The position numbers and the translations under genes are program-made. The notes beneath the pieces are model-generated. The model worked only from the letters and a program-made list of their open reading frames with translations, made no database searches and was not told where the DNA came from. DNA of 64,000 nt from assembly GCF_020614395.1 (NCBI RefSeq), contig NZ_CP085324.1, forward strand, positions 2,051,564 to 2,115,563. The letters are read 5' to 3'. The first letter of the stretch is position 1; each line of letters starts with the position of its first letter. This document shows, piece after piece, positions 1 through 64,000 of this stretch. The DNA is from Salarchaeum japonicum (GTDB lineage: Archaea > Halobacteriota > Halobacteria > Halobacteriales > Halobacteriaceae).

Positions 1-562
1 CGAGCGCGACGAGGCGCTGGCGGTGCGCGCCCTCGGGGTAGACGAGGCGGCCGCCGTCCGCGAGCTGAGCGCGGAGCGCGCGGGGCGGCCGAACGGCGGC
101 GGCTTCGACGAGAATCCGGTCGTAGGGCGCGTACGCGGGCAGGCCGTCCGCGCCGTTCGCGCAGTCCACGAGCACGTCGCCGTAGCCGGCGTCGGCGAGC
201 GTGCGGCGGGCGTCGTAGACGAGGCGGCGGTCGATGTCAACCGCGTGCACGCGCTGTGCGCCGACGAGTTCCGCGAGCAACGCGGCCGTGTAGCCGACGC
301 CGACGCCGACGACGAGCACGTCGTTTCCGGGTTCGGGGTGGAGGGCTTCGACGAGGCGGGCGGCCGTTGAGGGCGCGAGCACGCGCGTGCCGCGGTGTTC
401 GAACTCGCGGTCGGCGTACGCGCGGTGGCCGGCGTCGTCGTCCACGAACTCGTGGCGGGGGACGGTGCGCATCGCGTCCGCGACCGCGGGGTCGTGAACG
501 ACGTCCTTCGTGTCGTGTTCGAGGCTCGTCACCATGTCGTCCCGAACCGCCGCGTACTCCAT
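1..562 (-). CDS. Divergent Pcm-like protein-L-isoaspartate O-methyltransferase paralog (partial, 3' end outside window)
   Basis: Class I SAM-dependent methyltransferase fold, closest to protein-L-isoaspartate carboxyl methyltransferase. The ATG at 562-560 opens a frame with no stop before the left edge, so at least 187 residues are visible. The 'RTVPRHEFV' segment, a GVGVGY SAM-binding loop and the late 'DGGRLVYPEG' strand all match Pcm. The GQTVSAPHM substrate-binding segment of the neighbouring true Pcm is replaced here by 'GTRVLAPST', so the repair activity may be altered or lost. It is last in a leftward cluster and starts 25 nt after the preceding methyltransferase stop. The family call is firm; the substrate is unknown. 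Confidence 0.75.
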   Translation of the reverse strand, partial: MEYAAVRDDMVTSLEHDTKDVVHDPAVADAMRTVPRHEFVDDDAGHRAYADREFEHRGTRVLAPSTAARLVEALHPEPGNDVLVVGVGVGYTAALLAELVGAQRVHAVDIDRRLVYDARRTLADAGYGDVLVDCANGADGLPAYAPYDRILVEAAAVRPPRALRAQLADGGRLVYPEGAHRQRLVAL

Positions 563-587
563 ACGACTGGATTGGTGCGAGCGGCCT

Positions 588-1502
588 TCAATCGTTCGCG
601 GGGCGGTCGGCGGCGACCGCCTGCGAGCGCGTGCCGGGCACGTCGGAGACGCGGGGGCGTTCGAAGCCGGCGGCGGCGAACCACTCGCCGAAGTCGGCTT
701 CCGCGTAGGCGTTCCCGCCGTCGGTGCGCGCGAGCATCTCGGCGGCGAGCAATCCCGGGTTCTCGGCGTGGTCGCGGAGGCGGTCGACGTGCACGACGGT
801 GCCGCCGGGCGGGACGGCGTCGTAGAGCGCGTCGAGCAGGCGTTCGTTGTCGTCGGGTGAGAGCGTGCGCGCGGTGTTCGCGCAGAACACGAGGTCGTAC
901 GTGCCCTCGACGCCGTCGAGCGGGTCGGTCGCCTGCAGGGAGACGGGTTCGTGTTCGAGGAGGGGTTCGTCCACCTCCACGACGTCCTGGGTGTCCGCGA
1001 GCGTCACGTCGTACCCGCGGCGCGCGAACTCCCGAGAGAACGTTCCCGACCCGCCGTAGGCGTCGAGGACGGTGGCGGCGTCGGGGTGTTCGTGGACGGC
1101 GGCAGTGACGGCGGCGCGCACGTCCCCCTCGTCGAGCGCGGCCATCGCGCCGAGGCGGTTCCGGGTGGCGTCCGGACTCGGGACGGGGCGGTCGCCGGTC
1201 TGCATCGTCTCGGGGAGCGCTATCCAGTCGTCGAGCGTGTCGAGTTCGTGGGGGAGCGAGCCGATGGAGCGGAGGTCGGTCTTCGAGAGGAAGCCGAGCA
1301 TGCGGTTCGTCGGTTCGAACCCGTCGTCGGTTCGGTGGAGGAAGCCGAGGTCGCAGAGCGTTTCGACGCCTATTCGGGCGGCGCGTTCGGTGACGCCGGT
1401 CTCGTCGGCGACGGCGGCGACGGTGTCGGCGTCGGTGACGACGGCGTCGAGGACGCCGGTTTCACGGGCGGCGCGGAGGAACAGGAGTTCCCGATAGTCC
1501 AT
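588..1502 (-). CDS. Class I SAM-dependent methyltransferase with N-terminal winged-helix domain
   Basis: The 304-residue protein resembles O-methyltransferases of the acetylserotonin/hydroxyindole type. Residues 1-75 form a helical winged-helix (dimerisation) domain with a 'DTVAAVADETGVTERAA' recognition region. A SAM-binding Rossmann domain follows, with motif I 'LDAYGGSGT' at about 146-154 and an acidic residue after 'DVTLAD'. A later 'FCANTARTLS' and 'PPGGTVVHVD' match motifs IV-VI. It sits between two Pcm paralogs on the same strand, 30 nt after pcm, so it is probably co-transcribed with them. The acceptor substrate cannot be read from the sequence. Confidence 0.75.
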   Translation of the reverse strand: MDYRELLFLRAARETGVLDAVVTDADTVAAVADETGVTERAARIGVETLCDLGFLHRTDDGFEPTNRMLGFLSKTDLRSIGSLPHELDTLDDWIALPETMQTGDRPVPSPDATRNRLGAMAALDEGDVRAAVTAAVHEHPDAATVLDAYGGSGTFSREFARRGYDVTLADTQDVVEVDEPLLEHEPVSLQATDPLDGVEGTYDLVFCANTARTLSPDDNERLLDALYDAVPPGGTVVHVDRLRDHAENPGLLAAEMLARTDGGNAYAEADFGEWFAAAGFERPRVSDVPGTRSQAVAADRPAND

Positions 1503-1532
1503 ACGGCGTAGTGAGTCCGGCGGGGGATAAAG

Positions 1533-2165
1533 TCACTCGCCGTCGCCCTGCATGCGGACGAACCGGACGTCGGAGAGGTACTCGCGGTCGAGCCGTCCGT
1601 CGGATTTCTCGGCGGAGACGAGCGTCTGCGTCACGTCGCCGACGGGGGCGAGCACGCGCCCGCCGTCGCGGAGCTGGTCGCGTATCGCGGTCGGAATCGA
1701 CCGGGTGGCGCACGTGAGGTAGGCGGCGTCGTAGGGCGCGTGGGCGGGCCAGCCGTCGTGGCCGTCGCCGTGGCGCACGGACACGTCGCCGTAGCCCGCG
1801 TTCGCGAGGTTCTCGCGGGCGGTGTCGGCGAGCGATTCGAGGTACTCGACGCTGTAGACGTTCTCGGGGCCGACGAGTTCGGCGGTGACCGCGGCGTGGT
1901 AGCCGCAGCCGGTGCCGATTTCGAGCGTCTCGTCGCCCTCGCGGAGGGCGAGGCGGTCGCACATCGCGGCGACCATGTGCGGCGCGCTCACGGTCTGGCC
2001 GTCGCCGATTGGGAGCGGGCGGTCGGCGTACGCGCCCCCCTGCTGGTCGTCGGGGACGAACTCGTGGCGGGGGACGGTGCGGAGGGCGTCGAGGACGCGC
2101 TCGGAGAAGTCGTGTCTGCGGGCGAGGCGGTCGGCGAGGCTGTCGCGGGCGTCCGCGAAGTCCAT
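1533..2165 (-). CDS. pcm: Protein-L-isoaspartate O-methyltransferase
   Basis: This cytosolic repair enzyme methylates L-isoaspartyl residues arising from aged Asn/Asp using SAM. Its 210 residues are normal length for the family. The diagnostic GQTVSAPHM segment is at residues 56-64, the SAM loop 'EIGTGCGYH' at about 82-90, and 'DGGRVLAPVG' near the C terminus. Its ATG shares one base with the TAA of the upstream zinc-finger gene (TAATG), so the two are probably translationally coupled. The same arrangement of this zinc-finger family with Pcm is familiar from other haloarchaea. Confidence 0.92.
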   Translation of the reverse strand: MDFADARDSLADRLARRHDFSERVLDALRTVPRHEFVPDDQQGGAYADRPLPIGDGQTVSAPHMVAAMCDRLALREGDETLEIGTGCGYHAAVTAELVGPENVYSVEYLESLADTARENLANAGYGDVSVRHGDGHDGWPAHAPYDAAYLTCATRSIPTAIRDQLRDGGRVLAPVGDVTQTLVSAEKSDGRLDREYLSDVRFVRMQGDGE

Positions 2166-2818
2166 TACCAGGCAGACCAGGCGGTCGAGGTCTCGTCGTA
2201 GCCGTACACGCGCTTGATGTCCTTCGCCATCGCCACGTCGCCGTCGTGGCCGATCTTCTGGAAGTCGTAGCGTTCGAGGGCGTCCTCGCGGACGTGGATA
2301 CCCGTGATGGAGAACTCCTCGTCCCCGAACTCGTGGTTCTCCCCGACGGTGAACTCGTAGTCACCGGGGACGTGAAGGGTGATGCTTCGCGTGCGGTCGT
2401 GCGCGCCGTCCCGCGGGTGGAGCGTGACGGCCACTTCGACGTTGTCCACGGCGCGCGTCCAGAACGTCCCCACGTCCTCGGCGGTCGCGCGAACCTCGCG
2501 CGTCTCGTCGCCGGTCTGGAGGTCGGTGATGCGAACCTGCATGATGGCTTCCTCCGTCTCGACGATGAACTCCTCGCCGGTCTCCACGGTCTCGTCCGCG
2601 GGAACCTCGACGGTCGTGGTGAACGACTCGCCGCCCTGGGAGACGACGACATCCCGCTCGACCGTTCGCTCGGACTCCAGGGGTTCCTTGTGGACGTGCC
2701 CGCAGTCCGTGCACTTCACGGTCGCCGTCCCGCCGCCCGTCGTGAGGACCTCGTGTTCCGTTTCGAGGTCCGGCGAGCACGACGGACACGCCAGGCCGAC
2801 GCGTTGCTGTTGGCTCAT
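2165..2818 (-). CDS. HVO_0476-family zinc finger protein
   Basis: A 217-residue haloarchaeal protein of the HVO_0476 family, function unknown. A CPSC pair near residue 12 and a CTDC pair near residue 37 make a four-cysteine zinc ribbon. The rest is a beta-rich acidic domain with paired strands and a conserved Tyr-rich C terminus ('YDFQKIGHDGD', 'RVYGYDE'). It is first in the leftward cluster and overlaps pcm by one base. The zinc ribbon suggests nucleic-acid or protein binding, but nothing in the sequence specifies a target. Confidence 0.85.
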   Translation of the reverse strand: MSQQQRVGLACPSCSPDLETEHEVLTTGGGTATVKCTDCGHVHKEPLESERTVERDVVVSQGGESFTTTVEVPADETVETGEEFIVETEEAIMQVRITDLQTGDETREVRATAEDVGTFWTRAVDNVEVAVTLHPRDGAHDRTRSITLHVPGDYEFTVGENHEFGDEEFSITGIHVREDALERYDFQKIGHDGDVAMAKDIKRVYGYDETSTAWSAW

Positions 2819-2857
2819 ACCGACTACGAGGGCGCGGAGCCGTAAAAATCCGCGGAG

Positions 2858-3805
2858 TCAGTCGTCCGCGCTCGGGAGCGTGACCGCGTCCCCGTCCGCG
2901 TAGACGGTGGGGTTCTCGATGATGCCGTCGAGGTGGAGGGGGGCGTCGGTGTCGCCGCCGATACCGGCGTCGTCGCCGATGGCGATGTGGACGGTTCCGG
3001 CGGCCTTCTCGTCGAGCAGCACGGAGCCGACGAGGTCGCTGACGGCGACGTTCGTGCCGATGCCGAGTTCCGCGAGGTTGCGCGCGGCGCGTCCGACCTC
3101 GTCCTCGCCGGCCTCGACCTGTGCGCGCACGTCGTCGTCAGAGATGTGTGTGACGTAGCCGTCCTCGACCTCGAACGTGAGTTCCGTGTCGAGGCGTCCG
3201 TGGGGCATCATCGTGCCGTCCACGACGTACGTGCCGTTCGCGGTCTCGGGGCTGACGAACACCTCGCCCGCGGGGAGGTTCGAGAACTCGCCGTCCTCGT
3301 GGACGATGCCCGTGTCCTGCAACCACTCGCGGTCGCCGGGTTCGAACGTGATGTCGGTGCCGGCGGGCGTCGTCACACGAACCTCGTCGGCGTCCGCGAC
3401 CTGGCTCAGCACGTCCGCGCAGTGCCGGCGAATCAGCGTGTAGTCCGCGTCCAGGCCCGTGGTGAACACGTCCTCCGTGATGCCGGGGAGGGTCGCGCCG
3501 CGAGCGCCCGCCTCGTTCGCCCGGGAGCGCGCGCGAGTGTGCGAGAGCGACTTCGTGGTGGGCGCGAGGAACACGTCGCTGTCGCGCATCGCGGCGGCGA
3601 CGGGCGCGGGCGGTTCCGCGCCGTGCTGGTCGCCGGGCGGGTAGCGGAGAATCGTCGCGTCGTCGGTGACCTCGCGGGCGGCGGCGTACAGCGCGTCCCC
3701 GATGAATTCGCGCTTGTCGTCGGTGACGACGACGCACGTCTCACCGGGTTCGACGCCGAGACACTGGACGACCGCGGTCTCCGCGGCCTCTTCGAGTACC
3801 GTCAT
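2858..3805 (-). CDS. Aminopeptidase, leucyl aminopeptidase/aminopeptidase T-like (M29-type, COG2309)
   Basis: The 315-residue protein resembles the short archaeal members of the thermophilic metallo-aminopeptidase group. It has an N-terminal alpha/beta domain ('VVVTDDKREFIGDAL', 'FLAPTTKSLSHT'). The C-terminal catalytic half carries a 'PAGTDITF' turn, 'NLPAGEVFVSPE', a His in 'MMPHGR', and Glu/Asp/His residues in 'LAELGIGTN' and 'GTVHIAIGDD' that would form the metal site. These enzymes remove N-terminal residues from peptides in the cytosol. It is probably monocistronic, with a 39-nt gap to the zinc-finger gene. The exact metal ligands cannot be fixed without an alignment. Confidence 0.7.
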   Translation of the reverse strand: MTVLEEAAETAVVQCLGVEPGETCVVVTDDKREFIGDALYAAAREVTDDATILRYPPGDQHGAEPPAPVAAAMRDSDVFLAPTTKSLSHTRARSRANEAGARGATLPGITEDVFTTGLDADYTLIRRHCADVLSQVADADEVRVTTPAGTDITFEPGDREWLQDTGIVHEDGEFSNLPAGEVFVSPETANGTYVVDGTMMPHGRLDTELTFEVEDGYVTHISDDDVRAQVEAGEDEVGRAARNLAELGIGTNVAVSDLVGSVLLDEKAAGTVHIAIGDDAGIGGDTDAPLHLDGIIENPTVYADGDAVTLPSADD

Positions 3806-3848
3806 GGCGGAACCCTCGCGGGCGGGGAGGTTAGGCGTTGTCTTCTCT

Positions 3849-3860
3849 CGAAACGATTAT
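3849..3860 (+). promoter_or_regulatory. Predicted promoter of gap
   Basis: The sequence CGAAACGATTAT looks like a BRE followed by a TATA-type box. Its centre is about 29 nt before the ATG at 3886, so a leaderless or nearly leaderless transcript is expected. Confidence 0.55.
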
Positions 3861-3885
3861 CCGGCGTCCGTGGGGAGTGAGCAGT

Positions 3886-4893
3886 ATGATTCGCGTCGGT
3901 ATCAACGGCTACGGAACCATCGGGAAGCGCGTGGCGGACGCGGTCCGCGACCAGCCGGACATGGAGGTCGTCGGCGTCGCGAAGACGCGGCCGAACTTCG
4001 AGGCCGAGCGCGCGGTTGCGCGCGGCTACGACCTGTACGCGGCCATCGAAGACCGGGCGAGCCAGTTCGCGGACGCCGGCATCGAGACCGCCGGCCTCGT
4101 GGACGAACTCGTCGCACAGAGCGACGTGGTGGTGGACGCGACGCCCTCGGGTATCGGCGCGCAGAACAAGGAACTGTACGAGGAGTACGACACGCCCGCG
4201 CTCTATCAGGGCGGCGAGGACGCCGACGTGGCGGACGTGAGCTTCAACGCCCGCGGGAACTTCGACGACGCCCGGAACGCAGACCACGTGCGCGTCGTCT
4301 CCTGTAACACCACCGGCCTCAGCCGACTCCTCGCACCGCTCCGTGAGGAGTACGGCGTCGAGAAGGCGCGCGTCACGCTCGTCCGGCGCGGCGGCGACCC
4401 CGGACAGACGAGCCGCGGCCCCATCGACGACATCCTCCCGAACCCCATCACGCTCCCCTCCCACCACGGCCCGGACGTGAACACCATCTTCCCCGACCTC
4501 GACATCGACACCCTCGGCCTGAAGGTGCCGGCGACCCTGATGCACATGCACTCCGTGAACGTCACGCTCGAATCCGAACCGAGCGCGGACGACGTGCGCG
4601 ACCTCCTCGAAGGCGAGTCCCGTATCTTCTGCATCCCGCCCGAGTTCGACATCGACGGCACGGGCAAACTCAAGGAGTACGCGAAAGACCTGGGTCGGCC
4701 GCGCGGCGACGTGTGGGAGAACGGCCTCTGGAGCGAGTCCGTGACGATGGAAGGAAACGACCTCTACCTGTTCCAGGCCATCCACCAGGAGTCCGACGTG
4801 GTGCCGGAGAACGTGGACGCCATCCGCGCGGTCACCGACTCGATGGACGGCGCGGAGAGCATCGAGACGACGAACAGCGCGCTCGGCATCTAG
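3886..4893 (+). CDS. gap: Type II (archaeal) glyceraldehyde-3-phosphate dehydrogenase
   Basis: This 335-residue enzyme interconverts glyceraldehyde-3-phosphate and 1,3-bisphosphoglycerate with NAD(P). In haloarchaea the type II enzyme is generally linked to gluconeogenesis. The Rossmann start '[15 protein letters not shown]' is at residues 2-16. The archaeal active-site segment SCNTTGL gives catalytic Cys140. A conserved 'RRGGDP' and a C-terminal '[16 protein letters not shown]' complete the family pattern. The ATG at 3886 was preferred over an in-frame upstream start because the TATA-like box lies about 29 nt before it. Confidence 0.95.
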
Positions 4894-4900
4894 ACACCCC

Positions 4901-4915
4901 CGAAACCTTATCCCC
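4901..4915 (+). promoter_or_regulatory. Predicted promoter of hsp20
   Basis: CGAAACCTTATCC forms a BRE plus TATA-like box centred about 27 nt before the ATG at 4937, consistent with a leaderless mRNA. Confidence 0.5.
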
Positions 4916-4936
4916 GACCCGGGGCAAGGGAGCGGT

Positions 4937-5305
4937 ATGCGCCGCGACGACCGCGACGACCCGTTCGACGACTTCTTCGACGAGATAGAGCGGATGATGA
5001 ACGACATGCGCGGCGGGATGGACGAGTCCGGGTTCGGCACCGACACGCACGTCACCGTCTACGAGGAGGACGACGAGGTGCGCGTGGTCGCCGACCTCCC
5101 GGGCGTCGAGAAGGAGGACATCGACCTGAAGTGCGACGGCGACGTCCTCACCATCAGCGCGGCGACGGACGCCCGCGAGTACGACGAACGCATCGAACTT
5201 CCCGCGCGCGTGGACGAACACTCGGCGAGCGCGACCTACAACAACGGCGTGCTCGAAGTGTCGTTCGACCGCCTGGAGGACTCCGCGGACATCAGCGTCG
5301 AGTAG
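4937..5305 (+). CDS. Hsp20/alpha-crystallin family small heat shock protein
   Basis: The 122-residue protein is an ATP-independent holdase type. The N terminus (1-32) is charged and Met-rich. The alpha-crystallin beta-sandwich runs from about 37 to 119, with 'VVADLPGVEKEDIDLKC' and the closing 'ATYNNGVLEVSF' strand that matches the family's AxxxNGVLxV motif. The C-terminal I-x-I tail is short. The last 14 bases overlap the end of the convergent RimK-type gene, so the two transcripts are antisense to each other at their 3' ends. Confidence 0.9.
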   Translation: MRRDDRDDPFDDFFDEIERMMNDMRGGMDESGFGTDTHVTVYEEDDEVRVVADLPGVEKEDIDLKCDGDVLTISAATDAREYDERIELPARVDEHSASATYNNGVLEVSFDRLEDSADISVE

Positions 5306-6137
5306 CCCGCACCAGTCCGGCGAGGCGGTCGTAGAAGCCGGGTTCGTACTTCGTTTCTGCGTCTATCGTCGGTCGCGCGTTCGTCTCGTTCACCACCGTC
5401 CGCGCGCCCGTGTCCAGTACGTCCACGCCGAGGAGCGGAATGTCGAGTACGTCGGCGGCGTCCTCCGCGAGAGTTTTGACGCGGTCGGGCGGGTCGGTTC
5501 CGGTGGCGTCCGCGCCCCGGTGGACGTTGTGCTTCCAGCCGGAGCCGCGGCGTTCGACCGCGCCCGCGTACTCGCCGTCGAGCACCATCACCCGATAGTC
5601 GGTCGCGTCCGGGACGCACTCCTGGACGAGGTATGACGTGTCGTCGGTCGCGGGGAAGTCGTGAATCAGGTCGAGGTAGTCCGTCACCCCGAGGAGCGAA
5701 TCGGGGTCGTCGAGCTTGGTGACGCCGACGCCGCGGGTGGCGGAGTTCGGTTTCACGACGACGGGATAGTCGAAGCCGGCGAGCGCGTCGAGCACGTCCG
5801 CGTCGTCGGTGGGGTTCGAGACGAACACCGTCTCCGGCACCGGGACGCCGGCGGTTTCGAGGCGCGCGAGCACGCCCGCCTTGTTCCGCGAGCGAAGCAC
5901 CGCGTTCCGGTCGTTCACCCACGGCACGTCCAGGAACGCGTCGAGCACACCGCCCTCCATCAGGCGACCAGGATAGACGAGGCCGACGTCGAAGTCACCG
6001 GGAGAGAATGGTGGGTCGGAGAGCGAGAGCGTTCGCTTCCGGTAGTTGACGTAGGAGGCTGAGATACCGCGGTCGGCGAGCGGGCCTCGAATCCGGTCGA
6101 GGGTCTCCGCGTCGGTCGCGACCGCGAGGGAGAGCAC
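5292..6137 (-). CDS. RimK/LysX-type ATP-grasp ligase
   Basis: The 281-residue ATP-grasp enzyme probably forms an amide bond by adding an amino acid, often glutamate, to a carboxyl group. ATP-grasp signatures are 'PVVVKPNSATRGVGV', 'YLVQECVP', 'DYRVMVLDGEY' and the metal-binding 'VNETNARPTI' near the C terminus. The start is GTG at 6137, whose G is the last base of the rpl10e stop (TAGTG). An in-frame upstream ATG would lie inside rpl10e and is rejected. Translational coupling to a ribosomal protein gene suggests a link to ribosome modification or amino-acid metabolism. That is inference; the substrate is unknown. Confidence 0.8.
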   Translation of the reverse strand: MLSLAVATDAETLDRIRGPLADRGISASYVNYRKRTLSLSDPPFSPGDFDVGLVYPGRLMEGGVLDAFLDVPWVNDRNAVLRSRNKAGVLARLETAGVPVPETVFVSNPTDDADVLDALAGFDYPVVVKPNSATRGVGVTKLDDPDSLLGVTDYLDLIHDFPATDDTSYLVQECVPDATDYRVMVLDGEYAGAVERRGSGWKHNVHRGADATGTDPPDRVKTLAEDAADVLDIPLLGVDVLDTGARTVVNETNARPTIDAETKYEPGFYDRLAGLVRATRR

Positions 6138-6673
6138 TAGTCGAGCTGCGTGATGAGTTCCTCGCCGCGCTCCACCGTAATCTTGCACGGCGGCGTGATC
6201 TTGTTGTACGCGCGGCGGAAGGCTTCCTTGACGACGGCGGCTTCCTCGGGCTGACACCAGGCCGTGAAGATGCGGTCGCCGGGGTAGATGCGGGCGGCCG
6301 TGCCGACGGGCACGCCGAACGCCTGCCGCATACCGTCGGAAACGCGGTCTGCGCCCGCGCCGGTCGCCTGCTTGTTCTCGCGGAGGATCTGGTGCGGGAA
6401 CTTGCGGAGGATCATCTTGTAGTTCCCCTCGCCGAGTTCCTTGATGAGGTGGCGGTTCGCGGAGAGGCGCGCGGCCTCCATCGAACCGTGACGGATCTGG
6501 CACTCCTCCTCGGTTTCGAGGCTAATCTGGACGGGGTAGTCCTCCGGTTCGGACTGGAGGTCTCCCATCTTGAACTGTGCGATCTTCGAACCCGGAATGC
6601 CCGTGACGTAGTCGCGACGCGTGTACGAGGGCTTATCGATGGTCCGGTACATGGAAGCCGGATTGTCAGCCAT
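6137..6673 (-). CDS. rpl10e: Large ribosomal subunit protein L10e (uL16)
   Basis: The 178-residue archaeal uL16 homolog sits near the peptidyl-transferase centre and tRNA-binding region of the large subunit. Recognisable segments are the N-terminal '[19 protein letters not shown]', the conserved '[13 protein letters not shown]', '[13 protein letters not shown]' loop and '[15 protein letters not shown]'. Length and domain order are normal. It is first in a two-gene unit with the overlapping RimK-type ligase. A TATA-like box lies about 34 nt upstream of the ATG. Confidence 0.97.
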
Positions 6674-6702
6674 GGTTACTACAGGCGTGTTCGGTCAGCG
6701 CG

Positions 6703-6712
6703 CCCATAAACC
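6703..6712 (-). promoter_or_regulatory. Predicted promoter of rpl10e
   Basis: On the minus strand GGGTTTATGG is a TATA-like box. Transcription would begin about 26 nt downstream, giving an mRNA leader of roughly 9 nt before the ATG at 6673. Confidence 0.5.
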
Positions 6713-6760
6713 CATCCTTTTGCGGCGACCGGAGTACCGGCCAGGATTCCCCGTATCGGT

Positions 6761-6770
6761 TCGTTTTACC
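6761..6770 (+). promoter_or_regulatory. Predicted promoter of the 6793 ATP-grasp gene
   Basis: TCGTTTTACC is a TATA-like box centred 27 nt before the ATG at 6793, predicting a leaderless transcript. It is divergent from, and does not overlap, the rpl10e promoter. Confidence 0.5.
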
Positions 6771-6792
6771 CCGCGGCGCGGGAGACTGAGGT

Positions 6793-8025
6793 ATGGCCGA
6801 ATTCCGCACGCACGACGAACTCGTGGACGCGGTGGCGGACGCCGACTTCGACCGGCCGCCCGCCGTCGTCGCGAACGCACACATCACCGGACTCGGCGTG
6901 GCGCGCGCGCTCTCCGCCAACGACGTGCCCGTCATCGCCATCGACCGCGTCGGAGACGGGGCCGCGCCCACGTCCGACGCCGTGGACTTCGCTGGCCGCG
7001 TCACCTACCCATTGGACGACCTCGCCGGGTTCCGGGAGGACGTGGAAGCCATCGCGGACGCCGCCGGCCACGACCTCGTGGCGTTCGGCTGTATGGACGA
7101 GTGGGTGCACGCGTTCGCGGACGCAGACCCCGACGGCGTCCGCCTGCCGTTCGCCGCGGAGCGCGTGGACGCCGTGCTCGATAAGAGTTCGCTCTACCGC
7201 ATCGCGGACGACCTCGGCGTTCCCTACCCCGAAACCCGGTGGTTGGACGAGACGAGCGTCGCGGACGCCATCGACGACCTCGGCCTCCCGCTCGTGGTGA
7301 AGCCCGCGCTCAAGCGCGAGTTCGAGGAGGCCGTCGGGACGAACGTCGTCGAGGTCGCGACTGAGGAGGAGTTCCGGGACGTCGTGGAACTCGCTTCCGA
7401 GGAGGATATCGAGGTGCTCGCTCAGGAGAAGGTCGAGAAGGCGACGGGCGAGGACGCCAGCCTCGCGTCCTACGTCCCGCCGTCGGGCACGAGCGACGCG
7501 CTCGGCATCGTCGGGAACGCCCGAGTCCGAAAACCGCTCGGGTACGGCACGTCCTGCGTCGTGCAGCGCACGGAGAACGACGCGCTCCGCGAGCGGGCGC
7601 TCGGCGTGCTCGACGAGACGGACTACTACGGCATCAGCGAGAGCGAGTTCGTGTACGACGAGAACCGCGAGGAGTACGTCCTGCTCGACATCAACACCCG
7701 GCCGTGGAAGTGGATCGGACTCCCCGTCCAGGCCGGCGCGAACCTCCCGCTCGCCGCGTACGCGGACGCCACCGACACCACCTACGAACCCGGCGAACTC
7801 CACGACGCGACCTGGGTGTTCCTCCCGGACTACCTCGAACTCCTCGCCACCGACCAGTCCTTCGTGGACGTCCTCCAACCCAGCGACTGGACGAGCTTCC
7901 TCTCCGGCGACTTCACCGAGCGAGACGACCTCACCGCGGGCGTCTACCGGCCCGACGACCCCGACCCAGCCTACCAAATCCTCCGCAACACCCTCGGCAT
8001 GCAGGACTACTACTGCGCCTGCTAA
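6793..8025 (+). CDS. ATP-grasp domain protein, carboxylate-amine ligase type
   Basis: The 410-residue protein has a pre-ATP-grasp Rossmann region ('AVVANAHITGLGVARAL'). The ATP-grasp core carries 'PLVVKPALKREFEEA' near residue 170, 'VLAQEKVEKATGED' and the metal/ATP signature 'YVLLDINTRPWKWI' near residue 300. Family members join a carboxylate to an amine with ATP hydrolysis. The 'NTRPWKW' motif is typical of the haloarchaeal carboxylate-amine ligase group, whose substrate is not known. It is divergent from rpl10e and is followed directly by the first dispersed element. Confidence 0.8.
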   Translation: MAEFRTHDELVDAVADADFDRPPAVVANAHITGLGVARALSANDVPVIAIDRVGDGAAPTSDAVDFAGRVTYPLDDLAGFREDVEAIADAAGHDLVAFGCMDEWVHAFADADPDGVRLPFAAERVDAVLDKSSLYRIADDLGVPYPETRWLDETSVADAIDDLGLPLVVKPALKREFEEAVGTNVVEVATEEEFRDVVELASEEDIEVLAQEKVEKATGEDASLASYVPPSGTSDALGIVGNARVRKPLGYGTSCVVQRTENDALRERALGVLDETDYYGISESEFVYDENREEYVLLDINTRPWKWIGLPVQAGANLPLAAYADATDTTYEPGELHDATWVFLPDYLELLATDQSFVDVLQPSDWTSFLSGDFTERDDLTAGVYRPDDPDPAYQILRNTLGMQDYYCAC

Positions 8026-8041
8026 CCCACCTTTTTACTGT

Positions 8042-8066
8042 GAGGGGGTCGCAAGGCGACCCCCTC
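8042..8066 (+). terminator. Hairpin terminator after the 6793 gene
   Basis: An 11-bp perfect stem (GAGGGGGTCGC with its complement) and a 3-nt loop begin 17 nt after the stop codon, just past a TTTTT run. In Archaea the T-run itself is the usual termination signal, so both parts may contribute. Confidence 0.5.
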
Positions 8067-8188
8067 CAGCAAAAACCTGGAGGGAAAAGCCGGTCGCCGG
8101 AGGCGACCGGTGAATCGCGCCGCGCGCGGCGCGAATGCGTCCCCATTGCCACAACCGTGCCGCCACAGCGACCGCTCCACCGCCTCGC

Positions 8189-8203
8189 GCGAACGTTCAA
8201 ATA
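8189..8203 (+). promoter_or_regulatory. Promoter block of dispersed element A
   Basis: GCGAACGTTCAAATA reads as a BRE followed by the TATA-type box TTCAAATA. Transcription should begin near 8226-8228, at the start of the conserved stem-loop region. The same block is repeated in copies B and C. Confidence 0.5.
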
Positions 8204-8225
8204 GGAGGGCGCGGCCAGCGGTCGG

Positions 8226-8305
8226 TATGTCCTGACGAGTCGCCGCGCGGGGTCGGGTTCGGAGGCGGTGACGATCCCCGCGCGGTCGTAGTGTCACCCG
8301 AAAGC
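8226..8305 (+). ncRNA. Candidate structured small RNA, element A
   Basis: The predicted transcript starts about 26 nt after the TATA-like box with TGTCCTGA. A perfect 10-bp stem follows (8243-8252 with 8276-8285) closing a 23-nt loop. It then runs through TGTCACCCGAAAGCC. Copy B keeps the flanking boxes (TGTTCTGA and TGTCGCCCGAACGCC) while changing the stem sequence and preserving pairing. That pattern supports RNA structure. It matches no RNA family I know. Confidence 0.35.
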
Positions 8306-8400
8306 CATTCTTGCCGGTGTCGGTGACGAACGGGGGGAGACACCACGCAAACTCGCCGGTGTCCGTCGCTATTAGGCGGTCGCGGCCGTCCCGATACCTA

Positions 8401-9753
8401 ATGAGCGACGACCACCTGCATCTGAACCTCTTCACGATGAACTCCGTGGAGCACGTGACGGTCGGGTCGTGGCGGTACCCCGGCGACCAGTCGCACCGCT
8501 ACACGGACCGCGAGTACTGGACGGAAGTCGCGCGAACGGCCGAGCGCGGCGGGTTCGACGCCGTGTTCTTCGCGGACGTGCGCGGCGTCTACGACGTGTA
8601 CGACGACTCCGTCGACCCCGCCATCGAGAAGGCGGTGCAGACGCCGTCGAACGACCCCGCGTACGTCGTGCCCGCGATGGCCGAGGTGACGGACGACCTC
8701 GGGTTCGCGGTGACGAAGTCCACGTCGTACAACCACCCCTACCAGCTCGCCCGAGAGCTCTCGACGCTCGACCACGTGACTGACGGCCGCATCGCGTTCA
8801 ACATCGTCACCTCCTACCTGGAGAGCGCGGCGGCGAACCTCGGGCTCGACGGCCGCATCGAGCACGACGAGCGCTACGACCGCGCGGACGAGTTCATGGA
8901 GGTCTGTTATCGGCTCTGGGAGGACTCCTGGGAGGACGACGCGGTCGTTCGCGACCGCGACTCCGGCACGTTCACCGACCCGGAGAAGGTGCACGACGTG
9001 GACTTCGATGGAGAGTACTTCCAGGTTCCGGGGCCGCACGGCTGCGAGCCGAGCCCGCAGCGCACGCCCGTGCTCTACCAGGCGGGGTCGTCCGACCGCG
9101 GTCGGGAGTTCGCGGCGCGGAACGCGGAGGCGGTGTTCGTCAGTCAGCCGAACGAGCAGGCGGTCACGGACTACATGGCAGACGTGCGAGAGCGCGCCGA
9201 GTCGTACGGCCGCGACCCGGACGCGCTCGAATTCTTCCCCGGAATCGTCCCCATCGTCGGGGAGACCGAAGCCATCGCGGAGGCGAAACACGAGAGTTAC
9301 GTGGACGCCATCGACGTCGAGGGCGTGCTCACCTTGCTCTCCGGGTTCGTGGACATGGATCTCTCCGAACTCGACCCCGACCAGAAGCTCGAACACATCG
9401 AGACGGAGGCCATCCAGGGTGTTGTGAACGCGTTCACGACGAACGACGACCGCGAGTGGACGGTGCGGGAGGTCGCGGAGTTCGCGGGTCTCGGCACCAC
9501 GTCGCCCGTCGTCGTCGGGACGCCCGAGCAGGTCGCGGACGAGCTCGAGCGCTGGCACGACGAGGTCGGCGTGAACGGCTTCAACGTGAAGGAGGTCGTG
9601 CGCCCGGACACGCTCCAGGAGTTCGTCGACCTCGTGGTTCCCGAACTCCGCGAGCGCGACCTGCTGCCCGAGGAGTCGTCGTCGGGGACGCTCCGGGAGC
9701 GGACGTTCGGCCGTAGCCGACTGCACGAGAGTCATCCGGCGCGACAGGAGTAA
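8401..9753 (+). CDS. NtaA/DmoA-type FMN-dependent monooxygenase (LLM class)
   Basis: The 450-residue bacterial-luciferase-like TIM barrel belongs to the two-component flavin monooxygenase group (nitrilotriacetate, dimethylsulfide and alkanesulfonate types). It uses reduced FMN supplied by a separate reductase. Diagnostic parts are 'WTEVARTAERGGFDAVFFAD', 'GFAVTKSTSYNHPYQLAR', 'RIAFNIVTSY', 'HDERYDRADEF' and 'PVLYQAGSSDRGREFAARNAE'. The ATG at 8401 was chosen over an upstream in-frame start because the alignable sequence begins there and a TATA-like box (near 8371) lies 30 nt upstream. The physiological substrate is not predictable. Confidence 0.85.
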   Translation: MSDDHLHLNLFTMNSVEHVTVGSWRYPGDQSHRYTDREYWTEVARTAERGGFDAVFFADVRGVYDVYDDSVDPAIEKAVQTPSNDPAYVVPAMAEVTDDLGFAVTKSTSYNHPYQLARELSTLDHVTDGRIAFNIVTSYLESAAANLGLDGRIEHDERYDRADEFMEVCYRLWEDSWEDDAVVRDRDSGTFTDPEKVHDVDFDGEYFQVPGPHGCEPSPQRTPVLYQAGSSDRGREFAARNAEAVFVSQPNEQAVTDYMADVRERAESYGRDPDALEFFPGIVPIVGETEAIAEAKHESYVDAIDVEGVLTLLSGFVDMDLSELDPDQKLEHIETEAIQGVVNAFTTNDDREWTVREVAEFAGLGTTSPVVVGTPEQVADELERWHDEVGVNGFNVKEVVRPDTLQEFVDLVVPELRERDLLPEESSSGTLRERTFGRSRLHESHPARQE

Positions 9754-9789
9754 CGTTCATTCCGTCGGGCGCTCATTCTCCGACGACTG

Positions 9790-11355
9790 ATGGAGCCGAC
9801 GAGCACCGACGAGGAGCACATCCACGTCGGGGAGACGGCGGACGGCACGCCCGTGGAGTTGCCGACCGTCGACATCCTCACGGGACGCGCGTTCCTCACG
9901 GGGAAGTCCGGGAGCGGGAAGTCGAACACGGCGAGCGTCGTCATCGAGGAACTGCTCGACGCGGGCTTTCCCGTCCTCATCGTGGACTGCGAGGGCGAGT
10001 ACTACGGGTTGAAGGAGGAGTTCGAGTTACTGCACGCGGGCGCTGACGAGGAGTGCGACATCCAGGTCGGTCCGGAGCACGCGGAGAAGCTCGCGAGCCT
10101 CGCGCTCGAACAGAACGTCCCCGTCATCCTCGACGTGTCGGGGTTCCTGGACGAGGACGCGTCGGACGAGCTGGTGCGGGAGACGGCGCGGCAGTTGTTC
10201 GTGAAGGAGAAGAAGCTGAAGAAGCCCTTTTTGCTGGTCGTGGAGGAAGTCCACGAGTACATCCCGGAAGGCGCGGGGATGGGCGAGACGGGGCGGATGC
10301 TCATCAAGGTCGGGAAGCGCGGGCGCAAGCACGGCCTGGGCGTGATGGGTATCAGTCAGCGGCCGGCGGACGTGAAGAAGGACTTCATCACGCAGGCGAA
10401 CTGGCTCGTCTGGCATCGGCTCACCTGGGAGAACGACACGAAGGTCGTCGGGCGCATCGTCGGCTCCGAGTACGGCGAGCAGGTGTCGGAACTGGACGCG
10501 GGCGAGGCGTTCGTGCAGGCGGACTGGACGGACGACGCGGTGTCCCGCATCCAGTTCAAGCGCAAGCGGACGTTCGACGCGGGCGCGACCCCGGGGCTCG
10601 ACGACTTCGAGCGCCCCGAATTGAAGTCGGTGAGCGAGGGGTTGATGGACGACCTGGCGTCGATTTCGGAGCGCGAGGAGCGCGAGGAAGACCGCATCGC
10701 GGAGCTGGAGGAGGAGCTCGCGGCGAAGCGCGAGCGCATCAACGAACTGGAGGAGGAACTCCGGTCGGCGCGGAACGTCTCGATGGCGGCGCGCCAGATG
10801 GCGAACGTCCTGACGGCCGAGGGCGTGCAGACGACGCTCCCCACGGACGCGGACGAGGACGTGGAGGCGTTGCGCGCGAAGGTCGAGCGGTTGGAGGACG
10901 CGCTCGACGAGGAGGAACCCGAGTCCTACGACATCGAGGAGATTCAGGAGAAGTTCAAGGAACGCGGGGAGGAACTCGCGGACGACCCCGATGCGGCGGC
11001 CGACGCCGACAGCGGGGGCGAGCAGTCGGCGCGCGTGGACGCGCTGTTGGAGTCGCCGTCGGTGCGGGTGCGGGTGGAGGCGGCGATACGGGAGTCGCAG
11101 TGCAACGAGGAGCGCGCGCGCCGACTGCTGGACGAACTCGACGGCGAGCGCACCGCGCACGACCTCTGCGAGGCCGCGTCCCTGCCCATCGGGGACGCGC
11201 AGAGCCTGCTGGACGCGCTGCGGAGTCGGCGGCTGGTGACGCGGAACGCGAACCGCGAGTACGCGTTCGACGGCGAAGAACTGCGGCGGTTGGCGCGCGG
11301 CGACGACCCGCGGGGCGCGGTGTCGGAACTGAGCGAGCAGTGGCGGTTCGACTAA
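9790..11355 (+). CDS. HerA-like (DUF87) ATP-binding protein with coiled coil
   Basis: The 521-residue P-loop ATPase has a short beta N terminus, Walker A 'GKSGSGKSNT' at residues 38-47, Walker B 'FLLVVEEVHEYIP' near 146-158 and an RP-containing 'GISQRPADVKKDF' arginine region. This matches HerA/FtsK-type translocases. Residues of about 295-385 are a long charged coiled coil, and the C terminus looks like one or two winged-helix folds. Unlike classical HerA it is not next to nurA, mre11 or rad50. It starts 36 nt after the monooxygenase and may be co-transcribed. A DNA-translocating role is inferred from the family only. Confidence 0.75.
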   Translation: MEPTSTDEEHIHVGETADGTPVELPTVDILTGRAFLTGKSGSGKSNTASVVIEELLDAGFPVLIVDCEGEYYGLKEEFELLHAGADEECDIQVGPEHAEKLASLALEQNVPVILDVSGFLDEDASDELVRETARQLFVKEKKLKKPFLLVVEEVHEYIPEGAGMGETGRMLIKVGKRGRKHGLGVMGISQRPADVKKDFITQANWLVWHRLTWENDTKVVGRIVGSEYGEQVSELDAGEAFVQADWTDDAVSRIQFKRKRTFDAGATPGLDDFERPELKSVSEGLMDDLASISEREEREEDRIAELEEELAAKRERINELEEELRSARNVSMAARQMANVLTAEGVQTTLPTDADEDVEALRAKVERLEDALDEEEPESYDIEEIQEKFKERGEELADDPDAAADADSGGEQSARVDALLESPSVRVRVEAAIRESQCNEERARRLLDELDGERTAHDLCEAASLPIGDAQSLLDALRSRRLVTRNANREYAFDGEELRRLARGDDPRGAVSELSEQWRFD

Positions 11356-11431
11356 CGGAGGACGGAGCGGTCGCTACGGGGCGTGAATACGTGGAAAATC
11401 TGTTTTGCTACCGTTACCGCGGGGTTACGTC

Positions 11432-11629
11432 TTATTCGAGGCGCTTGAGGTTCTTCGCGCGAGGACCCTTGGGGGCGTCCTCGATCTCGAATTCGACTTC
11501 CTGACCTTCTTCGAGGTCCGGGCCGCCAACGTCCTCCATGTGGAAGAAAACGTCCTCGTCCGCATCCTCAGTCTCGATGAAACCGTAACCGCCAGTGTCG
11601 TTGAAGAAATCAACCGTACCAGTTGCCAT
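11432..11629 (-). CDS. cspA: Cold-shock domain protein
   Basis: The 65-residue single OB-fold nucleic-acid chaperone has an RNP1-like 'GGYGFI' at about 13-18 and RNP2-like 'DVFFHMED' at about 26-33. The C terminus ends 'GPRAKNLKRLE'. It should bind single-stranded RNA or DNA. The minus-strand upstream region has a GGGTTATCAG TATA-like box about 33 nt before the ATG, predicting a leader of a few bases. Confidence 0.93.
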   Translation of the reverse strand: MATGTVDFFNDTGGYGFIETEDADEDVFFHMEDVGGPDLEEGQEVEFEIEDAPKGPRAKNLKRLE

Positions 11630-11690
11630 TACAAATCTATAGAGTGGCTCCCCACTGATAACCCTTCCGCGATAGATACTGTCACCCCGG

Positions 11691-13133
11691 TTAGTCGTCG
11701 GCGGGGGTGCCGGGGCGGAACTCGCGGCTGCGTTCCTTCCAGACGCCGGTGGAGAACCACCAGTAGTTGATTGCGGCGGGGACGAACGTCTCCGCGACGA
11801 GGGAGAGATAGAGGCCGACGAGGCCGAGGTCGGTGTACGCGCCGAGCGCGGCGAGCGGGAGCGCGAACCCGAACATCCCGACGAGCTGGCTGTAGAAGGG
11901 GACGCGGGTGTCGCCGGCGGCGTCGAGCGGGCCGGCGGCCGCGCCCTTCACGGCCTGTGCGAGCACGGCGATACAGCAGACGTAGACGAACGCGGTGGTC
12001 GCGGGGACGGTGCCGGGCGTGGCGTCGGGGCCGATGAACAGGTCGGCGATGGGGTGGGCGAACGCGGCGACGATGGCGGACGCGACGAGGTAGGTGCCGA
12101 TGGAGAACAGCACCACGTCCTTCGCGACGGCTTCCGCGCCGGCCTCGTCACCCCGGCCGAGGTTCTGGCCGACGAGGCTGCTGGACGCGAGGCCGAACCC
12201 CCAACCGGGCGTGTTCATGAGCGCGTAGATGCGGCGGGCGACGGTGTAGGCGGCGAGGACGGTGGTGCCGAAGCTGGCGACGATGGCGAGCATCGGGATG
12301 CGGGCGACGGTCCAGACGCCGTTCCGGCCGACGACTGGCGTGCCGATGCGGACGATGTCGGTGACGGTTTCGCGGTCGAAGTAGCGGTCGCGGAGGGAGA
12401 CGGCGGCGGGGAGGGGGTCGCAGAAGGGGAGGCGGCCGCGGGCGAGGCCGACGGCGAACGCGGTGGTGCCGAGGACGTTCGCGAGCACGGTTCCGAGCGC
12501 GGCACCGGTGACGCCCATCCCGAGCCCGAAGATGAAGAGGGCGTTCAGGGCGATGTTGGACGCCGCGCCGCCGCCGCGCACTATCATCGGCGTATAGGCG
12601 TCGTCCGCGCCGATGTAGATGCGGCTTCCGACGAGGTTCAGGCCGGCGAACGGCACGCCGAACGCGAGGATGCGGAGGTAGTCCGCGCCGTAGGTGACGG
12701 TCGCCGGGTCGTCGGAGAGGAGGCCGAGGAGGTCGGTGGGGAAGACGAACAGGACGGCGGCGAGCGGGAGGGTGAGCGCGAGGACGACGAGGACGCTGGA
12801 GCGAATCGCCTGCCCGAACTGGTCGTAGTCCTCCGCGCCGTGGCCCTGGGAGACGAGCGCGATGGTGCCGGCGGCCATCCCGCCGCCGATGGAGAACGCG
12901 AGCCCCCAGAACGGGGACGCGAGGCCGACGCCGCCGATGGCGGCTTCCCCGAGGACGATGCCGACCATCGCCACGTCGGCGGCGTTCTTCGACATCCGCG
13001 CGAGGCCCGTGACGATGCGGGGCCACGAGAGGTCGGTGGTCGAGCGCACGTGCTGGTGGTCGACGAGGCCGGCCCTGGAGAGGAGGAGGCCGACGCCGAG
13101 GATGACCAGCCGGACGGGGTTCGGAAAACGCAC
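11691..13133 (-). CDS. MATE family efflux transporter
   Basis: The 480-residue integral membrane protein has about 12 hydrophobic helices, in the multidrug and toxin extrusion (MatE) superfamily. Such proteins export cationic or other compounds by Na+ or H+ antiport. Family segments include 'MVGIVLGEAAIGGVGLASP', 'GFGLASSSLVGQNLGRGDE' and the central 'GRNGVWTV'. An ATG lies three codons upstream at 13142, but the TATA-like CTATTGTTTC near 13160 is 27 nt from the GTG at 13133. The GTG is therefore the likelier leaderless start. Confidence 0.85.
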   Translation of the reverse strand: MRFPNPVRLVILGVGLLLSRAGLVDHQHVRSTTDLSWPRIVTGLARMSKNAADVAMVGIVLGEAAIGGVGLASPFWGLAFSIGGGMAAGTIALVSQGHGAEDYDQFGQAIRSSVLVVLALTLPLAAVLFVFPTDLLGLLSDDPATVTYGADYLRILAFGVPFAGLNLVGSRIYIGADDAYTPMIVRGGGAASNIALNALFIFGLGMGVTGAALGTVLANVLGTTAFAVGLARGRLPFCDPLPAAVSLRDRYFDRETVTDIVRIGTPVVGRNGVWTVARIPMLAIVASFGTTVLAAYTVARRIYALMNTPGWGFGLASSSLVGQNLGRGDEAGAEAVAKDVVLFSIGTYLVASAIVAAFAHPIADLFIGPDATPGTVPATTAFVYVCCIAVLAQAVKGAAAGPLDAAGDTRVPFYSQLVGMFGFALPLAALGAYTDLGLVGLYLSLVAETFVPAAINYWWFSTGVWKERSREFRPGTPADD

Positions 13134-13183
13134 TACACCCAACTATTTCGGTTCGAAACAATAGGGGTTTCCATCCGGACTCG

Positions 13184-13972
13184 TTAGCGTCCGGAGAACT
13201 CGGGGTCGCGGCCCTCCAACTGCGCCTCGAAGCCCTCGCGGCGGTCGTCGGTGCCGTAGACTTCCATCGCGAGCGCGTGCTCGTAGTCGAGGCCCTCGTC
13301 GAGCGGCACGTCGAACGTGTGTGAGAACGCCCGGAGCGCGTTCTCGACGCCGCGCGGGGCGTTCTCCGTGAGCGAGTCCGCGAGTTCGCGCGCCCGGTCG
13401 TCCACCTCGTCGTCGGGCGCGACCTCGGTGACGAGGTTGATACGGTCGGCCTCCGCGGGGTCGACGAACTCGCCCGTCAACACCAGTTCCTTCGCCTTCG
13501 CGAGGCCGACGAGCCGCGGGAGGCGCTGCGTCGACCCCTGGTGGGGGAAGATGCCGAGGTCGACCTCGATGACGCCGTACTTCGCGTCCGCGCCGAGCAC
13601 GCGGAAGTCGCAGGGGAGCGTGAGTTCGAACCCGCCCGCGATGCCCGCGCCCTGCACCGCGGCGACGGTCGGCGTCGTCATCCCGTCGATGGCGTCGAGG
13701 AGCGCGCGGAAGTCCCGGTGGAGCGCGTCGTGCTCGCGCACGTCGTTCTCCGCCATCATCTCCAGGTCGAAGCCCGCACAGAACACGCCGCCCTCGCCGC
13801 GGAGCGTCGCCGCGCGAACCGCATCGTCCGCGTCCACGGCGTGCACCGCGTCCGTGAGGTCGCGCACCGCCGCGCCGGTGAGCGCGTTCCGCTTCTCGGG
13901 GCGCGTGATGACCACGTCCGCGCGGCTGTCCTCGACCTCGATTCGCACGTGCTCGCTCTCGATTGACGGCAT
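13184..13972 (-). CDS. Enoyl-CoA hydratase/isomerase family protein
   Basis: The 262-residue crotonase-fold protein acts on acyl-CoA thioesters, typically hydration in beta-oxidation or related steps. Oxyanion-hole segments are 'GGVFCAGFDLEMM' and 'AVQGAGIAGGFELTLPCDF'. The downstream 'KYGVIEVDLGIFPHQG' region carries the acidic catalytic position. The ATG at 13972 fits a TATA-like CTTTATCACG box 28 nt upstream. Crotonase members vary in reaction, so only the family is assigned. Confidence 0.87.
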   Translation of the reverse strand: MPSIESEHVRIEVEDSRADVVITRPEKRNALTGAAVRDLTDAVHAVDADDAVRAATLRGEGGVFCAGFDLEMMAENDVREHDALHRDFRALLDAIDGMTTPTVAAVQGAGIAGGFELTLPCDFRVLGADAKYGVIEVDLGIFPHQGSTQRLPRLVGLAKAKELVLTGEFVDPAEADRINLVTEVAPDDEVDDRARELADSLTENAPRGVENALRAFSHTFDVPLDEGLDYEHALAMEVYGTDDRREGFEAQLEGRDPEFSGR

Positions 13973-14047
13973 ACCGTGGCGTGCACGACAGCCCGTGATA
14001 AAGGTACGCACGGCAAACGCTTTGGGCGCGCCCGCCCCACTCCGGGT

Positions 14048-14758
14048 ATGCGACGCGTCGACTACGGCGACGGCGACGACCGCCTCGTGTTCGTCCTCGG
14101 CTGGGGGAACCGCCCCGAACACGACGGCGTCCAGTGGCTCATCGACCACCTCATCGACGAGGGCTACCGGGTGAGCGCGTTCGAACTCCCGCGCACCATC
14201 ACGGACTTCGAGCGCGAGTACCTCGCGCCCGTCCAGTCGTTCGTGGACGACCGCGACGAGTACCGCCTCCTCAGCCACAGCACGGGCGGCCTCGTCGCGC
14301 GCCACCTCGCCACCGACGACGCCCTCCAGACCCGCACCTACCTCAGCCCCTGGTGGGGGTTTCACGCCGACCTCCAGAACCCCATCGTCTCCCTCGCCAC
14401 GAAACTCCCCGTCTCGATACCGATTCTGCCCGCCGAAGTCACTCGGGAGAAACTCGGAAGCCTCGCAAGCGACGCCTGGGTCGCCGACGCCCCCGACTAC
14501 GCCGCCCCCACCTTCCTCCGCGAAGCCAAACGCGCCCAGAACACCCTCCCGCCGTTCGACACCCGGGACGCCGTCTTCTACAACCCCGACGACCCCATCG
14601 TCAGCGGCCCCACCATCAAAGACCACACGCCCGAATCGAACCGCGTCGCGTTCACCGACGGCCACGAACTCTTCAACTCCAGCACGCGCGACGACCACAT
14701 CGACGCCGTGCTCGCCGCCGTCCGCGACGGCGCGAACGCACTCCCACGGCGCGCCTGA
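14048..14758 (+). CDS. Alpha/beta hydrolase
   Basis: The 236-residue protein has an alpha/beta-hydrolase fold. The nucleophile elbow is 'SHSTGG' (Ser within G/S-x-S-x-G), the acid is probably in 'YNPDDPIV', and the histidine is in 'DGHELF' or 'DDHID'. It is divergent from the enoyl-CoA hydratase with a 75-bp spacer holding a TATA-like box in each direction. The plus-strand box (GCTTTGGGC, near 14021) is 27 nt from the ATG. The substrate is unknown. Confidence 0.75.
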   Translation: MRRVDYGDGDDRLVFVLGWGNRPEHDGVQWLIDHLIDEGYRVSAFELPRTITDFEREYLAPVQSFVDDRDEYRLLSHSTGGLVARHLATDDALQTRTYLSPWWGFHADLQNPIVSLATKLPVSIPILPAEVTREKLGSLASDAWVADAPDYAAPTFLREAKRAQNTLPPFDTRDAVFYNPDDPIVSGPTIKDHTPESNRVAFTDGHELFNSSTRDDHIDAVLAAVRDGANALPRRA

Positions 14759-14867
14759 TGGCGTCGGGGCGCGAGTGACCCCATGGTCACATCTCCGCGG
14801 ACTCTGCGCCGAGAAACCGCCGGAACGCGTCGCTGTCCGGTGAATGTGTTTCGAGTAGAATCGGAAT

Positions 14868-14940
14868 GCCGCCTCCCCGATTTGAACGGGGGACAGCTCG
14901 ATCTTCAGTCGAGTGCTCTCCCAGTCTGAGCTAAGGCGGC
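14868..14940 (-). tRNA. tRNA-Phe (GAA)
   Basis: The 73-nt cloverleaf on the minus strand has a 7-bp acceptor GCCGCCT paired with AGGCGGC. The anticodon stem is CTCGA/TCGAG around loop CTGAAGA, giving anticodon GAA. The T-loop is GTTCAAATC. No intron and no encoded CCA are seen. Confidence 0.95.
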
Positions 14941-15028
14941 GTGCATCCCAACCGAGGGGGAGTGCGTGAAAAAGGGTTTCGGATTGCCACCGGACGGCGA
15001 CATTCCCGACTCGTAGCGCAGAACGAAT

Positions 15029-15052
15029 AGTGGGTTCAGGCGGATTCGAACC
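15029..15052 (-). repeat. tRNA-Val 3'-end fragment (decayed duplicate)
   Basis: On the minus strand this 24-bp segment repeats the T-loop and acceptor 3' end of the tRNA-Val gene exactly 110 bp away (15139-15162), with two mismatches. The rest of the tRNA is absent. Duplicated tRNA 3' ends are the usual scar of integration at a tRNA attachment site. No integrase remains here. Confidence 0.6.
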
Positions 15053-15141
15053 TCGGTCGGACGTGCTCACGTCGTTGCGCGCGCCCTCCCTGATTCGAAG
15101 CCGCGACCCATTCGCTCGTCACGGTCGCTCCTCGCAGAAGT

Positions 15142-15213
15142 GGGTCCGGGCGGATTCGAACCACCGGCCTCTTCCTTGTAAGGGAAGCGTCATAACCGCT
15201 AGACCACGGACCC
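15142..15213 (-). tRNA. tRNA-Val (UAC)
   Basis: The 72-nt minus-strand cloverleaf has acceptor GGGTCCG/CGGACCC. The anticodon stem is CTTCC/GGAAG with loop CTTACAA, giving anticodon TAC. The T-loop is GTTCGAATC. No intron or encoded CCA is present. Its 3' end is partly duplicated at 15029-15052. Confidence 0.95.
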
Positions 15214-15240
15214 GCACCGAATTTTGGCCGGTGAGCGGGG

Positions 15241-15250
15241 AAAACGTTTG
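15241..15250. promoter_or_regulatory. Shared palindromic TATA-like box between tRNA-Val and the DUF192 gene
   Basis: AAACGTTT is self-complementary. Its centre is about 28 nt from the DUF192 start (plus) and 33 nt from the mature tRNA-Val 5' end (minus). One box could direct transcription both ways, with a short tRNA precursor leader. Confidence 0.4.
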
Positions 15251-15273
15251 CCTTTCGCCCGACTAGGTGTGGT

Positions 15274-15723
15274 ATGGTGCGTCGTTCGACGGTGGTGGCG
15301 GTGGTGTTCGTCGCGGCGCTCGCGGGCGTGGGTGTGTGGTGGTTCGCGGGCGACGGGGTGTCGCGCGCGCACGTGACGGTGGAGACGGCGAACGACAGCG
15401 TGGTGTTGGAGATGGTGGTGGCGGACACGGCGCGGGAGCGCTACGAGGGGCTCAGCGGCACCGCGAGTCTTCCCGCGGACGGGATGGTGTTCCGGTACGC
15501 GTCGGTGGGCGAGCGGGCGTACGTGATGCGGGGGATGAACTACCCCATCGACATCGTGTTCGTCGCGGACGGCGAGGTGACGGCGGTGCATCACGCGGTG
15601 GTGGAAGACCCGCCGCTCACGCGGTACCGGGGGCGCGCGGACTGCGTGCTCGAACTTCCCTACAATTGGACGGCGAGGCACGGCGTGAGCGTCGGAAACG
15701 ACGTGGCATGTTTCGGTTCGTAG
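15274..15723 (+). CDS. DUF192 domain protein, membrane-anchored/secreted
   Basis: The 149-residue protein begins with one hydrophobic helix (about residues 6-26). A DUF192 beta-barrel follows, with 'ERYEGLSGTASLPADGMVF', 'RGMNYPIDIVFVADGEV' and 'VLELPYNW'. The N-terminal helix implies an extracytoplasmic location. The DUF192 family has no established activity. The ATG at 15274 is 28 nt from the AAACGTTT box. It is followed 36 nt later by the ABC exporter gene, which has its own promoter. Confidence 0.8.
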   Translation: MVRRSTVVAVVFVAALAGVGVWWFAGDGVSRAHVTVETANDSVVLEMVVADTARERYEGLSGTASLPADGMVFRYASVGERAYVMRGMNYPIDIVFVADGEVTAVHHAVVEDPPLTRYRGRADCVLELPYNWTARHGVSVGNDVACFGS

Positions 15724-15727
15724 GAAA

Positions 15728-15737
15728 CCCTTTTGTC
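15728..15737 (+). promoter_or_regulatory. Predicted promoter of the ABC exporter gene
   Basis: ACCCTTTTGT is a TATA-like box preceded by GGAAA, centred about 28 nt before the ATG at 15760. This supports that start over in-frame upstream codons. Confidence 0.45.
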
Positions 15738-15759
15738 AGGGTGTCACTTTCTACCAGTA

Positions 15760-17697
<1,938 letters not shown>

Positions 17698-17747
17698 CCG
17701 CCGAGGCGGCCACTAACTGTTTTCCGTCGGCGTTCCACGCCCCGAGT

Positions 17748-18713
17748 ATGGAGGTCGGTTTCTTCGCCGCGCACGAGCAGTACGCGCCGAGCACGCTCCT
17801 CGACCACGCGGAACTCGCGGAGGACGCGGGGTTCGATTCGGTGTGGACGAGCGACCACTTCCATCCGTGGTGGCACACGGGCGCGCACTGCGGGGCGGCG
17901 TGGCCGTGGCTCGGCGCGGCGCTCGAACGCACGGACTCGGTGCGGATGGGGACGGGCGTGACGCCCCCGGTGGGGCGCTACCATCCGGGCTTGCTCGCGC
18001 AGTTCGCGGCGACGCTCGGGTCGATGTATCCGGGGCGCGCGCACCTGACGCTCGCGACCGGGGAGGCGATGAACGAGCGCCCGCTGGGGTTCGAGTGGCC
18101 GGACTACCCGGAACGTCGCGCGCGCCTCGTGGACGCCTGCCGCATCTATCGGGAACTGATGACCGGCGAGTTCGTGGACTACGACGGCCACTACTGGAAT
18201 CTGGACGACGCGAAACTCTACACGCGGCCCGACGAGGACGTGCCGCTGTACGTCGCGGGAAACGGCGTGCACTCCGCGGAGGTCGCGGGCCGGTACGCGG
18301 ACGGCTTCCTCACGCTCGCGCCGATCGAGACGTACGAGACGGAGCTCGTGCCCGCGCTCGAAGCCGGCGCGGCGGAAGCCGGACGAGACCCGAGCGAGGT
18401 CAAGCGAATCCGGCAAGCGGGCGTCTCGTACGCCGACGAGTACGCGGACGCGCTCGACGCGGTGGAGTTCTGGACGGGGTCGATGGCGGTCGGGTTCGAC
18501 GAGGCCGTGGCCGACCCCCGCGAAATCGAGTCACGGGGTCGGGAGATACCGCGAGCGGAGTGGAGCGAGTGGGGGCTCGTCACGGACGACGTTACGGAGG
18601 TGCGGGAGTTGCTCGCGCGCCACGAGGACGCGGGGTTCGACGAGGTGGAACTCCTCTCCAGCAGTCCGAATCAGGAAGGGTTCGTCGCGGCGATGGCGGA
18701 CGACGTGCTCTAG
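17748..18713 (+). CDS. F420-dependent LLM-class oxidoreductase (TIGR03557-type)
   Basis: The 321-residue TIM-barrel protein belongs to the luciferase-like superfamily branch that uses coenzyme F420. Typical parts are 'GFFAAHEQYAPSTLLDHAEL', 'SVWTSDHFHPWW', 'VTPPVGRYHPGLLAQFAATL' and 'LATGEAMNE'. The last matches the G6PD-like/TIGR03557 group. It probably oxidises or reduces a small substrate with F420. Its stop codon overlaps the stop of the convergent zinc-finger gene. Confidence 0.85.
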   Translation: MEVGFFAAHEQYAPSTLLDHAELAEDAGFDSVWTSDHFHPWWHTGAHCGAAWPWLGAALERTDSVRMGTGVTPPVGRYHPGLLAQFAATLGSMYPGRAHLTLATGEAMNERPLGFEWPDYPERRARLVDACRIYRELMTGEFVDYDGHYWNLDDAKLYTRPDEDVPLYVAGNGVHSAEVAGRYADGFLTLAPIETYETELVPALEAGAAEAGRDPSEVKRIRQAGVSYADEYADALDAVEFWTGSMAVGFDEAVADPREIESRGREIPRAEWSEWGLVTDDVTEVRELLARHEDAGFDEVELLSSSPNQEGFVAAMADDVL

Positions 18714-18886
18714 GGCGACCAGCCGCAGACCGTGCAGGTGGTGGCGTCGTCGTCGTGGAGTCCGCCGCAGTCGGGACACTGTTTCTTGTTATAGCTTCGG
18801 TCCCACGTCGCGGGCGACGTGTCGTGACCGCGTGCTTCGAGGAACTCGTCGAGGACGCCGTCGGTGGACTCCTGTGCGCTCGACAT
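18710..18886 (-). CDS. HVO_0416-family small zinc finger protein
   Basis: The 58-residue protein has an N-terminal helical segment ending 'DEFLEARGHDTSPATWDRSYNKK'-like (residues 13-35). A compact zinc ribbon follows with CPDC and CTVC pairs (four Cys), ending GWSP. Small zinc-finger proteins of this type are widespread in haloarchaea and often act in regulation. The target is unknown here. It converges on the F420 oxidoreductase gene and overlaps its stop by two bases. Confidence 0.8.
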   Translation of the reverse strand: MSSAQESTDGVLDEFLEARGHDTSPATWDRSYNKKQCPDCGGLHDDDATTCTVCGWSP

Positions 18887-18973
18887 TACATGCCATGGTA
18901 TGACACACCACGACTTAAGCGTATCGGGCGGACAGACGGCAGGTATCGAACCGGGAAAACGAGCGGGTGCGGG

Positions 18974-19570
18974 CTAGATGCTGTCGATGACGCCGCCGAT
19001 AGCCCCGAAGACGAGCGGGTAGACGAGGCCGGCGAGGAGGACGGCTGCGGAGAGCTCCGGCGCGAGGGCCGCGGTCGTACCGAGCGCGGAGACGGTGTAC
19101 TCGAAGACGAACACGCCGGCGACGGCGAGCACGAGGTACCCGCCGGCGATACCCGCGCCGACGCCCGCGGCCTGCGCGCCGCTGAGGGTCGCGCGAACGC
19201 GGCGCGCGGCGAGGAAGCCCGCGAGCACGAGGACGAGCGCGGGCACGACGTAGTAGACGAGTTTCGGGACGGTGCTGGTGAGCGCGGAGATGGCGTCGGT
19301 GAGGCCGCCCGCGGCCGCGCTCTCCAGGTAGTTCCCGGACGCGCTCTCACCGCCGACGCTGACTGCCACCTCCACGTTGTGGGCGTTGTAGAACACCCAG
19401 CCGGCGACCTGCCAGCCGGGAATGTCGCCGCTGGACTCGACGCCGTCCACGAGCATGAACGCGTAGACGAGGACGTAGTTCAGGACGTACGCGGCCGCAC
19501 CGATGGCGGCGCTGACGGGGAGGGCTGACGGAACCGGACTACCGGAACCGGACTGGCGATTCGTTGCCAT
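18974..19570 (-). CDS. Haloarchaeal multi-pass membrane protein, unknown function
   Basis: The 198-residue protein has about five hydrophobic segments (near residues 17-40, 85-105, 108-130, 135-160 and 170-195). A polar extracytoplasmic-looking loop around 'DGVESSGDIPGWQVAGWVFYNAHNVEV' separates the first two. No enzymatic motif is visible. The ATG at 19570 follows a minus-strand TATA-like ATTTTATG about 29 nt upstream. It is monocistronic by spacing. I do not recognise a specific family with confidence. Confidence 0.7.
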   Translation of the reverse strand: MATNRQSGSGSPVPSALPVSAAIGAAAYVLNYVLVYAFMLVDGVESSGDIPGWQVAGWVFYNAHNVEVAVSVGGESASGNYLESAAAGGLTDAISALTSTVPKLVYYVVPALVLVLAGFLAARRVRATLSGAQAAGVGAGIAGGYLVLAVAGVFVFEYTVSALGTTAALAPELSAAVLLAGLVYPLVFGAIGGVIDSI

Positions 19571-19642
19571 ACCTGAGTCCGGGACGCCCGCACACATAAA
19601 ATCTCGCACCCGGCCGGCCGTGAAAAAGACGGTTCGCGGGCG

Positions 19643-21154
19643 TTAGAGGTCGTAGAGGTCGCGGAACTTGGACTCGGCGTAGTCGAGGAAGTAGTCGGCC
19701 GTGTAGGGTTCGCCGGTCGCTTCCTCGACGAGGTCGGGCGTCGTGTAGCGCTTGCCGTGCTGGTGGACGTTCTCGCCGAGCCAGTCGTGGAGCGCGTCGA
19801 AGTCGCCGGCGGCTACCTTCGCGTCGAGGTCGTCGATGTCCTCGTCGGCGCTCGCGTAGAGCTGGGCGGCGAGCACGCTCCCGAGCGAGTACGTCGGGAA
19901 GTACCCGAAGTTGCCGTGACTCCAGTGGATGTCCTGCAGGCAGCCCTCCGCGTCCGTGTCGGGCGTGACGCCGAGGTACTCCTCCATCTTCTCGTTCCAG
20001 ACCTCGGGTACGTCTTCGACGTCGAGGTCGCCGCTGATAAGGTCGCGTTCGATTTCGAACCGGAGGATGATGTGCATGTGGTAGGTGAGTTCGTCCGCCT
20101 CCACGCGGATGCGGTTCTCCGGATAGATCTGGTTCGCGGCCTCGTACACGTCCTCGACAGTCGCGTCGTCAATGCCGTCGAAGTGCTCCTTGAGGTCGTC
20201 GAGCACGAGGTCGTAGAACGCGCGACTGCGCCCGATGTGGTTCTCCCAGAGCCGGCTCTGGGACTCGTGGACGGTGAGGTCGCGGGACTCCCCGAGTGGA
20301 TTCCCGTACTCATCCTGGGGGACGCCGAGGTTGTACTGGGCGTGGCCGTACTCGTGAACGGTGCTCATCAGCGCGCCGAGGGGGTCGGACTCGTCGAAGC
20401 GCGTCGTGATGCGGGTGTCGAACTGGTTGCCGGACGTGAAGGGGTGACTGGAGGTGTCGAGGCGGCCGCGTTCGAAGTCGTAGTCCACCTTCGCCAGCAC
20501 GTCCCGGCTGAGCGCCTCCTGGGCGTCCTCGGGGTAGGTGCCGTCGAAGGGCTGGGCGAGGTCGGCGTCCGCGTCGTTCAGTTCGTCGATGAGCGGGACG
20601 AGTTCGTCGCGCAGGCGGGTGAGCACGCGCTCCGCGGTGTCGAGGTCGAGGTAGGGTTCGTAGTCCGCGAACAAGACCTCGTAGGGGTCGGCGTCGGGGT
20701 CGATGTGTTCCGCGTACTCGCGCTTAAGTTCCACGAGGTCTTCGAGGTAGGGCGCGAACGCAGAGAAGTCGTCCTCGGCCTTCGCGTCCTCCCACACCTG
20801 CAACGCCTCGCTCGACGTCTCCGAGATCTCCTCGACGAGTTCGACGGGCACGGCGTCCGCGCGCTCGTACTGGCGTCGAATCTCGCGGACGACCGCTTCC
20901 TGTTCGGGGGTGAGGTCGGCGTCGTCGAGTTCGTCCAGCCACTCGCCCACGTCGTCGTCCGTCAGGAGTTCGTGGTGGATGGCCGACAGCGCCGAGAGCT
21001 GTTTCGAGCGGGCGGGCGCGCCGCCCGCCGGCATCATCACCTGCTGGTCCCACGAGAGCACGCCGGACGCGCCGCCGACGTACGTGAGGCGTTCGTACTG
21101 GTCGAGCAGTTCCTCGTACGCGGCAGGAGCGTCAGTCTCCTCTGCGGTTGCCAT
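19643..21154 (-). CDS. Carboxypeptidase M32 (thermostable carboxypeptidase Taq-like)
   Basis: The 503-residue cytosolic zinc metallocarboxypeptidase removes C-terminal residues from peptides. The zinc signature HEYGH is at 267-271 (H267 and H271 zinc ligands, E268 catalytic). The third ligand is expected in the 'VHESQSRLWENHIGRS' region about 30 residues later, a hallmark of family M32. The length is standard. A minus-strand TATA-like GATTGATACG lies 29 nt before the ATG and overlaps the 3' end of the upstream M20 peptidase gene, so it may be separately transcribed. Confidence 0.95.
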   Translation of the reverse strand: MATAEETDAPAAYEELLDQYERLTYVGGASGVLSWDQQVMMPAGGAPARSKQLSALSAIHHELLTDDDVGEWLDELDDADLTPEQEAVVREIRRQYERADAVPVELVEEISETSSEALQVWEDAKAEDDFSAFAPYLEDLVELKREYAEHIDPDADPYEVLFADYEPYLDLDTAERVLTRLRDELVPLIDELNDADADLAQPFDGTYPEDAQEALSRDVLAKVDYDFERGRLDTSSHPFTSGNQFDTRITTRFDESDPLGALMSTVHEYGHAQYNLGVPQDEYGNPLGESRDLTVHESQSRLWENHIGRSRAFYDLVLDDLKEHFDGIDDATVEDVYEAANQIYPENRIRVEADELTYHMHIILRFEIERDLISGDLDVEDVPEVWNEKMEEYLGVTPDTDAEGCLQDIHWSHGNFGYFPTYSLGSVLAAQLYASADEDIDDLDAKVAAGDFDALHDWLGENVHQHGKRYTTPDLVEEATGEPYTADYFLDYAESKFRDLYDL

Positions 21155-21180
21155 GTGAAAGAGTCACTCGTGGGGACGTA

Positions 21181-22272
21181 TCAATCCTCCCGAACCGGCC
21201 AAGCGTTCGCCAGCCCGCGGTAGGTCTCGTAGCAGACGTCGAGGGTGTCGAGGGAGACGCTCTCCGTCTTCGTGTGGGCTTCGCCGGGTTCGCTCGCGCC
21301 GCAGACGACGCACGCGGTTCCCTCGTCGGCGAGCCAGCCGGCGTCGGTGGCGTGCGGTTTCACGACGTGCCTGGGCGCGCCGGACTGGGCGTCGGCGGCG
21401 GCGTCGAGCACGGCGTCCGCGAACGCGTCGCTCGTGCACTCCATCGGCGGGAGGTCCTGGTCGACGCTCCACGAGACGCCGGGGACGCTGGTGACGCGGT
21501 CGAGGTCGGCGCGCTCGCCGGGGACGGTGCGTTCGTCCACGGTGACCTCGCAGGTGTCGGGGATGACGTTCCACGCGCTCCCGCCGTCGATGCCGGTGAC
21601 GGCGACGCTCCCCTCGACGCGCTCGCCCATCACCTCGACCGCGGGGAAGTCGAGTTCGCGCACCACGTCCACGGCGTCGCTCGCGCGGTAGATGGCGTTC
21701 TCGCCGGACGCGGGTTCGCTCGCGTGCGCGGCGACGCCCTGCGCGTAGATGGTGCTGCCGCGGCGGCCCTTGTGCGCGACGACCACGTCGGTGACGCCGT
21801 CCGTGGTGTAGCTCGTGGAACCCTCCGCGACGACGGCGTAGTCGGGGGCGTCGTGGCGTTCGAGGTGGTGCCGGACGCCGATGCCGCCCTGTTCTTCGCC
21901 GACGAACGAGCAGAAGACGAGTTCGCAGTCGGGGTCGGCGTCCCGGAACGCGACCATCGCCGCGGCGACAGCGCCCTTCATGTCCGCCGCGCCCCGGCCG
22001 TACAGCCGGCCGTCCTCCTCGTACACGACGTACTCGCCGTCATCGACCTGTTCGTCCGCGGGCGGCACCACGTCGTGGTGACCGACGAGCGCGACGGAGT
22101 CACCGGAACCCTTTCGCGCGATAATATTTCCGCCGTTCGGGGCGTCGTCCCGGAGTACGTCGGCGTCCGTGTGCTCGCGGAGCCAGTCCTCGATTTCGTC
22201 GCCGGCGGCGGTCTCGTCCTCGTGGCTCGGCGTCTCGACGAGCCGTCGCGCCAGCGCGTGTACGTCGTCCAT
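21181..22272 (-). CDS. M20 family metallopeptidase (ArgE/DapE-like deacylase)
   Basis: The 363-residue zinc-dependent hydrolase acts on N-acylated amino acids or dipeptides. 'VALVGHHDVVPP' carries the first metal His/Asp, 'YGRGAADMKGAVAA' the bridging Asp, 'CSFVGEEQGGIG' the catalytic Glu pair, and 'VKPHATDAGWLADEG' a late ligand region. The dimerisation domain spans roughly 165-275. ArgE, DapE and LysK cannot be separated by eye, and no arginine or lysine genes adjoin it. Confidence 0.85.
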   Translation of the reverse strand: MDDVHALARRLVETPSHEDETAAGDEIEDWLREHTDADVLRDDAPNGGNIIARKGSGDSVALVGHHDVVPPADEQVDDGEYVVYEEDGRLYGRGAADMKGAVAAAMVAFRDADPDCELVFCSFVGEEQGGIGVRHHLERHDAPDYAVVAEGSTSYTTDGVTDVVVAHKGRRGSTIYAQGVAAHASEPASGENAIYRASDAVDVVRELDFPAVEVMGERVEGSVAVTGIDGGSAWNVIPDTCEVTVDERTVPGERADLDRVTSVPGVSWSVDQDLPPMECTSDAFADAVLDAAADAQSGAPRHVVKPHATDAGWLADEGTACVVCGASEPGEAHTKTESVSLDTLDVCYETYRGLANAWPVRED

Positions 22273-22373
22273 ACTCGTGGGTGGGTGCGCGGGGGGAAAA
22301 GCTGGCCGGGTGCGGGACGCCGGCTGACCGGGCGCGACACGACGAGGCGGCGCGTGTCGGCGGCGACGAACAC

Positions 22374-22380
22374 CCTTATC
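22374..22380 (+). promoter_or_regulatory. Predicted promoter of the PIN-ATPase-KH gene
   Basis: CCTTATC in the context ACACCCTTATCAGC is centred about 28 nt before the ATG at 22405. This favours a leaderless start there and rules out the long upstream in-frame extension. Confidence 0.45.
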
Positions 22381-22404
22381 AGCGGCCCGCAGGTATGTGG
22401 GGGT

Positions 22405-24264
22405 ATGAAATTAGTGCCGGACACGAGCGTCGTTATCGACGGCCGCGTGAGCGCGGGCGTCGAGTCCGGCGAGTACGCTGACGCGACGGTTATCGTCCCC
22501 GAAGCGGTCGTGGGCGAAATCGAGGCGCAGGCCAACAGCGGCCGGAGCACCGGCTGGGACGGCCTCTCGGAGCTTCAGCGACTCGCGGACCTCGCGGACG
22601 ACGGCGACATCGACCTGCAGTACGTGGGCGACCGGGCGACCGAGGAGGACATCAAGCGCGCCGCGGCGGGCGCTATCGACGCCATCATTCGGGACGTGGC
22701 GGTGGAGCACGACGCGACGTTCGTCACGAGCGACATCGTGCAGTCCGAGGTGGCGAAGGCGAAGGGCCTCGACGTGCAGTACCTCGAACCGCTCGACGAG
22801 GAGGCGGGCGCGCTCGACATCGAGCAGTACTTCGACGAGTCCACGATGAGCGTCCACCTGAAGGCGGGCGTGGTGCCGATGGCGAAGCGCGGCGACGTGG
22901 GCGACATCACGTACCAGGAGATCGGCTCCACGAAGCTCGACGTTGACACGCTGAAGGAGTACGCGAACGAGATCGTGGACACCGCAAAGCGCACGGACGA
23001 GGGGTTCGTGGAGCTCTCCGAGGAGGGGATGACCATCGCCCAGATTCGGGACATGCGTATCGCCATCGCGCGCCCGCCGTTCAGCGACGGGTTCGAGATT
23101 ACGGCGGTGCGTCCCATCGTGAAGACGACGATGGAGGAGTACGAGTTCGCGGGCGAACTCAAGGAGCGGATGCTCGAACGCGACCGCGGCATCCTCATCG
23201 CCGGGTCGCCGGGCGCGGGGAAGTCCACGTTCGGGCAGGCGGTCGCCGAGTTCCTGGACGACAACGGCTACGTCGTGAAGACGATGGAGAAACCGCGCGA
23301 CCTCCAGGTCGGCGACGAAATCACGCAGTACACGGAGCTCGGCGGGTCGATGGAGAACACCGCGGACTCCCTGCTGATGGTGCGGCCGGACTACACCATC
23401 TACGACGAGGTGCGGAAGACGGACGACTTCGAGGTGTTCGCGGACATGCGGCTCGCGGGCGTCGGGATGGTCGGCGTCGTGCACGCGACGCGCCCCATCG
23501 ACGCGCTCCAGCGGCTCGTCGGGCGCGTGGAACTCGGGATGATTCCGCAGATCGTGGACACGGTCGTGTTCATCGAGGCGGGCGACGTGGACACCGTCTA
23601 CGACGTGAGCACGGAGGTGAAGGTGCCCGAGGGCTTGATGGAAGAAGACCTCGCGCGGCCCGTGATTCAGGTGTCGGACTTCGAGACGGGTCGGCCGGCG
23701 TACGAGATTTACACGTTCAACCGCCAGGTCGTCACCGTCCCCCTCGACGAGGCGGGCGGCAGTTCGGAGTCCGGCGTCGGGAACCTCGCGAAGCAGGAGA
23801 TAAAGCGCGAGATTCAGTCCGCGACCCGCGGCCCCGTGGAGGTCGAACTCCGCGGGCAGAACACCGCCGTGGTGTACGTCTCCGATGACGAGATCAGTCA
23901 CGTCATCGGGAAGGGCGGCGGCCGCATCAGCGAAATCGAGGAGCGCCTCGGCATCAGTATCGACGTGCGGACGCTGGACGAACTCCCGGACACGCCGACC
24001 GCGTCCGGTGCGGACGGGTCGGGCAGCGCGGAGCCGCAGGGCGAGGTCGTGACGCCCGACATCACCTCCCGGCACATCAACATCCCCGTGGAGAGCGCGA
24101 GTCCGGGCGACACGGTGGAGGTGCAGGCGGACGGCGACTACCTGTTCACCGCGACGGTCGGGCGCGGCGGCGACATCCAGGTCTCGCGGGGGAGCGCCAT
24201 CGCGGAGGAACTCGAACGCGCCATCGACCGCCAGGAGCGCATCACGGTCGTCGCCAACGACTAA
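22405..24264 (+). CDS. PIN domain-ATPase-KH protein (PINc/VapC family ATPase)
   Basis: The 619-residue conserved archaeal protein has an N-terminal PIN nuclease-like domain (about 1-140; 'LVPDTSVVIDGRVS' with further Asp/Glu in 'EAVVGEIEAQ' and 'DATFVTSD'). A secretion-ATPase-like P-loop domain follows, with 'GSPGAGKSTFGQAV' near 267-280. Next comes a KH RNA-binding domain ('ISHVIGKGGGRISEIEERLG', near 495-515), and the C terminus resembles a TRAM/OB fold. The set of domains points to ATP-dependent RNA processing or ribosome-associated work. The biological role is not established. Confidence 0.9.
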   Translation: MKLVPDTSVVIDGRVSAGVESGEYADATVIVPEAVVGEIEAQANSGRSTGWDGLSELQRLADLADDGDIDLQYVGDRATEEDIKRAAAGAIDAIIRDVAVEHDATFVTSDIVQSEVAKAKGLDVQYLEPLDEEAGALDIEQYFDESTMSVHLKAGVVPMAKRGDVGDITYQEIGSTKLDVDTLKEYANEIVDTAKRTDEGFVELSEEGMTIAQIRDMRIAIARPPFSDGFEITAVRPIVKTTMEEYEFAGELKERMLERDRGILIAGSPGAGKSTFGQAVAEFLDDNGYVVKTMEKPRDLQVGDEITQYTELGGSMENTADSLLMVRPDYTIYDEVRKTDDFEVFADMRLAGVGMVGVVHATRPIDALQRLVGRVELGMIPQIVDTVVFIEAGDVDTVYDVSTEVKVPEGLMEEDLARPVIQVSDFETGRPAYEIYTFNRQVVTVPLDEAGGSSESGVGNLAKQEIKREIQSATRGPVEVELRGQNTAVVYVSDDEISHVIGKGGGRISEIEERLGISIDVRTLDELPDTPTASGADGSGSAEPQGEVVTPDITSRHINIPVESASPGDTVEVQADGDYLFTATVGRGGDIQVSRGSAIAEELERAIDRQERITVVAND

Positions 24265-24340
24265 TTCGACGGTGCTAACACCGAGTGGTCAGAAGTGGAG
24301 GCTATGACTATCGGCCGCGGCGGGACGGAGGTGCGTACTC

Positions 24341-25372
24341 GTGGTTGACGTGTCCCTGGACGGCGTGACGAAGGCGTTCGGCGCGACGACGGCGCTGGAC
24401 GACGTGTCCCTCGACGTCCGGGACGGCGAGTTCTTCACGCTCGTCGGCCCCTCCGGCTGCGGGAAGACGACGACACTCCGCGCCGTCGCCGGGTTCGAAG
24501 AACCGACCGCGGGCGCGGTTCGGTTCGACGGCGAGAACGTTACTGGGGTTCCCGTGGACGAGCGCGACGTGGGCATCGTCTTCCAGAACTACGCGCTCTT
24601 CCCGCACATGACGGTCGGGGAGAACGTCGCGTACGGCCTCCGCTTCCGGGACGCGCCCGGCGGCGCGAGCAGGGACGAACGCGTCGCGGAACTGCTCGAC
24701 CTCGTCGACCTCTCCGGGTTCGAGGAGCGCGACCCCGCGGAACTCTCGGGCGGCCAGCAACAGCGGGTCGCGCTCGCCCGCGCGCTCGCGCCCGGCCCGA
24801 GCCTCCTCCTGCTGGACGAGCCGATGAGCGCGCTCGACGCGCGGTTGCGGGAAACGCTACGCCGGCACGTCAAGCGCATCCAGCGCGACCTCGGCATCAC
24901 AACCATCTACGTCACCCACGACCAGGAGGAGGCGTTGAGCATCTCCGACCGCCTCGCCGTGATGAACGACGGCCGCGTCGAGCAGGTCGGCACGCCACAG
25001 GCGGTGTACCGCGCCCCCGAAAGCCGGTTCGTCGCGGAGTTCGTCGGCGACAACAACGTCCTCGACGGCACGGTCACCGGCCGCGAGGGCGGCGTCGCGA
25101 CGGTGGACGTGGACGGGGAGACGCTCCGCCTCGCGACCCCGGACGGGAGCGCGGGCGACCGCGTGACGTTCTGCGTGCGCCCCGAACGACTCATCCGGGA
25201 CGCGGCGTCGAACCGCCTCGACATCGACGTGGACACCGCCGAGTTCCTCGGGGAGACGACGAGAGTGTACGGGACGTGGAACGACCGGCAGGTCGTCGTG
25301 CGCCTCGACGACGTGCCCGAAACGGACACGCTCACGCTCGGGTTCGCGCCCGAGGACGCCACCGTCCTATGA
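24341..25372 (+). CDS. ABC transporter ATP-binding protein (Pot/Fbp/Wtp type) without a nearby permease
   Basis: The 343-residue importer-type ATPase starts at GTG. Walker A 'GPSGCGKTT' is near 36-44, signature 'LSGGQQQRVALARAL' near 131-145 and Walker B 'LLLLDEPMSALD' follows. The C-terminal TOBE domain ('VGDNNVLDGTVTG', 'CVRPERLI') is typical of ion, polyamine or thiamine importers. No permease or binding protein gene is adjacent. The next gene, a SAM hydrolase, overlaps it by four bases (ATGA). It may energise permeases encoded elsewhere. Confidence 0.88.
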   Translation: MVDVSLDGVTKAFGATTALDDVSLDVRDGEFFTLVGPSGCGKTTTLRAVAGFEEPTAGAVRFDGENVTGVPVDERDVGIVFQNYALFPHMTVGENVAYGLRFRDAPGGASRDERVAELLDLVDLSGFEERDPAELSGGQQQRVALARALAPGPSLLLLDEPMSALDARLRETLRRHVKRIQRDLGITTIYVTHDQEEALSISDRLAVMNDGRVEQVGTPQAVYRAPESRFVAEFVGDNNVLDGTVTGREGGVATVDVDGETLRLATPDGSAGDRVTFCVRPERLIRDAASNRLDIDVDTAEFLGETTRVYGTWNDRQVVVRLDDVPETDTLTLGFAPEDATVL

Positions 25373-26118
25373 TTACGCTCACGTCCGACTTCGGCACGCC
25401 CTATCCCGCGGCGATGAAGGGCGTGATTCTCCAGCGCACCGACGCCCGCCTCGTGGACGTCGCGCACGACCTCCCCCGGCAGGACGTGCGCGCGGCCGCG
25501 TTCTGGCTCCGCGAGGTCGTTCCGCACTACCCGCCCGCGGTTCACCTCGTCGTCGTGGATCCCGGCGTCGGCACCGACCGCGCCGCCGTCGTCGTGCGCG
25601 TCGGCGAGCACGCGTTCGTCGCGCCCGACAACGGCGTCGTCCGCCCCGCCGCCCGCGCGCTCGACGGCGACGTCGAGGTGTTCGAAATCGACGACGGCGA
25701 CGCGGCGAGTTCGACGTTCCACGGCCGCGACGTGTTCGCGCCCGCCGCCGCCGACGTACACGAAGCCGGCGTGGAGAACATCGAGGCCGTACCGGGTATC
25801 ACGCCCGCCGCGGACTGCGTCGACCTCGCGCTCCCCGACGCGACCGTGGAGGGCGACGTGGCGCGCGGCGAGGTGCTGGTCGTGGACGACTTCGGGAACG
25901 CCATCACGAACATCCCCGGCGAGTTCGTCGCGGACGCCACTAGCGTGTTCGTGAACGGCGAACGCGCGCCCGTCGAACCGTCGTACGCGCACGTCGGGGT
26001 CGGCGAGCGACTGGTGACGGTAGCGAGCCACGAGAACGTCGAACTCGCCGTGAATCAGGGCCGGGGCGCGGACGCGTTCGGCGTCCAGCCCGGAGACAGC
26101 GTGGAGGTAACGCGTTAA
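25369..26118 (+). CDS. SAM hydroxide adenosyltransferase / SAM hydrolase (DUF62, SAM-dependent chlorinase/fluorinase family)
   Basis: The 249-residue enzyme belongs to the fluorinase/chlorinase superfamily. Common archaeal members hydrolyse S-adenosylmethionine to adenosine and methionine. Family segments are 'ITLTSDFGTPYPAAMKG', 'VDVAHDLPRQDVRAAAFWL', 'VVDPGVGTDRAAV', 'VAPDNGV' and 'DDFGNAITNI'. Halogenating members carry a halide-binding insertion after the N-terminal region, which is not apparent here. ATGA overlap with the ABC ATPase shows a tight two-gene operon. Confidence 0.87.
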   Translation: MITLTSDFGTPYPAAMKGVILQRTDARLVDVAHDLPRQDVRAAAFWLREVVPHYPPAVHLVVVDPGVGTDRAAVVVRVGEHAFVAPDNGVVRPAARALDGDVEVFEIDDGDAASSTFHGRDVFAPAAADVHEAGVENIEAVPGITPAADCVDLALPDATVEGDVARGEVLVVDDFGNAITNIPGEFVADATSVFVNGERAPVEPSYAHVGVGERLVTVASHENVELAVNQGRGADAFGVQPGDSVEVTR

Positions 26119-26381
26119 GTCGCGGTTTCGGCTTCGGTTTCGGCGTCGTCGGGGATCGTGGTGAGGGAGTAGAGGCTCTGGCGAGCGTCGGCGAAGTAGA
26201 TGTCTTCGTCGACGACGTCGCGGTTTTCGAGGCGTTCGAGCGCGTACCGAACGGTGCGCGCGGACAGCATCGACTCCTCCACGATTCCCTTCTGGGTTTT
26301 CGGGCCGTCGTATTCGAGAACCTTGTAGACGAGTTTCGCGCTCGGCGGGAGGTCTTCGAGGACGTCCTCTGCTGCATCCAT
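26115..26381 (-). CDS. Winged-helix transcriptional regulator (MarR/TrmB-like)
   Basis: The 88-residue HTH protein reads 'SAKLVYKVLEYDGPKTQKG' then recognition helix 'MLSARTVRYALERLENRDVV', followed by a beta wing. This is a single winged-helix domain with an acidic tail. The start at 26381 is preferred over the in-frame ATG at 26399 because the minus-strand TATA-like ATTTATGG (near 26413) is only 14 nt from the latter. Four bases overlap the 3' end of the convergent SAM hydrolase gene. Confidence 0.8.
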   Translation of the reverse strand: MDAAEDVLEDLPPSAKLVYKVLEYDGPKTQKGIVEESMLSARTVRYALERLENRDVVDEDIYFADARQSLYSLTTIPDDAETEAETAT

Positions 26382-26505
26382 CGTTACGAATCGAAACATC
26401 CCGGACGACCATAAATCTGCGGGAACTCTTCTCGTGGGGTGGTGTGTCAGGGGCGGTCGTACGACAAGCGAACTGCTTTTGAGCGTCCCGCGCGCAGTCC
26501 CGGGT

Positions 26506-26808
26506 ATGTCGACCGAGACAGCGCCCCGAATGGACGCTCACCGCCGCGGCGTGGCCGTGACCACGGTCGCCTGCCTCACCGGCGTGGCGGCGGGCGTCCT
26601 GTCGAGCGCGCTCGCGACCGGTGCGACGGACACCACCGGCCTCGGGCTCGCCATCGTCGCGATGCTCGTCAACCTCGGGGTGCTCCGCGTGGTCGGCGTG
26701 AACGTCAACGAATTCGGCGCGAAAGACCACCTCTACACCGCGTTCATGACGTTCGCGCTCTGGTTCATCACGTGGGGCATCCTCCTCACTGAATCGGTGA
26801 GCCTGTAG
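26506..26808 (+). CDS. EMC6-like membrane protein
   Basis: The 100-residue protein has three hydrophobic helices (about 15-38, 42-62 and 75-97) with 'VVGVNVNEFGAKDHLYTAFMTFALWFITW'-type spacing (residues 62-90). It resembles the EMC6/Rab5-interacting family found in haloarchaea directly before ABCE1. EMC6 in eukaryotes is part of a membrane-protein insertion complex. Whether the archaeal protein has that role is inference. One base separates its stop from the ABCE1 ATG, so the two are surely co-transcribed. Confidence 0.75.
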   Translation: MSTETAPRMDAHRRGVAVTTVACLTGVAAGVLSSALATGATDTTGLGLAIVAMLVNLGVLRVVGVNVNEFGAKDHLYTAFMTFALWFITWGILLTESVSL

Positions 26809-26809
26809 G

Positions 26810-28639
26810 ATGGCCCAGGACAGCATCGCGGTCGTGGACCTCGACAGGTGCTCCCCCGACCGCTGTAACTACGAGTGCTCGAACTACTGTCCGCCGAACC
26901 GAACCGGGAAGGAGTGCATCACGCTCCGCGGCGAGGACGCCGAGACCGGCGGCCCCGACCAGGTGCAGATTTCGGAGGAGATCTGTCTCGGCGAGACCTG
27001 CGGTATCTGCGTCGAGAAGTGCCCGTTCGACGCCATCGAAATCATCAACCTCCCGCAGGAGTTGGAAGACCGCGCCACCCACCGGTACGGCGACAACGCG
27101 TTCGCGCTCTACGGCCTCCCCATCCCCGAGAAGGGAAAGGTGACGGGCCTGCTCGGCCCGAACGGCATCGGGAAGTCCACGGCGGTGAAGGCGCTCGCGG
27201 GTGAAATCACGCCGAACCTCGGGCGCGTCGAGGACGAACCCGGCTGGGACGAGGTCATCGAACACTACCGCGGCACCGAACTCCAGGACTACCTGAAGGG
27301 CGTGCGGGACGGCGACATCAACGTCGCGCGCAAACCCCAGTACGTCGACCAGATTCCGGAGACGTTCGACGGGAACACGCGCGAACTCCTCGAACGCGCG
27401 GACGAGCGCGGCGTGCTCGACGAGCTCGCGGAACGCCTCTCCATCACGCCCGTGCTCGACCAGGAGATAGACTCGCTCTCCGGCGGCGAACTCCAGCGGG
27501 TCGCGCTCGCGGCGACGCTCGCGCGGGACGCGGACTTCTACTTCGTGGACGAGCTCACGCCCTACCTCGACATCGGCCAGCGCGTCACCGCCGCGCGGCT
27601 CGTCCGCGAACTCGCCGAGGAGGAGGACAAGGCCGTGCTCGTCGTCGAACACGACCTCGCGGTGCTCGACCTGCTCGCGGACAGCCTCCACGTCGCGTAC
27701 GGAGAGCCGTCCGTGTACGGCGTCGTCACCGACCCGAAATCCGTGCGGAACGGCATCAACGAATATCTCAGGGGATACCTCGACAACGAGAACATGCGGA
27801 TTCGCCCCGAAGCCATCGAGTTCGAGGAGCACGCGCCGCGGCCCGTCACGGAGGCGGAGACGCTCGTGGACTACCCCTCGATGGCGAAGTCCTACGGCGA
27901 GAGCGAGTTCAGCCTCGACGTCGAGGGCGGGGAGATTCGGAAGAACGAGGTGCTCGGCGTGGTCGGCCCGAACGGCATCGGGAAGTCCACGTTCGCGAAA
28001 CTGCTCGCGGGCCGCACCGAACCCACGACCGTGAAGGGCGAGGACACCGACCTCGACTTAGACCTCGACATCGCGTACAAACCGCAGTACGTCGAGGCCG
28101 ACCAGCACATGCGAGTGGACGCCTTCCTCTCCTCGATTACGGACGAGTTCGGGACGAGCTACTGGAACACGGAAATCGCGCAGCCGCTCCAGCTCGACCG
28201 CATCATGGAGCAGAACCTCGCCGACCTCTCCGGCGGCGAACGCCAGCGGGTCGCCATCGCCGCGACGCTCAGCCGGGACGCCGACCTCTACCTGCTCGAC
28301 GAACCGAGCGCGCACCTCGACGTGGAACAGCGCGTGCTCGCGACGCGCGCCATCCGGCGGTACGCGGAGAACCACGAGTCCACGGTGATGGTCATCGACC
28401 ACGACATCTACATGATCGACCTCGTCTCCGACCGCCTGATGGTGTTCGACGGCGAGCCCGCCCACCACGGCCGCGCCAGCCCCGCCCAGGAGATGCGCGC
28501 CGGGATGAACGAGTTCCTCGCGAACCTCGACATCACCTTCCGCCGCGACGAGAACCTGGGGCGACCGCGCATCAACAAGCCCGGAAGCCAGCTCGACAAG
28601 CAGCAAAAGCGCGACGGCGAGTACTACTACACGCAGTAA
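26810..28639 (+). CDS. abce1: ABCE1/Rli1 ribosome recycling and translation initiation ATPase
   Basis: The 609-residue soluble twin-ABC protein splits 70S ribosomes after termination. An N-terminal pair of [4Fe-4S] ferredoxin-like clusters is built from 'CSPDRCNYECSNYC' and 'CLGETCGICVEKCP'. Two nucleotide-binding domains each have 'GPNGIGKST', with signatures 'LSGGELQRVA' and 'LSGGERQRVA'. A hinge region lies between them. All expected cysteines and Walker residues are present and the length is standard. Confidence 0.97.
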   Translation: MAQDSIAVVDLDRCSPDRCNYECSNYCPPNRTGKECITLRGEDAETGGPDQVQISEEICLGETCGICVEKCPFDAIEIINLPQELEDRATHRYGDNAFALYGLPIPEKGKVTGLLGPNGIGKSTAVKALAGEITPNLGRVEDEPGWDEVIEHYRGTELQDYLKGVRDGDINVARKPQYVDQIPETFDGNTRELLERADERGVLDELAERLSITPVLDQEIDSLSGGELQRVALAATLARDADFYFVDELTPYLDIGQRVTAARLVRELAEEEDKAVLVVEHDLAVLDLLADSLHVAYGEPSVYGVVTDPKSVRNGINEYLRGYLDNENMRIRPEAIEFEEHAPRPVTEAETLVDYPSMAKSYGESEFSLDVEGGEIRKNEVLGVVGPNGIGKSTFAKLLAGRTEPTTVKGEDTDLDLDLDIAYKPQYVEADQHMRVDAFLSSITDEFGTSYWNTEIAQPLQLDRIMEQNLADLSGGERQRVAIAATLSRDADLYLLDEPSAHLDVEQRVLATRAIRRYAENHESTVMVIDHDIYMIDLVSDRLMVFDGEPAHHGRASPAQEMRAGMNEFLANLDITFRRDENLGRPRINKPGSQLDKQQKRDGEYYYTQ

Positions 28640-28810
28640 GAACGGGCGGCGTCGAACCCGTCGAGTAGGCCCAAGATTCTTGTAGCCCGCCCGAGTCCGT
28701 CGAATCGACATGGAGACCCTTTCTCAGTAGCCGGGGCCGCCGCCCGGTAGCGACTGGGTCGGCCGGCTCACGACGCGTTCGTTCGTCGAGCAACCGACAC
28801 CCAGAATCCA

Positions 28811-30130
28811 ATGTCACGAGAAGACACAGCGATAGTAGCGAAGCGCGTAGACGAGTCTCCGGCGGACACCGGAGAGATCAGGGCGCTCGCGCGGTCGGCG
28901 GGCTACGCCGTCGCCGGCGAGGTCGTCCAGCAGCGCGCCCCGCATCCCGGTCACGAGTTCGGGACGGGCGCGATTGCGGAGCTGCGGCGCGACGTCCGGG
29001 CGGCCGACGCGGACGCCGTCGTGGTTGACAACGACCTCGACGCGAACCGGGCGTTCGCGCTCGCCGACCGCCTCCCCGCCGACACGGGCGTCCGCGACCG
29101 GAAGCGCCTCGTCATCGACATCTTCGGCGAGCGCGCGGAGACCCGGCGCGCCCAACTGGAGGTGCGGCTGGCCGAACTAGAGTACGAACTCCCGCGGGCC
29201 GAGGAGCGCGCGAAGCGCGGCGAGGACGTGGGACGCCGGGGGTTCAAGAGCTCCGGCGAGTCCCCGGCCTCGCAGGTTCGCGCGGCGTACAAGCGCGAAA
29301 TCAAGCAGGTCGAGGACGCGCTCGCGGACATCGAGACCGCGGACGCGACGCGGCGCGCAGACCGGCACGCGGCGGGGTTCGACCTGGTCGCGCTCGCCGG
29401 GTACACGAACGCCGGGAAGTCCACGCTCCTGCGGCGGCTCGCGGACGACCACGCGGTCGGGGAGAACGACCGCCGGCACGCCGACCTCGCGGAGGTCGCG
29501 GCGTCCCACGACGGCCTGTTCACGACGCTGAACACGACGACGCGCCGGGCGACCGTCGGCGACCACCGGTTGCTGGTGACGGACACGGTCGGGTTCGTCT
29601 CCGGGCTCCCGCACTGGCTCGTGGATTCCTTCGAGTCGACGCTCGCGTCCGCGTACCGTGCGGACGCGGTGCTGTTGGTCGCGGACGCCACCGACCCGCC
29701 GGCGCGCCTCCGTGAGAAGGTGGCGACGAGCCGGGACGTGCTCGCCGACCACCGGGACGCGGACGACGGCGTCGTCCCCGTTCTGAACAAGGTCGACGCG
29801 GCAGACCGGCTCGACGAGAAGCGGCGGGTCGTCCGCGAGGTCGTCGGCGACCCCGTGTGCGTGAGCGCGCTTGACGGTGACGGACTGGAGGCGCTCGGCG
29901 ACCGTTTGGCCGCGGCGCTCCCGGAGCGCGAGACGGCGCGGTTCTCGCTCCCGCAGTCGGACGACGCGATGTCGTTCGTCTCCTGGCTCTACGACCACGC
30001 GAACGCGGTCGAGGTCACGCACGGCGAGACGGTGGAAATCGAAGTCTCGGGGCGACCCGAGGTCGTGGCGCTCGCTCGCGGCCGCGCGAGTGACGCTGGG
30101 GCTGACACGGCGGCGCGTCGAGATTCGTAG
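28811..30130 (+). CDS. hflX: GTPase HflX
   Basis: The 439-residue ribosome-associated GTPase has an N-terminal HflX domain including the glycine-rich 'RRGFKSSGESPASQVRAAYKRE' region (about residues 140-160) and a helical linker. The G domain has P-loop 'GYTNAGKSTLL' near residue 197, 'TTTRRATV' switch region, 'DTVGFVSGLPHWLV' and 'NKVDA'. HflX splits or rescues stalled ribosomes in bacteria. The 170 bp before it contain nothing else I can identify. Its 3' end overlaps the antisense 3' part of dispersed element C. Confidence 0.93.
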   Translation: MSREDTAIVAKRVDESPADTGEIRALARSAGYAVAGEVVQQRAPHPGHEFGTGAIAELRRDVRAADADAVVVDNDLDANRAFALADRLPADTGVRDRKRLVIDIFGERAETRRAQLEVRLAELEYELPRAEERAKRGEDVGRRGFKSSGESPASQVRAAYKREIKQVEDALADIETADATRRADRHAAGFDLVALAGYTNAGKSTLLRRLADDHAVGENDRRHADLAEVAASHDGLFTTLNTTTRRATVGDHRLLVTDTVGFVSGLPHWLVDSFESTLASAYRADAVLLVADATDPPARLREKVATSRDVLADHRDADDGVVPVLNKVDAADRLDEKRRVVREVVGDPVCVSALDGDGLEALGDRLAAALPERETARFSLPQSDDAMSFVSWLYDHANAVEVTHGETVEIEVSGRPEVVALARGRASDAGADTAARRDS

Positions 30131-30184
30131 CGGGCGCGCCGCCGGGTTTCGCGCTCCACGCTACGGCTCGTCTCAGAGCACGCC
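30102..30184 (-). ncRNA. Candidate structured small RNA, element C
   Basis: The predicted minus-strand transcript starts about 26 nt after the TATTTGAA (TTCAAATA) box at 30205-30212. It contains TGCTCTGA and a stem GTAGCG/CGCTAC with an inner GC-rich stem, then TGTCAGCCCC. The last third is antisense to the hflX 3' end. The match to copies A and B is weaker beyond the promoter block. Confidence 0.25.
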
Positions 30185-30204
30185 GCCCGCTGGCCGCCCG
30201 TTCG

Positions 30205-30221
30205 TATTTGAAGGTTCGCGC
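30205..30221 (-). promoter_or_regulatory. Promoter block of dispersed element C
   Basis: On the minus strand GCGCGAACCTTCAAATA matches copy A at all but one base and has the same spacing to GGCCAGCG. Confidence 0.45.
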
Positions 30222-30314
30222 GGTCGCGAGGACGGGTCGCGCATTCGCGCCGCTCGGCGGCGCGATTCACCGGTCGCCTTCGGCGACCGGCGTTTTTCCC
30301 TCCAAAAAGGTGGG

Positions 30315-30836
30315 TTAGAAGACGGCGCGTTGACAGCTCCCGCAGAGGGTCTGTTCTTTGCGGTCGACTTCCTGGACGGTGGGGGAGAAGCTCATGGCGC
30401 AGCGGTTGTTGTCGCAGTGTTCGAGGCCGAGGGTGTGGCCGAGTTCGTGGACGACTTCCTTGCGGACGCGGTCGGAGAACACTTGGGTGGAGGAGCGGTC
30501 GGAGAACCCGCCGTCGCTGGAGGTCTGGAGGCGGTAGGTGGAGACGACGCAGCCGCGGCCGTCGAGGTAGGCGAGGCCGAAGACGTAGTTGCGGCGGCGG
30601 TAGTAGAGGTCGTTCGGGGTGAGGGCGATGGCTTTCTCGCCGGTGCCGGCGCGGGTGGCGATGTCGATGAAGTCGCTGGCGCGGTACTGGCCGCGTGCGC
30701 TGTCGTACGCGCCGTCGGGGACGGGTTGTTCCGCGGCGAGGGTGACGTCGCAGTCGTAGATGGAGCGGAGGCCGGTGGAGGCCTCGCGCTTGACGCTCGC
30801 AGGGACGTCCCCGATGGGGACGATGTCGACACGCAT
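30315..30836 (-). CDS. amzA: Archaemetzincin family zinc metalloprotease
   Basis: The 173-residue metzincin-like peptidase carries the extended zinc motif 'HELGHTLGLEHC' followed by 'CAMSF', and a C-terminal CGSC pair. This matches the HExxHxxGxxxC(x)4CxM(x)nCxxC pattern of archaemetzincins, which bind one catalytic and one structural zinc. The substrate is unknown. The minus-strand TATA-like GTTTATGCC is 28 nt before the ATG, so it is leaderless. It is divergent from the UPF0146 gene with 39 bp between starts. Confidence 0.92.
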   Translation of the reverse strand: MRVDIVPIGDVPASVKREASTGLRSIYDCDVTLAAEQPVPDGAYDSARGQYRASDFIDIATRAGTGEKAIALTPNDLYYRRRNYVFGLAYLDGRGCVVSTYRLQTSSDGGFSDRSSTQVFSDRVRKEVVHELGHTLGLEHCDNNRCAMSFSPTVQEVDRKEQTLCGSCQRAVF

Positions 30837-30875
30837 GGGAACGTCTATGCCGTGGTGTGGCATAAACATCCCGAC
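30837..30875. promoter_or_regulatory. Interlocked divergent promoters of amzA and the UPF0146 gene
   Basis: Within 39 bp the plus-strand TCTATGCC (near 30847) is about 29 nt from the GTG at 30876. The minus-strand GTTTATGCC (near 30864) is 28 nt from the ATG at 30836. The two TATA boxes lie inside each other's initiation region, so the promoters probably compete. Confidence 0.5.
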
Positions 30876-31265
30876 GTGAGCGATTTCGCGGGAGAACTGG
30901 TGGACGCGCTGGCGGACGCGGAGCGCGTGGTGGAGGTGGGCGTGGGGCGGCGGCCGGACGTGGCGGCGCGTGTGGCGGCGCGCGGGGTGTCGGTGGTGGC
31001 GACGGACGTGGTCGAGCGGGAGACGCCGCCGGACGTGGCGTTCGTGGTGGACGACGTGACGACCCCCGATATCGAGGTGTACGAGGGCGCGAACGTGGTG
31101 TTCGCGCGGAACCTCCCGCCGGAACTCCAGCGGCCGGTCGCGGACGTGGCGAGGCGGGTGGGGGCGGCGTGTTACTTCACGACGCTCGGCGGCGACCCGG
31201 CGGTGGTGCCGGTGGAGCGCCGGACGCTCGGCCGGGAGACGGTGTTCGTCGTCTCCCGGAACTGA
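30876..31265 (+). CDS. UPF0146 family protein
   Basis: The 129-residue protein starts at GTG, where the family sequence begins. It is a Rossmann-like small domain with 'VVEVGVGRRPDVAARVAARG', 'ATDVVERETP', 'VDDVTTP' and 'VFARNLPPELQRPV'. It resembles a minimal methyltransferase-like fold in which the N-terminal GxGxx loop is kept. The function is unknown. It is divergent from amzA, and the HAD-type gene follows 27 nt downstream. Confidence 0.85.
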   Translation: MSDFAGELVDALADAERVVEVGVGRRPDVAARVAARGVSVVATDVVERETPPDVAFVVDDVTTPDIEVYEGANVVFARNLPPELQRPVADVARRVGAACYFTTLGGDPAVVPVERRTLGRETVFVVSRN

Positions 31266-31292
31266 TTTTTCGCGGGCGGGGCGAGTGAGTGT

Positions 31293-32159
31293 ATGAACGT
31301 GGACACGGTCGTCCTGGACGTGGACGGCGTGCTGGTGGACGTGGCGGACTCCTACCGGCGCGCCATCGTGGAGTCCATCGAGGCGGTGTACGGGGAGACG
31401 ATTCCGAAGGCGGGGATTCAGTCGTTCAAGGACGCGGGCGGGTTCAACAACGACTGGACGCTGACGGACGCGGCGGCGCTGTTCGTGCTCGCGAAGCGCG
31501 AGGGCCTGTCGATGAGTCTGGACGGTTTCACGGCCGAAGTCGAGAAGCGCGGCGGCGGGCTGTCGGCGGCGGAGGCCGTCGTCGAGGCGGCGCTCCCGGC
31601 GGACGCGGCGGCGCGCGTGCGCGCGGAGTGGGAGCCGGAACGCCTCCGGGAGACGTTCCAGGAACTCTACCTCGGCAGCGAGTTGTATCGAGAAATCGAG
31701 GGCGAAGAGCCCGCGCGGGAGACGCGCGGGTTCATCAACGACGAACCGGTCATCGTCACCGGGGAGACCGTCGAGCGGTTGACGAGCGAGTACGCGGTGT
31801 GCGTGCTGACCGGGCGGCCGGAGGCGGAGGCCGAAATCGCGCTCGAACGCGTGGGGCTGGACGTGCCCGCGGAGCGCCGGTTCACGATGGACGACTGGGA
31901 GGAGGGGAAGCCGCATCCGCGCGCGCTGGTAGCGCTCGCGGAGCGCTGCGACAGTTCGGGAGTTGTGTTCGTCGGTGACACGCTGGACGACATCGAGACC
32001 GCGGTGAACGCCGCGGACGCCGACCCGGAGCGCGACTACCACGGCGTCGGCGTCCTCACCGGCGGCCTGACGGGGGCGGAGGGACGGCGGAAGTACGAGG
32101 ACGCGGGCGCGACCGCCGTGCTGGACTCCGTGAACGACCTCCCGGCCTTCCTCGATTAG
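31293..32159 (+). CDS. HAD-superfamily hydrolase (TIGR01548-type)
   Basis: The 288-residue haloacid-dehalogenase-like phosphatase has motif I '[17 protein letters not shown]' at 6-22 (nucleophile and acid Asp), motif II 'VCVLTGRPE', motif III Lys in 'WEEGKPHP' and motif IV '[11 protein letters not shown]'. An alpha-helical cap lies between I and II. The TIGR01548 group is often linked to histidine biosynthesis genes, but the phosphatase substrate is not proven. Its stop overlaps the end of the broken small gene on the other strand. Confidence 0.87.
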
Positions 32160-32337
32160 GGGCCGCGCCACGCGAGCGCGAACCCGACGGCCGTGAGGAG
32201 GACGCCGAGCAGGGCGAGCGTGGACGCGACGAGGTCGGCGACGGTGCCGACCCACGCGGCGTCGAGGTAGGCGGCGAGCGCGGTCGATTGGACGGCGACG
32301 AGGAGGAGGGCGAGCGAGCGCCGCGCGTGCGTGTCAT
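32156..32337 (-). pseudogene. Frameshifted small membrane protein gene
   Basis: From the ATG at 32337 the first codons read MTRTRG and the frame then becomes Ser/Pro/Arg-rich. Shifting by two bases within the CGCGCG run gives a clean hydrophobic protein 'RRSLALLLVAVQSTALAAYL' and onward to '[16 protein letters not shown]' and a TAA at 32158-32156. The intact product would be about 59 residues with two transmembrane helices. The hydrophobic frame has no ATG, GTG or TTG of its own before the upstream stop. It is either a slippage mutation or a sequencing error. Confidence 0.4.
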
Positions 32338-32472
32338 GCCCGGGGGATGTGGCGCGGTGCGACTTCGTGGGTGCGGTCGGTGGTAGTGGCGAGTCTCGCG
32401 GCTACCTCGTTTCGCCGGTAAATCCGGACGGCGACGGCGTCTCTTTGCCGTTCGCGGGTGTGGTGTGTTGTG

Positions 32473-32919
32473 ATGAGTTCGGAAACCCAGCTGGCGGAGT
32501 TCTCGGTGAGCGCGGAGTCGAACGACGCGGCGCAGACGGTCGTGGAGACGCGCGGCCACGAGTTCGTCGTGGACGAACCGACGGCGAACGGCGGGCAGGA
32601 CGAGGGGCCGACGCCCGTCGAGTACCTGCTCGGCGCGTGGGCGGGCTGTCTGAACGTCACGGGGCACGCGGTCGCGGACGACCACGACATCACCATCGAG
32701 TCGCTCGACATCGACCTCGCGGGCGGCCTCGACCCCCGGAAGCTCCAGGGGCGCGCGGACGACGTGCGCGCCGGCTTCCAGCACATCGAGGTCGAACTCG
32801 ACGTGGAGTCCGACGCGACCGAGGCGGAGTTGGACGCGTGGCTCGCCGCCGTCGAGGAGCGGTGTCCGGTCGCGGACAACCTCACGTCGGAGACGCCGAC
32901 GACGCTCGGGTTCGCGTAG
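32473..32919 (+). CDS. OsmC family protein
   Basis: The 148-residue peroxiredoxin-like protein has the two OsmC/Ohr cysteines, Cys59 in 'AWAGCLN' and Cys131 in 'ERCPVADNL', and the helix 'GPTPVEYLLGAWAGC' before the first. Family members reduce organic hydroperoxides with a thiol reductant. The short form without an Ohr-type active-site Arg segment makes OsmC/YhfA the better label. The start at 32473 was taken because homologous sequence begins there. Confidence 0.85.
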   Translation: MSSETQLAEFSVSAESNDAAQTVVETRGHEFVVDEPTANGGQDEGPTPVEYLLGAWAGCLNVTGHAVADDHDITIESLDIDLAGGLDPRKLQGRADDVRAGFQHIEVELDVESDATEAELDAWLAAVEERCPVADNLTSETPTTLGFA

Positions 32920-32929
32920 AAGCCCGACA

Positions 32930-32939
32930 TTCTTATTCG
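32930..32939 (+). promoter_or_regulatory. Predicted promoter of npdG
   Basis: TTCTTATTCG is centred 26-27 nt before the ATG at 32961, predicting a leaderless mRNA. Confidence 0.45.
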
Positions 32940-32960
32940 CGGCCCGGGTGACGTACCGGT

Positions 32961-33629
32961 ATGCGAATCGCGTTACTCGGCGGCACGGGCGACATCGGCG
33001 AGGGCCTCGCGCTCCGCTGGGGGTACGACACCGACCACGACATCGTCATCGGGTCGCGCGACCCCGCTCGCGCCCGCGAGAAGGCCGGGGAGTACGAGAC
33101 GGAGCTGGACAGCCGCGGGCTCGACCGGAAGATTACGGGGTTCGAGAACGCGATGGCGGCCGACCGCGCGGACGTGGTCGTGGCGGCGGTGCCCGCCTAC
33201 CACCTCAGCGACACCGTCGAGTCGGTGGCGGAGAAACTCGACGAGGACACGATTCTCGTGTCGCCGGCGGTGGGGATGCAGCGCGACGAGGACGGGTTCC
33301 ACTACAATCCCCCAGGTGCGGGGAGCGTGACGGCGCTCGCGGCGGACGCCGCGCCGGACGACGTGCCCGTGGTGGGGGCGTTCCACAACCTCGCGGCCGA
33401 CCGCCTCGCGAACCTCGACGTGGAACTCGACCTGGACACGCTCGTCGTGGGCGACGACGACGACGCGAAGGGACTGGTCGCGGACCTCGGCGGCGAAATC
33501 GAGGGTCTGCGCGTGCTGGACGCGGGGCCGCTCGGCGTCGCGGCGGAGGTCGAGTCGGTGACGCCGCTCGTCATCAACATCGCGATGAACAACAAGGGAA
33601 TGCACGACGTCGGCGTGACGTTCGACTAG
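32961..33629 (+). CDS. npdG: NADPH-dependent F420 reductase
   Basis: The 222-residue Fno-type protein transfers hydride between F420 and NADPH. The N-terminal Rossmann motif is 'RIALLGGTGDIGEGLALRWG', followed by 'GSRDPARAREKAGEYE' for NADPH 2'-phosphate contact, 'VVAAVPAYH' and 'VVGAFHNLAADRL'. The C-terminal 'LVINIAMNNKGMHDVGVTF' is diagnostic for haloarchaeal NpdG. It supplies or drains reduced F420 for enzymes such as the 17.7-kb oxidoreductase and Mer. Four bases overlap the convergent thiDN gene. Confidence 0.92.
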   Translation: MRIALLGGTGDIGEGLALRWGYDTDHDIVIGSRDPARAREKAGEYETELDSRGLDRKITGFENAMAADRADVVVAAVPAYHLSDTVESVAEKLDEDTILVSPAVGMQRDEDGFHYNPPGAGSVTALAADAAPDDVPVVGAFHNLAADRLANLDVELDLDTLVVGDDDDAKGLVADLGGEIEGLRVLDAGPLGVAAEVESVTPLVINIAMNNKGMHDVGVTFD

Positions 33630-34942
33630 CGCGGTCGCTCGCCGACGGCGCACGCGAGCGCGAGGAGGCGGTTTTCGAGGGCGTCTATCGAGTCCGCGAG
33701 GAGGCGAACCATCGGTTCTTTGCCGTGCGCGCCGCCGTCAGCGATAGCGTGGGGTGCGCGCTCGCGGGTTCGCATCGCGCGGTCGGCGGTCCAGTCCATC
33801 GTGCCGTCGGCGTCCGCGGGTTCGTTCGTCCGGTCGAGGAACACGACGTCGTCGAGGGCGTCGAGCGCGGCGTCGGTGCGGCGGACGTTCGCGGCCGCGG
33901 AGACGGTCGGGTCGTGCTGGCGGACGCCGCAGAGGAGGCGGGCGACGTGGCTGGACGCGCCGCGGCGGACGCCGGCGGGCGCGCGGACGCCGTCGACGGT
34001 TCGGGTGAGGCGACCGTCGGTCGCGACGATTTCCGCGGGTCGCGTCGCGCCGTCGGGGGCGGCGGCGAGCGTCGTTCCGACCTCGGGAATCACGCCGGCG
34101 GGGGCGGCGCGTTCGACGGCGCGAACGGCGTCGGTCAGGGCGTCCGCGGTTCGCGCGGTGTCGGCGTCGGTGTGGAGGGGGCCGAGGTGGTTCACCGGAC
34201 CGTCGCCCGCGCCGAGGTCGAGGCCGCGTTCGATGGTTCGCACGACGTAGTCGGTGGCGGCTTCGACGGCGTCCGGGAGCGGAGTGCCGGCGGCGAGTTC
34301 GGCGGCGAGCGCGGCCGAGAGCGTACAGCCGCTCCCGTGAGTGGTCTGGGTGTCGATTCGGTCGTGTTCGAACGTCGTCGCGTCGTCCGCGACGAGGACG
34401 TCCACGGGGTCGCCGTCGAGGTGGCCGCCGGTGACCAGCACGGCGTCCGCGCCCAGGTCGCGGAGGCGGTCGCCCGCGCGCCGCATGTCGGTGGCGTCCT
34501 CGACGGTCGTGTCCGCGAGGAGTTCGGCCTCGGGGACGTTCGGCGTGAGGAGCGTCGCGCGCGGGAGGAGGGTGTCGCGGACGGCGCGGACGCCGGCGTC
34601 GTCGAGGAGGCGGTCGCCGGACTGCGCGACAACAACGGGGTCGACGACGAGCGGCACGGCCGGAAGGGCGTCGGCGACTGTCTCGACGGTGTCGGCGGAC
34701 GCGAGCATCCCGGTCTTCGCCGCGGCGACCGGGAGGTCGTCGCAGACGGCTGAAATCTGCGAGGCGACAGTGTCCGGCGGGACGCGGTGGATGTCGCGGA
34801 CGCCCGTGGTGTTCTGCGCGGTGAGCGCCGTGACGGCGGACGCGCCGAACGCGCCGCGCGCCTCGATGGCCTTGAGGTCGGCCTGCACGCCGGCACCGCC
34901 GCCGCTGTCCGAGCCCGCGACGGTGAGCGCGACGGGTCGCAT
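33626..34942 (-). CDS. thiDN: ThiD-ThiN fusion: HMP-phosphate kinase and thiamine-phosphate synthase
   Basis: The 438-residue bifunctional enzyme has an N-terminal ThiD kinase (about 1-260; '[20 protein letters not shown]', '[11 protein letters not shown]', 'KTGMLAS', '[10 protein letters not shown]', '[13 protein letters not shown]') that phosphorylates HMP and HMP-P. The C-terminal ThiN domain (about 265-438) joins HMP-PP with thiazole phosphate. ThiN replaces ThiE in many archaea. The Thi4 gene ends one base upstream of its start, so the two are a thiamine operon transcribed leftward. Confidence 0.92.
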
Positions 34943-34943
34943 C

Positions 34944-35867
34944 TCAGTCGTCCGCGACGGCGGTCGGTTCGACGCCGAGTTCGACGGGCGGCGCGTCGCG
35001 GTCGAGTTCGTCGAGCGCGACCTCGGCGGCGCGCTTCCCGGAGAGGAGCATCGCGCCGAACGTCGGCCCCATCCGCGTGAGACCGTGGTAGGTCGCGGTC
35101 GAGAGGCCCGCAGTGAGGAGGCCGTCGTGCACGAGGCCGGTCTCCTCGACGACCTTGTCTTCGGAGTCGGAGACCCACATCGAGTCGTGGCCCGGGGAGT
35201 CGTGGCCGGGCGCGCCGTACTCGCCCTCGCCGCTCGTGTCCATCCCGGTCGCCTGCGTGGTGTCGATGCCGGGCGCGTCGAGCACGCCGCGCTCGTGGAG
35301 TTTGGAGACGACGACCGCCTCGTGGCCGGTCGCGTCCACGACGAGGTCGGATTCGACGGCGACGGGGTCGACGCACGTCAGTTCGCGGGGGAGCGAGTGG
35401 ACGGGCGTCCAGTTGAGAACCGCGCCCGCGACCCGGTGGTCGTCCCGGACGACGACGTCCGTGAACTCGGTCATGTTCTGGACGCGCGCGCCGGCGTCGC
35501 AGGCGGCTGCGATGAGCGCGCTACTGCAGTGGGGGGCGGACGCGACGTAGAGGCCGTCGGACTCCTCGGACTCCTCGTAGGGGACGCCGAGTTCGTCGAG
35601 AACCGCCTGTCCGGGGTCGCGGACGGTGAGTTTGTTCATGAGGAAGCCGCCGAGCCAGAACCCGCCGCCGAGGTAGTTGTTCTTCTCGACGACGGTGACG
35701 TCCACGTCGCGCTCGGCGAGTTCTTTCGCCGCGGTGAGGCCGGCGGGGCCGCCGCCGACGATGATGACGTCGCTCTCCGTGCCGTCCATGAATTCGCCGT
35801 GCCACGACTGCGCGATGGCGCGGGTGACCTGTGCTTCGCCGGTGTCCGCGAATCCGTCGAACTCCAT
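34944..35867 (-). CDS. thi4: Thi4 ADP-thiazole synthase (Cys-type)
   Basis: The 307-residue FAD/NAD-binding fold enzyme makes the thiazole of thiamine from NAD and glycine. '[18 protein letters not shown]' (33-50) binds the dinucleotide, '[14 protein letters not shown]' follows, and the late '[17 protein letters not shown]' matches the family. Cys165 in 'RELTCVDP' is at the position reported as the sulfur-donating cysteine of Haloferax volcanii Thi4. The protein may therefore be consumed by its own reaction. The leaderless promoter CCTTTAATTACT lies 29 nt upstream. Confidence 0.93.
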
Positions 35868-35890
35868 TACATCACTAGGTGGTACAACTG

Positions 35891-35902
35891 AGTAATTAAA
35901 GG
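35891..35902 (-). promoter_or_regulatory. Predicted promoter of the thi4-thiDN operon
   Basis: On the minus strand CCTTTAATTACT is a good TATA-like box centred 29 nt before the thi4 ATG. No riboswitch-like structure fits between it and the start codon, so thiamine control would have to be by a protein. Confidence 0.55.
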
Positions 35903-36094
35903 TGTGGGGTCGGCGGATACGACTCCCAAAGAACCACGAATCAGCAGACACAGCACCTATTCCCGGCGGAATCGCGAGTGGGAGAAGTGGAAGGGTGTCG
36001 GGCGACGGCGCAGGTACGACTCCGGACGCCTCGGAGAGACCGACGGAGCAAGAGCTACGCGGTGGAGGGGTGTCGCGAGAAATACCGGGGCCGA

Positions 36095-36364
36095 TTACGC
36101 GCCCGCTTCCTCGAAGGCGGCTTCGAGCTTCTCGGCCTGCGTCACGCCGACGAAGCGCTCGACGATGCCGTCGTCGTTCTCCACGACGATGGTCGGGATG
36201 GAGCGAACCTGGTACTCGTTCGCCACGTCCTGGGCGTCGTCGACGTCGATCTTCTCGAACTGGACGCGGTCGCCCCACTCCTCTTCGAGCTCTTCGAGAA
36301 TCGGGTCTTGCGTCTTGCACGGGCCACACCAGTCGGCGTAGAAGTCCTTGAGGGTGACAGTCAT
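36095..36364 (-). CDS. trxA: Thioredoxin
   Basis: The 89-residue thioredoxin-fold protein has active site WCGPC at residues 12-16 and the cis-proline segment 'RSIPTIVV'. The conserved '[13 protein letters not shown]' lies between. It is slightly shorter than bacterial Trx at the N terminus, common in haloarchaea. It reduces protein disulfides in the cytosol. It is divergent from secG with both starts about 106 bp apart. Confidence 0.93.
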
Positions 36365-36437
36365 CGGTCTACTCGGGTTTGCCCTTCCGCTCGCATAAGG
36401 GTTTCTCAGAGCACGGCGCTTGCCGCCACCCATGGAA

Positions 36438-36447
36438 AGGTTTAGGC
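36438..36447 (+). promoter_or_regulatory. Predicted promoter of secG
   Basis: AGGTTTAGGC, preceded by GGAAAGG, is centred about 28 nt before the ATG at 36471, predicting a leaderless mRNA. Confidence 0.45.
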
Positions 36448-36470
36448 GGCCCGAGCGACGAATACGGGGT

Positions 36471-36632
36471 ATGAGCAGTGGTCAGAACTCGGGCGGCCTG
36501 ATGTCGAGCGCGGGACTCGTCCGGTACTTCGACTCCGAGAGTTCGAACGCGATTCGCGTCGGTCCGAAGTCCGTCGTCGCGTCCGGCGTCGTGTTCGGCA
36601 TCGCCGTCCTCGTTCTCAGCATGATGTTCTGA
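36471..36632 (+). CDS. secG: Preprotein translocase Sec61-beta/SecG subunit
   Basis: The 53-residue tail-anchored protein has a polar N terminus, the conserved '[10 protein letters not shown]' element and 'IRVGPKSVV', then one C-terminal transmembrane helix (about 34-53). This is the archaeal Sec61-beta pattern. It is an accessory subunit of the SecYE channel in the cell membrane. Length is normal. Confidence 0.9.
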
Positions 36633-36640
36633 GTTCCGGG

Positions 36641-36651
36641 GCGCATAAACC
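36641..36651 (+). promoter_or_regulatory. Predicted promoter of pdxT operon
   Basis: GCGCATAAACC contains a TATA-like core about 27 nt before the ATG at 36674, so the pdxT-BFN-hisE genes probably start as a leaderless transcript. Confidence 0.45.
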
Positions 36652-36673
36652 GCTCCCCCGCGAACCTCCGCGT

Positions 36674-37267
36674 ATGACTCTGACAGCCGGTGTCGTCGCC
36701 GTCCAGGGCGACGTCAGCGAACACGGCGACGCGATTCGGCGAGCGGCCGCGAACCACGGCCGGGACGCCGAGGTCGTCGAAATCAGGAAGTCCGGAATCG
36801 TCCCGGAGTGCGACGTTCTCTTGCTCCCCGGCGGGGAGTCCACCGCCATCTCGCGACTCCTCGCCCGCCAGGGTATCGACGACGAAATCGAGCGGCACGT
36901 CAAGACCGAAAAGCCCGTGCTCGCGACGTGCGCCGGCCTCATCGTGGCGTCCCGGGACGCGCGCGACGAGCGCGTGGAGACGCTCGACCTCGTGGACGCG
37001 ACCGTGGACAGGAACGCGTTCGGCCGGCAGAAGGACAGCTTCGAAGCACCGCTGGACGTGGCGGGCCTGGACGAGCCGTTCCCGGCGGTGTTCATCCGCG
37101 CGCCCCTCATCGCGGAGGTCGGCCGGGACGTGGAGGTGCTCGCGTCCTGGGACGAAAAGCCCGTGGCGATTCGAGACGGTCCGGTCGTCGGCACGTCCTT
37201 CCACCCCGAGTTGACGAGCGACAGCCGCATCCACGACCTCGCGTTCTTCGCGGAGGCCGAGGCGTGA
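36674..37267 (+). CDS. pdxT: Pyridoxal 5'-phosphate synthase glutaminase subunit
   Basis: The 197-residue class I glutamine amidotransferase supplies ammonia to PdxS for vitamin B6 synthesis. It has 'VVAVQGDVSEH', the 'LLPGGESTAIS' oxyanion loop, nucleophile Cys in 'LATCAGLIV' and the His-Glu pair in 'SFHPELTSD'. PdxS is not in this window. GTGA overlap joins it to the BFN-domain gene. Confidence 0.94.
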   Translation: MTLTAGVVAVQGDVSEHGDAIRRAAANHGRDAEVVEIRKSGIVPECDVLLLPGGESTAISRLLARQGIDDEIERHVKTEKPVLATCAGLIVASRDARDERVETLDLVDATVDRNAFGRQKDSFEAPLDVAGLDEPFPAVFIRAPLIAEVGRDVEVLASWDEKPVAIRDGPVVGTSFHPELTSDSRIHDLAFFAEAEA

Positions 37268-37719
37268 GCGACCTCCTAGACGCCTCCGTGGAAGCGGTGA
37301 AGGTCGCGGGAAGCCCGGACGGCCCCGTTCCCGTGCTCGTGCTCGCCGTGGACGGCCGTCGGGACGTGCTCCCCGTGTTCATCGCGTTCGAGGAGGCTGA
37401 GTCCATCGCGCGCGGCCTCGACGCCGAAGACTTCGGCCGCCCGCTCACCCACGACCTGACGCTCGACCTCGTGGAGGAACTCGGCGGGCGCGTCACCCAG
37501 GCCGTCATCCGGGGCGTCGAACAGGGGACGTTCGTCGCGGACATCCACCTCGACACGCCGCGCGCGAACACGGTCGTGGACTGTCGGCCGAGCGACGCCG
37601 TCGCGCTCGTCGCCCGCACGGACGCGCCCATCAAGGTCGCGCGCGAGGTGTTCGAGGACGCCCGCGAACCGCTCGCGAACTACGCGGACTTCGACGACAT
37701 CCGGGAGGTGGCGCGATGA
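37264..37719 (+). CDS. Bifunctional nuclease (BFN/DUF151) family protein
   Basis: The 151-residue protein starts at GTG 37264, overlapping the pdxT stop by four bases. The DUF151 core has 'VPVLVLAVDGRRDVLPVFI', 'EEAESIARGL', 'THDLTLDLVEELGGRV' and 'DCRPSDAVALVARTDAPI'. Plant BFN1-like members have RNase and DNase activity; archaeal function is not established. It is middle gene of pdxT-BFN-hisE, with ATGA overlap into hisE. Confidence 0.85.
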   Translation: MSDLLDASVEAVKVAGSPDGPVPVLVLAVDGRRDVLPVFIAFEEAESIARGLDAEDFGRPLTHDLTLDLVEELGGRVTQAVIRGVEQGTFVADIHLDTPRANTVVDCRPSDAVALVARTDAPIKVAREVFEDAREPLANYADFDDIREVAR

Positions 37720-38006
37720 GCGACGACCTCCTCCGCGACCTCTACGCCGTCATCGAAGACCGCAAGGAAACCCTCCCCGAGGACTCCTACACCGCCAGCC
37801 TGTTCACGCACGAGAAGGGCGAGAACGCCGCGCTCGAAAAACTCGGCGAGGAAGCCACCGAGTTCGTGCTCGCCGCGAAGGACAGCGACCGCGAGGAACT
37901 CGCGCACGAGGGCGCGGACATCGTCTACCACATGCTCGTCGTCCTCGCGCAGAACGACGTGGACATCGAAGAACTGCTGGACGAGCTTCGAGAGCGGCGG
38001 GGATAG
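37716..38006 (+). CDS. hisE: Phosphoribosyl-ATP diphosphatase
   Basis: The 96-residue all-alpha MazG-like enzyme hydrolyses PR-ATP to PR-AMP in histidine biosynthesis. Metal-binding signatures are 'EKLGEEATEFVLAAK' and 'HEGADIVYHMLVVLA'. Length is typical of stand-alone HisE; HisI is not in the window. It is last in the overlapping three-gene unit with pdxT. Confidence 0.93.
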   Translation: MSDDLLRDLYAVIEDRKETLPEDSYTASLFTHEKGENAALEKLGEEATEFVLAAKDSDREELAHEGADIVYHMLVVLAQNDVDIEELLDELRERRG

Positions 38007-38050
38007 CCATATCACCGAGCGACGTGCGGCGTTCGCGCGTCGAAAAACGC

Positions 38051-38062
38051 CTTCTTTTAAGT
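38051..38062 (+). promoter_or_regulatory. Predicted promoter of the Nog1 gene
   Basis: CTTCTTTTAAGT, preceded by CGAAAAACG, is centred 26 nt before the ATG at 38084. A GTG two codons upstream is therefore unlikely to be the start. Confidence 0.5.
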
Positions 38063-38083
38063 GTCGAGTGAGTACGTGTGGGT

Positions 38084-39043
38084 ATGATTTTCGAGGACCT
38101 TCCGACGACCCCGAAGTCGGAGGAACTCATCGACAAGGCGTTCTCGCGCGCGGCGCGGTCGGGGCGAGCGAAGCACGGGCGGGAGGCCCAGGAGTCGATG
38201 CTGCAGACGGCGTCGAACATCCTCTCGGACAACCTGGAGAACGTCGTGACGGCGTGGCCGGACTTCGGCGAGGTCGACCCGTTCTACCGCGAGCTCGCGG
38301 ACGCGGTGGCGGACGTGGACGAGATTCGGTCGAGTCTCTCCGAGGTCGGGTGGGCGTCCCGGAAGACGAAGGACCTCGGCCGCGAGTACCAGGGGAAGCT
38401 CCCGGGCGACGTGGAGGGCGCGCGGAAGCTCCGCAAGCAGGGGTTCGCGCGGATGGGGTCGGTGATGCGCGAAATCGAGGACGACCTCGAATACTTGAAC
38501 GACGTGCGGAACAAGCTCGCGAAACTCCCCGACATCCGGCCGGACGAGCCGACTATCGTGGTCGCGGGCTACCCGAACGTGGGGAAGTCGTCGTTCGTGA
38601 ACTCGGTGACGAACGCGCGCAACGAGACCGCCGAGTACCCGTTCACGACGACGGGCGTCCGGGTCGGGCACATCGAGCGCGACCACATCCGCTACCAGCT
38701 CGTGGACACGCCGGGCCTGCTCGACCGGCCGCGCGAGGAGCGAAACGACATCGAGAACCAGGCGGTGTCGGCGGTCGCGCACGCCGCCGACGCGGTGCTG
38801 TTCTTCCTGGACGCGAGCGAGACCTGTGGGTACGAACTCGACGACCAGTACGCGCTCCTCGACGGGCTTCGCGGGGAGTTCGCGGACGCGCCGTTCGTGG
38901 TCGCGTGCAACAAGAGCGACCTCTCGACGGACGCGGACGCGGACTACTTCCTGAGCGTGGAGACGGGCGAGAACGTCGGCGCGGTGCTCGACGCCGCGGT
39001 CGAGGCGGTGGATTACGACGCCGACCTGCCGTTCGAGAACTGA
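38084..39043 (+). CDS. Nog1-family GTPase, 60S-type ribosome biogenesis
   Basis: The 319-residue OBG-superfamily GTPase has an N-terminal helical Nog1 domain (about 1-155; 'KAFSRAARSGRAKHGREAQ' and 'ADVDEIRSSLSEVGWASRKT'). A G domain follows with 'GYPNVGKSSFVN' near 165-176, 'TTTGVRVGHI', 'DTPGLLDRPREERN' and 'NKSDLS'. Nog1 acts in large-subunit maturation in eukaryotes; the archaeal form lacks the long C-terminal extension. It ends immediately against the convergent DUF389 gene. Confidence 0.92.
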   Translation: MIFEDLPTTPKSEELIDKAFSRAARSGRAKHGREAQESMLQTASNILSDNLENVVTAWPDFGEVDPFYRELADAVADVDEIRSSLSEVGWASRKTKDLGREYQGKLPGDVEGARKLRKQGFARMGSVMREIEDDLEYLNDVRNKLAKLPDIRPDEPTIVVAGYPNVGKSSFVNSVTNARNETAEYPFTTTGVRVGHIERDHIRYQLVDTPGLLDRPREERNDIENQAVSAVAHAADAVLFFLDASETCGYELDDQYALLDGLRGEFADAPFVVACNKSDLSTDADADYFLSVETGENVGAVLDAAVEAVDYDADLPFEN

Positions 39044-40342
39044 TTAGCCGCTCGCGCTGTCGATTTCGATGAACCGCACCTGTACGGCCACATCGGTGCC
39101 GAGCGCGGCGTCGATTCTGTCGTCGAGGACGTTCGCAAGTCCGGGGTAGGTTTCGCCGGGCGGCGCGCCGACGGTGACGACGACGCGCGTCGGGGACTGC
39201 GTGAACACGATGCCCTCGCTGAACTCCACGTCGGCGTCGAGGAAGATGATGTCGGCGTACTCGGGCGCGGTGAGCGCGGTTTCCGCTTCGGCGGAGACCG
39301 TCTGCTCGGTGTTCGCGTGCTGGTAGGACGCGAGCGTGACGCCGCCGAGGAAGACGGAGAGCACGATGATGCCGGCGAGGAGCGCGCCGACGCGTTTGAA
39401 GGTCGCGGCGCGGGCGTCGGACTGCCGGAACCAGTCCTCGGGGCGATACCCCGACAGCCAGAGCACGCCGAGCGCGGCGAGGTTGATGGAGAGCATGTTC
39501 ACGAGCACGAGCACGCCCGACCCGAGCGCCATCGACGGGAGGCCGTACGCGATGCCGACGCCGACGGTGGCGGCGGGCGGGATGAGCGCGACGGCGATCA
39601 TGACGCCGACGAGCGCGGAGGAGACGCCGGTTGTGAGGCTGACCGCGCCAGCGACGCCCGCGCCGAGCGCGACGGCGAGCGAGAGGAAGTCGGGCGCGAG
39701 GCGCTCGCGGACCTGGCCGATAGTGGAAGGGTCGAGGCCGGGGGGGATGAGGTTGAGGGTGCGGACGCCGAGCGCGAACACGGCGGCCGCGGCGACGGCG
39801 AGGCCGAGGCCGAGCGCTTGCATGCGGACGCCGCGCCGGAACAGGTCGGCGTCGTCCACGACCGTGCCGACGCTCGCGGCCATCGCGGGGCCGATGAGCG
39901 GCGCGATGACCATGGAGCCGACGACGGTCGCGGGGGAGTCGAGGAGGAGGCCGGCGGTGGCGATGACGGCGCTCACGACGGTCATGATGGCGTACGTCGG
40001 AACCGCGGACGCGAGGTCGCTCGCCTTCGCCTTCAGTTCCTCTCGCGCGATTCGGTCCTCGCTCCCCTCCTCCTCGTACTCGGCTTCGAGCTGGTCGAAG
40101 TGCCGGGAGATGACGGTTTCCGCGCTCAACACGACCGTGTAGGCGTCCTCGCCCAATCCGACCTCGCGGAGGGTGGCGAGCACGGGTTCGACGGCGTTCG
40201 TCGGCAGGGGGAAGTAGACGACGGCAGTGTACTCGCGGCCGCTGGCTTCCTCCGTGACGACGTAGTCCACGCCCTCGTCGTCGAGCGCGTCGAGCACCGC
40301 GTCCCGCTTGCCGGCGGGAATCGTCACCTGGATGAGTCGCAC
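39044..40342 (-). CDS. TIGR00341 family membrane protein (DUF389)
   Basis: The 432-residue protein has an N-terminal soluble alpha/beta domain (about 1-100, starting 'RLIQVTIPAGKRDAVLDAL'). DUF389 follows with roughly seven membrane helices, including the signature 'PATVVGSMVIAPLIGPAMA' and 'GVSSALVGVMIAVALIPPAA'. A short extracytoplasmic tail ends the protein. Function is unknown. Its stop codon abuts the Nog1 stop with no spacer. Confidence 0.87.
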   Translation of the reverse strand: MRLIQVTIPAGKRDAVLDALDDEGVDYVVTEEASGREYTAVVYFPLPTNAVEPVLATLREVGLGEDAYTVVLSAETVISRHFDQLEAEYEEEGSEDRIAREELKAKASDLASAVPTYAIMTVVSAVIATAGLLLDSPATVVGSMVIAPLIGPAMAASVGTVVDDADLFRRGVRMQALGLGLAVAAAAVFALGVRTLNLIPPGLDPSTIGQVRERLAPDFLSLAVALGAGVAGAVSLTTGVSSALVGVMIAVALIPPAATVGVGIAYGLPSMALGSGVLVLVNMLSINLAALGVLWLSGYRPEDWFRQSDARAATFKRVGALLAGIIVLSVFLGGVTLASYQHANTEQTVSAEAETALTAPEYADIIFLDADVEFSEGIVFTQSPTRVVVTVGAPPGETYPGLANVLDDRIDAALGTDVAVQVRFIEIDSASG

Positions 40343-40381
40343 GACGCCACCGACGGCGCGCGGGGAGAAATGGTTTCGGGG

Positions 40382-41068
40382 TTACGCGACGCTGAACGTC
40401 ACTGAGACGCTGGCGGTCACCGCGACTGAGCCCTCGCGGATGTCGGTGCTGGCGGTCGAGATGCCCTCGCTGTAGACGTACCCCACGTCGGACGAGGAGA
40501 CGGTCTGGACGCCCGTGACGCTGAGGTTCGCGGCGGCGGCGAGCGCGTCCGCGTCACCGCGCGCGTCCGAGACGGCGGCGGCGAGCGCCTGCCGGTGGAG
40601 TTCCTCGCGGGTGTCCTCGCTGAGCGTGAACTGCACGCCGTTCACGCGGTTCGCGCCGTTCGACAGCGCCACGTCCACGAGGAACCCGGCGTTCTCCACG
40701 TCGTCCGAGGTCACGCGGAACGCGTGGACGCCGCGGTAGGTCTCACCCGTCTCGCGGTCGCGGACGGAGAGGTCGTAGCGGGACGTGACGATGTCCTCGC
40801 TCGCGACGCCCTGGGATTCGAGCGAACTCGTCAGGTCGGCGGCCGCGGCGTCGAGCTGGTCGCGCACGTCGCTCGCGGAGTCACCGGACGCCTCCACGGC
40901 GACGTGGAGAACGACCTGGTCGGGCGTGGCGTAGATGGTTTCCGAGCCGGAGACGTCGATGGTCTTCGATGCCGTGTCGTCGGAGGACGCGGCCTGGACG
41001 CCGCCGAGACAGCCGGCGGTCGCGACGAGCAACGCGAGTCCGAGCACGGAGAGCAGTTTCTTCGACAT
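40382..41068 (-). CDS. SIMPL domain lipoprotein
   Basis: The 228-residue secreted protein has a signal peptide with a lipobox 'VATAGC' (Cys19 would be lipidated). A SIMPL (DUF541/Oxidative-stress defence) domain covers about 35-228, with 'ISGSETIYATPDQVVLHVAV'-like opening and a closing 'VTASVSVTFSV' strand. It is anchored on the cell surface. SIMPL proteins have no firm molecular role. It is divergent from engB. Confidence 0.85.
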   Translation of the reverse strand: MSKKLLSVLGLALLVATAGCLGGVQAASSDDTASKTIDVSGSETIYATPDQVVLHVAVEASGDSASDVRDQLDAAAADLTSSLESQGVASEDIVTSRYDLSVRDRETGETYRGVHAFRVTSDDVENAGFLVDVALSNGANRVNGVQFTLSEDTREELHRQALAAAVSDARGDADALAAAANLSVTGVQTVSSSDVGYVYSEGISTASTDIREGSVAVTASVSVTFSVA

Positions 41069-41171
41069 ACAGCCGTCGAGAGGACGCCCCGGGGTATCAA
41101 CCTCGCTATGACTCAAATCGCGGCTTGTGTTACGACGGCAGGCTTACCCGCCGGGACGAAGTACGACGAGT

Positions 41172-41789
41172 ATGTTCGAAACGCGGCCCGACCGCACCGA
41201 CGAAGTCGCCCTCATCGGGCGGTCGAACGTCGGGAAGTCCACGATTATGCGCGAGCTCACGGGGCACACGTTCACCACGGGCGGGAAGCCCGGCGTCACT
41301 CGGGAGCCGAACCACTACGACTGGGCGAGCGAGGACTTCGTCATCACCGACCTCCCTGGGTTCGGGTACATGCAGGGCGTCCCCGAGGAACGCCAGGAGT
41401 CCATCAAGACCGACATCGTCCACTACCTCGAAGAGTACGCGGACAACATCCTCGTCGGCGTCATCGTCCTCGACGGGAAGAGCGCCGTCGACATCATCGA
41501 CCGCCACACCACCGAGGAGAGCATCCCGCACACCGTCGAGATGTACCACCTCCTCCGCGAACTCGGCGTCGACACCGTCATCGCCGTGAACAAGATGGAC
41601 AAGGTGGACGACCGGGACGACCGCCTCGACGCCATCGCCGACCGCTTCGGTCTCCTCCCGCCCTGGAAGCAGTGGACGGACACCATCGCGCCCATCACCG
41701 CGAAGAAAGGCAACATCGGCGCGTTGGAGGACGCCATCAACAGCCACCTCGAAGACCACAAGCGCCACGACCTCAAGAAGTTCTTCTAG
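41172..41789 (+). CDS. engB: GTP-binding protein EngB
   Basis: The 205-residue TrmE-Era-EngA-EngB-type GTPase has G1 '[14 protein letters not shown]' at 15-28, G2 'GVTREPNHY', G3 'DLPGFGYM', G4 'NKMDK' and G5 near 'APITAKKGN'. Bacterial EngB/YsxC assists ribosome assembly. The ATG at 41172 fits the family N terminus. Dispersed element B starts right after the stop codon. Confidence 0.92.
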
Positions 41790-41944
41790 CCCACCTTTTT
41801 CTTCGTCGGGTTCGCCGAAGGCGAACCACTCCTCGAAAAATCTGGACCAAAAACTCTCGCTCGCTCCGCGAGCGAGTAGGCTGCGAACGCGTTACCGCAC
41901 TGCTTCAACACCGCACCCGAACCAGTTCCGAACCGCGACCAGGT

Positions 41945-41957
41945 GAACGTTCAAGTA
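41945..41957 (+). promoter_or_regulatory. Promoter block of dispersed element B
   Basis: GAACGTTCAAGTA corresponds to copy A with one change in the TATA box (TTCAAGTA). Predicted transcription start is near 41979-41981. Confidence 0.45.
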
Positions 41958-41978
41958 GGAGAGCGCGGCCAGCGCGCG

Positions 41979-42056
41979 GTATGTTCTGAGTGGTGGCGCA
42001 CGGGAGCGGATTCGGTGAGCGGCGACGAATCCCGTGCGCGCGGTGTGTCGCCCGAA
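41979..42056 (+). ncRNA. Candidate structured small RNA, element B
   Basis: The predicted transcript opens with ATGTTCTGA. It forms a perfect 10-bp stem at 41996-42005/42030-42039, with an alternative inner GGATTCG/CGAATCC pairing. It closes with TGTCGCCCGAACGCC. Stem bases differ from copy A while complementarity is kept, which suggests selection for RNA folding. Confidence 0.35.
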
Positions 42057-42060
42057 CGCC

Positions 42061-42984
42061 CTATGCGACGCGGTTGACGAACTCCTCGTCCGCGTTCGCG
42101 TGGAGGACGTTCTGTCGGACGAGGTCGGCGATGTGCTCGTAGTAGTCGCGCTCGGCGGCGGCGGCGTGCGGCGTGACGAGCACGTCCTCGTAGTCCCAGA
42201 GCGGCGAGTCCGAGTCGAGGGGTTCGTCCTCGAACACGTCCAGCGCCGCGCCCGCGAGTTCCCCGGCGTCGAGCGCGTCCACGAGCGCGTCCTCCTGTAC
42301 GACCTCGCCGCGCGCGACGTTCACGAGGTAGGCGTCGTCGCGCATCGCGGCGAACTCGTCGGGCCCGAACAGGCCCTCGGTGTCGTCGGTGAGCGGACAC
42401 GCGAGCGCGACGAACCGCGCGTCCGCGATGGCGTCGTGGAGGTCTTGCGGGCCGTACACCGCCCGCGTGTGCGGCGTCTTCACGGGCGTGCGGCGGACGC
42501 CGGTGACGCGCATCCCGACGCCGTCGGCGCGCCGCGCGATACCCTGGCCGAGCGCGCCGAGTCCGACGACGGTGAGGCGTTCGTCGAACAGCGTGAACGG
42601 CTCGTCCCAGTCGGGTCGAGTCCACTCCCGTTCGTGCTGGGCGTCCCGGAACGTGTGGAGGCGGCGCGCGAGCGCGAGCATCTGCCCGACCGCGTACTCG
42701 CCGACGGACGCGCCGTGAATCCCGGAGCTGTTCGTGAACGCGACGCCGGCGTCCGCGAAGTCGTCCAGCGGAAAGCGGTCGTAGCCGGCCTGAATCGAGT
42801 GCACCCACTCGACGCTGTCGAGGAAGGCGTCGCGGTGGAGGAACGTCACGACCGCGTCCACGCTATCGAGGTCGTCGCCGACGATGGACACGTCGGGGTC
42901 GACGGATTCGAGCGCGTCCCGCAGGCGTTCCGGCGGGAAGACGATGGAGACGGAGTCGTGGATACCGAGGTGGTCGATGTTCAT
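42061..42984 (-). CDS. ddh: D-2-hydroxyacid dehydrogenase
   Basis: The 307-residue NAD(P)-dependent enzyme interconverts 2-keto acids and D-2-hydroxyacids. Nucleotide-binding motif 'VVGLGALGQGIARRADGVG' is central. The catalytic set is Arg in 'VNVARGEVV', Glu in 'DVFEDEPL' and His in 'VTPHAAA'. The start at 42984 was chosen over an upstream in-frame codon because family sequence begins 'MNIDHLGIHDSV'. Substrate range is not predictable. Confidence 0.88.
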   Translation of the reverse strand: MNIDHLGIHDSVSIVFPPERLRDALESVDPDVSIVGDDLDSVDAVVTFLHRDAFLDSVEWVHSIQAGYDRFPLDDFADAGVAFTNSSGIHGASVGEYAVGQMLALARRLHTFRDAQHEREWTRPDWDEPFTLFDERLTVVGLGALGQGIARRADGVGMRVTGVRRTPVKTPHTRAVYGPQDLHDAIADARFVALACPLTDDTEGLFGPDEFAAMRDDAYLVNVARGEVVQEDALVDALDAGELAGAALDVFEDEPLDSDSPLWDYEDVLVTPHAAAAERDYYEHIADLVRQNVLHANADEEFVNRVA

Positions 42985-43125
42985 GCGAGTAGCTACCGAA
43001 GGCGGGCGATTGAACGTTGTGGAACGGGCGACTCGGGAAGAAGTCCTCGTCACAAGGGGCTCGGTGGGGGTAACACCTCGTCACTGTCGCCCACTCGCGG
43101 TTGGGCGTCCCCGAGTATAGGCGTT

Positions 43126-44334
43126 TCACTCCCAGTCCGCGAGCCGTCGGTGTTCCGCGGCGACGCGGTCGATGGCGTCGGCGTCGAGCGCGCCGGTCTC
43201 GGTGACGACCGCGTCCACGAGGCCGCGGGGCACGGTCTCGAACAGCGGCGCGGTCACGTCGATGTCCGCGTCGCCGTCGTAGACGAGCGCGTGCTCGCTC
43301 TCCTCGGTGGGTTCGACGCGCTCGGGCGCTAGCTTGTCGCGGGCGCAGACGGCGTCAACGGGAATGCCTGCCTGGTCGGCGGCGAGCGCGAGCGGGTACG
43401 TGCCGGTCTTGTTCACGAGGCCGCCGTCGGGCTGGACTGCGTCCGCGCCGACGAGCACGCGGTCGGCGGCCGCGAGCAAGCCGGGCGCGGCGGCGTCCGT
43501 CGTGAGCGTCACGTCGCACTCACCGGCGAGCGATTCGGCGACCGGGACGCCCTCTCGCTCCGGGCGTGACTCGGCGACGACGACGCGGTCGGGGTCGCCG
43601 GTTTCGAGCGCGCGCCGGACGGTGCCCGAGCGCGAGAGCGTGACGACCGTTTCTCCCGCGAGCCGGTCGGCGGCCCGTTCGGCGGCGCGGTCGTCCGCGG
43701 CGGCCGCGTCGTCGATGCGTTCCTGAACGGCGTCACCGAAATCGGCGTCGTCGTCAGCGGACGCCATCGCGCGGTTCACGCGGTTCGCGACGACGACCAT
43801 GTCCCGGGCGGCGCGGAGGTCGCGGGCGACCGCGGCGAGGTCGTCCCGGCCGTCGATGGCGGCGTCGCGGAGGACTTCGAGCGCGCGGAGGGAGAGCCAC
43901 GCGGAGCCGTGGTCGCGGTCGTCGCGAACCGTTTGGAGCGTCGGGGCGACCCGCCGGTAGGACGTCCAGAGGTCGGGGACGGTGTCGCGGCGGCGTATCT
44001 CGACGGGGTTCACCCACTCCCAGTCGGTCGTCTCTTCGTTCGGCGTCACGTCGCGGCGCTCGCAGTCGAAGAGCGCGGGGTGGACTGTCCAGCGGGTGCC
44101 GCGGTCGGCGTCCTCGACCGTGAAGGGGTCGCCGCGGCGGACGAGCGTGCAGGCGTCCCGAAGCCCGGTCTCCTCGTCGATTTCCCGCCAGGCCTGTTCG
44201 TCCGGTCGTCCTTCGGCGTGGCCGGCGACCATTCCCCACCGGCCGGCGTAGGAGCCGACGGCGTCGCTCCGTCGGAGGAGCAATACGCGGCCGCGGTTGC
44301 GGAGGACGCACGTGACGACGTCCACTTCGTCCAT
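43126..44334 (-). CDS. Nudix hydrolase-eIF2B-like fusion protein
   Basis: The 402-residue two-domain protein has a Nudix hydrolase domain at about 1-135, with box 'GHAEGRPDEQAWREIDEETG' matching Gx5Ex7REUxEExGU closely. An eIF2B alpha/beta/delta-like domain (about 150-402) shows 'VVTLSRSGTVRRALETG', 'VVVAESRPEREGV', 'VLVGADAVQPDGGLVNKTGTYPLA'-type segments. The second domain resembles ribose-1,5-bisphosphate isomerase and methylthioribose-1-phosphate isomerase relatives. That hints at nucleotide hydrolysis coupled to sugar-phosphate chemistry, which is inference. Confidence 0.82.
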   Translation of the reverse strand: MDEVDVVTCVLRNRGRVLLLRRSDAVGSYAGRWGMVAGHAEGRPDEQAWREIDEETGLRDACTLVRRGDPFTVEDADRGTRWTVHPALFDCERRDVTPNEETTDWEWVNPVEIRRRDTVPDLWTSYRRVAPTLQTVRDDRDHGSAWLSLRALEVLRDAAIDGRDDLAAVARDLRAARDMVVVANRVNRAMASADDDADFGDAVQERIDDAAAADDRAAERAADRLAGETVVTLSRSGTVRRALETGDPDRVVVAESRPEREGVPVAESLAGECDVTLTTDAAAPGLLAAADRVLVGADAVQPDGGLVNKTGTYPLALAADQAGIPVDAVCARDKLAPERVEPTEESEHALVYDGDADIDVTAPLFETVPRGLVDAVVTETGALDADAIDRVAAEHRRLADWE

Positions 44335-44423
44335 ACTCGTGTTCGGGACTGCGGGCACATAGGCGGTGAGGCCGGAACGTCCGGTACCGCCGTCTCTTTC
44401 ACGCGACGGCGAACACTGTGGGT

Positions 44424-45185
44424 ATGGAAGCGTTCGCAGTGCCCGGCCTCCCCGAAATCGAGGCGGGCGACGACCTCGCGGCGCTCGTCGCGAACCGCGT
44501 GAGCCTCCGCGAGGACGACGTGGTGTGCGTGGCGAGCACGGTGGTGTCGAAGGCGGAGGGGCGGACGGCCGCCCTCTCGGACTATCCGGCGGGGCCGCGG
44601 GCGCGCGAAATCGCGTCCCGGCTGGAGTCGGTGACGGGCGAGGAGAAAGACCCGCGGTTCGCGCAGGCCGTGCTGGAGGAGTCCACGGACGTTCTGATGG
44701 ACGCGCCGTTCCTCCTCACCGAGACGCGGTTCGGGCACGTCGGCGTGAACGCGGGCATCGACCGGTCGAACACGGGCGGCGACGACCTCCTCCTCTTGCC
44801 GAAACAGCCGTCGGAGAGCGCGGAGCGCATCCGCGATGGGTTGCCGGTGGACTGTCCGGTGTTGGTGACGGACACGTCGGGCCGGCCGTTCCGGCACGGC
44901 CAGCGCGGCGTCACCCTCGGCTGGGCGGGGATGCCGGCGTCCCGGGACTGGCGGGGCGAGGAGGACAGGGACGGCCACGAGCTCGAAGTGACGGTCGAGA
45001 GCGTGGTGGACGAACTCGCGGCGGCGGCGAACCTCGTCTCCGGCGAGGGGAGCGGGGGGACGCCCGTGGTGGTGGTGCGGGGGTTCGAGTTCGGCGACCA
45101 CGACGGCTCCCAGGAGCTCTACCGCGAGGTGTCGGGCGATTTCGTGCGGCAGGCGCTCCGGGGGTGGTCGTATGAAGGGCGTTGA
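44424..45185 (+). CDS. cofE: Coenzyme F420-0:L-glutamate ligase
   Basis: The 253-residue GTP-dependent enzyme adds gamma-linked glutamate to F420-0. Typical segments are 'VVCVASTVVSKAEGR', 'LESTDVLMDAPFLLTETRFG'-like residues 90-112, 'NAGIDRSNTGGDD', 'VLVTDTSGRPFRHGQ' and 'GVTLGWAGM'. The ATG at 44424 was used rather than the GTG two codons earlier. The gene overlaps mer by 14 bases, placing cofactor synthesis and an F420-using enzyme in one transcript. Confidence 0.92.
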   Translation: MEAFAVPGLPEIEAGDDLAALVANRVSLREDDVVCVASTVVSKAEGRTAALSDYPAGPRAREIASRLESVTGEEKDPRFAQAVLEESTDVLMDAPFLLTETRFGHVGVNAGIDRSNTGGDDLLLLPKQPSESAERIRDGLPVDCPVLVTDTSGRPFRHGQRGVTLGWAGMPASRDWRGEEDRDGHELEVTVESVVDELAAAANLVSGEGSGGTPVVVVRGFEFGDHDGSQELYREVSGDFVRQALRGWSYEGR

Positions 45186-46131
45186 GCTCACGCCGGAGGT
45201 TCCGGTTCGGGAGGTCGCGTCGTTGGCGTCGCTGGCGGAGGACGAGGGGTTCGACACGGTGTTCGCGTCCTCGCACTACAACAACCGCGACCCGTTCCAG
45301 GCGCTCGCGCTCGCGGCGGACGCGACCGAGGCGGTTCGTCTGGGGCCGGGCGTCGCGAACCCGTACGAGACGCATCCGGTGACGCTGGCGTCGAAGGCGG
45401 CGACGCTGGACGAACTGAGCGGCGGGCGCGCGGTGTTCGGCGTCGGCGCGGGCGACGCCTCGACGCTGCGGAACCTCGGCGTGGAGCGCGACCGACCCTT
45501 GCGCCGCGTGCTGGAGTCGTTCAAGGTCGCCCAACAGTTGTGGGACGGCGAGCGCGTCGAGCACGACGGGACGTTCGTCGCGCGGGACGCGGGCCTGAAC
45601 TACGAGCCGGGCCGGATTCCGGTGTACGTGGGCGCGCAGGGCCCGCACATGCTCCGGATGGCGGCGAAGCACGCGGACGGCGCGCTGGTGAACGCGAGCC
45701 ATCCCGACGACTTCGCGTGGGCGCGCGACCGGCTCGACGAGGGCCTGGACGAGCGGCCGGCCGAGCGGGGGGCGTTCGAGGCCGTGGCGTTCGCGTCGGT
45801 GAGCGTCGCGGTGGACGGCGAGGCGGCGCGGGCGGCGGCGCGGCCGCCGGTCGCGTTCATCGCCGCGGGCGCGGCCCCGCCCGTGCTCAACCGGCACGGC
45901 GTGAGCCGCGACCGGGCGGCGCGCGTCGGCGAGCACATCGAGGCGGGCGAGTTCGACGCGGCGTTCGACGCGGTGTCCGAGACGATGCTGGACGCGTTCT
46001 GCGTCGCCGGCACGCCCGACGAGGTCGGCGCGCGCCTGGACGAAATCCGGGCGTACGTGGACGGCGTGGTCGCGGGGTCGCCGCTCGGCCCGAACCGGGA
46101 GGTCGCCATCGAACTGCTCGCGGACGCGTAG
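45172..46131 (+). CDS. mer: 5,10-methylenetetrahydromethanopterin reductase-type F420 oxidoreductase
   Basis: The 319-residue luciferase-like TIM barrel is similar to Mer, which reduces methylene-H4MPT with F420H2. In haloarchaea, which lack methanogenesis, the enzyme is thought to serve folate-type one-carbon metabolism. Segments include 'GVELTPEVPVREVASLASLA', 'VRLGPGVANPYETHPV', 'FGVGAGDASTLRNLG', 'VYVGAQGPHMLRMAAKHADG' and 'VAGTPDEVGARL'. Translation begins inside the cofE gene, 14 bases before its end. Confidence 0.88.
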   Translation: MKGVELTPEVPVREVASLASLAEDEGFDTVFASSHYNNRDPFQALALAADATEAVRLGPGVANPYETHPVTLASKAATLDELSGGRAVFGVGAGDASTLRNLGVERDRPLRRVLESFKVAQQLWDGERVEHDGTFVARDAGLNYEPGRIPVYVGAQGPHMLRMAAKHADGALVNASHPDDFAWARDRLDEGLDERPAERGAFEAVAFASVSVAVDGEAARAAARPPVAFIAAGAAPPVLNRHGVSRDRAARVGEHIEAGEFDAAFDAVSETMLDAFCVAGTPDEVGARLDEIRAYVDGVVAGSPLGPNREVAIELLADA

Positions 46132-46209
46132 CGGCGGGCGTCGGGACGACCAACAGACATAGGTTCCGGTAGCCCCTCCGTGGGGACGATAGGCACGCTC
46201 CTTGCTCAC

Positions 46210-47193
46210 ATGACTGACTCCCTCGAACCCCCGTACGCGACGCCGGACGCAGCACCGCTGTCAGCCGCGGACGCGAGCGACCTCGCGCGTTCGCTGGTCG
46301 AGAACGTCGAAACCGTCATCGTCGGCAACCGGAGCGCCATCGAGCACATCGTCACCGCCGTGCTCGCGGGCGGCCACCTCCTCCTCGAAGACGTGCCCGG
46401 GGTCGGGAAGACGATGCTCGCGCGCGCCGTCGCGCGCTCCGTGGACGGCGACTTCTCCCGCGTGCAGTTCACGCCCGACCTCCTCCCCGCGGACGTGACC
46501 GGGTCGCACGTGTTCAACGAGAAGACCCGCGAGTTCGACTTCCAGCCCGGCCCCATCTTCGGGAACGTCGTGCTCGGCGACGAAATCAACCGCGCACCCC
46601 CGAAGACGCAGGCCGCGCTCCTCGAAGCGATGGAGGAGGGCCAGGTGACGGTGGACGGGACGACGCACCCGCTCCCCGACCCGTTTACCGTGATTGCGAC
46701 CCAGAACGCGGTGGAGCGCGACCGAACGTACGAACTCCCGGTCGCGGAGGTCGACCGGTTCACGAAGAAACTCCACCTCGGCTATCCGAGTCCGGACGAG
46801 GAGGTCGCGGTCATCGAGCGCGCGGTCGGCGACCACCCCATCGATTCCGTGGACGCGGTGGCGTCCGTCGCTGACTTGCGGCGGGCGCGCGCAACCGCGG
46901 CGTCGGTGACGGTTGCGGAGCCGGTGCGGGAGTACGTGACGCGGCTCTCGGGGTACACGCGCGAGCACGCGAGCCTCGGCGTCAGCCCCCGCGGTTCCAT
47001 CGCGCTGGTGCGGGCGGCGCAGGGCCGCGCGACCCTGGACGGCCGGGAGTACGTGACGCCGGACGACGTGAAGGCGGAAGCGCCGTCGGTGCTCGCGCAC
47101 CGCATCCGCGCCGACCCGGGCGGCGCGGTCGGCGGCGAGGCGGGGGAGCGAATCGTCGAACAAGCGCTGTCGCGCGTCGACCCGGAAGCATGA
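46210..47193 (+). CDS. MoxR-family AAA+ ATPase
   Basis: The 327-residue chaperone-like ATPase has Walker A 'EDVPGVGKTMLARA' near 59-72, Walker B 'GNVVLGDEINRAPPKTQ' near 118-134, sensor 1 'FTVIATQN' and sensor 2 in 'SPRGSIALVRAA'. MoxR proteins usually activate partner VWA or DUF58 proteins. Here it is followed with ATGA overlap by a DUF58 protein and then a transglutaminase, a widespread three-gene set. Confidence 0.92.
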   Translation: MTDSLEPPYATPDAAPLSAADASDLARSLVENVETVIVGNRSAIEHIVTAVLAGGHLLLEDVPGVGKTMLARAVARSVDGDFSRVQFTPDLLPADVTGSHVFNEKTREFDFQPGPIFGNVVLGDEINRAPPKTQAALLEAMEEGQVTVDGTTHPLPDPFTVIATQNAVERDRTYELPVAEVDRFTKKLHLGYPSPDEEVAVIERAVGDHPIDSVDAVASVADLRRARATAASVTVAEPVREYVTRLSGYTREHASLGVSPRGSIALVRAAQGRATLDGREYVTPDDVKAEAPSVLAHRIRADPGGAVGGEAGERIVEQALSRVDPEA

Positions 47194-48166
47194 GCGTTCG
47201 GCCGACGCGACGGGGATGGGGCGTCCTCGCGGTCGCGCTCGCGGGGTTCGCGCTCGGCTGGCTGTTCGGCGGGCGGAGCCTGAACGTCGTCGTGATGCCC
47301 GCGGCCGCGGCCTTCGTTCTGACGGGCGTGTACGTCGCGCGCTACGACCGGCCGTCGGTGACGCGCACCGTCCCCGAGCACGCCCACCAGGGCGAGACGC
47401 GGACGGTGGACGTCGCGGTGGACGCGCGCCACGAGTACCCCGTGACGGTTCGGGAGACGCTCGGCGAGGGCCTGCTCGGGAACGGTCTGCTGGAGACGGT
47501 GGCAGACGGCCGCGAAGTGTCGTTCGAGGTGGAACTCGCCGACCGGGGCGAGCACGGCGTCGGGCCGACGGAACTCGTCGCCATCGACCCGTTCGGCCTC
47601 TGGACGCGGACGTTCCGGTACTCGCAGGTCGACCGCGTGACGGTGTTCCCGCGCGTCCACGACCTCACGGACACCGCCGGCCTCCTCACGGGCTACATCG
47701 GCGTGACGGACGAGCGCGGGCAGTTCGAGGGCCTCCGGGAGTACCAGCGCGGCGACCCGCTGCGGGACGTGAACTGGCGGGCGAGCGCGAAACGCCCGGG
47801 CGACCTCGTGGTGACGACGTTCGCGGGCGAGGGCGCGACGAACCGCGTCGTCGTCGCGGCGGACGCCGGCGGCGGGCGCGCGGACGCGGTGGCGGAGGCG
47901 GCGGCGAGCGTCGTCGCGCACCTCCTCGACGCCGGTATCTCCGTCGGCGTCGTCACGGCCGCCGGGTCGGTGTCGCCCGCGACCGGGGACGCCCACCGCC
48001 GGGTCGTCTTCGGCCATCTCGCCGCGCTCGGCGACGGTCGCCTCCCACGGGGAGCCGACGAGGACGCCGACATCGTGGTTCGGTCGGCCGCACAGCGCGT
48101 GGAAATCAGCGCGGGCGACCGTGCGCGCCGGTACCGGGACGTGGTGGGCGCGCGGAGGGCAGAGGC

Positions 48167-48170
<4 letters not shown>
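47190..48170 (+). CDS. DUF58 domain protein
   Basis: The 326-residue protein has two N-terminal transmembrane helices (about 10-50). An immunoglobulin-like region follows, then the DUF58 signature 'FEGLREYQRGDPLRDVNWRASAKRPGDLVV' region (residues 173-202, with the invariant Arg-Asp-Asn-Trp) leading into a degenerate VWA-like fold. It is membrane anchored and is the expected partner of the upstream MoxR ATPase. GTGA overlap links it to the transglutaminase gene. Confidence 0.9.
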
Positions 48171-50658
<2,488 letters not shown>

Positions 50659-50674
50659 CGACCTTTTGCTCTGC

Positions 50675-50693
50675 GTGCGCCCTTCGGGCGCAC
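50675..50693 (+). terminator. Hairpin after the SUI1 gene
   Basis: A perfect 8-bp stem GTGCGCCC/GGGCGCAC with loop TTC lies 17 nt after the stop, following a CCTTTT run. It is probably the 3' end of the SUI1 mRNA. Confidence 0.5.
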
Positions 50694-50754
50694 TCGGCAA
50701 AAGCTCGGGCAAAAGCACTCCTCCTTCGGTTCGTTCCGTCCCTCAGTCGTCGGC

Positions 50755-50877
50755 CTCGCGCCGGAGGCGCGAGTGAACCGCTTCGCTCAGGCGCTTCGAG
50801 CCGTTCGTTCGCGGAAAAGCAGGGTGTGTCTCAGTCGGGAGCGGTACGCGCTCGTTCCGTTCCGTTCCGTTGCGTAC
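50755..50877. repeat. Hairpin and GTTCC tandem repeat between SUI1 and rhodanese genes
   Basis: The gap 50659-50921 holds no gene. Besides the SUI1 terminator it contains a perfect 8-bp hairpin CTCGCGCC/GGCGCGAG (50755-50773). It also holds three tandem GTTCC units (50854-50868) enclosed by the inverted pair GTACGC/GCGTAC (50844-50849 and 50872-50877). It does not share the promoter block of the dispersed element. Confidence 0.55.
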
Positions 50878-50921
50878 AGTCTCGTAATCGGGCAAAACCG
50901 CATCGAACAGGAGTGACAGGG

Positions 50922-51275
50922 TTAGAACGGGCTTTGCGGGCCTTCGTCGGCGTCGGGTTCCTCGGTGTTCGAGTCGAGCGGGCCGTCCCAGGCGTCGAGG
51001 CCGCCGGCGAGGCTCTCGACGGGCGTGTCGTCGCCGATGCCTTCGTAGGATTTGATGAGGCTGGCGGCCTGCACGCTGGATTTGCCGTGCGGGCAGACGG
51101 TGACGACGTGGTTCGCGCCGGCGAGCGCGTCCACGCGCTGGGGGAGCTGATTGAAGGGGATGTTCTCGCTGCCGGGGATGTGGCCGTGGTCGAACGCGAG
51201 GCTGTTCCGGATGTCCACGACCCGTACGTCGTCGAGCCGAGACTGGAGTTCGTCGGGCTCGATTTCGCCGTCCAT
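50922..51275 (-). CDS. Rhodanese-like domain protein
   Basis: The 117-residue single rhodanese domain has the active-site loop 'VCPHGKSS' with Cys61 and the motifs 'VVDIRNSLAFDHGHIPGSENIPF' (residues 19-41 region) and 'GGLDAWDGPL'. Such proteins carry sulfane sulfur as a cysteine persulfide. The loop with Lys/Ser after the Cys differs from classic thiosulfate sulfurtransferase, so the sulfur acceptor is uncertain. An acidic C-terminal tail follows. Confidence 0.88.
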   Translation of the reverse strand: MDGEIEPDELQSRLDDVRVVDIRNSLAFDHGHIPGSENIPFNQLPQRVDALAGANHVVTVCPHGKSSVQAASLIKSYEGIGDDTPVESLAGGLDAWDGPLDSNTEEPDADEGPQSPF

Positions 51276-51322
51276 ACGAATCGAGTGGGTCGTGTCGCGG
51301 TTAAGCGTCGCGGTCGCGGCCG

Positions 51323-51856
51323 TCAGAGGTAGCCGTCCGCGGCGGCGAGGAGGAGACCTTCGAGGGTCGCGTCGTTCGCGGGCTGTTCGGCGCGGGCGCG
51401 GGCGAGCGCGTCCTCTCGGGGGACGCGTTCGACTTCGATGAACTCGTTATTGTCGAGTTCGCGGCCCTCCATGGACTCGGAGAGGCCCTCCGCGACGACG
51501 ATGCCGCGGTTGTGGCGGAGGACGCCGGTGGCGACCGCGAACTCCTGAAGAAGGGTGACCGTGTCCGCGTCGTAGCCGGTTTCCTCGCGGAGTTCGCGGC
51601 GCGCGGCGGCCTCGTAGGACTCGTCCTCCACGATGCCGGCGACGAGTTCGAGGCAGTGCGCGTCGATGACGGGCCGGTACTGGGAGACCATCACCACGTC
51701 GTCGCCGTCGAGCGCGACCACGACGACGGCGTCGGGGAGCGACGCCCAGTAGTAGTTCTTCTCGCTCCCGTCCGGCTGTTCGAGGCGGTCGTACCCGCCC
51801 GTGTACCACGGCGTCTCGTACTCCGTGACCGACTCGCGGAGCGTCCAGTCGTCCAT
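51323..51856 (-). CDS. Nudix hydrolase (ADP-ribose pyrophosphatase-like)
   Basis: The 177-residue enzyme has Nudix box 'GIVEDESYEAAARRELREET' with the REExxEExGY pattern at about 94-116. The upstream 'VVMVSQYRPVIDAHCLELVAG' is typical of ADP-ribose diphosphatases. It probably hydrolyses a nucleoside diphosphate derivative with Mg2+. It is divergent from the DtxR-type regulator. Confidence 0.87.
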   Translation of the reverse strand: MDDWTLRESVTEYETPWYTGGYDRLEQPDGSEKNYYWASLPDAVVVVALDGDDVVMVSQYRPVIDAHCLELVAGIVEDESYEAAARRELREETGYDADTVTLLQEFAVATGVLRHNRGIVVAEGLSESMEGRELDNNEFIEVERVPREDALARARAEQPANDATLEGLLLAAADGYL

Positions 51857-51886
51857 ACCGGGTGTTCACCTCGGAGACCATGAACA

Positions 51887-51897
51887 CACTTATTCGG
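51887..51897 (+). promoter_or_regulatory. Predicted promoter of the DtxR-type regulator
   Basis: ACTTATTCGGG is centred about 26 nt before the ATG at 51919, predicting a leaderless mRNA. Confidence 0.45.
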
Positions 51898-51918
51898 GCC
51901 GCGACGCGATCTGCGTGT

Positions 51919-52353
51919 ATGAGCACGCCCGCGGTGTCGGAGAGCGAGGGACGGTACTTGAGCGCCATCCTCCTCGTGAGCGAGACCGCGGGCCGCCCCG
52001 CGAAGACGGGGGAACTCGCGGACGAACTGGAGGTGAGTCCGGCGAGCGTCACGGAGCGAATCGGAACGCTCGCCGACCGCGGGCTCGTCGCGTACGAGCG
52101 CTACGAGGGCGCGACGCTCACCGAAGACGGCGAAGCCGTCACGCGGGAACTCCTCTGGAAGCGCTGTCTCGCGGAGAACCTCGTGAACGACGAGGCGGAC
52201 GCGGACGTGGAGGCGTTCGGGCACGCGCTCTCCGAGGACGTGGCGGCGGCGCTCAAGTCCTTCATCGACCACCCGTGTTCGGGCGAGTGTAGCGCGCCGG
52301 ACGCGGAGTACAGCGAGTGTCAGTCCGCGGTTCGCGAGAGCGTCTCCCGGTAG
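51919..52353 (+). CDS. DtxR/SirR-family metal-dependent transcriptional regulator
   Basis: The 144-residue protein has an N-terminal winged helix ('RYLSAILLVSETAGRPAKTG', recognition helix 'SPASVTERIGTLADRGLV'). An iron-dependent-repressor dimerisation domain follows ('LLWKRCLAENLVND', 'FGHALSEDV'). The C terminus is cysteine-rich, 'DHPCSGECSAPDAEYSECQ', and could bind metal. There is no SH3-like third domain. It probably controls Fe or Mn homeostasis genes. Its 3' end overlaps the convergent DUF5809 gene by 34 bases. Confidence 0.87.
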   Translation: MSTPAVSESEGRYLSAILLVSETAGRPAKTGELADELEVSPASVTERIGTLADRGLVAYERYEGATLTEDGEAVTRELLWKRCLAENLVNDEADADVEAFGHALSEDVAAALKSFIDHPCSGECSAPDAEYSECQSAVRESVSR

Positions 52354-52748
52354 AACTTCCCGTGAACGATGCGGCGGAGGGTGCCGCGCGCGGCCGCGGG
52401 CTCGTTCTGGTAGGACGCCGTCACGACCGTGTTCTCGAACGGCACGACGTGCCACGCGACCTTCTCCACGTCGTCGCTCCCGTTCTCCACGACCTCGTAC
52501 TCGTAGTCCGCGAGCCAGTCCTCGAACTCCTCGCGGGTGCCGGAGTGGACTTCGAGGAGGTTCGCGAACAGGGCGTCGCGCGCGGTCTCCACGACCTCGC
52601 CGGTGACGCGGTCGTCGTACTCCTCCTTGCTGAACTCCATCGCCTTCGCCACCTCGCGAGTGACGTTCTGCGCGGCCGGTCCCACGTCCTCGTAGGCCGC
52701 GCGAACCTCGTCCGCCGTTTCGGGTGCGAGAACGCCGTGCGTCTCCAT
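52320..52748 (-). CDS. DUF5809 family protein
   Basis: The 142-residue haloarchaeal protein has no known function. It has a helical N-terminal half ('ETADEVRAAYEDVGPAAQNVT') and a mixed C-terminal half with 'VAWHVVPFENTVVTASYQNE'. It has no membrane segment and no metal motif. It directly follows the DUF5810 gene with a one-base overlap (TGATG), a pairing seen across haloarchaea, so the two products probably act together. Confidence 0.75.
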   Translation of the reverse strand: METHGVLAPETADEVRAAYEDVGPAAQNVTREVAKAMEFSKEEYDDRVTGEVVETARDALFANLLEVHSGTREEFEDWLADYEYEVVENGSDDVEKVAWHVVPFENTVVTASYQNEPAAARGTLRRIVHGKFYRETLSRTAD

Positions 52749-53095
52749 CACTCGTCCTCCCCGTCTTGCATCTCGCGCGTGAGTTCCATCGCCTCCTCCA
52801 CGATTGCCTGCTGGTCGCCGCCCAGGTCGTCGCGGCCGTACCCGCCCTCCTGCGCGAAGTGCTGTTCGGCGTGCGCGTGGTCGCCCTCCTCGAACTCCAC
52901 GTCGGACTCGGGCGCGTGCTCGACGACGACCTCGCCGAGTTCCGCCTGACTCATCTCGTTCCAGTCGGGCGCGTGCTCGTCGAGCCACGCCTCGTGGTCG
53001 GCTTCGTCCAGCATCGCGGCGAACGCGACGTGGTTCGCGAGGTGGTCGGCTTCTGCCTGCGGCACGCCACAGACGGGACACTCGTAGCCACTCAT
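52748..53095 (-). CDS. DUF5810 domain protein with zinc-finger-like N terminus
   Basis: The 115-residue protein begins 'YECPVCGVPQAEADHLANHVAF'-like (residues 4-25), a CxxC with two downstream His that resembles a C2H2 zinc finger. An acidic helical body follows, then a C-terminal 'GGDQQAIVEEAMELTREMQ' helix. DNA or protein binding is possible but unproven. It is coupled to the DUF5809 gene. A RimI gene lies just upstream on the same strand with a 28-nt gap. Confidence 0.75.
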   Translation of the reverse strand: MSGYECPVCGVPQAEADHLANHVAFAAMLDEADHEAWLDEHAPDWNEMSQAELGEVVVEHAPESDVEFEEGDHAHAEQHFAQEGGYGRDDLGGDQQAIVEEAMELTREMQDGEDE

Positions 53096-53123
53096 GACTG
53101 GAGAGACGAGCGCGAGACACTAA

Positions 53124-53606
53124 CTACTCGTGGTTCGCGAGTCGCGCGACCATCACGAACGCGTCCTCGCCGTCCGCGTAGTACCGGTCGAGGGTGCGGT
53201 AGTACTCGAAGCCCTTCTCGCGGTAGAGGCCGATGGCGGGGTCGTTCGACCGGCGGACTTCGAGTTTCGCGGAGCGCGCGCCCTGCGCGCGGAGAACCGC
53301 GAGCCCGCGGTCGACGAGCGCGCCGCCCAACCCCTGGCCGCGGTCGTCGGGGTGGACGGCGAGGTCTTTGATGTGGCCGAGCGGCCGGCCGTGGTTCGGA
53401 ATCGTGTCCGCGACCACGAACCCCGCGAGCGCCGTCTCCTCGGGGCGTTCCGCCACGAGGAAGCCGGGTTCGCCGAGGTAGCGTTCGAACGCCGAGAACG
53501 GCCACGGCTGCTCGAACGCCTGTTTCTCGATGCGGAACACGTCCAGCAGGTCGCCCTGACCGGCCTGCCGGATGCCCGCGTACTGGAACGGCCCACCCGA
53601 CGCCAT
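53124..53606 (-). CDS. rimI: GNAT acetyltransferase, RimI-like
   Basis: The 160-residue GCN5-related N-acetyltransferase is close to ribosomal-protein-alanine/N-terminal acetyltransferases. The acetyl-CoA loop 'DRGQGLGGALVDRG' (R/QxxGxG/A) is near residues 90-103, with 'VRRSNDPAIGLYREKGFEYY' after it and 'EKQAFEQPWPFSAFERYL' in the substrate region. Archaeal homologs acetylate protein N termini broadly, so the S18 label from bacteria should be treated as family-level. Confidence 0.85.
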   Translation of the reverse strand: MASGGPFQYAGIRQAGQGDLLDVFRIEKQAFEQPWPFSAFERYLGEPGFLVAERPEETALAGFVVADTIPNHGRPLGHIKDLAVHPDDRGQGLGGALVDRGLAVLRAQGARSAKLEVRRSNDPAIGLYREKGFEYYRTLDRYYADGEDAFVMVARLANHE

Positions 53607-53646
53607 ACGCGAGTCTTGGCGTGGCGCGGGTAAATGGCCTGCGGCC

Positions 53647-53847
53647 CTAGTCCCGGGCGAGGTACGCGTAGAGCGCGGCGACGAACACGCCGCCCACGAC
53701 GGTGGCGAGCGTCCACTTCGTGCCGGAGTCGGGCGCGTGCTCGTCCGAATCGACGTTCACCCAGACCACGGACAGCAACCAGACAGCGAACACGACGTAG
53801 ACGGCGCGAGCGTGCGGGATTATCGAGTCCGCGGGCAGGAACTCCAT
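53647..53847 (-). CDS. Small two-helix membrane protein
   Basis: The 66-residue protein has two hydrophobic helices (about 13-32 and 46-64) joined by an acidic loop 'VNVDSDEHAPDSGTK'. The N and C termini are probably cytoplasmic. The start at 53847 gives a well-formed hairpin protein; an ATG eight codons upstream adds only a charged extension. Function unknown. It lies between rimI and aconitase on the same strand. Confidence 0.65.
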   Translation of the reverse strand: MEFLPADSIIPHARAVYVVFAVWLLSVVWVNVDSDEHAPDSGTKWTLATVVGGVFVAALYAYLARD

Positions 53848-53926
53848 ACAGGAGGAAGGGCGAGCGCGCACGTATAGGTGGCGCTGTCGCTACGCGACCC
53901 GAAAAAGATAGAGAGAATACGTGGGG

Positions 53927-55915
53927 TTAGTCGTCCGCGGGCGACGCCGCGCCGCTGTCGTCCTCGTACTGCTGCTTCGTGAGGGAGAGCTTCCCACCGG
54001 CAGCGAGGATGCGGCGTTCGCGCTCGGACGCGTCGAGGTGACCGGTCGCCTCCCAGTCGTCGTTCACGCGCACCGTGAACTCCTCCTGGCCGGACTTGAC
54101 GGCTTCCTCGACGTCGTCGACGATTTCGATGTCGTCGCCCTGTTCGATCTTCGCGTACGCCTCCTCGTCGATGGTGAGCGGGAGGAGACCGAAGTTGAAC
54201 AGGTTCGCCTTGTGGATGCGGGCGAAGGACTGCGCGAGCACGCCCTCGATACCGAGGTACATCGGGCAGAGCGCCGCGTGTTCGCGCGAACTCCCCTGAC
54301 CGTAGTTCTCGCCGGCGACGAGGAACCCGCCGTCGGACTGCTTCGCGCGCTCGGCGAACGTGTCGTCGACGCGCGAGAGCGTGAACTCGGAGAGTTTCGG
54401 GACGTTCGAGCGGAACTTCAGGATGTCGGACGTCGCCGGGATGATGTGGTCGGTGGTGATGTTGTCCTCCATCTTGAGGAGGGCTTCACCTTCGAGGTGG
54501 GCGTCGAGCGGGTCCTTGAGGGGGACGTCGCCGATGTTCGGGCCCTTGATGAGGTCGTCGTCCACGGCCTCGTCGGGGCTGATGATGTCGGGGTCGTCCT
54601 GGCCCATGCCGGGGCTGTACGTCGAACCCATCTCGAGGCCGGGGGCTTCGAGGTCGCCGAGTTCGTCGGCGAGGTCGCGGGGGTCGACGATTTCGCCCTT
54701 GATAGCCGCGGCCGCGGCGACCTCCGGCGAGCAGAGGTAGACGGAGTCGTCCTCGATGCCCGAGCGACCCTCGAAGTTCCGGTTGAACGTCCGGAGGCTG
54801 ACGGAGTCAGACGCCGGGACGTGACCGATGCCGATACAGGCACCGCAGGTCGCCTCGCTGAAGTTGACGCCGGCCGCCATCATCTCGGCGGTCCAGCCTT
54901 CGCGGGCGAGCATCTCGCTGGCCTGCTTCGAACCGGGCGCGACGATCATCTCGGTGTGCTTTGCGACCTCGCGGTCTTCCACCATCTTCGCGGCGGGGAG
55001 GATGTCCTCGTACGCGCCGTTGGTGCAGGAGCCGACCATGACCTGTTCGACGTCCTCGCCCGCGACTTCGCGGACGGGCACGACGTTGTCGGGCATGGAG
55101 GGCTTCGCGATGAGGGGTTCGAGGTCGGAGAGGTCGATGGTGACCGTGTCGGCGTACTCCGCGTCCTCGTCCGGGGAGAGTTCGACGTACTCGTCCTCCC
55201 GCCCGATGCGGGAGAGCCAGTCCTTCGTCTTCTCGTCCGTGCCGAAGATGCTGGAGGTCGCGCCGAGCTCCGTCCCGAGGTTCGTGATGGTGGTGCGCTC
55301 GGGGATGGTGAGGGACTCCGCGCCCTCGCCCGTGTACTCGAAGATCTTGCCGACGCCGCCCTTGACGGAGAGGCGGCGGAGCATTTCGAGCGCGATGTCC
55401 TTCGCGGTCGCCCACTCGGGGAGTTCGCCTTCGAGCTGGACGTTCACGACTTCCGGCACTTCGACGTAGTACGCGCCGCCGCCCATGGCGACTGCGATGT
55501 CGAGGCCGCCCGCGCCGATTGCGAGCTGGCCGAGGCCACCGGGGGTCGGCGTGTGGCTGTCGGACCCGAGGAGGGTCTTGCCGGGCGCGGCGAAGTTCTC
55601 CTTGTGGACCTGGTGGCAGATGCCGTTCCCGGGCCGGGAGAAGTACGCGCCGTAGGTGCCGGCGGCGGAGCGGAGGAAGCGGTGGTCGTCCGTGTTCTTG
55701 AAGTCGAACTGGTACGTCTGGTGGTCGCAGTACTGCGCGGCGAGTTCCGTCTGGACTTCGTCGAGTTCGAGCGCTTCGAACTGGAGCCAGACCATCGTCC
55801 CCGTCGTGTCCTGCGTGAGGACCTGGTCGATCTCGAGGCCGACTTCTTCGCCGGTCTCGAGCTCACCCTCGACGAGGTGGTCGTCGAGGATTTTCTCGGT
55901 AATCGTCTGTCCCAT
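53927..55915 (-). CDS. acn: Aconitate hydratase
   Basis: The 662-residue [4Fe-4S] enzyme interconverts citrate and isocitrate in the TCA cycle. Cluster cysteines are in 'VMVGSCTNGAYEDI' and 'EATCGACIGIGH'. Substrate segments include 'LLGSDSHTPTPGGLGQLAIG', and the C-terminal swivel domain begins near 480 with 'TTDHIIPA' and 'YGQGSSREHAAL'. The size matches the compact aconitase of haloarchaea and some bacteria rather than 890-residue AcnA. A TATA-like ATTTATAATC lies about 31 nt upstream. Confidence 0.95.
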   Translation of the reverse strand: MGQTITEKILDDHLVEGELETGEEVGLEIDQVLTQDTTGTMVWLQFEALELDEVQTELAAQYCDHQTYQFDFKNTDDHRFLRSAAGTYGAYFSRPGNGICHQVHKENFAAPGKTLLGSDSHTPTPGGLGQLAIGAGGLDIAVAMGGGAYYVEVPEVVNVQLEGELPEWATAKDIALEMLRRLSVKGGVGKIFEYTGEGAESLTIPERTTITNLGTELGATSSIFGTDEKTKDWLSRIGREDEYVELSPDEDAEYADTVTIDLSDLEPLIAKPSMPDNVVPVREVAGEDVEQVMVGSCTNGAYEDILPAAKMVEDREVAKHTEMIVAPGSKQASEMLAREGWTAEMMAAGVNFSEATCGACIGIGHVPASDSVSLRTFNRNFEGRSGIEDDSVYLCSPEVAAAAAIKGEIVDPRDLADELGDLEAPGLEMGSTYSPGMGQDDPDIISPDEAVDDDLIKGPNIGDVPLKDPLDAHLEGEALLKMEDNITTDHIIPATSDILKFRSNVPKLSEFTLSRVDDTFAERAKQSDGGFLVAGENYGQGSSREHAALCPMYLGIEGVLAQSFARIHKANLFNFGLLPLTIDEEAYAKIEQGDDIEIVDDVEEAVKSGQEEFTVRVNDDWEATGHLDASERERRILAAGGKLSLTKQQYEDDSGAASPADD

Positions 55916-55939
55916 AGCGTCCGAAACTCAACTGTCTAC

Positions 55940-55951
55940 GATTATAAATCC
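55940..55951 (-). promoter_or_regulatory. Predicted promoter of acn
   Basis: On the minus strand ATTTATAATC is a near-consensus TATA box about 31 nt before the aconitase ATG. Confidence 0.55.
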
Positions 55952-56023
55952 CGCGTGTTTCAGGACGGGCGTATGTCCCTTATACACACGGAGAGAGTGC
56001 GTATGGGGCCGGATACCAGTCGT

Positions 56024-57001
56024 CTAGAGGAGCGCGGTGACGGCGACGAGGGAGAGCGTGCCGACGACGAGGAGGGTCGCGGCGACCACGAGAACCGGGC
56101 GGAGGCCGGCGTCGCGGAGGGCGTTGAGGCGGAGGTCGAACCCGAGGCCGGCGAACGCGAGGAGGAAGCACGCCTCGGAGAGCGCGCCGAACCCGCTCGC
56201 GACGGGGGCGGGGAGGACGCCGGTGGCGGCGAGCGCGGCGAGCGCGACGAAGCCGACGAGGAACCCGGGAATCCCGGTGGTGAGCGCTCGCGCGGGCCGG
56301 TCGGCGTCTGCGTGGACGACGGCGTACGCGAGCGCGAGGACGCCGATGGCGGTGTTCCGGACGAGTTTCGTGACGGTCGCCCACTGGCCGGCGACGGAAC
56401 CATACGTAAAGCCGGCGGCGGTGACGGGGCCGGTGGAGAACATCGCGAGGCCGGCCCAGACGCCGAACTCGCGGGGGGTGAGCGCGAGCGCGTGTCCGAG
56501 GAGTGGGAAGGCGGCGAGCGTGACGGCGTCGAAGACGAGGACGGTGGCGGCGGCGTACGCGACGCGCTCCTCGGCGGCGTCGATGCTCCCGGCGACCGCG
56601 GCGACGGCGGAGACGCCGCAGACGCTCGCGCCGGCGGCGAGCAACGACCCGGACTCGCGGGAGAGGCCGGCGACGCGCGCGCCGAGTTCGGTGACGAGAA
56701 CCGAGAGCGCGACGACCGCGGCGACGAGCGCGAGGAGGAGCGGGCCGACGGCGGCGAGCGCGCCGAGGCCGAGGGTCGCGCCGAGCGCGACGATACCGGC
56801 TTCGAGGAAGCGGCCGTGGAGCGCGAGTCCGGGCGCGAAGCGGGCGGGCGTAGGGAGGGCGTTCGCGGCGAGCGCGCCGAGCGCCACCGCGAGGAGGAGC
56901 GGACTGCCGACGCCGGCCGCGCGGGTGGCCGCGACGGCGACGGCGGCGACGAGCACGAGGACGAGGAGGCCGGGCGCGCGCCGGCGGACGCGTTCGCGCA
57001 T
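56024..57001 (-). CDS. YeiH/UPF0324 family membrane protein (putative sulfate exporter family)
   Basis: The 325-residue protein has about nine to ten membrane helices. Family features include 'LLAVALGALAANALPTPARF', 'EAGIVALGATLG', 'GASVCGVSAVAAVAGSI' and 'VLVFDAVTLAAFPLLGHAL'. Some relatives are annotated as sulfate or sulfonate exporters, but the bacterial YeiH substrate is not settled. It is divergent from the dUTPase-type gene across a 76-bp spacer that contains a 19-bp palindrome. Confidence 0.82.
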   Translation of the reverse strand: MRERVRRRAPGLLVLVLVAAVAVAATRAAGVGSPLLLAVALGALAANALPTPARFAPGLALHGRFLEAGIVALGATLGLGALAAVGPLLLALVAAVVALSVLVTELGARVAGLSRESGSLLAAGASVCGVSAVAAVAGSIDAAEERVAYAAATVLVFDAVTLAAFPLLGHALALTPREFGVWAGLAMFSTGPVTAAGFTYGSVAGQWATVTKLVRNTAIGVLALAYAVVHADADRPARALTTGIPGFLVGFVALAALAATGVLPAPVASGFGALSEACFLLAFAGLGFDLRLNALRDAGLRPVLVVAATLLVVGTLSLVAVTALL

Positions 57002-57030
57002 CGCCTCCTACTTGGCGGGCGGACGTGAGT

Positions 57031-57049
57031 GCGTGTCGATTCGACACGC
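57031..57049. promoter_or_regulatory. 19-bp palindrome, candidate operator
   Basis: GCGTGTCGATTCGACACGC has two perfect 9-bp arms around one central base. It lies between the divergent yeiH-like and dUTPase-type starts and directly upstream of a TATA-like CCTAACG. A dimeric repressor or activator could bind it. The cognate protein is unknown. Confidence 0.55.
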
Positions 57050-57077
57050 CTAACGTGCTCGTGACGGAGGGAGAGGT

Positions 57078-57539
57078 ATGTTCGAGAGTGGCGCGTCCGT
57101 CGCGGCGGCGCTCGGCGGCGTGGACGACGAGCAGGTGCAGCCGAACGGCGTGGACTTGACGCTCGCGGGCGTGTACGAGCAGACGACGCCGGGCCGCATC
57201 GGCGTGGACGGAAAGGACGTGGGCGACCGGCGGGAACTCGCGCCCGCGGACGGAACCTACTCGCTGGAACCGGGCGGGTACGTCGTGGAGTACGCGGAGA
57301 CCGTCCGCATCCCCGAGGAGCACGTCGGGTTCGTCTACCCGCGGTCGAGCCTCCTCCGAAACTCCTGCATGCTCAACACGGCGGTCTGGGACGCCGGCTA
57401 CGAGGGGAAGGGCGAGGGCTTGCTCCAGGTGCATCACGCGGTCGAACTGGAGGCGGGCGCGCGAATCGCGCAGTTGGTGCTGGCGGACGCGGAACACGAA
57501 GCGACGTACGACGGGAGTTATCAGGGCGAGCGGCTATGA
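57078..57539 (+). CDS. dUTPase/dCTP deaminase-like protein
   Basis: The 153-residue trimeric dUTPase/DCD-fold protein shows 'VQPNGVDLTLAGVYE', 'LEPGGYVVEYAETVRIPEEHVGFVYPRSSLLRNSCM' region (residues 74-109) with the substrate-binding 'PRSSLLRNS', and 'TAVWDAGYEGKG'. It removes dUTP from, or converts dCTP in, the nucleotide pool. Deaminases keep a catalytic Glu in 'GRSSxxRxG...E', so sequence alone leaves dUTPase versus bifunctional DCD open. Its 3' end overlaps the convergent lipoprotein gene by six bases. Confidence 0.82.
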   Translation: MFESGASVAAALGGVDDEQVQPNGVDLTLAGVYEQTTPGRIGVDGKDVGDRRELAPADGTYSLEPGGYVVEYAETVRIPEEHVGFVYPRSSLLRNSCMLNTAVWDAGYEGKGEGLLQVHHAVELEAGARIAQLVLADAEHEATYDGSYQGERL

Positions 57540-58274
57540 GGCGTCGTCCGGGACGGTGATGTCCGTCTCGGTGCCGTAGTCGCTGAACGTGATGGTGAGC
57601 GTCTGTTCGAGCGTCTGCCCGTCGATCGTGAGCGTCATGTCGAGCGTGGCCTTCTGGATGCGGTGCGTATCGACGGCGACGTACTGGGTCACGGAGACGG
57701 ACTCGACGGACACGTCGCCGTCGATGGAGTTCCGGTTCTCCGCGTAGGACGTGACGCTCTCGGGGTCGGGCTGAACCGAGAGCGCGTACGTCTCCACGCC
57801 GTCAACGGTGGTCGTGTTCAGCACGGTGACCTCGGCGTCGGTGAGGAACGCGACCTGTCGGTCGGTCGGCGTGCTTGTCCACGCGCCCTCGGGCGTGGGC
57901 TGTGTCTGCCAGACGCCCTGCGAGTGGACGTAGGCGGTGTCGCCGACGACGTACGTCTCGGTGGTCGCGGAGTTCGACTGGTCGCCGCGGGTGGCGGTGG
58001 CGTCGGTTCGCTGGTACATGCGCTCCGCGGTCTTGTTGACGACGCCGGTGAGGCGGAGCGTGGTCTGGATGTTCCCGAGGTCCTGGTCGATGTCGGCGTC
58101 GAACTCGTAGGCCGTGACGTTCGCCATCGCGTCGAGCGTGTCGGCCTGCACGTCGTCGGCGGAGGCGTTCACGTTGGACGCGGTGGTGGTCGGCGACGAG
58201 TCGGTGAGGCCGGCGCAGCCGCTGAGCGCGACCAGGCCGGCGAGGAGGACGAGGGCGACAGTGCGGCGGTGCAT
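57534..58274 (-). CDS. Secreted lipoprotein, LolA/DUF6612-like
   Basis: The 246-residue protein has a signal peptide and lipobox 'VALSGC' (Cys20). A Thr/Ser-rich linker follows, then a beta-sheet domain that starts 'AMANVTAYEFDADIDQDLG' and ends with a repeat of amphipathic strands ('ATLDMTLTIDGQTLEQTLTI' region). Such LolA/LppX-like folds bind hydrophobic ligands, but no archaeal ligand is known. It would be tethered outside the cell. Confidence 0.75.
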   Translation of the reverse strand: MHRRTVALVLLAGLVALSGCAGLTDSSPTTTASNVNASADDVQADTLDAMANVTAYEFDADIDQDLGNIQTTLRLTGVVNKTAERMYQRTDATATRGDQSNSATTETYVVGDTAYVHSQGVWQTQPTPEGAWTSTPTDRQVAFLTDAEVTVLNTTTVDGVETYALSVQPDPESVTSYAENRNSIDGDVSVESVSVTQYVAVDTHRIQKATLDMTLTIDGQTLEQTLTITFSDYGTETDITVPDDAS

Positions 58275-58320
58275 ACACGCGAAGGAGGAGTCGTCAGGCG
58301 TTTGTAGCTTACGCCTGGTT

Positions 58321-60162
58321 TCAGTCCGAGAGAGGGAGGCGGACGCGGAACGCCGCGCCGCCGAGGTCGGCGTCGTCCGCGACGGTGAGGGAGCCGCCGT
58401 ACGTCTCGACGATACGGTGACAGAGGTTCAGGCCGACGCCGGTTCCGCCGCTCTCGACGCCCTTCTCGCCGAGGTCGAACACGGCGTCGCGGCGCTCGGG
58501 CGGGACGCCGGGGCCGTTGTCGGCGACGGTGACGACGACGGCGTCGTCCGCGCGTTCGCCGGAGACGCGGACGCGGGGGGCGTCGGTGTCGTTGTGTTCG
58601 ACGGCGTTCGCGAGGAGGTTCTGGAACACGTCGGGGAGGAGGTCGTCCCCGACCACGTCGGCGGGAAGGGGCGTGTCGAGTTCGAACGCCGCGCTCGGGT
58701 AGGTGTCGCGGGCGTCGTCCACGGCGTCCTTCACGACGGGCGCGAGCGCGAGCGAGTCGAGGTCGCGGTGCTCGCCCTCCACGGCCTTCATCAGCGACCG
58801 CATCGTCTCGATGCGGTCTTCCATGTCGTCCGCGCGCTCCTCCAGCGTGTCGAGGTAGTCGGTCGCGTCGTCGTCCACGTGGTCTTCGAGGACGGTGGCG
58901 CGGGCGTTGATGACGTTCACGTCGTTCAGGAGGTCGTGGCGGAACGTGCGCGCGAGCAGTTCGAGGCGCTCGTGCTGGTCGCGCAACCGGGCTTCGCGGT
59001 CGAGGCGCTTCCGCGTCTCGCGGAGGTGGGTGCCGAGGAGTTCCGCCGCGGTGACCTGGGAGTCCTCGAACTCGTCGTCCGTGATGCTCGCCTGCAGGAC
59101 GGCGTCGTCGCCGACCGGAACCGTGAGCACGGTCGCGCCGTCCACCTGCCGGGTGGTCGCGCCGCCGTCGGTCGGGACGGCACCGGGTTGGATGCGGTCG
59201 ATGCTCTCCCAGTCGAGGGCGTCCCGGGTGCCGCGCGCGGCGACCACGTCGCCCTCGGCGACGACGCACGCGGCGTCGAACCCGACGGCGGTTCGGAGGG
59301 CGTTGAGGGTGCGGTCGTACGCCTCGTTCTCGGTGTCGGCGGCGGAGAGGTCGGACGCGACTCGGTGGAGATGTTCGAGGCGTTCGCGCGCGGCGGACTC
59401 GCGCGCGAGGTGTTTCTGTTCGGTGATGTCGGCGATGCGGACGTGCGCGCGGACGGCGTTCGCGGTGGTGATGGGGGTGGCGTTGACGAGGAGCGACCTG
59501 TCGCCGTCGGGGCCGTCCCACTCGAACTCGACGGCGTCGCCGTCGGCGAGCGGGCCGGCGAGCGAGTCGTACGTACCGTTCACGCCGGGGGCCTCGGAGA
59601 GGATGGCGGCGATGTCGTCGTAGCGCTCGCGGAAGGCGCTGTTTGCGGACTCCACGACGGGGCCGTCGTCGAACCGGACGGTGGCGATGGCGTCCTCGGC
59701 GTTCTCGTAGAGCGCGGACAGCCGGTCGCGTTCGAGCGCCAGTTCCGACTCGTTGCGGCGGCGGCGGGAGTCGTAGATGCCGATGCCGAGCGCGACGACG
59801 CCGCCGAACACGACGGCGTCGAGCGCGATGAAGTAGGGTTTGAGGTCGTTCTGGACGAACTGCTGGATGCCGAGCACCCACGCGAGGAGCACGGCGAACG
59901 CGACGAGGACGCCGAGCGACCACTTCGCGGCGTTCACGACGTACTCGTCGCTCCAGTCGCGCGTGTACAGCCAGAGACCGCCGACGACGAGAGTGAGCGC
60001 GAGCGCGAGGCCCGGCGAGTTCTCGAACAGCGTCGACCACAGGGGCTTGTGGGGCGGGTTCGTCCAGTCGTCGAGGATGTCGAGCAGGGGGAACCAGAGG
60101 AGTCCGACGCCGAGCGCGCTGACGAGGCCAGCGGACGTGACGCGTCGGAACGAGACAGCCAT
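58321..60162 (-). CDS. Membrane-bound sensor histidine kinase with PAS and GAF-like domains
   Basis: The 613-residue kinase has about four membrane helices (1-125). A PAS-like region (about 145-260) follows, then a GAF-like region (about 280-370). The phosphoacceptor helix is 'FRHDLLNDVNVI' near residue 405, and the HATPase domain has N box 'NLLANAVEHN', G1 'DNGPGVPPE' and G2 'GGTGVGLNLC'. The His-Asp-Leu-Leu-Asn pattern is typical of haloarchaeal kinases. No response regulator is adjacent, so it is an orphan. The start at 60162 removes a short non-conserved extension. Confidence 0.9.
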   Translation of the reverse strand: MAVSFRRVTSAGLVSALGVGLLWFPLLDILDDWTNPPHKPLWSTLFENSPGLALALTLVVGGLWLYTRDWSDEYVVNAAKWSLGVLVAFAVLLAWVLGIQQFVQNDLKPYFIALDAVVFGGVVALGIGIYDSRRRRNESELALERDRLSALYENAEDAIATVRFDDGPVVESANSAFRERYDDIAAILSEAPGVNGTYDSLAGPLADGDAVEFEWDGPDGDRSLLVNATPITTANAVRAHVRIADITEQKHLARESAARERLEHLHRVASDLSAADTENEAYDRTLNALRTAVGFDAACVVAEGDVVAARGTRDALDWESIDRIQPGAVPTDGGATTRQVDGATVLTVPVGDDAVLQASITDDEFEDSQVTAAELLGTHLRETRKRLDREARLRDQHERLELLARTFRHDLLNDVNVINARATVLEDHVDDDATDYLDTLEERADDMEDRIETMRSLMKAVEGEHRDLDSLALAPVVKDAVDDARDTYPSAAFELDTPLPADVVGDDLLPDVFQNLLANAVEHNDTDAPRVRVSGERADDAVVVTVADNGPGVPPERRDAVFDLGEKGVESGGTGVGLNLCHRIVETYGGSLTVADDADLGGAAFRVRLPLSD

Positions 60163-60254
60163 TACGGGAGATAGTGGGATTTCTGTCAAAAGGCTGTGGG
60201 CCGAACTCGCCCCGGCCCGACAGCCTAACCCGTTCGGGTGCGAAGCCGGGGGTG

Positions 60255-61172
60255 ATGCCCGCCGACAGTCCGGGACTCCACCACGTCACGTCGCTCGTCG
60301 CGGACGCACAGGCGAACGTGGACTTCTACACGGGCGTGCTGGGGTTGCGCCTCGTGAAGCACACGGTGAACCAGAAGGACATGCTCACTCGCCACCTGTT
60401 CTACGGGAACGCGTCCGGGGAGCCCGGCACCGTCTACACGTGCTTTCCGTATCCGAACGAGGTGCCCGCGCGCCCCGGGAAGCCGAGCGTGCCGGCGGCG
60501 ATGTTCGCCGTCCCCCCGGGGAGTCTCGACTTCTGGCGCGACCGACTCGACGCCCACGGCACCGAGTACGAGACCCGAGAGCGACTGGGCGAGACGGCGC
60601 TCCGGTTCAGCGACCCCGCGGGGACGACGCTCGAACTCGTCGGAGCGGCCTCGCCCGTGGAACCGTGGACGGCGAGCGTCCCCGACGAGCACGCGATTCG
60701 GGGGTTTCACGGCGTCACGACCCTGCCCGCCGACCCGTACGCCACCGCGAGCACGCTCGAAACCTTCGGCTTCTCGCTCGACGGCGAGGACGGCGACCGG
60801 GTGCGGTATCGCGCGCCCGGCGACCGCGCGACCGTCGTGGACATCCTGAACCGGGACGCCGAGTACGGCCGCGAGGGCGTCGGCTCCATCCAGCACGTCG
60901 CGCTCCGCGTCCCCAGTCGAGACGACCTCATGGCCTACCACGACCGCCTCCGAGAACGCGACCTCCGCGTCTCCCGGGTGCGCGACCGCCGGTACTTCGA
61001 GTCGCTGTACGTCCGCGACCCCGGCGGCGTCCTCTGGGAGCTCGCGACCGAAACACCGGGGTACACGCTCGACGAACCCCGCGAGAAGCTCGGTGAGTCG
61101 TTCGTCCTGCCGGAGTTCTTCGCGGACGACCGCGACCTCATCGAATCCCAGCTCCCCGAGTTGGAGACGTGA
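60255..61172 (+). CDS. VOC family ring-cleaving dioxygenase/glyoxalase-like protein
   Basis: The 305-residue protein has two tandem vicinal-oxygen-chelate modules. Metal-ligand candidates are His9/His10 in 'GLHHVTSLV' with Glu in 'TTLELVG', and 'SIQHVALRV' with Glu in 'GVLWELATE'. This matches the MhqO/LinE-like dioxygenase group. GTGA overlap with the next alpha/beta hydrolase repeats the pairing of MhqO and MhqD in Bacillus quinone resistance. That role here is inference. Confidence 0.85.
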   Translation: MPADSPGLHHVTSLVADAQANVDFYTGVLGLRLVKHTVNQKDMLTRHLFYGNASGEPGTVYTCFPYPNEVPARPGKPSVPAAMFAVPPGSLDFWRDRLDAHGTEYETRERLGETALRFSDPAGTTLELVGAASPVEPWTASVPDEHAIRGFHGVTTLPADPYATASTLETFGFSLDGEDGDRVRYRAPGDRATVVDILNRDAEYGREGVGSIQHVALRVPSRDDLMAYHDRLRERDLRVSRVRDRRYFESLYVRDPGGVLWELATETPGYTLDEPREKLGESFVLPEFFADDRDLIESQLPELET

Positions 61173-61810
61173 CCGTCCCGCACGCAGACCAGCCGATAGT
61201 CGTGTCGGGCGCGCCCCGCGGTGCGGCGGACGCGGGCGTCGTCCTCCTCCACGGCCGCGGCGCGACCGCGCAGGGCGTGACGAACCTCGCCGCCCCGCTC
61301 TACCGGCACGGCGTGACGTTCTTCGCGCCCGAAGCGGAGCGGAGCCGCTGGTATCCGTACGCGTTCGACCAGCCACGGGAGCGCAACGAACCACACCTCT
61401 CCGGCGCGCTCGCTCGCGTGGACGCCGCGCTCTCCCGCGCCCGCGACGCCGGCCTCCCAGCGGAGCGCGTGCTCCTGTTCGGGTTCAGTCAGGGCGCGTG
61501 TCTCGCCTGCGAGTACGCCGCCCGACACCCCCGCAGATTCGGCGGTGTCGTCGCGCTCTCCGGCGGCCTGCTCGGCCCCGTCATCCAGTCGGACGAGCAC
61601 GCGGGTAGCCTGGAGGACACCCCGGTCTTCCTCGGGGTCGGCGCGGACGACGACCGCGTGCCCGTCGCGCGCGTCCGCGACACAGCCGAGGCCTTCGAAG
61701 CGCTCGACGCCGACGTGACGACGACGGTCTACGACGGCGTCGGACACGAGGTCACGGACGACGAGTTCGACCGCGCGAACGCGCTACTGAACGGGATTCT
61801 CGCCGGATAG
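61169..61810 (+). CDS. Carboxylesterase/phospholipase-type alpha/beta hydrolase (MhqD-like)
   Basis: The 213-residue hydrolase starts at GTG. The nucleophile elbow is 'GFSQGACLA' (Ser near 110), the acid is Asp in 'GADDDRVPV' and the base His is in 'GVGHEVTDDE'. The 'VVLLHGRGATAQGV' oxyanion loop is at the N terminus. Family members hydrolyse short esters or lysophospholipids. Coupling to the VOC dioxygenase suggests handling of aromatic or quinone compounds. Confidence 0.85.
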   Translation: MTVPHADQPIVVSGAPRGAADAGVVLLHGRGATAQGVTNLAAPLYRHGVTFFAPEAERSRWYPYAFDQPRERNEPHLSGALARVDAALSRARDAGLPAERVLLFGFSQGACLACEYAARHPRRFGGVVALSGGLLGPVIQSDEHAGSLEDTPVFLGVGADDDRVPVARVRDTAEAFEALDADVTTTVYDGVGHEVTDDEFDRANALLNGILAG

Positions 61811-61899
61811 AAACGAAGCGGGGTTCGTGTCACCTGACCCCCGGCTTCGACTGAACCACACACCACGACCAACCTTAATTGTACTTGTTACAGTGGAGT

Positions 61900-62031
61900 T
61901 TACTCGTCCGTCCGATTCACCACCAACCGCTGTAACGCGATACGCACCCAATACCCCGCCTCCTCGTCCTCCACGTGGTCGAGCGCGTTCTCCAAACACT
62001 CCTCCACACTCTCACCCCCCGAACTATCCAT
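61900..62031 (-). CDS. Small acidic protein, 43 residues
   Basis: The short frame reads 'MDSSGGESVEECLENALDHV' then 'EDEEAGYWVRIALQRLVVNRTDE'. This is an acidic amphipathic-helix protein with the composition of real haloarchaeal proteins. A minus-strand TATA-like TACTATTTTG near 62065 sits 30-34 nt before the ATG, supporting a leaderless gene. The surrounding DNA is AT-richer than the rest of the window. I recognise no family. Confidence 0.5.
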   Translation of the reverse strand: MDSSGGESVEECLENALDHVEDEEAGYWVRIALQRLVVNRTDE

Positions 62032-62140
62032 ACGTCCACACCACACACAAAAACACAAAATAGTATTGGAGAACCGACACCGAAAAACCACCCTGGCACA
62101 CTCCACACCCTCAAAAGTAAACAAGCCACTCATCAACTGC

Positions 62141-62387
62141 CGAACAGAATAGCGGGCTCGACGGGAGTCACGCGAGCGAACAAAGTGAGCGAGTGTGACT
62201 AAGCGAGACGCCTCCGGCGTCTCGCGGAGTCGCCCCGTTTTTCGGCGAACTTCGTTCGCCGTAAAAACGGGCTCGACGGGATTTGAACTAACGCGAGACT
62301 CGCTTCGCTCGCCTCGCTGAGTTCAGAATCCCACTCGCTGCGCTATTCGTTCTCGCTTCACTCGAACAGAATAGCGGGCTCGACGGG
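62141..62387. repeat. tRNA-3'-end direct repeats and hairpins at the element border
   Basis: The gene-free stretch 62032-62429 contains two identical 25-bp repeats, at 62141-62165 and 62363-62387. A third, partial copy lies at 62268-62288. All carry GGGCTCGACGGG, the complement of a tRNA acceptor 3' end, and the middle copy continues into a T-loop-like ATTTGAACT. Between them are perfect hairpins at 62203-62225 and 62234-62271 and an AGTCAC/GTGACT pair. This is the expected look of an attachment-site border next to an integrase. Confidence 0.65.
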
Positions 62388-62429
62388 TCTTCGCTTCCGA
62401 GGTTGCGCATGGGGTGGGGGTTATCGTTC

Positions 62430-63479
62430 TCAGTCATCGTTCAGGAACTGCCAGCGACGATCTGCTTTCTCGCGCTGCGATGCTCGGTCGTAGTGCTTGT
62501 CCAGCACGTCCTCGCTCGCGTCGAGGCGGTCGGAGACGACGCCGCGCGGCACGCCGTCGTTCCGGTACTTCGTCACGCGCGCTTTCCGCACGTCGTGTGG
62601 ACTCCGCGCTGAGGGGCAGCTGCTCGCGCCGTCCGCGGTCGCCCACTCGCACGTATCGGGTTCCTCTCCGTGCGGGCAGACCACGCCGACACGGCAGGGC
62701 CGCGTCCACCGATAGAACGTCTGGCGAATCGACGAGGATGAAACGCGCCCATACCTGGTAGTGACGAGCGGCCGCCGCCCGTGGTCGTCCTCGACGTTCT
62801 TCCGGGGGCCGTCGATGTAGTCCTGGAGCGTCGAGGCGACCGACCGACTGATTCGGTTGTACCGCTCGCCGTCGTCGTCGTTCTTCAGGGGAGTTCCAGA
62901 CCCGGGCCGATGCACGTAGTTCAGTCCCGGCGTGTCCGTGTCGAGGTCAGCGTCTCGGAGGTCGAGCGCGCGCACGCCGCCGCTCCGCGCGCCGGTGTGC
63001 CAGATGAGCGTCCAGATCACGTGCTCCCGACTCGCGTACTCGTACTGCGAGAGGTAATCGAGAATCGGCGGCACTCGCTCGGGTTCTATCGTCGAATCGC
63101 TCACTTCCTCGTGCTTCGACAGCGAGGGCAGCGGCACCTTCTCGTAGAGGTCTTCTTCGACGGCCTCGATCTGCGCGCAGAACCGAAGGAACGAGCGGAG
63201 CGTCGCCAGCGCGCCGTGAATCGTCTTCGGTGCGAGTTCGTCTGTCTTCCCCTTCGAGTACCCGCCGTTTCTGCGCCAGATACGGAACTGGTAGAGATCG
63301 CGTCCGTCGAGGTCGGCCATGCTGTCGATGCCGCCGTGCTCCCGACACCACTCGACGAACGCACGCAGATGACTCTCGTGAGACACCTGCGTCCAATCCG
63401 CCGCGTCGTGCTCCATCGACTCCAGATGCATCTCTACAGCATCCGAAGGCGGAATCGGTTCGAGATTGGTATCAGCCAT
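62430..63479 (-). CDS. Tyrosine recombinase/integrase (XerC/D-like, haloarchaeal)
   Basis: The 349-residue protein has an N-terminal SAM-like core-binding domain (about 10-110) and a catalytic domain with Arg165 in 'HTGARSGGVRAL', His295 and Arg298 in 'SPHDVRKARV', and nucleophile Tyr330 in 'DKHYDRAS'. Four Cys (262, 268, 277, 288) form a likely zinc-binding insert before the HxxR box, as in many haloviral integrases. The start at 63479 fits a TATA-like ACTATATC 33 nt upstream; the ATG at 63491 is too close. It transcribes toward the att repeats. Confidence 0.92.
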   Translation of the reverse strand: MADTNLEPIPPSDAVEMHLESMEHDAADWTQVSHESHLRAFVEWCREHGGIDSMADLDGRDLYQFRIWRRNGGYSKGKTDELAPKTIHGALATLRSFLRFCAQIEAVEEDLYEKVPLPSLSKHEEVSDSTIEPERVPPILDYLSQYEYASREHVIWTLIWHTGARSGGVRALDLRDADLDTDTPGLNYVHRPGSGTPLKNDDDGERYNRISRSVASTLQDYIDGPRKNVEDDHGRRPLVTTRYGRVSSSSIRQTFYRWTRPCRVGVVCPHGEEPDTCEWATADGASSCPSARSPHDVRKARVTKYRNDGVPRGVVSDRLDASEDVLDKHYDRASQREKADRRWQFLNDD

Positions 63480-63506
63480 ATACCCCACCATACTGGACTA
63501 GGTTTG

Positions 63507-63517
63507 ATATAGTTAAC
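63507..63517 (-). promoter_or_regulatory. Predicted promoter of the integrase gene
   Basis: On the minus strand TAACTATATCA is a TATA-like box about 33 nt before the integrase ATG at 63479. Confidence 0.5.
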
Positions 63518-63519
63518 GA

Positions 63520-63531
63520 CGATTGTAATCG
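63520..63531. promoter_or_regulatory. Inverted repeat between integrase and repressor, candidate operator
   Basis: CGATTGTAATCG has 5-bp arms with a 2-base centre. It lies directly between the divergent integrase and repressor TATA boxes, where a PhiH1-type repressor could control both. Confidence 0.4.
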
Positions 63532-63541
63532 CACCACTACC

Positions 63542-63553
63542 AGGTATATAACA
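63542..63553 (+). promoter_or_regulatory. Predicted promoter of the repressor genes
   Basis: GGTATATAACAC is a strong TATA-like box centred about 28 nt before the ATG at 63576, predicting a leaderless mRNA. Confidence 0.6.
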
Positions 63554-63575
63554 CACCGGACGTGCGATAAGGAGT

Positions 63576-63890
63576 ATGAGAAAATCGGGGAAGTGGATGG
63601 TTCTCCTCGACGACAGAATCCTCGAACTGTTCGAGGAGACGGGAGAGGAATATATGTCCCCGAGCGAAATCGCCGGGCACAACGTGATTCCGTACAGCGT
63701 GAGCTACGTCAGCCAGCGGTGTAAGAAACTGGCCGAGCACGGGCTGTTACAGCCGGTCGGGAACGGAGTCTACACGATGACCGACGAGGGACGCGCGTAC
63801 CTCCGCGAGGAGTACAACACAGCAGAGAACAGCGGAATCGAGGTAGAGAACGAGAACGCTACCGGAGTGAGTGAGGAGGACGAAGCGTAA
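63576..63890 (+). CDS. PhiH1-repressor-like winged-helix protein
   Basis: The 104-residue regulator opens 'MRKSGKWMVLLDDRILELFE', the usual start of haloarchaeal PhiH1-type repressors. A winged helix follows with recognition helix 'YSVSYVSQRCKKLAEHGLL' and wing 'GNGVYTMTDEGRAYL', then an acidic tail. PhiH1 repressors keep haloarchaeal proviruses silent. It faces the integrase gene across a shared promoter region and overlaps the next gene by one base (TAATG). Confidence 0.82.
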   Translation: MRKSGKWMVLLDDRILELFEETGEEYMSPSEIAGHNVIPYSVSYVSQRCKKLAEHGLLQPVGNGVYTMTDEGRAYLREEYNTAENSGIEVENENATGVSEEDEA

Positions 63891-64000
63891 TGTCGGTTCG
63901 CCGGATGGGACGATGGATGTACCCCGTAGACGAGCGCATCCTCGAGCACCTGGACGACACCAACTGGGCGACACCGCAGACGATGGCGCGCGAGTTGGAG
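63890..64000 (+). CDS. Second PhiH1-type winged-helix protein (partial at right edge)
   Basis: Thirty-seven codons are visible: 'SVRRMGRWMYPVDERILEHL' then 'DDTNWATPQTMARELE', open to the window edge. The GRWM-x-DERILEHL block parallels the preceding repressor's GKWM-x-DDRILELF, so the two look like tandem paralogs. The ATG shares a base with the upstream TAA, implying coupled translation. Confidence 0.7.
   Translation, partial: MSVRRMGRWMYPVDERILEHLDDTNWATPQTMARELE

Follow-up and report, generated by a model that had tools for sequence, protein, structure and literature searches.

What is it that recurs behind unrelated genes of a haloarchaeal chromosome, beginning right at the stop codon with one and the same T-rich sequence, and is it a unit that spreads among gene ends? 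The window considered here, i.e. the whole stretch of 64,000 nucleotides that was analysed (G000:C1:2051564-2115563), is part of a chromosome in a genome of 2.34 Mb (G000), taken to be haloarchaeal from its kinship to named records and its composition, and carries three such elements, termed A (8026, plus strand), B (41790, plus strand) and C (30314, minus strand). They share the 11-mer CCCACCTTTTT, which is present in three exact copies (8026-8036 and 41790-41800 on the plus strand, 30314-30304 on the minus strand); tolerance of up to one mismatch returned only the same three sites, compared to an expectation of 0.16, and none of 100 shuffles contained three. Each of these sites is directly preceded by TAA or TAG. 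The upstream genes encode an ATP-grasp-like protein (A; weak CPSase_L_D2 match of 24.4 bits), a GTPase compatible with engB (B; MMR_HSR1) and an archaemetzincin that fits amzA (C; Peptidase_M54), so that the gene names given in the initial annotation (ATP-grasp, engB, amzA) are compatible with the domain matches.

Throughout the genome, 14 exact copies of the 11-mer stand against two of a reversed control pattern. Eight of them follow TAA or TAG directly and one more follows by 3 nt (by eye); the other five are not behind an upstream stop, with opposite-strand gene ends seen by eye at L003, L004 and L005. The position right after a stop codon, which the initial annotation had described as invariable, is thus found at all three window sites but not genome-wide. 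The 11-mer is also strongly over-represented in some distant haloarchaea, namely G102, G038 and several genomes of genus g12 (24 versus 1, 17 versus 0 and, e.g. in G105, 10 versus 0 occurrences relative to reversed controls), but not in most of the 195 sampled genomes.

A BLASTN search with 8026-8330 against the own genome yielded 28 matches including the query itself, which fall into two separate blocks rather than one unit. The second block (approximately 8190-8310) recurs at 13 places, namely at A, B and C plus ten others, whether or not the first block is present. Each window element consists of two separate modules, the second of which starts 96 (C), 154 (B) or 164 nt (A) behind the stop codon (Table 1); among the exact module 1 sites, six of 14 are followed by module 2, and seven of the first 13 module 2 copies have module 1 in front. 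The long common 3' flank claimed for unrelated genes is therefore real and even longer than described, though its second part is a module of its own. Likewise, hairpins II and III of A and C agree almost base for base, as had been stated, over 39 nt at 95% identity.

Table 1. Position of module 1 and module 2 features in the window
Feature	Element	Position	Strand	Remarks
Module 1: CCCACC-T5-hairpin I-A5-CCTGGAGGG	A	8026-8084	+	behind ATP-grasp-like gene, stop TAA 8023-8025
Hairpins II (8090-8110) and III (8115-8134)	A	8090-8134	+	common with C, 39 nt, 95%
Module 2: promoter, BRE/TATA-like CGAACGTTCAAATA and GCGCGGCCAGCG element	A	8190-8223	+	
Module 2: RNA body, tail CGAAAGCC	A	8224-8308	+	R2 59.5 bits (copy in model)
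Two-codon frame ATG-TCC-TGA	A	8227-8235	+	predicted leaderless 5' end
Stems: P1 8242-8252/8276-8286; pseudoknot helix 8267-8273/8292-8298	A		+	
Module 1: short form CCCACCTTTTTGGAGGG without hairpin I	C	30298-30314	-	behind amzA
Module 2: promoter and RNA body (30184-30098)	C	30098-30218	-	R2 63.1 bits (copy in model)
Two-codon frame GTG-CTC-TGA	C	30181-30173	-	
Module 1: CCCACC-T5-hairpin-A5-TCTGGACC	B	41790-41848	+	behind engB
Module 2: promoter and RNA body (41978-42062)	B	41944-42062	+	R2 61.8 bits (copy in model)
Two-codon frame ATG-TTC-TGA	B	41981-41989	+	

Module 1 would most likely act as a haloarchaeal transcription terminator of the upstream gene. Its T5 tract lies six bases past the stop codon in all three window copies, and T5 tracts at gene ends are an established termination signal of haloarchaea, with a T5C tract terminating 95% of transcripts in a Haloferax reporter test (PMC7237163). 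In addition, its folds exceed those of shuffled sequences (z = -6.1 for A, -5.4 for B and -3.4 for C), the predicted fold of A (8026-8120) amounting to -56.7 kcal/mol. The earlier suggestion that the elements perhaps supply a terminator is supported by both the known signal and the folds. In A and B, the T5-hairpin-A5 arrangement provides a T5 tract on both strands, and in C the T5 occurs only within the short hairpin; since T5 lies on both strands whenever the A5 tract is present, module 1 is read as potentially bidirectional in these cases. T-hairpin-A arrangements are found at four places in the window; 20 mononucleotide shuffles contained 0.05 on average. Among the places outside the three elements, 62238-62267 holds another T5-hairpin-A5 stretch, which differs in its flank, and 50664-50702 another T-hairpin-A terminator type behind a stop (TAA CGACC TTTT ... 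AAAA).

Comparison with a sister species, represented by one genome (G049), reveals how module 1 changes. The T tract is in place there at A, B, C, L010, L011 and L018, and is also kept at seven of eight further loci, the remaining one (L007) being not alignable. The surrounding sequence is less constant: the 11-mer is kept at B, C, L011 and L005, the same module 1 type at one of the eight further loci (L005), and at A as well as L018 the flank CCCACC with CCTGGAGGG is replaced by CGGACT with CCTCCACT. Moreover, the GGAGG type occurs ten times in G000 and three times in G049, the CCACT type two and six times, respectively, and reversed controls not at all. A given module 1 type is thus common among loci of one genome and often unlike the orthologous locus in the sister genome, a pattern that looks like concerted change among terminators rather than insertion. 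Module 1 alone is ordinary and constitutes nothing new.

The question of mobility has to be posed for module 2 as well. The same three genes carry both modules in the sister species (92-94% identity over approximately 3 kb), and a positional counterpart of module 2 was found for 19 of the 22 own copies. This number comprises 15 initial counterparts, including L001 and L022, which matched on part of the flank only, and four of five examined later, for which the flank interval is kept and contains a model match; it leaves out L078, L077, a doubtful 16th counterpart with 67% identity, and L074, an uncertain case with an interval longer by 1.4 kb. A further genus has RNA copies downstream of ATP-grasp gene homologues (L051, L069 and L045, where 2, 6 and 563 nt separate the stop from the TATA box) and of engB homologues (L054, L046, L107 and L108, with 20, 32, 190 and 300 nt), the protein homologues being 63-71% identical; a counterpart of C was not encountered among the loci compared in that genus. 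This genus is probably Halobacterium, because the RNA of L051 equals that of L152, a Halobacterium locus, by eye. At L051 and L069, the RNA promoter is located 2-6 nt past the ATP-grasp stop codon, which leaves no module 1 in between.

An insertion of modules 1 and 2 as a mobile unit at gene ends might account for near-identical module 1 sequences at unrelated genes of one genome, few of the type being present in the sister. Yet for most copies compared the sister carries an element at the same gene end, A and B reside near the same genes in another genus, the comparison with G049 revealed no clean empty site and no target duplication, and copy A returned no blastn match in plasmid and phage collections. 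Because most copies stay in position within the genus and counterparts of two window copies exist in another genus, mobility is not supported; a mobile unit is very unlikely as an explanation of the whole and largely refuted for module 2. On the contrary, the comparison of positions shows most of the module 2 loci compared to be vertically inherited. The same flank at the same genes in relatives, named in the initial annotation as the observation that would speak against dispersal, was largely encountered, by way of the sister genome and of the other genus for A and B. Duplication or mobility at gene ends is accordingly not borne out, and the proposed alignment of orthologous loci exposed occupied sites in G049 in place of insertion ends; what persists of dispersal is the sharing of module 1 sequence types among loci within one genome.

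Module 2 looks like a predicted small RNA gene of approximately 85 nt with its own promoter, belonging to an undescribed family. Two models were used to trace it, i.e. R1, which is sequence-only, trained on own-genome copies and contains promoter and frame, and R2, which covers the RNA body only, with helix P1 as its sole stem, and is free of the promoter but contains the frame columns. R1 matched 24 of 26 genomes of the family, with 1-35 matches each; at the level of the order, 70 of 116 genomes were matched. These counts take in a small number of protein genes that share the promoter. R2 matched 22 of the 26 family genomes, with 3-29 matches each. Of 196 phylum genomes it matched 16, each of which belongs to the window's own order, and the other 180, of which 20 were itemised, had no match; as to copies per genome, either model may over- or undercount. 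Three genomes of the same family that are 99% complete (G012 and G039 of genus g2, and G064) lack a match to the RNA body and appear to have lost it, G064 retaining one weak R1 match; such losses could help to trace what the RNA does.

Comparison with Rfam 15 gave no family that would make module 2 a ribozyme, riboswitch or sRNA of known type. At gathering thresholds, only two tRNAs were detected in the window; the interval 8000-8400 gave eight matches at E <=10, none above 17 bits, and five strong module 2 copies gave none at E <=1. The titles and abstract openings of the open-access papers returned by literature searches described neither a module 2 family nor the shared promoter; individual copies may already have been recorded as sRNAs in haloarchaeal transcriptome studies.

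The copies of module 2 are headed by a BRE/TATA-like sequence resembling CGAACGTTCAARTA and by a GnGRCCA element. In 20 hand-picked matches of the promoter-free model R2, of which 17 stem from other families and three from this family or checked genomes thereof, RCCA is present at -16 to -7 in 15 (background 4.8%) and a TATA-like stretch in 18. The TATA box is separated from the start codon by 31 nt in 103 of 114 copies. A distance of about 31 nt from TATA to start is the geometry of a leaderless archaeal start, and we infer that transcription of module 2 begins at or just before the RTG and yields a leaderless RNA; leaderless translation is widespread in haloarchaea (PMC8241225). A sigma-70 style promoter scan was uninformative, as that model is not applicable to archaea.

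The same promoter is also used by protein genes. A pattern that ends at the RTG and is free beyond it was scanned against one genome per species (84,980 species) and gave 75 matches, 73 of them haloarchaeal. Of the latter, 28 open a frame of exactly two codons and none a frame of one or of three to eight; the others comprise one frame of nine and one of 55 codons, one cut by a contig end, and 42 of at least 122 codons. The 42 long matches are read as leaderless protein genes with the RTG start at the same promoter position. Ten representatives matched DUF7382, Pilin_N, a TadA-like secretion ATPase (T2SSE), DUF7283, DUF7310 (coiled coil), MinD/ParA-like (CbiA), HerA-like (DUF87), TctA and NucS_N; the last is accompanied by a zinc ribbon that, like the Cas4-like assignment of a further representative, scored below the curated cut-off. 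Within G000, the module 2 promoter precedes two leaderless protein genes, at L032 (G000:C1:2050893, approximately 0.6 kb before the window) and at L027, which by eye encode a DUF7382-like pilin and a TctA-like transporter. A HerA/DUF87-type ATPase gene is located at 9790-11355 of the window, two genes past element A. A survey of archaeal type IV pili (PMC4858521) reported MinD-like ATPases as well as a coiled-coil protein found only in a halobacterial system, and named TFB homologues as the regulators most often predicted in pilus loci. It is a guess that a dedicated TFB paralogue reads the shared promoter; a TFB gene beside the shared-promoter genes was seen at one of the 75 loci (L184, by motif).

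Immediately behind the promoter, module 2 contains a frame of a start, one sense codon and a stop, i.e. the layout of a minigene. Among 99 copies found by R1 or BLAST, for which no stop was demanded, 90 possess the stems described below at a loose cut-off, and all 90 carry a stop, at codon 3 (88) or codon 2 (2); the 88 follow RTG in 83 cases and ATC in five. In six more copies the frame is present but the fold scores lower, and L032, L027 and L062 have neither frame nor stems, two of these three being protein genes by sequence. In total, the RTG frame with a codon-3 stop occurs in 89 of the 99, including the 83 with stems. A set of 114 copies (93 non-redundant), in which frame and stems were required, starts with GTG (87), ATG (22) or ATC (5); ATG is the usual strong leaderless start, and despite this GTG is the commonest start of module 2. 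Codon 3 of these copies is TGA (92), TAA (14), TAG (6) or CGA (2) and never TGG, even though the last place is G in six of the 20 copies with a middle A (Fisher 1.6e-5 for the 114 copies and 1.3e-4 for the 93 non-redundant ones). Both CGA copies (L039 and its ortholog L086) bear TAG one codon earlier, at codon 2, so that the stop has shifted by one codon and is nonetheless retained. The spacer from the stop to P1 measures 6-7 nt in 91 and 5-8 nt in 107 of the 114 copies. Because of this bias towards a codon-3 stop and the near-fixed spacer, the stop codon and its distance to the fold are taken to be under selection. Since codon 2 is not conserved, the encoded dipeptide itself is unlikely to matter. 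Base pairing of codon 2 with the spacer was rejected as the cause of the frame, the largest nearby pairing excess being 0.11-0.16. Viral contigs gave no match to the promoter pattern with TRA at codon 3.

Pseudoknots that stimulate readthrough or frameshifting are of the H-type and lie 5-9 nt behind the decoding site, and the spacer of 5-8 nt in front of an H-type fold resembles such known recoding sites. A longer product made by recoding gains slight further support from the reading frames beyond the stop: of 89 copies, 34 remain free of stops for 100 codons or more in frame 0, versus 25 (+1), 22 (+2) and 11 in shuffles. Nevertheless, 25 of the 89 frame-0 readings end within 30 codons, much as in frames +1 and +2 (24 and 27); GC-rich DNA often has long open stretches in every frame, and no common product is apparent. 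Readthrough was rejected since none of the frames past the stop is common to all copies in the 89 readings, and recoding in general is considered extremely unlikely.

The body behind the frame is an RNA fold. For the first 13 copies, the same H-type pseudoknot can be drawn at near-constant positions with different stem sequences, the stems having been chosen by hand (with P1 limited to 5 bp in L033). Scored geometrically for crossing stems, 81 of the 99 copies found by R1 or BLAST reach at least 39, as do 1.3% of shuffles; at the looser cut of at least 30, the values are 90 of 99 and 14.3%, and seven of 45 pattern matches lacking the frame also attain it. In an alignment of 24 members picked for similar geometry (A2), 91% of the cells pair, with a covariation of 0.524 versus 0.187 +- 0.018. 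A larger alignment (A3) of 97 R2 matches from 99 sources includes the A2 members and was built on a model from which the pseudoknot helix is absent. Here, P1 and the pseudoknot helix are paired in 90.4% of cells, compared to 66.2% when shuffled and 33-52% when slid, and covariation amounts to 0.619 versus 0.181 +- 0.009 (shuffled) and 0.05-0.13 (slid, maximum 0.132), values obtained from rows that are related sequences and thus not independent events. Changes on both sides occur in all 18 pairs, a count that discriminates poorly (shuffles average 15.8, and seven of 500 reach 18), and two outer pairs are weak, with failures in 36 (20-68) and 55 (48-94) of 96 rows. The comparison of these sequences thereby shows the module 2 body to be a covarying H-type pseudoknot.

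Covarying stems could in principle act as DNA, e.g. as protein binding sites, instead of RNA. Against this, 15 (RCCA) to 18 (TATA-like) of the 20 promoter-free matches have a promoter element on one and the same side, crossing stems cannot both form cruciforms by reasoning, and the predicted strand of A3 contains more G-U than A-C pairs (81 versus 29); a role as DNA is hardly credible.

A further explanation holds that the frame is a mere fence, i.e. that a leaderless RNA on a shared promoter needs an immediate stop to protect the fold, with translation having no regulatory part. This agrees with the protein genes that start at the same RTG of the same promoter, as well as with the free codon 2. 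Loss of the start codon would be a simpler solution, however; of the 114 copies, for which the frame was required, 109 retain RTG and none has GTC, and the pseudoknot stands at a near-fixed distance from the stop, so that the fence is deemed rather unlikely, albeit worth consideration.

The surroundings of the 22 own copies bear on whether module 2 acts on its neighbours. The upstream gene has the same direction as module 2 in 16 of the 22, and the downstream gene has the same direction in 11, is convergent in ten and was not called in one. These calls are based on ORFs and codon usage, with an overlapping ORF set aside in L001, L011, L074 and L078; the gene next to L011 was seen by eye to be of the same direction and not convergent. 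Most copies are less than 100 nt away from the next called gene, and in nine of the ten convergent cases the RNA tail lies -33 to +15 from the end of the convergent gene. Examples in which the tail reaches or enters that end are B (42053) and L018. Different genes follow the copies, and a constant downstream gene of the same direction, as expected of a riboswitch or cis leader, is not seen among the 22.

Module 2 as a cis-acting leader, riboswitch or antisense element for the neighbouring gene would fit these short distances and the ten of 22 copies that face a convergent gene, nine of them overlapping the end of that gene or no more than 33 nt away from it. It would not fit the unrelated neighbours in both orientations (11 of 22 same, ten opposite, one not called), and appears improbable to us. 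Since no single neighbour or orientation is required, action in trans is favoured.

Taken together, we regard it as reasonably probable that the elements combine a terminator (module 1) with an independent gene for a leaderless minigene/pseudoknot RNA (module 2) that acts in trans. Module 1 would terminate the upstream gene, and behind it module 2 would be transcribed independently from its TATA-type promoter, starting at or just before the RTG and giving a leaderless RNA. A 70S ribosome would then bind the 5' end, read one codon and meet the stop, where its leading edge would abut helix P1; ribosomes would thereby be kept from running through the fold, and the 5' end would probably be shielded from nucleases. 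A protective role is plausible because translation of a bacterial two-codon minigene, mg2 of axe-txe (ATG ACT TAA), raises expression of the gene behind it in cis, possibly by mRNA protection (PMC8708949). The intact pseudoknot would act in trans, most likely by binding a common partner, and in concert with the genes for pili, secretion and DNA processing on the same promoter. Two features of the starts count against this reading, namely ATC in place of RTG in five of the 114 copies and the prevalence of GTG over ATG.

A bolder version would make module 2 a ribosome-gated RNA class, in which the minigene reports 70S start and termination and a ribosome at P1 switches the pseudoknot between free and bound states, coupling the translation status to a regulon for pilus and DNA processing, perhaps DNA exchange, with up to approximately 30 copies; we consider this version unlikely.

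What is new in module 2 is a multicopy, mostly vertically inherited, structured RNA family of haloarchaea that has no match in Rfam 15. The promoter element of interest lies between the TATA box and the start and is shared with genes of pili and DNA processing. Since laboratory strains of haloarchaea are genetically tractable, the leaderless minigenes, the promoter element and the genes on the same promoter are directly accessible to testing. To our knowledge, the combination of a start-codon-stop frame at near-fixed distance from a pseudoknot is known in no RNA family.

Several known systems nevertheless share parts of the arrangement. With readthrough and frameshift pseudoknots, module 2 has in common the H-type fold near a decoding site, but it differs in lacking a common frame past the stop. 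Haloarchaeal intergenic sRNAs, e.g. sRNA132, are of the same intergenic small RNA gene type, whereas the opening of the abstract reporting it mentions no multicopy structured family with a two-codon frame (PMC6560208). The intergenic T5C terminators of Haloferax volcanii equal module 1 in the T stretch at the gene end, and hairpins can contribute there as well (PMC7237163); module 1 differs from them in that T5 stands on both strands around the hairpin in A and B, and in that the flank CCCACC and, for A, CCTGGAGGG are common between loci. Two-codon minigenes such as mg2 of axe-txe exhibit the same sequence of start, one codon and stop as module 2. In contrast to mg2, which is bacterial, led by a Shine-Dalgarno sequence and located before a gene (PMC8708949), module 2 is predicted to be leaderless, has no constant downstream gene and bears a pseudoknot behind its frame.

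Follow-up and report, generated by a model that had tools for sequence, protein, structure and literature searches.

A multi-copy family of putative pseudoknot RNAs with a start-X-stop frame at the predicted 5′ end in haloarchaea

The frameshift site of the IBV coronavirus and the UAG readthrough site of murine leukaemia virus both carry recoding pseudoknots. The repeated haloarchaeal units described here share with such viral elements an H-type pseudoknot whose stem lies 6–8 nt past the decoding-site codon; as in IBV the first stem is long (10–11 bp), and as in murine leukaemia virus a stop codon precedes the knot. Unlike the viral sites, however, the open reading frame of the units consists of two sense codons at the extreme 5′ end, and the RNA would be free-standing. 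The geometry of a recoding element (an H-type pseudoknot 5–9 nt past the codon) is thus met, with a spacer of 6–7 nt, a first stem (S1) of 10 bp and a second helix (S2) that covaries, but the downstream ORF expected of such an element is not: across 166 copies the frames are equally open, and many copies run into a convergent gene. Minimal ORFs that act on the ribosome, and not by way of a protein, are found in lambda bar, in the axe-txe minigene (PMC8708949) and in the plant NIP5;1 AUG-stop (PMC11915504), and the two-codon frame of the units resembles them. Minigenes and AUG-stops nevertheless lie within longer mRNAs, whereas the ORF of the units opens what would be a free-standing pseudoknot RNA, present in many copies per genome.

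Among archaea, two sets of RNAs invite comparison. Small RNAs of Haloferax volcanii show ribosome occupancy without detectable protein (PMC12482152), and the units are alike in being small haloarchaeal RNAs with a proposed link to the ribosome and no expected protein product; neither start-X-stop nor pseudoknot features are described in the relevant sections of that paper. Halobacterium salinarum possesses 10 omega-RNAs that contain a pseudoknot (PMC12558985), and these TnpB-type RNAs resemble the units in being multi-copy, structured and knotted. Unlike them, the units examined lack tnpB or transposon ends, have their own promoters and sit in a conserved gene order. No known system that we compared combines all the features of the units. 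Two kinds of guide RNA were also considered and rejected. An H/ACA guide RNA is ruled out because the end motif, YGNNNGCC, is not accompanied by an ANA box, and the S1-flanking segments, where a guide pocket would lie, change between orthologues in sister species. A box C/D guide RNA is ruled out because the 5′ CTGA varies to GTAA or GTAG, as a stop codon would, and because a C box and a conserved 3′ CTGA are both lacking.

The window analysed is a 64,000-nucleotide stretch of the Salarchaeum japonicum genome (contig NZ_CP085324.1, positions 2,051,564 to 2,115,563). An original prediction, made from the sequence alone, had proposed three copies of a promoter-plus-stem-loop unit as a possible new small RNA family. 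All three copies were found where predicted, with limits now refined to 8191–8306 on the plus strand (copy A), 30217–30098 on the minus strand (copy B) and 41945–42061 on the plus strand (copy C). The boxes GAAC(G/C)TTCAA(A/G)TA, GGCCAGCG and the CTGA box were confirmed with their fixed spacing, and the proposed starts at 8227, 30182 and 41980 held to within 1 nt. The claim that a 3′ motif was confined to copies A and B failed, as copy C has it too (TGTCGCCCGAACGCC). The perfect 10-bp stem claimed for A and B held only in part: the hairpin is perfect in A and C, but in B it comprises 9 bp with one bulged U, and the perfect 10-bp helix of copy B is instead the second, pseudoknot helix, which had been overlooked. 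Absence of covariation in a larger set of copies had been set beforehand as a possible refutation; covariation is present, and the refutation failed. The reading as a transcribed structured RNA is supported comparatively as far as structure goes, whilst transcription remains an inference without expression data. The suggestion of a new family thus stands, and the family is much larger than three copies; the pseudoknot, the start-X-stop frame at +1, the roughly 24 copies in the host and the haloarchaea-wide spread were all absent from the prediction. Genome counts, model searches and permutation tests exclude chance similarity.

Each unit begins with a BRE/TATA promoter, identified from the sequence and a genome-wide pattern: GAACGTTCAAATA in copy A (8191–8203, plus strand), GAACCTTCAAATA in copy B (30205–30217, minus strand) and GAACGTTCAAGTA in copy C (41945–41957, plus strand). 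The string GAACNTTCAARTA has eight matches in the host genome against none for its reversed control. With up to three mismatches allowed, the pattern TTCAARTA-N9-GGCCAGCGNNCGGTAT has 17 matches in the host and 14 in the sister species (the sole other species of the host genus in the comparison), against zero in both for the reversed control. In copy A the GGCCAGCG box, common to 17 host sites, occupies 8213–8220 on the plus strand, between the TATA box and +1 and so upstream of the RNA. As an observation in its own right, the promoter core of this genus, TATA-GGCCAGCG-GGTATG, is conserved to an unusual degree past the TATA box. The same promoter set drives, in part, leaderless protein genes of the host genome (L012, L031, L039, L041 and L044), so that possession of this promoter is not sufficient to identify the RNA. 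Since the ATG of these leaderless genes occupies the position of the ATG or GTG of the units, +1 is predicted at 8227, 30181 and 41981.

At the predicted +1 lies a mini-ORF of two codons and a stop, with the stop at +7 as in the rest of the family: ATG-TCC-TGA in copy A (8227–8235, plus strand), GTG-CTC-TGA in copy B (30173–30181, minus strand) and ATG-TTC-TGA in copy C (41981–41989, plus strand). A stop codon is found at +7 in 163 of 166 non-redundant copies, with TGA in 144, TAA in 14 and TAG in 5; TGG is never seen, and the remaining three copies have another codon. One of these three reads ATG-TAG, its leader being one codon shorter with the spacing from stop to stem unchanged. The first codon is GTG in 133 copies, ATG in 27, ATC in four and GTC in two, whilst the second is variable, with at least 20 different codons. 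A guanine at the third position of the stop occurs only with adenine at the second (Fisher p=1.3e-5), which points to the grammar of stop codons and not to a simple sequence motif. The models used to collect copies contain a TGA consensus, which inflates TGA, but this would not favour TAA and TAG over TGG. It is very likely that the stop codon is under translational selection. Beyond the stop and within the RNA, the three frames are open in 141, 140 and 139 of the 166 copies (about 119 when shuffled); coding readings in other frames were rejected, as there is no frame bias.

A hand line-up of the non-coding copies revealed a constant plan, running from RTG (rarely ATC or GTC) at +1 to the end motif. 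The start codon, one further codon and the stop at +7 to +9 are followed by a spacer of 6–7 nt, the 5′ strand of the 10-bp S1 from +16 or +17, a loop of about 18–26 nt, the 3′ strand of S1 and a short linker; next comes a tail strand that can pair with the 3′ part of the loop, and finally YGNNNGCC. The helix between loop and tail, S2, is mostly of 6–10 bp, and S1 and S2 together form an H-type pseudoknot. In copy A (plus strand) the strands of S1 are CCGCGCGGGG (8243–8252) and CCCCGCGCGG (8276–8285), those of S2 are GGTGACG in the apical loop (8267–8273) and TGTCACC in the tail (8292–8298), all four resting on the pairing and covariation tests below, and the end motif is CGAAAGCC (8299–8306), although the true 3′ end of the RNA is unknown. 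In copy B (minus strand) S1 pairs CGTAGCGTGG, with its bulged U (30156–30165), with CCCGCTACG (30126–30134), S2 is a perfect 10-bp duplex of CGGCGGCGCG (30135–30144) and CGCGCCGCCG (30108–30117), and the end motif is TGTCAGCCCC (30098–30107). In copy C (plus strand) S1 is formed by GCGCACGGGA (41996–42005) and TCCCGTGCGC (42030–42039) and S2 by GGCGACG (42021–42027) and TGTCGCC (42046–42052); the last base of the end motif CGAACGCCC (42053–42061) lies inside the stop codon of a convergent gene (42061–43053, minus strand). Further examples of S2 are CATCGCTCG/TGAGCGATG, GGCGGAACG/CGTTCCGCC and GGCGACGCCG/CGGCGTCGCC. S1, the spacer and the linker are diverse among copies, and the 3′ terminus usually has no T-run.

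Both helices are supported by covariation. In an alignment-free control, S1 scored 24.8 for cognate halves against 14.2 for chimeras in which the 3′ halves were exchanged. Amongst 53 copies from other families, all ten S1 pairs show two-sided changes and 97% of S1 cells are paired, compared with 68% after shuffling, albeit in an alignment fitted to the stem. For S2, the pairing of loops with their own tails exceeds that with permuted tails (z=14, 106 non-redundant copies); this register is the best one in an alignment blind to S2, and sliding it collapses the covariation. Excess complementarity was confined to loop and tail, with none in the other segment pairs tested. The spacing from stop to S1 is 6–7 nt in 91 of 106 copies. 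Within S1, G:U pairs outnumber A:C combinations by 53 to 11, and the functional RNA is therefore the strand read from the promoter; the bias is weaker in S2 (23 to 13). Minimum-energy folds of single copies often miss this fold because it is a pseudoknot. A closing helix of 5′ CTGAC with 3′ GTCAG, to which copies B and D pointed, has no family-wide support and was discarded.

Two covariance models were used to follow the family. Plain MAFFT misregisters the stems, so the seed of the first model (R1, 14 copies, structure restricted to the first stem) was padded and trimmed by hand; the second (R2) was built from 82 unmodified copies from other genera, and alignments A4–A7 likewise contain unmodified sequence. 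In the host genome R1 has 35 matches. About 24 of these are non-coding units, more than one for every two of the 43 tRNA genes, and across the taxonomic family 25 of the 26 genomes yield matches. R2 has matches in 81 of 146 genomes of the order, and none outside the haloarchaeal order in a search of 197 genomes of the phylum. Run on the window with default filters, R2 lists copies A and B and omits copy C, despite the 75.3 bits that C scores in the genome search, and all copy counts are thus lower bounds. The highest count is at least 46, in Halospeciosus flavus; Salinibaculum litoreum has at least 11 copies and Halorussus aquaticus at least five, and other named carriers are Halobacterium, Halorussus and Halobaculum. 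The promoter combined with GTGACCTGA was also sought as a pattern in 84,980 genomes and found at 22 loci, where the full model (E<=1e-3) confirmed 13 of 13 haloarchaeal loci and none of the nine others, one of which reached 22 bits (E 0.008). Pattern matches in viral contigs contained the RNA in 0 of 10 cases, BLAST against plasmids gave only chance matches, and pNRC200 has no copy. We consider it very likely that the units form a structured RNA family.

The family has no entry in Rfam 15 and, as judged from open-access literature, is undescribed to date. At the gathering score Rfam 15 finds two tRNAs in the window and nothing else, and for 15 unit loci no match up to E=5 falls over any unit; the permissive matches are one tRNA and two unrelated sub-threshold hits, both in L182 and away from the unit. 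No description of the family was found in the open-access literature searched. A separate observation concerns its gaps: the family is nearly or wholly missing from one genus of the same taxonomic family as the host (g6, genomes G022–G024) and from families f8, f10, f12, f13 and f15. Lineages without it have close relatives with many copies, and such absences might indicate a partner protein.

The genes upstream of the three window copies encode, as named from sequence motifs, an ATP-grasp protein, an archaemetzincin-like protein and an EngB-type GTPase. Of the 15 family genomes with this ATP-grasp gene, 14 have unit A immediately 3′ of it on the same strand, a synteny spanning three genera (g1, g4 and g5); in 10 of 26 genomes the EngB-type GTPase gene precedes unit C. 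At syntenic positions the sequences of stem and pseudoknot have been replaced whilst the architecture is kept (for instance between copy A and L126, L149 and L163). This marks the units as old loci passed on by vertical inheritance, as opposed to a mobile repeat.

The multi-copy family, both helices, the strand, the start-X-stop frame, the spacing, the spread and the synteny are shown by these data; transcription, ribosome engagement and any regulatory outcome are inferred, with no transcript or ribosome data. In the mechanism that we propose, each unit would be a free-standing gene, with its own TATA promoter, whose product is a non-coding RNA some 80 nt long, and the 5′ end of this RNA would be taken by an initiating ribosome as a leaderless message. 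Most messages in these organisms are leaderless, and an RNA with RTG at its 5′ end would, by inference, be offered to the ribosome. A distance of 15–16 nt approximates the span between the first nucleotide in the P site and the mRNA entrance of the ribosome. As the leader is 15–16 nt long, a start codon in the P site would place the base of the stem at this entrance, and the stop at codon 3 would end translation before the pseudoknot had to be melted or opened far. The RNA would then engage ribosomes as a non-coding decoy or regulator, without protein synthesis. That ribosome engagement is part of the function is the side to which we lean, though on inference and without ribosome data; that the RNA acts as a decoy or regulates ribosomes is an inferred possibility and no more. 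Taken as one statement, from the family through to ribosome engagement, the case could as readily fail as hold. A bolder reading, which can only be called possible, is a new class of non-coding RNA that occupies ribosomes by mimicry of leaderless mRNA, with its start codon in the P site, a stop next but one and a pseudoknot at the mRNA entrance; its numerous copies in each genome, under different controls, would serve to tune or pause haloarchaeal translation. Against ribosome capture, the start codons are mostly GTG with six ATC or GTC, which are weaker than the ATG expected for strong capture. No partner of the RNA has been identified, and the ribosome is a partner by inference only.

The main rival to this scheme, which remains possible, is that the early stop is only a firewall: the RNA would be an ordinary structured trans-acting sRNA or protein ligand, its promoters derived from those of leaderless genes, with RTG at +1, and the stop would bar stray ribosomes, whose binding has no function, from the structure. 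In its favour the identical promoter serves leaderless protein genes, and the diversity of S1, spacer and linker fits separate regulators; its best argument is the dominance of GTG together with ATC and GTC, as if strong initiation were not needed. Losing the RTG, however, would exclude ribosomes more simply, yet 160 of 166 non-redundant copies retain it, and the copy with the leader shortened by one codon preserves the distance from stop to stem. A purely translational function, in which synthesis of the dipeptide is itself the point, for example through sequestration of tRNA by peptidyl-tRNA drop-off, could appeal to the two-codon ORF and to bacterial two-codon minigenes that regulate (PMC8708949). 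We regard it as very unlikely, since 20 or more different second codons mean that no single tRNA is targeted and the covarying pseudoknot is left unexplained.

An element acting in cis at a gene boundary on the convergent or upstream neighbour, as a transcription barrier, a terminator or an antisense to a 3′ UTR, would account for the 42 of 168 copies that end at or near a convergent stop codon in a rough test of ORFs (11 of them sharing one offset) and for the conserved gene order around copies A and C. It is nonetheless unlikely: contexts are mixed, with a co-directional gene downstream in 39 of 168, and a boundary at the level of DNA needs neither the start-X-stop frame nor an RNA-strand bias. 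A guide RNA of a mobile element (of the TnpB omega-RNA type), or another transposon-borne RNA, is suggested by the fact that the units too are multi-copy pseudoknot RNAs, of which Halobacterium salinarum has 10 of the omega type (PMC12558985). This was already disfavoured and is very unlikely, given that none of the three window copies has TnpB as its upstream gene (the neighbours of other copies were not all identified), that the units have their own promoters and a gene order conserved across genera, and that there is no copy on pNRC200 or in the 10 viral contigs. Chance similarity gains some credit from a GC-rich genome, in which hairpins and open frames come cheaply, but it is all but excluded by the reversed-pattern controls, with zero matches in host and sister genomes, by the permutation and chimera controls, by the stop-codon grammar and by the taxon specificity.

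If the family is real, haloarchaea including Halobacterium, Halorussus and Halobaculum hold up to dozens of undescribed pseudoknot RNAs, which can be annotated immediately by covariance model. A selected start-X-stop frame, if true, would provide direct evidence from evolution for the action of leaderless initiation on non-coding RNAs, and ribosome engagement by the units offers a testable model for the many haloarchaeal sRNAs found on ribosomes without a protein product (PMC12482152).

Several minor observations concern the flanks of the units. The motif CCCACCTTTTT lies directly after the stop codon of the upstream gene at 8026–8036 (plus strand), 30314–30304 (minus strand) and 41790–41800 (plus strand), and nowhere else in the window; CCCACCTTTT occurs within 300 nt upstream at 6 of 24 host unit loci and not in 92 kb around 30 tRNA genes. 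The CCCACCTTTTT motif is possibly a terminator that insulates the promoter of the unit. Between it and the promoter run strings of GC-rich hairpins (8040–8140, plus; 30303–30230, minus; 41800–41880, plus) with common pieces, namely GGAGGGAAAAA, GGTCGCC..GGCGACC and GAATCGCG..CGCGAATGC, which are also present at other host units and constitute a second repeated intergenic element. Downstream of a unit in genus g23 (family f17; unit loci L173, L175, L176, L178 and L181) lies the same co-directional gene, about 430 codons in length, with a common GAGTAAGGTTCAAA stretch between the two, which suggests another conserved location.
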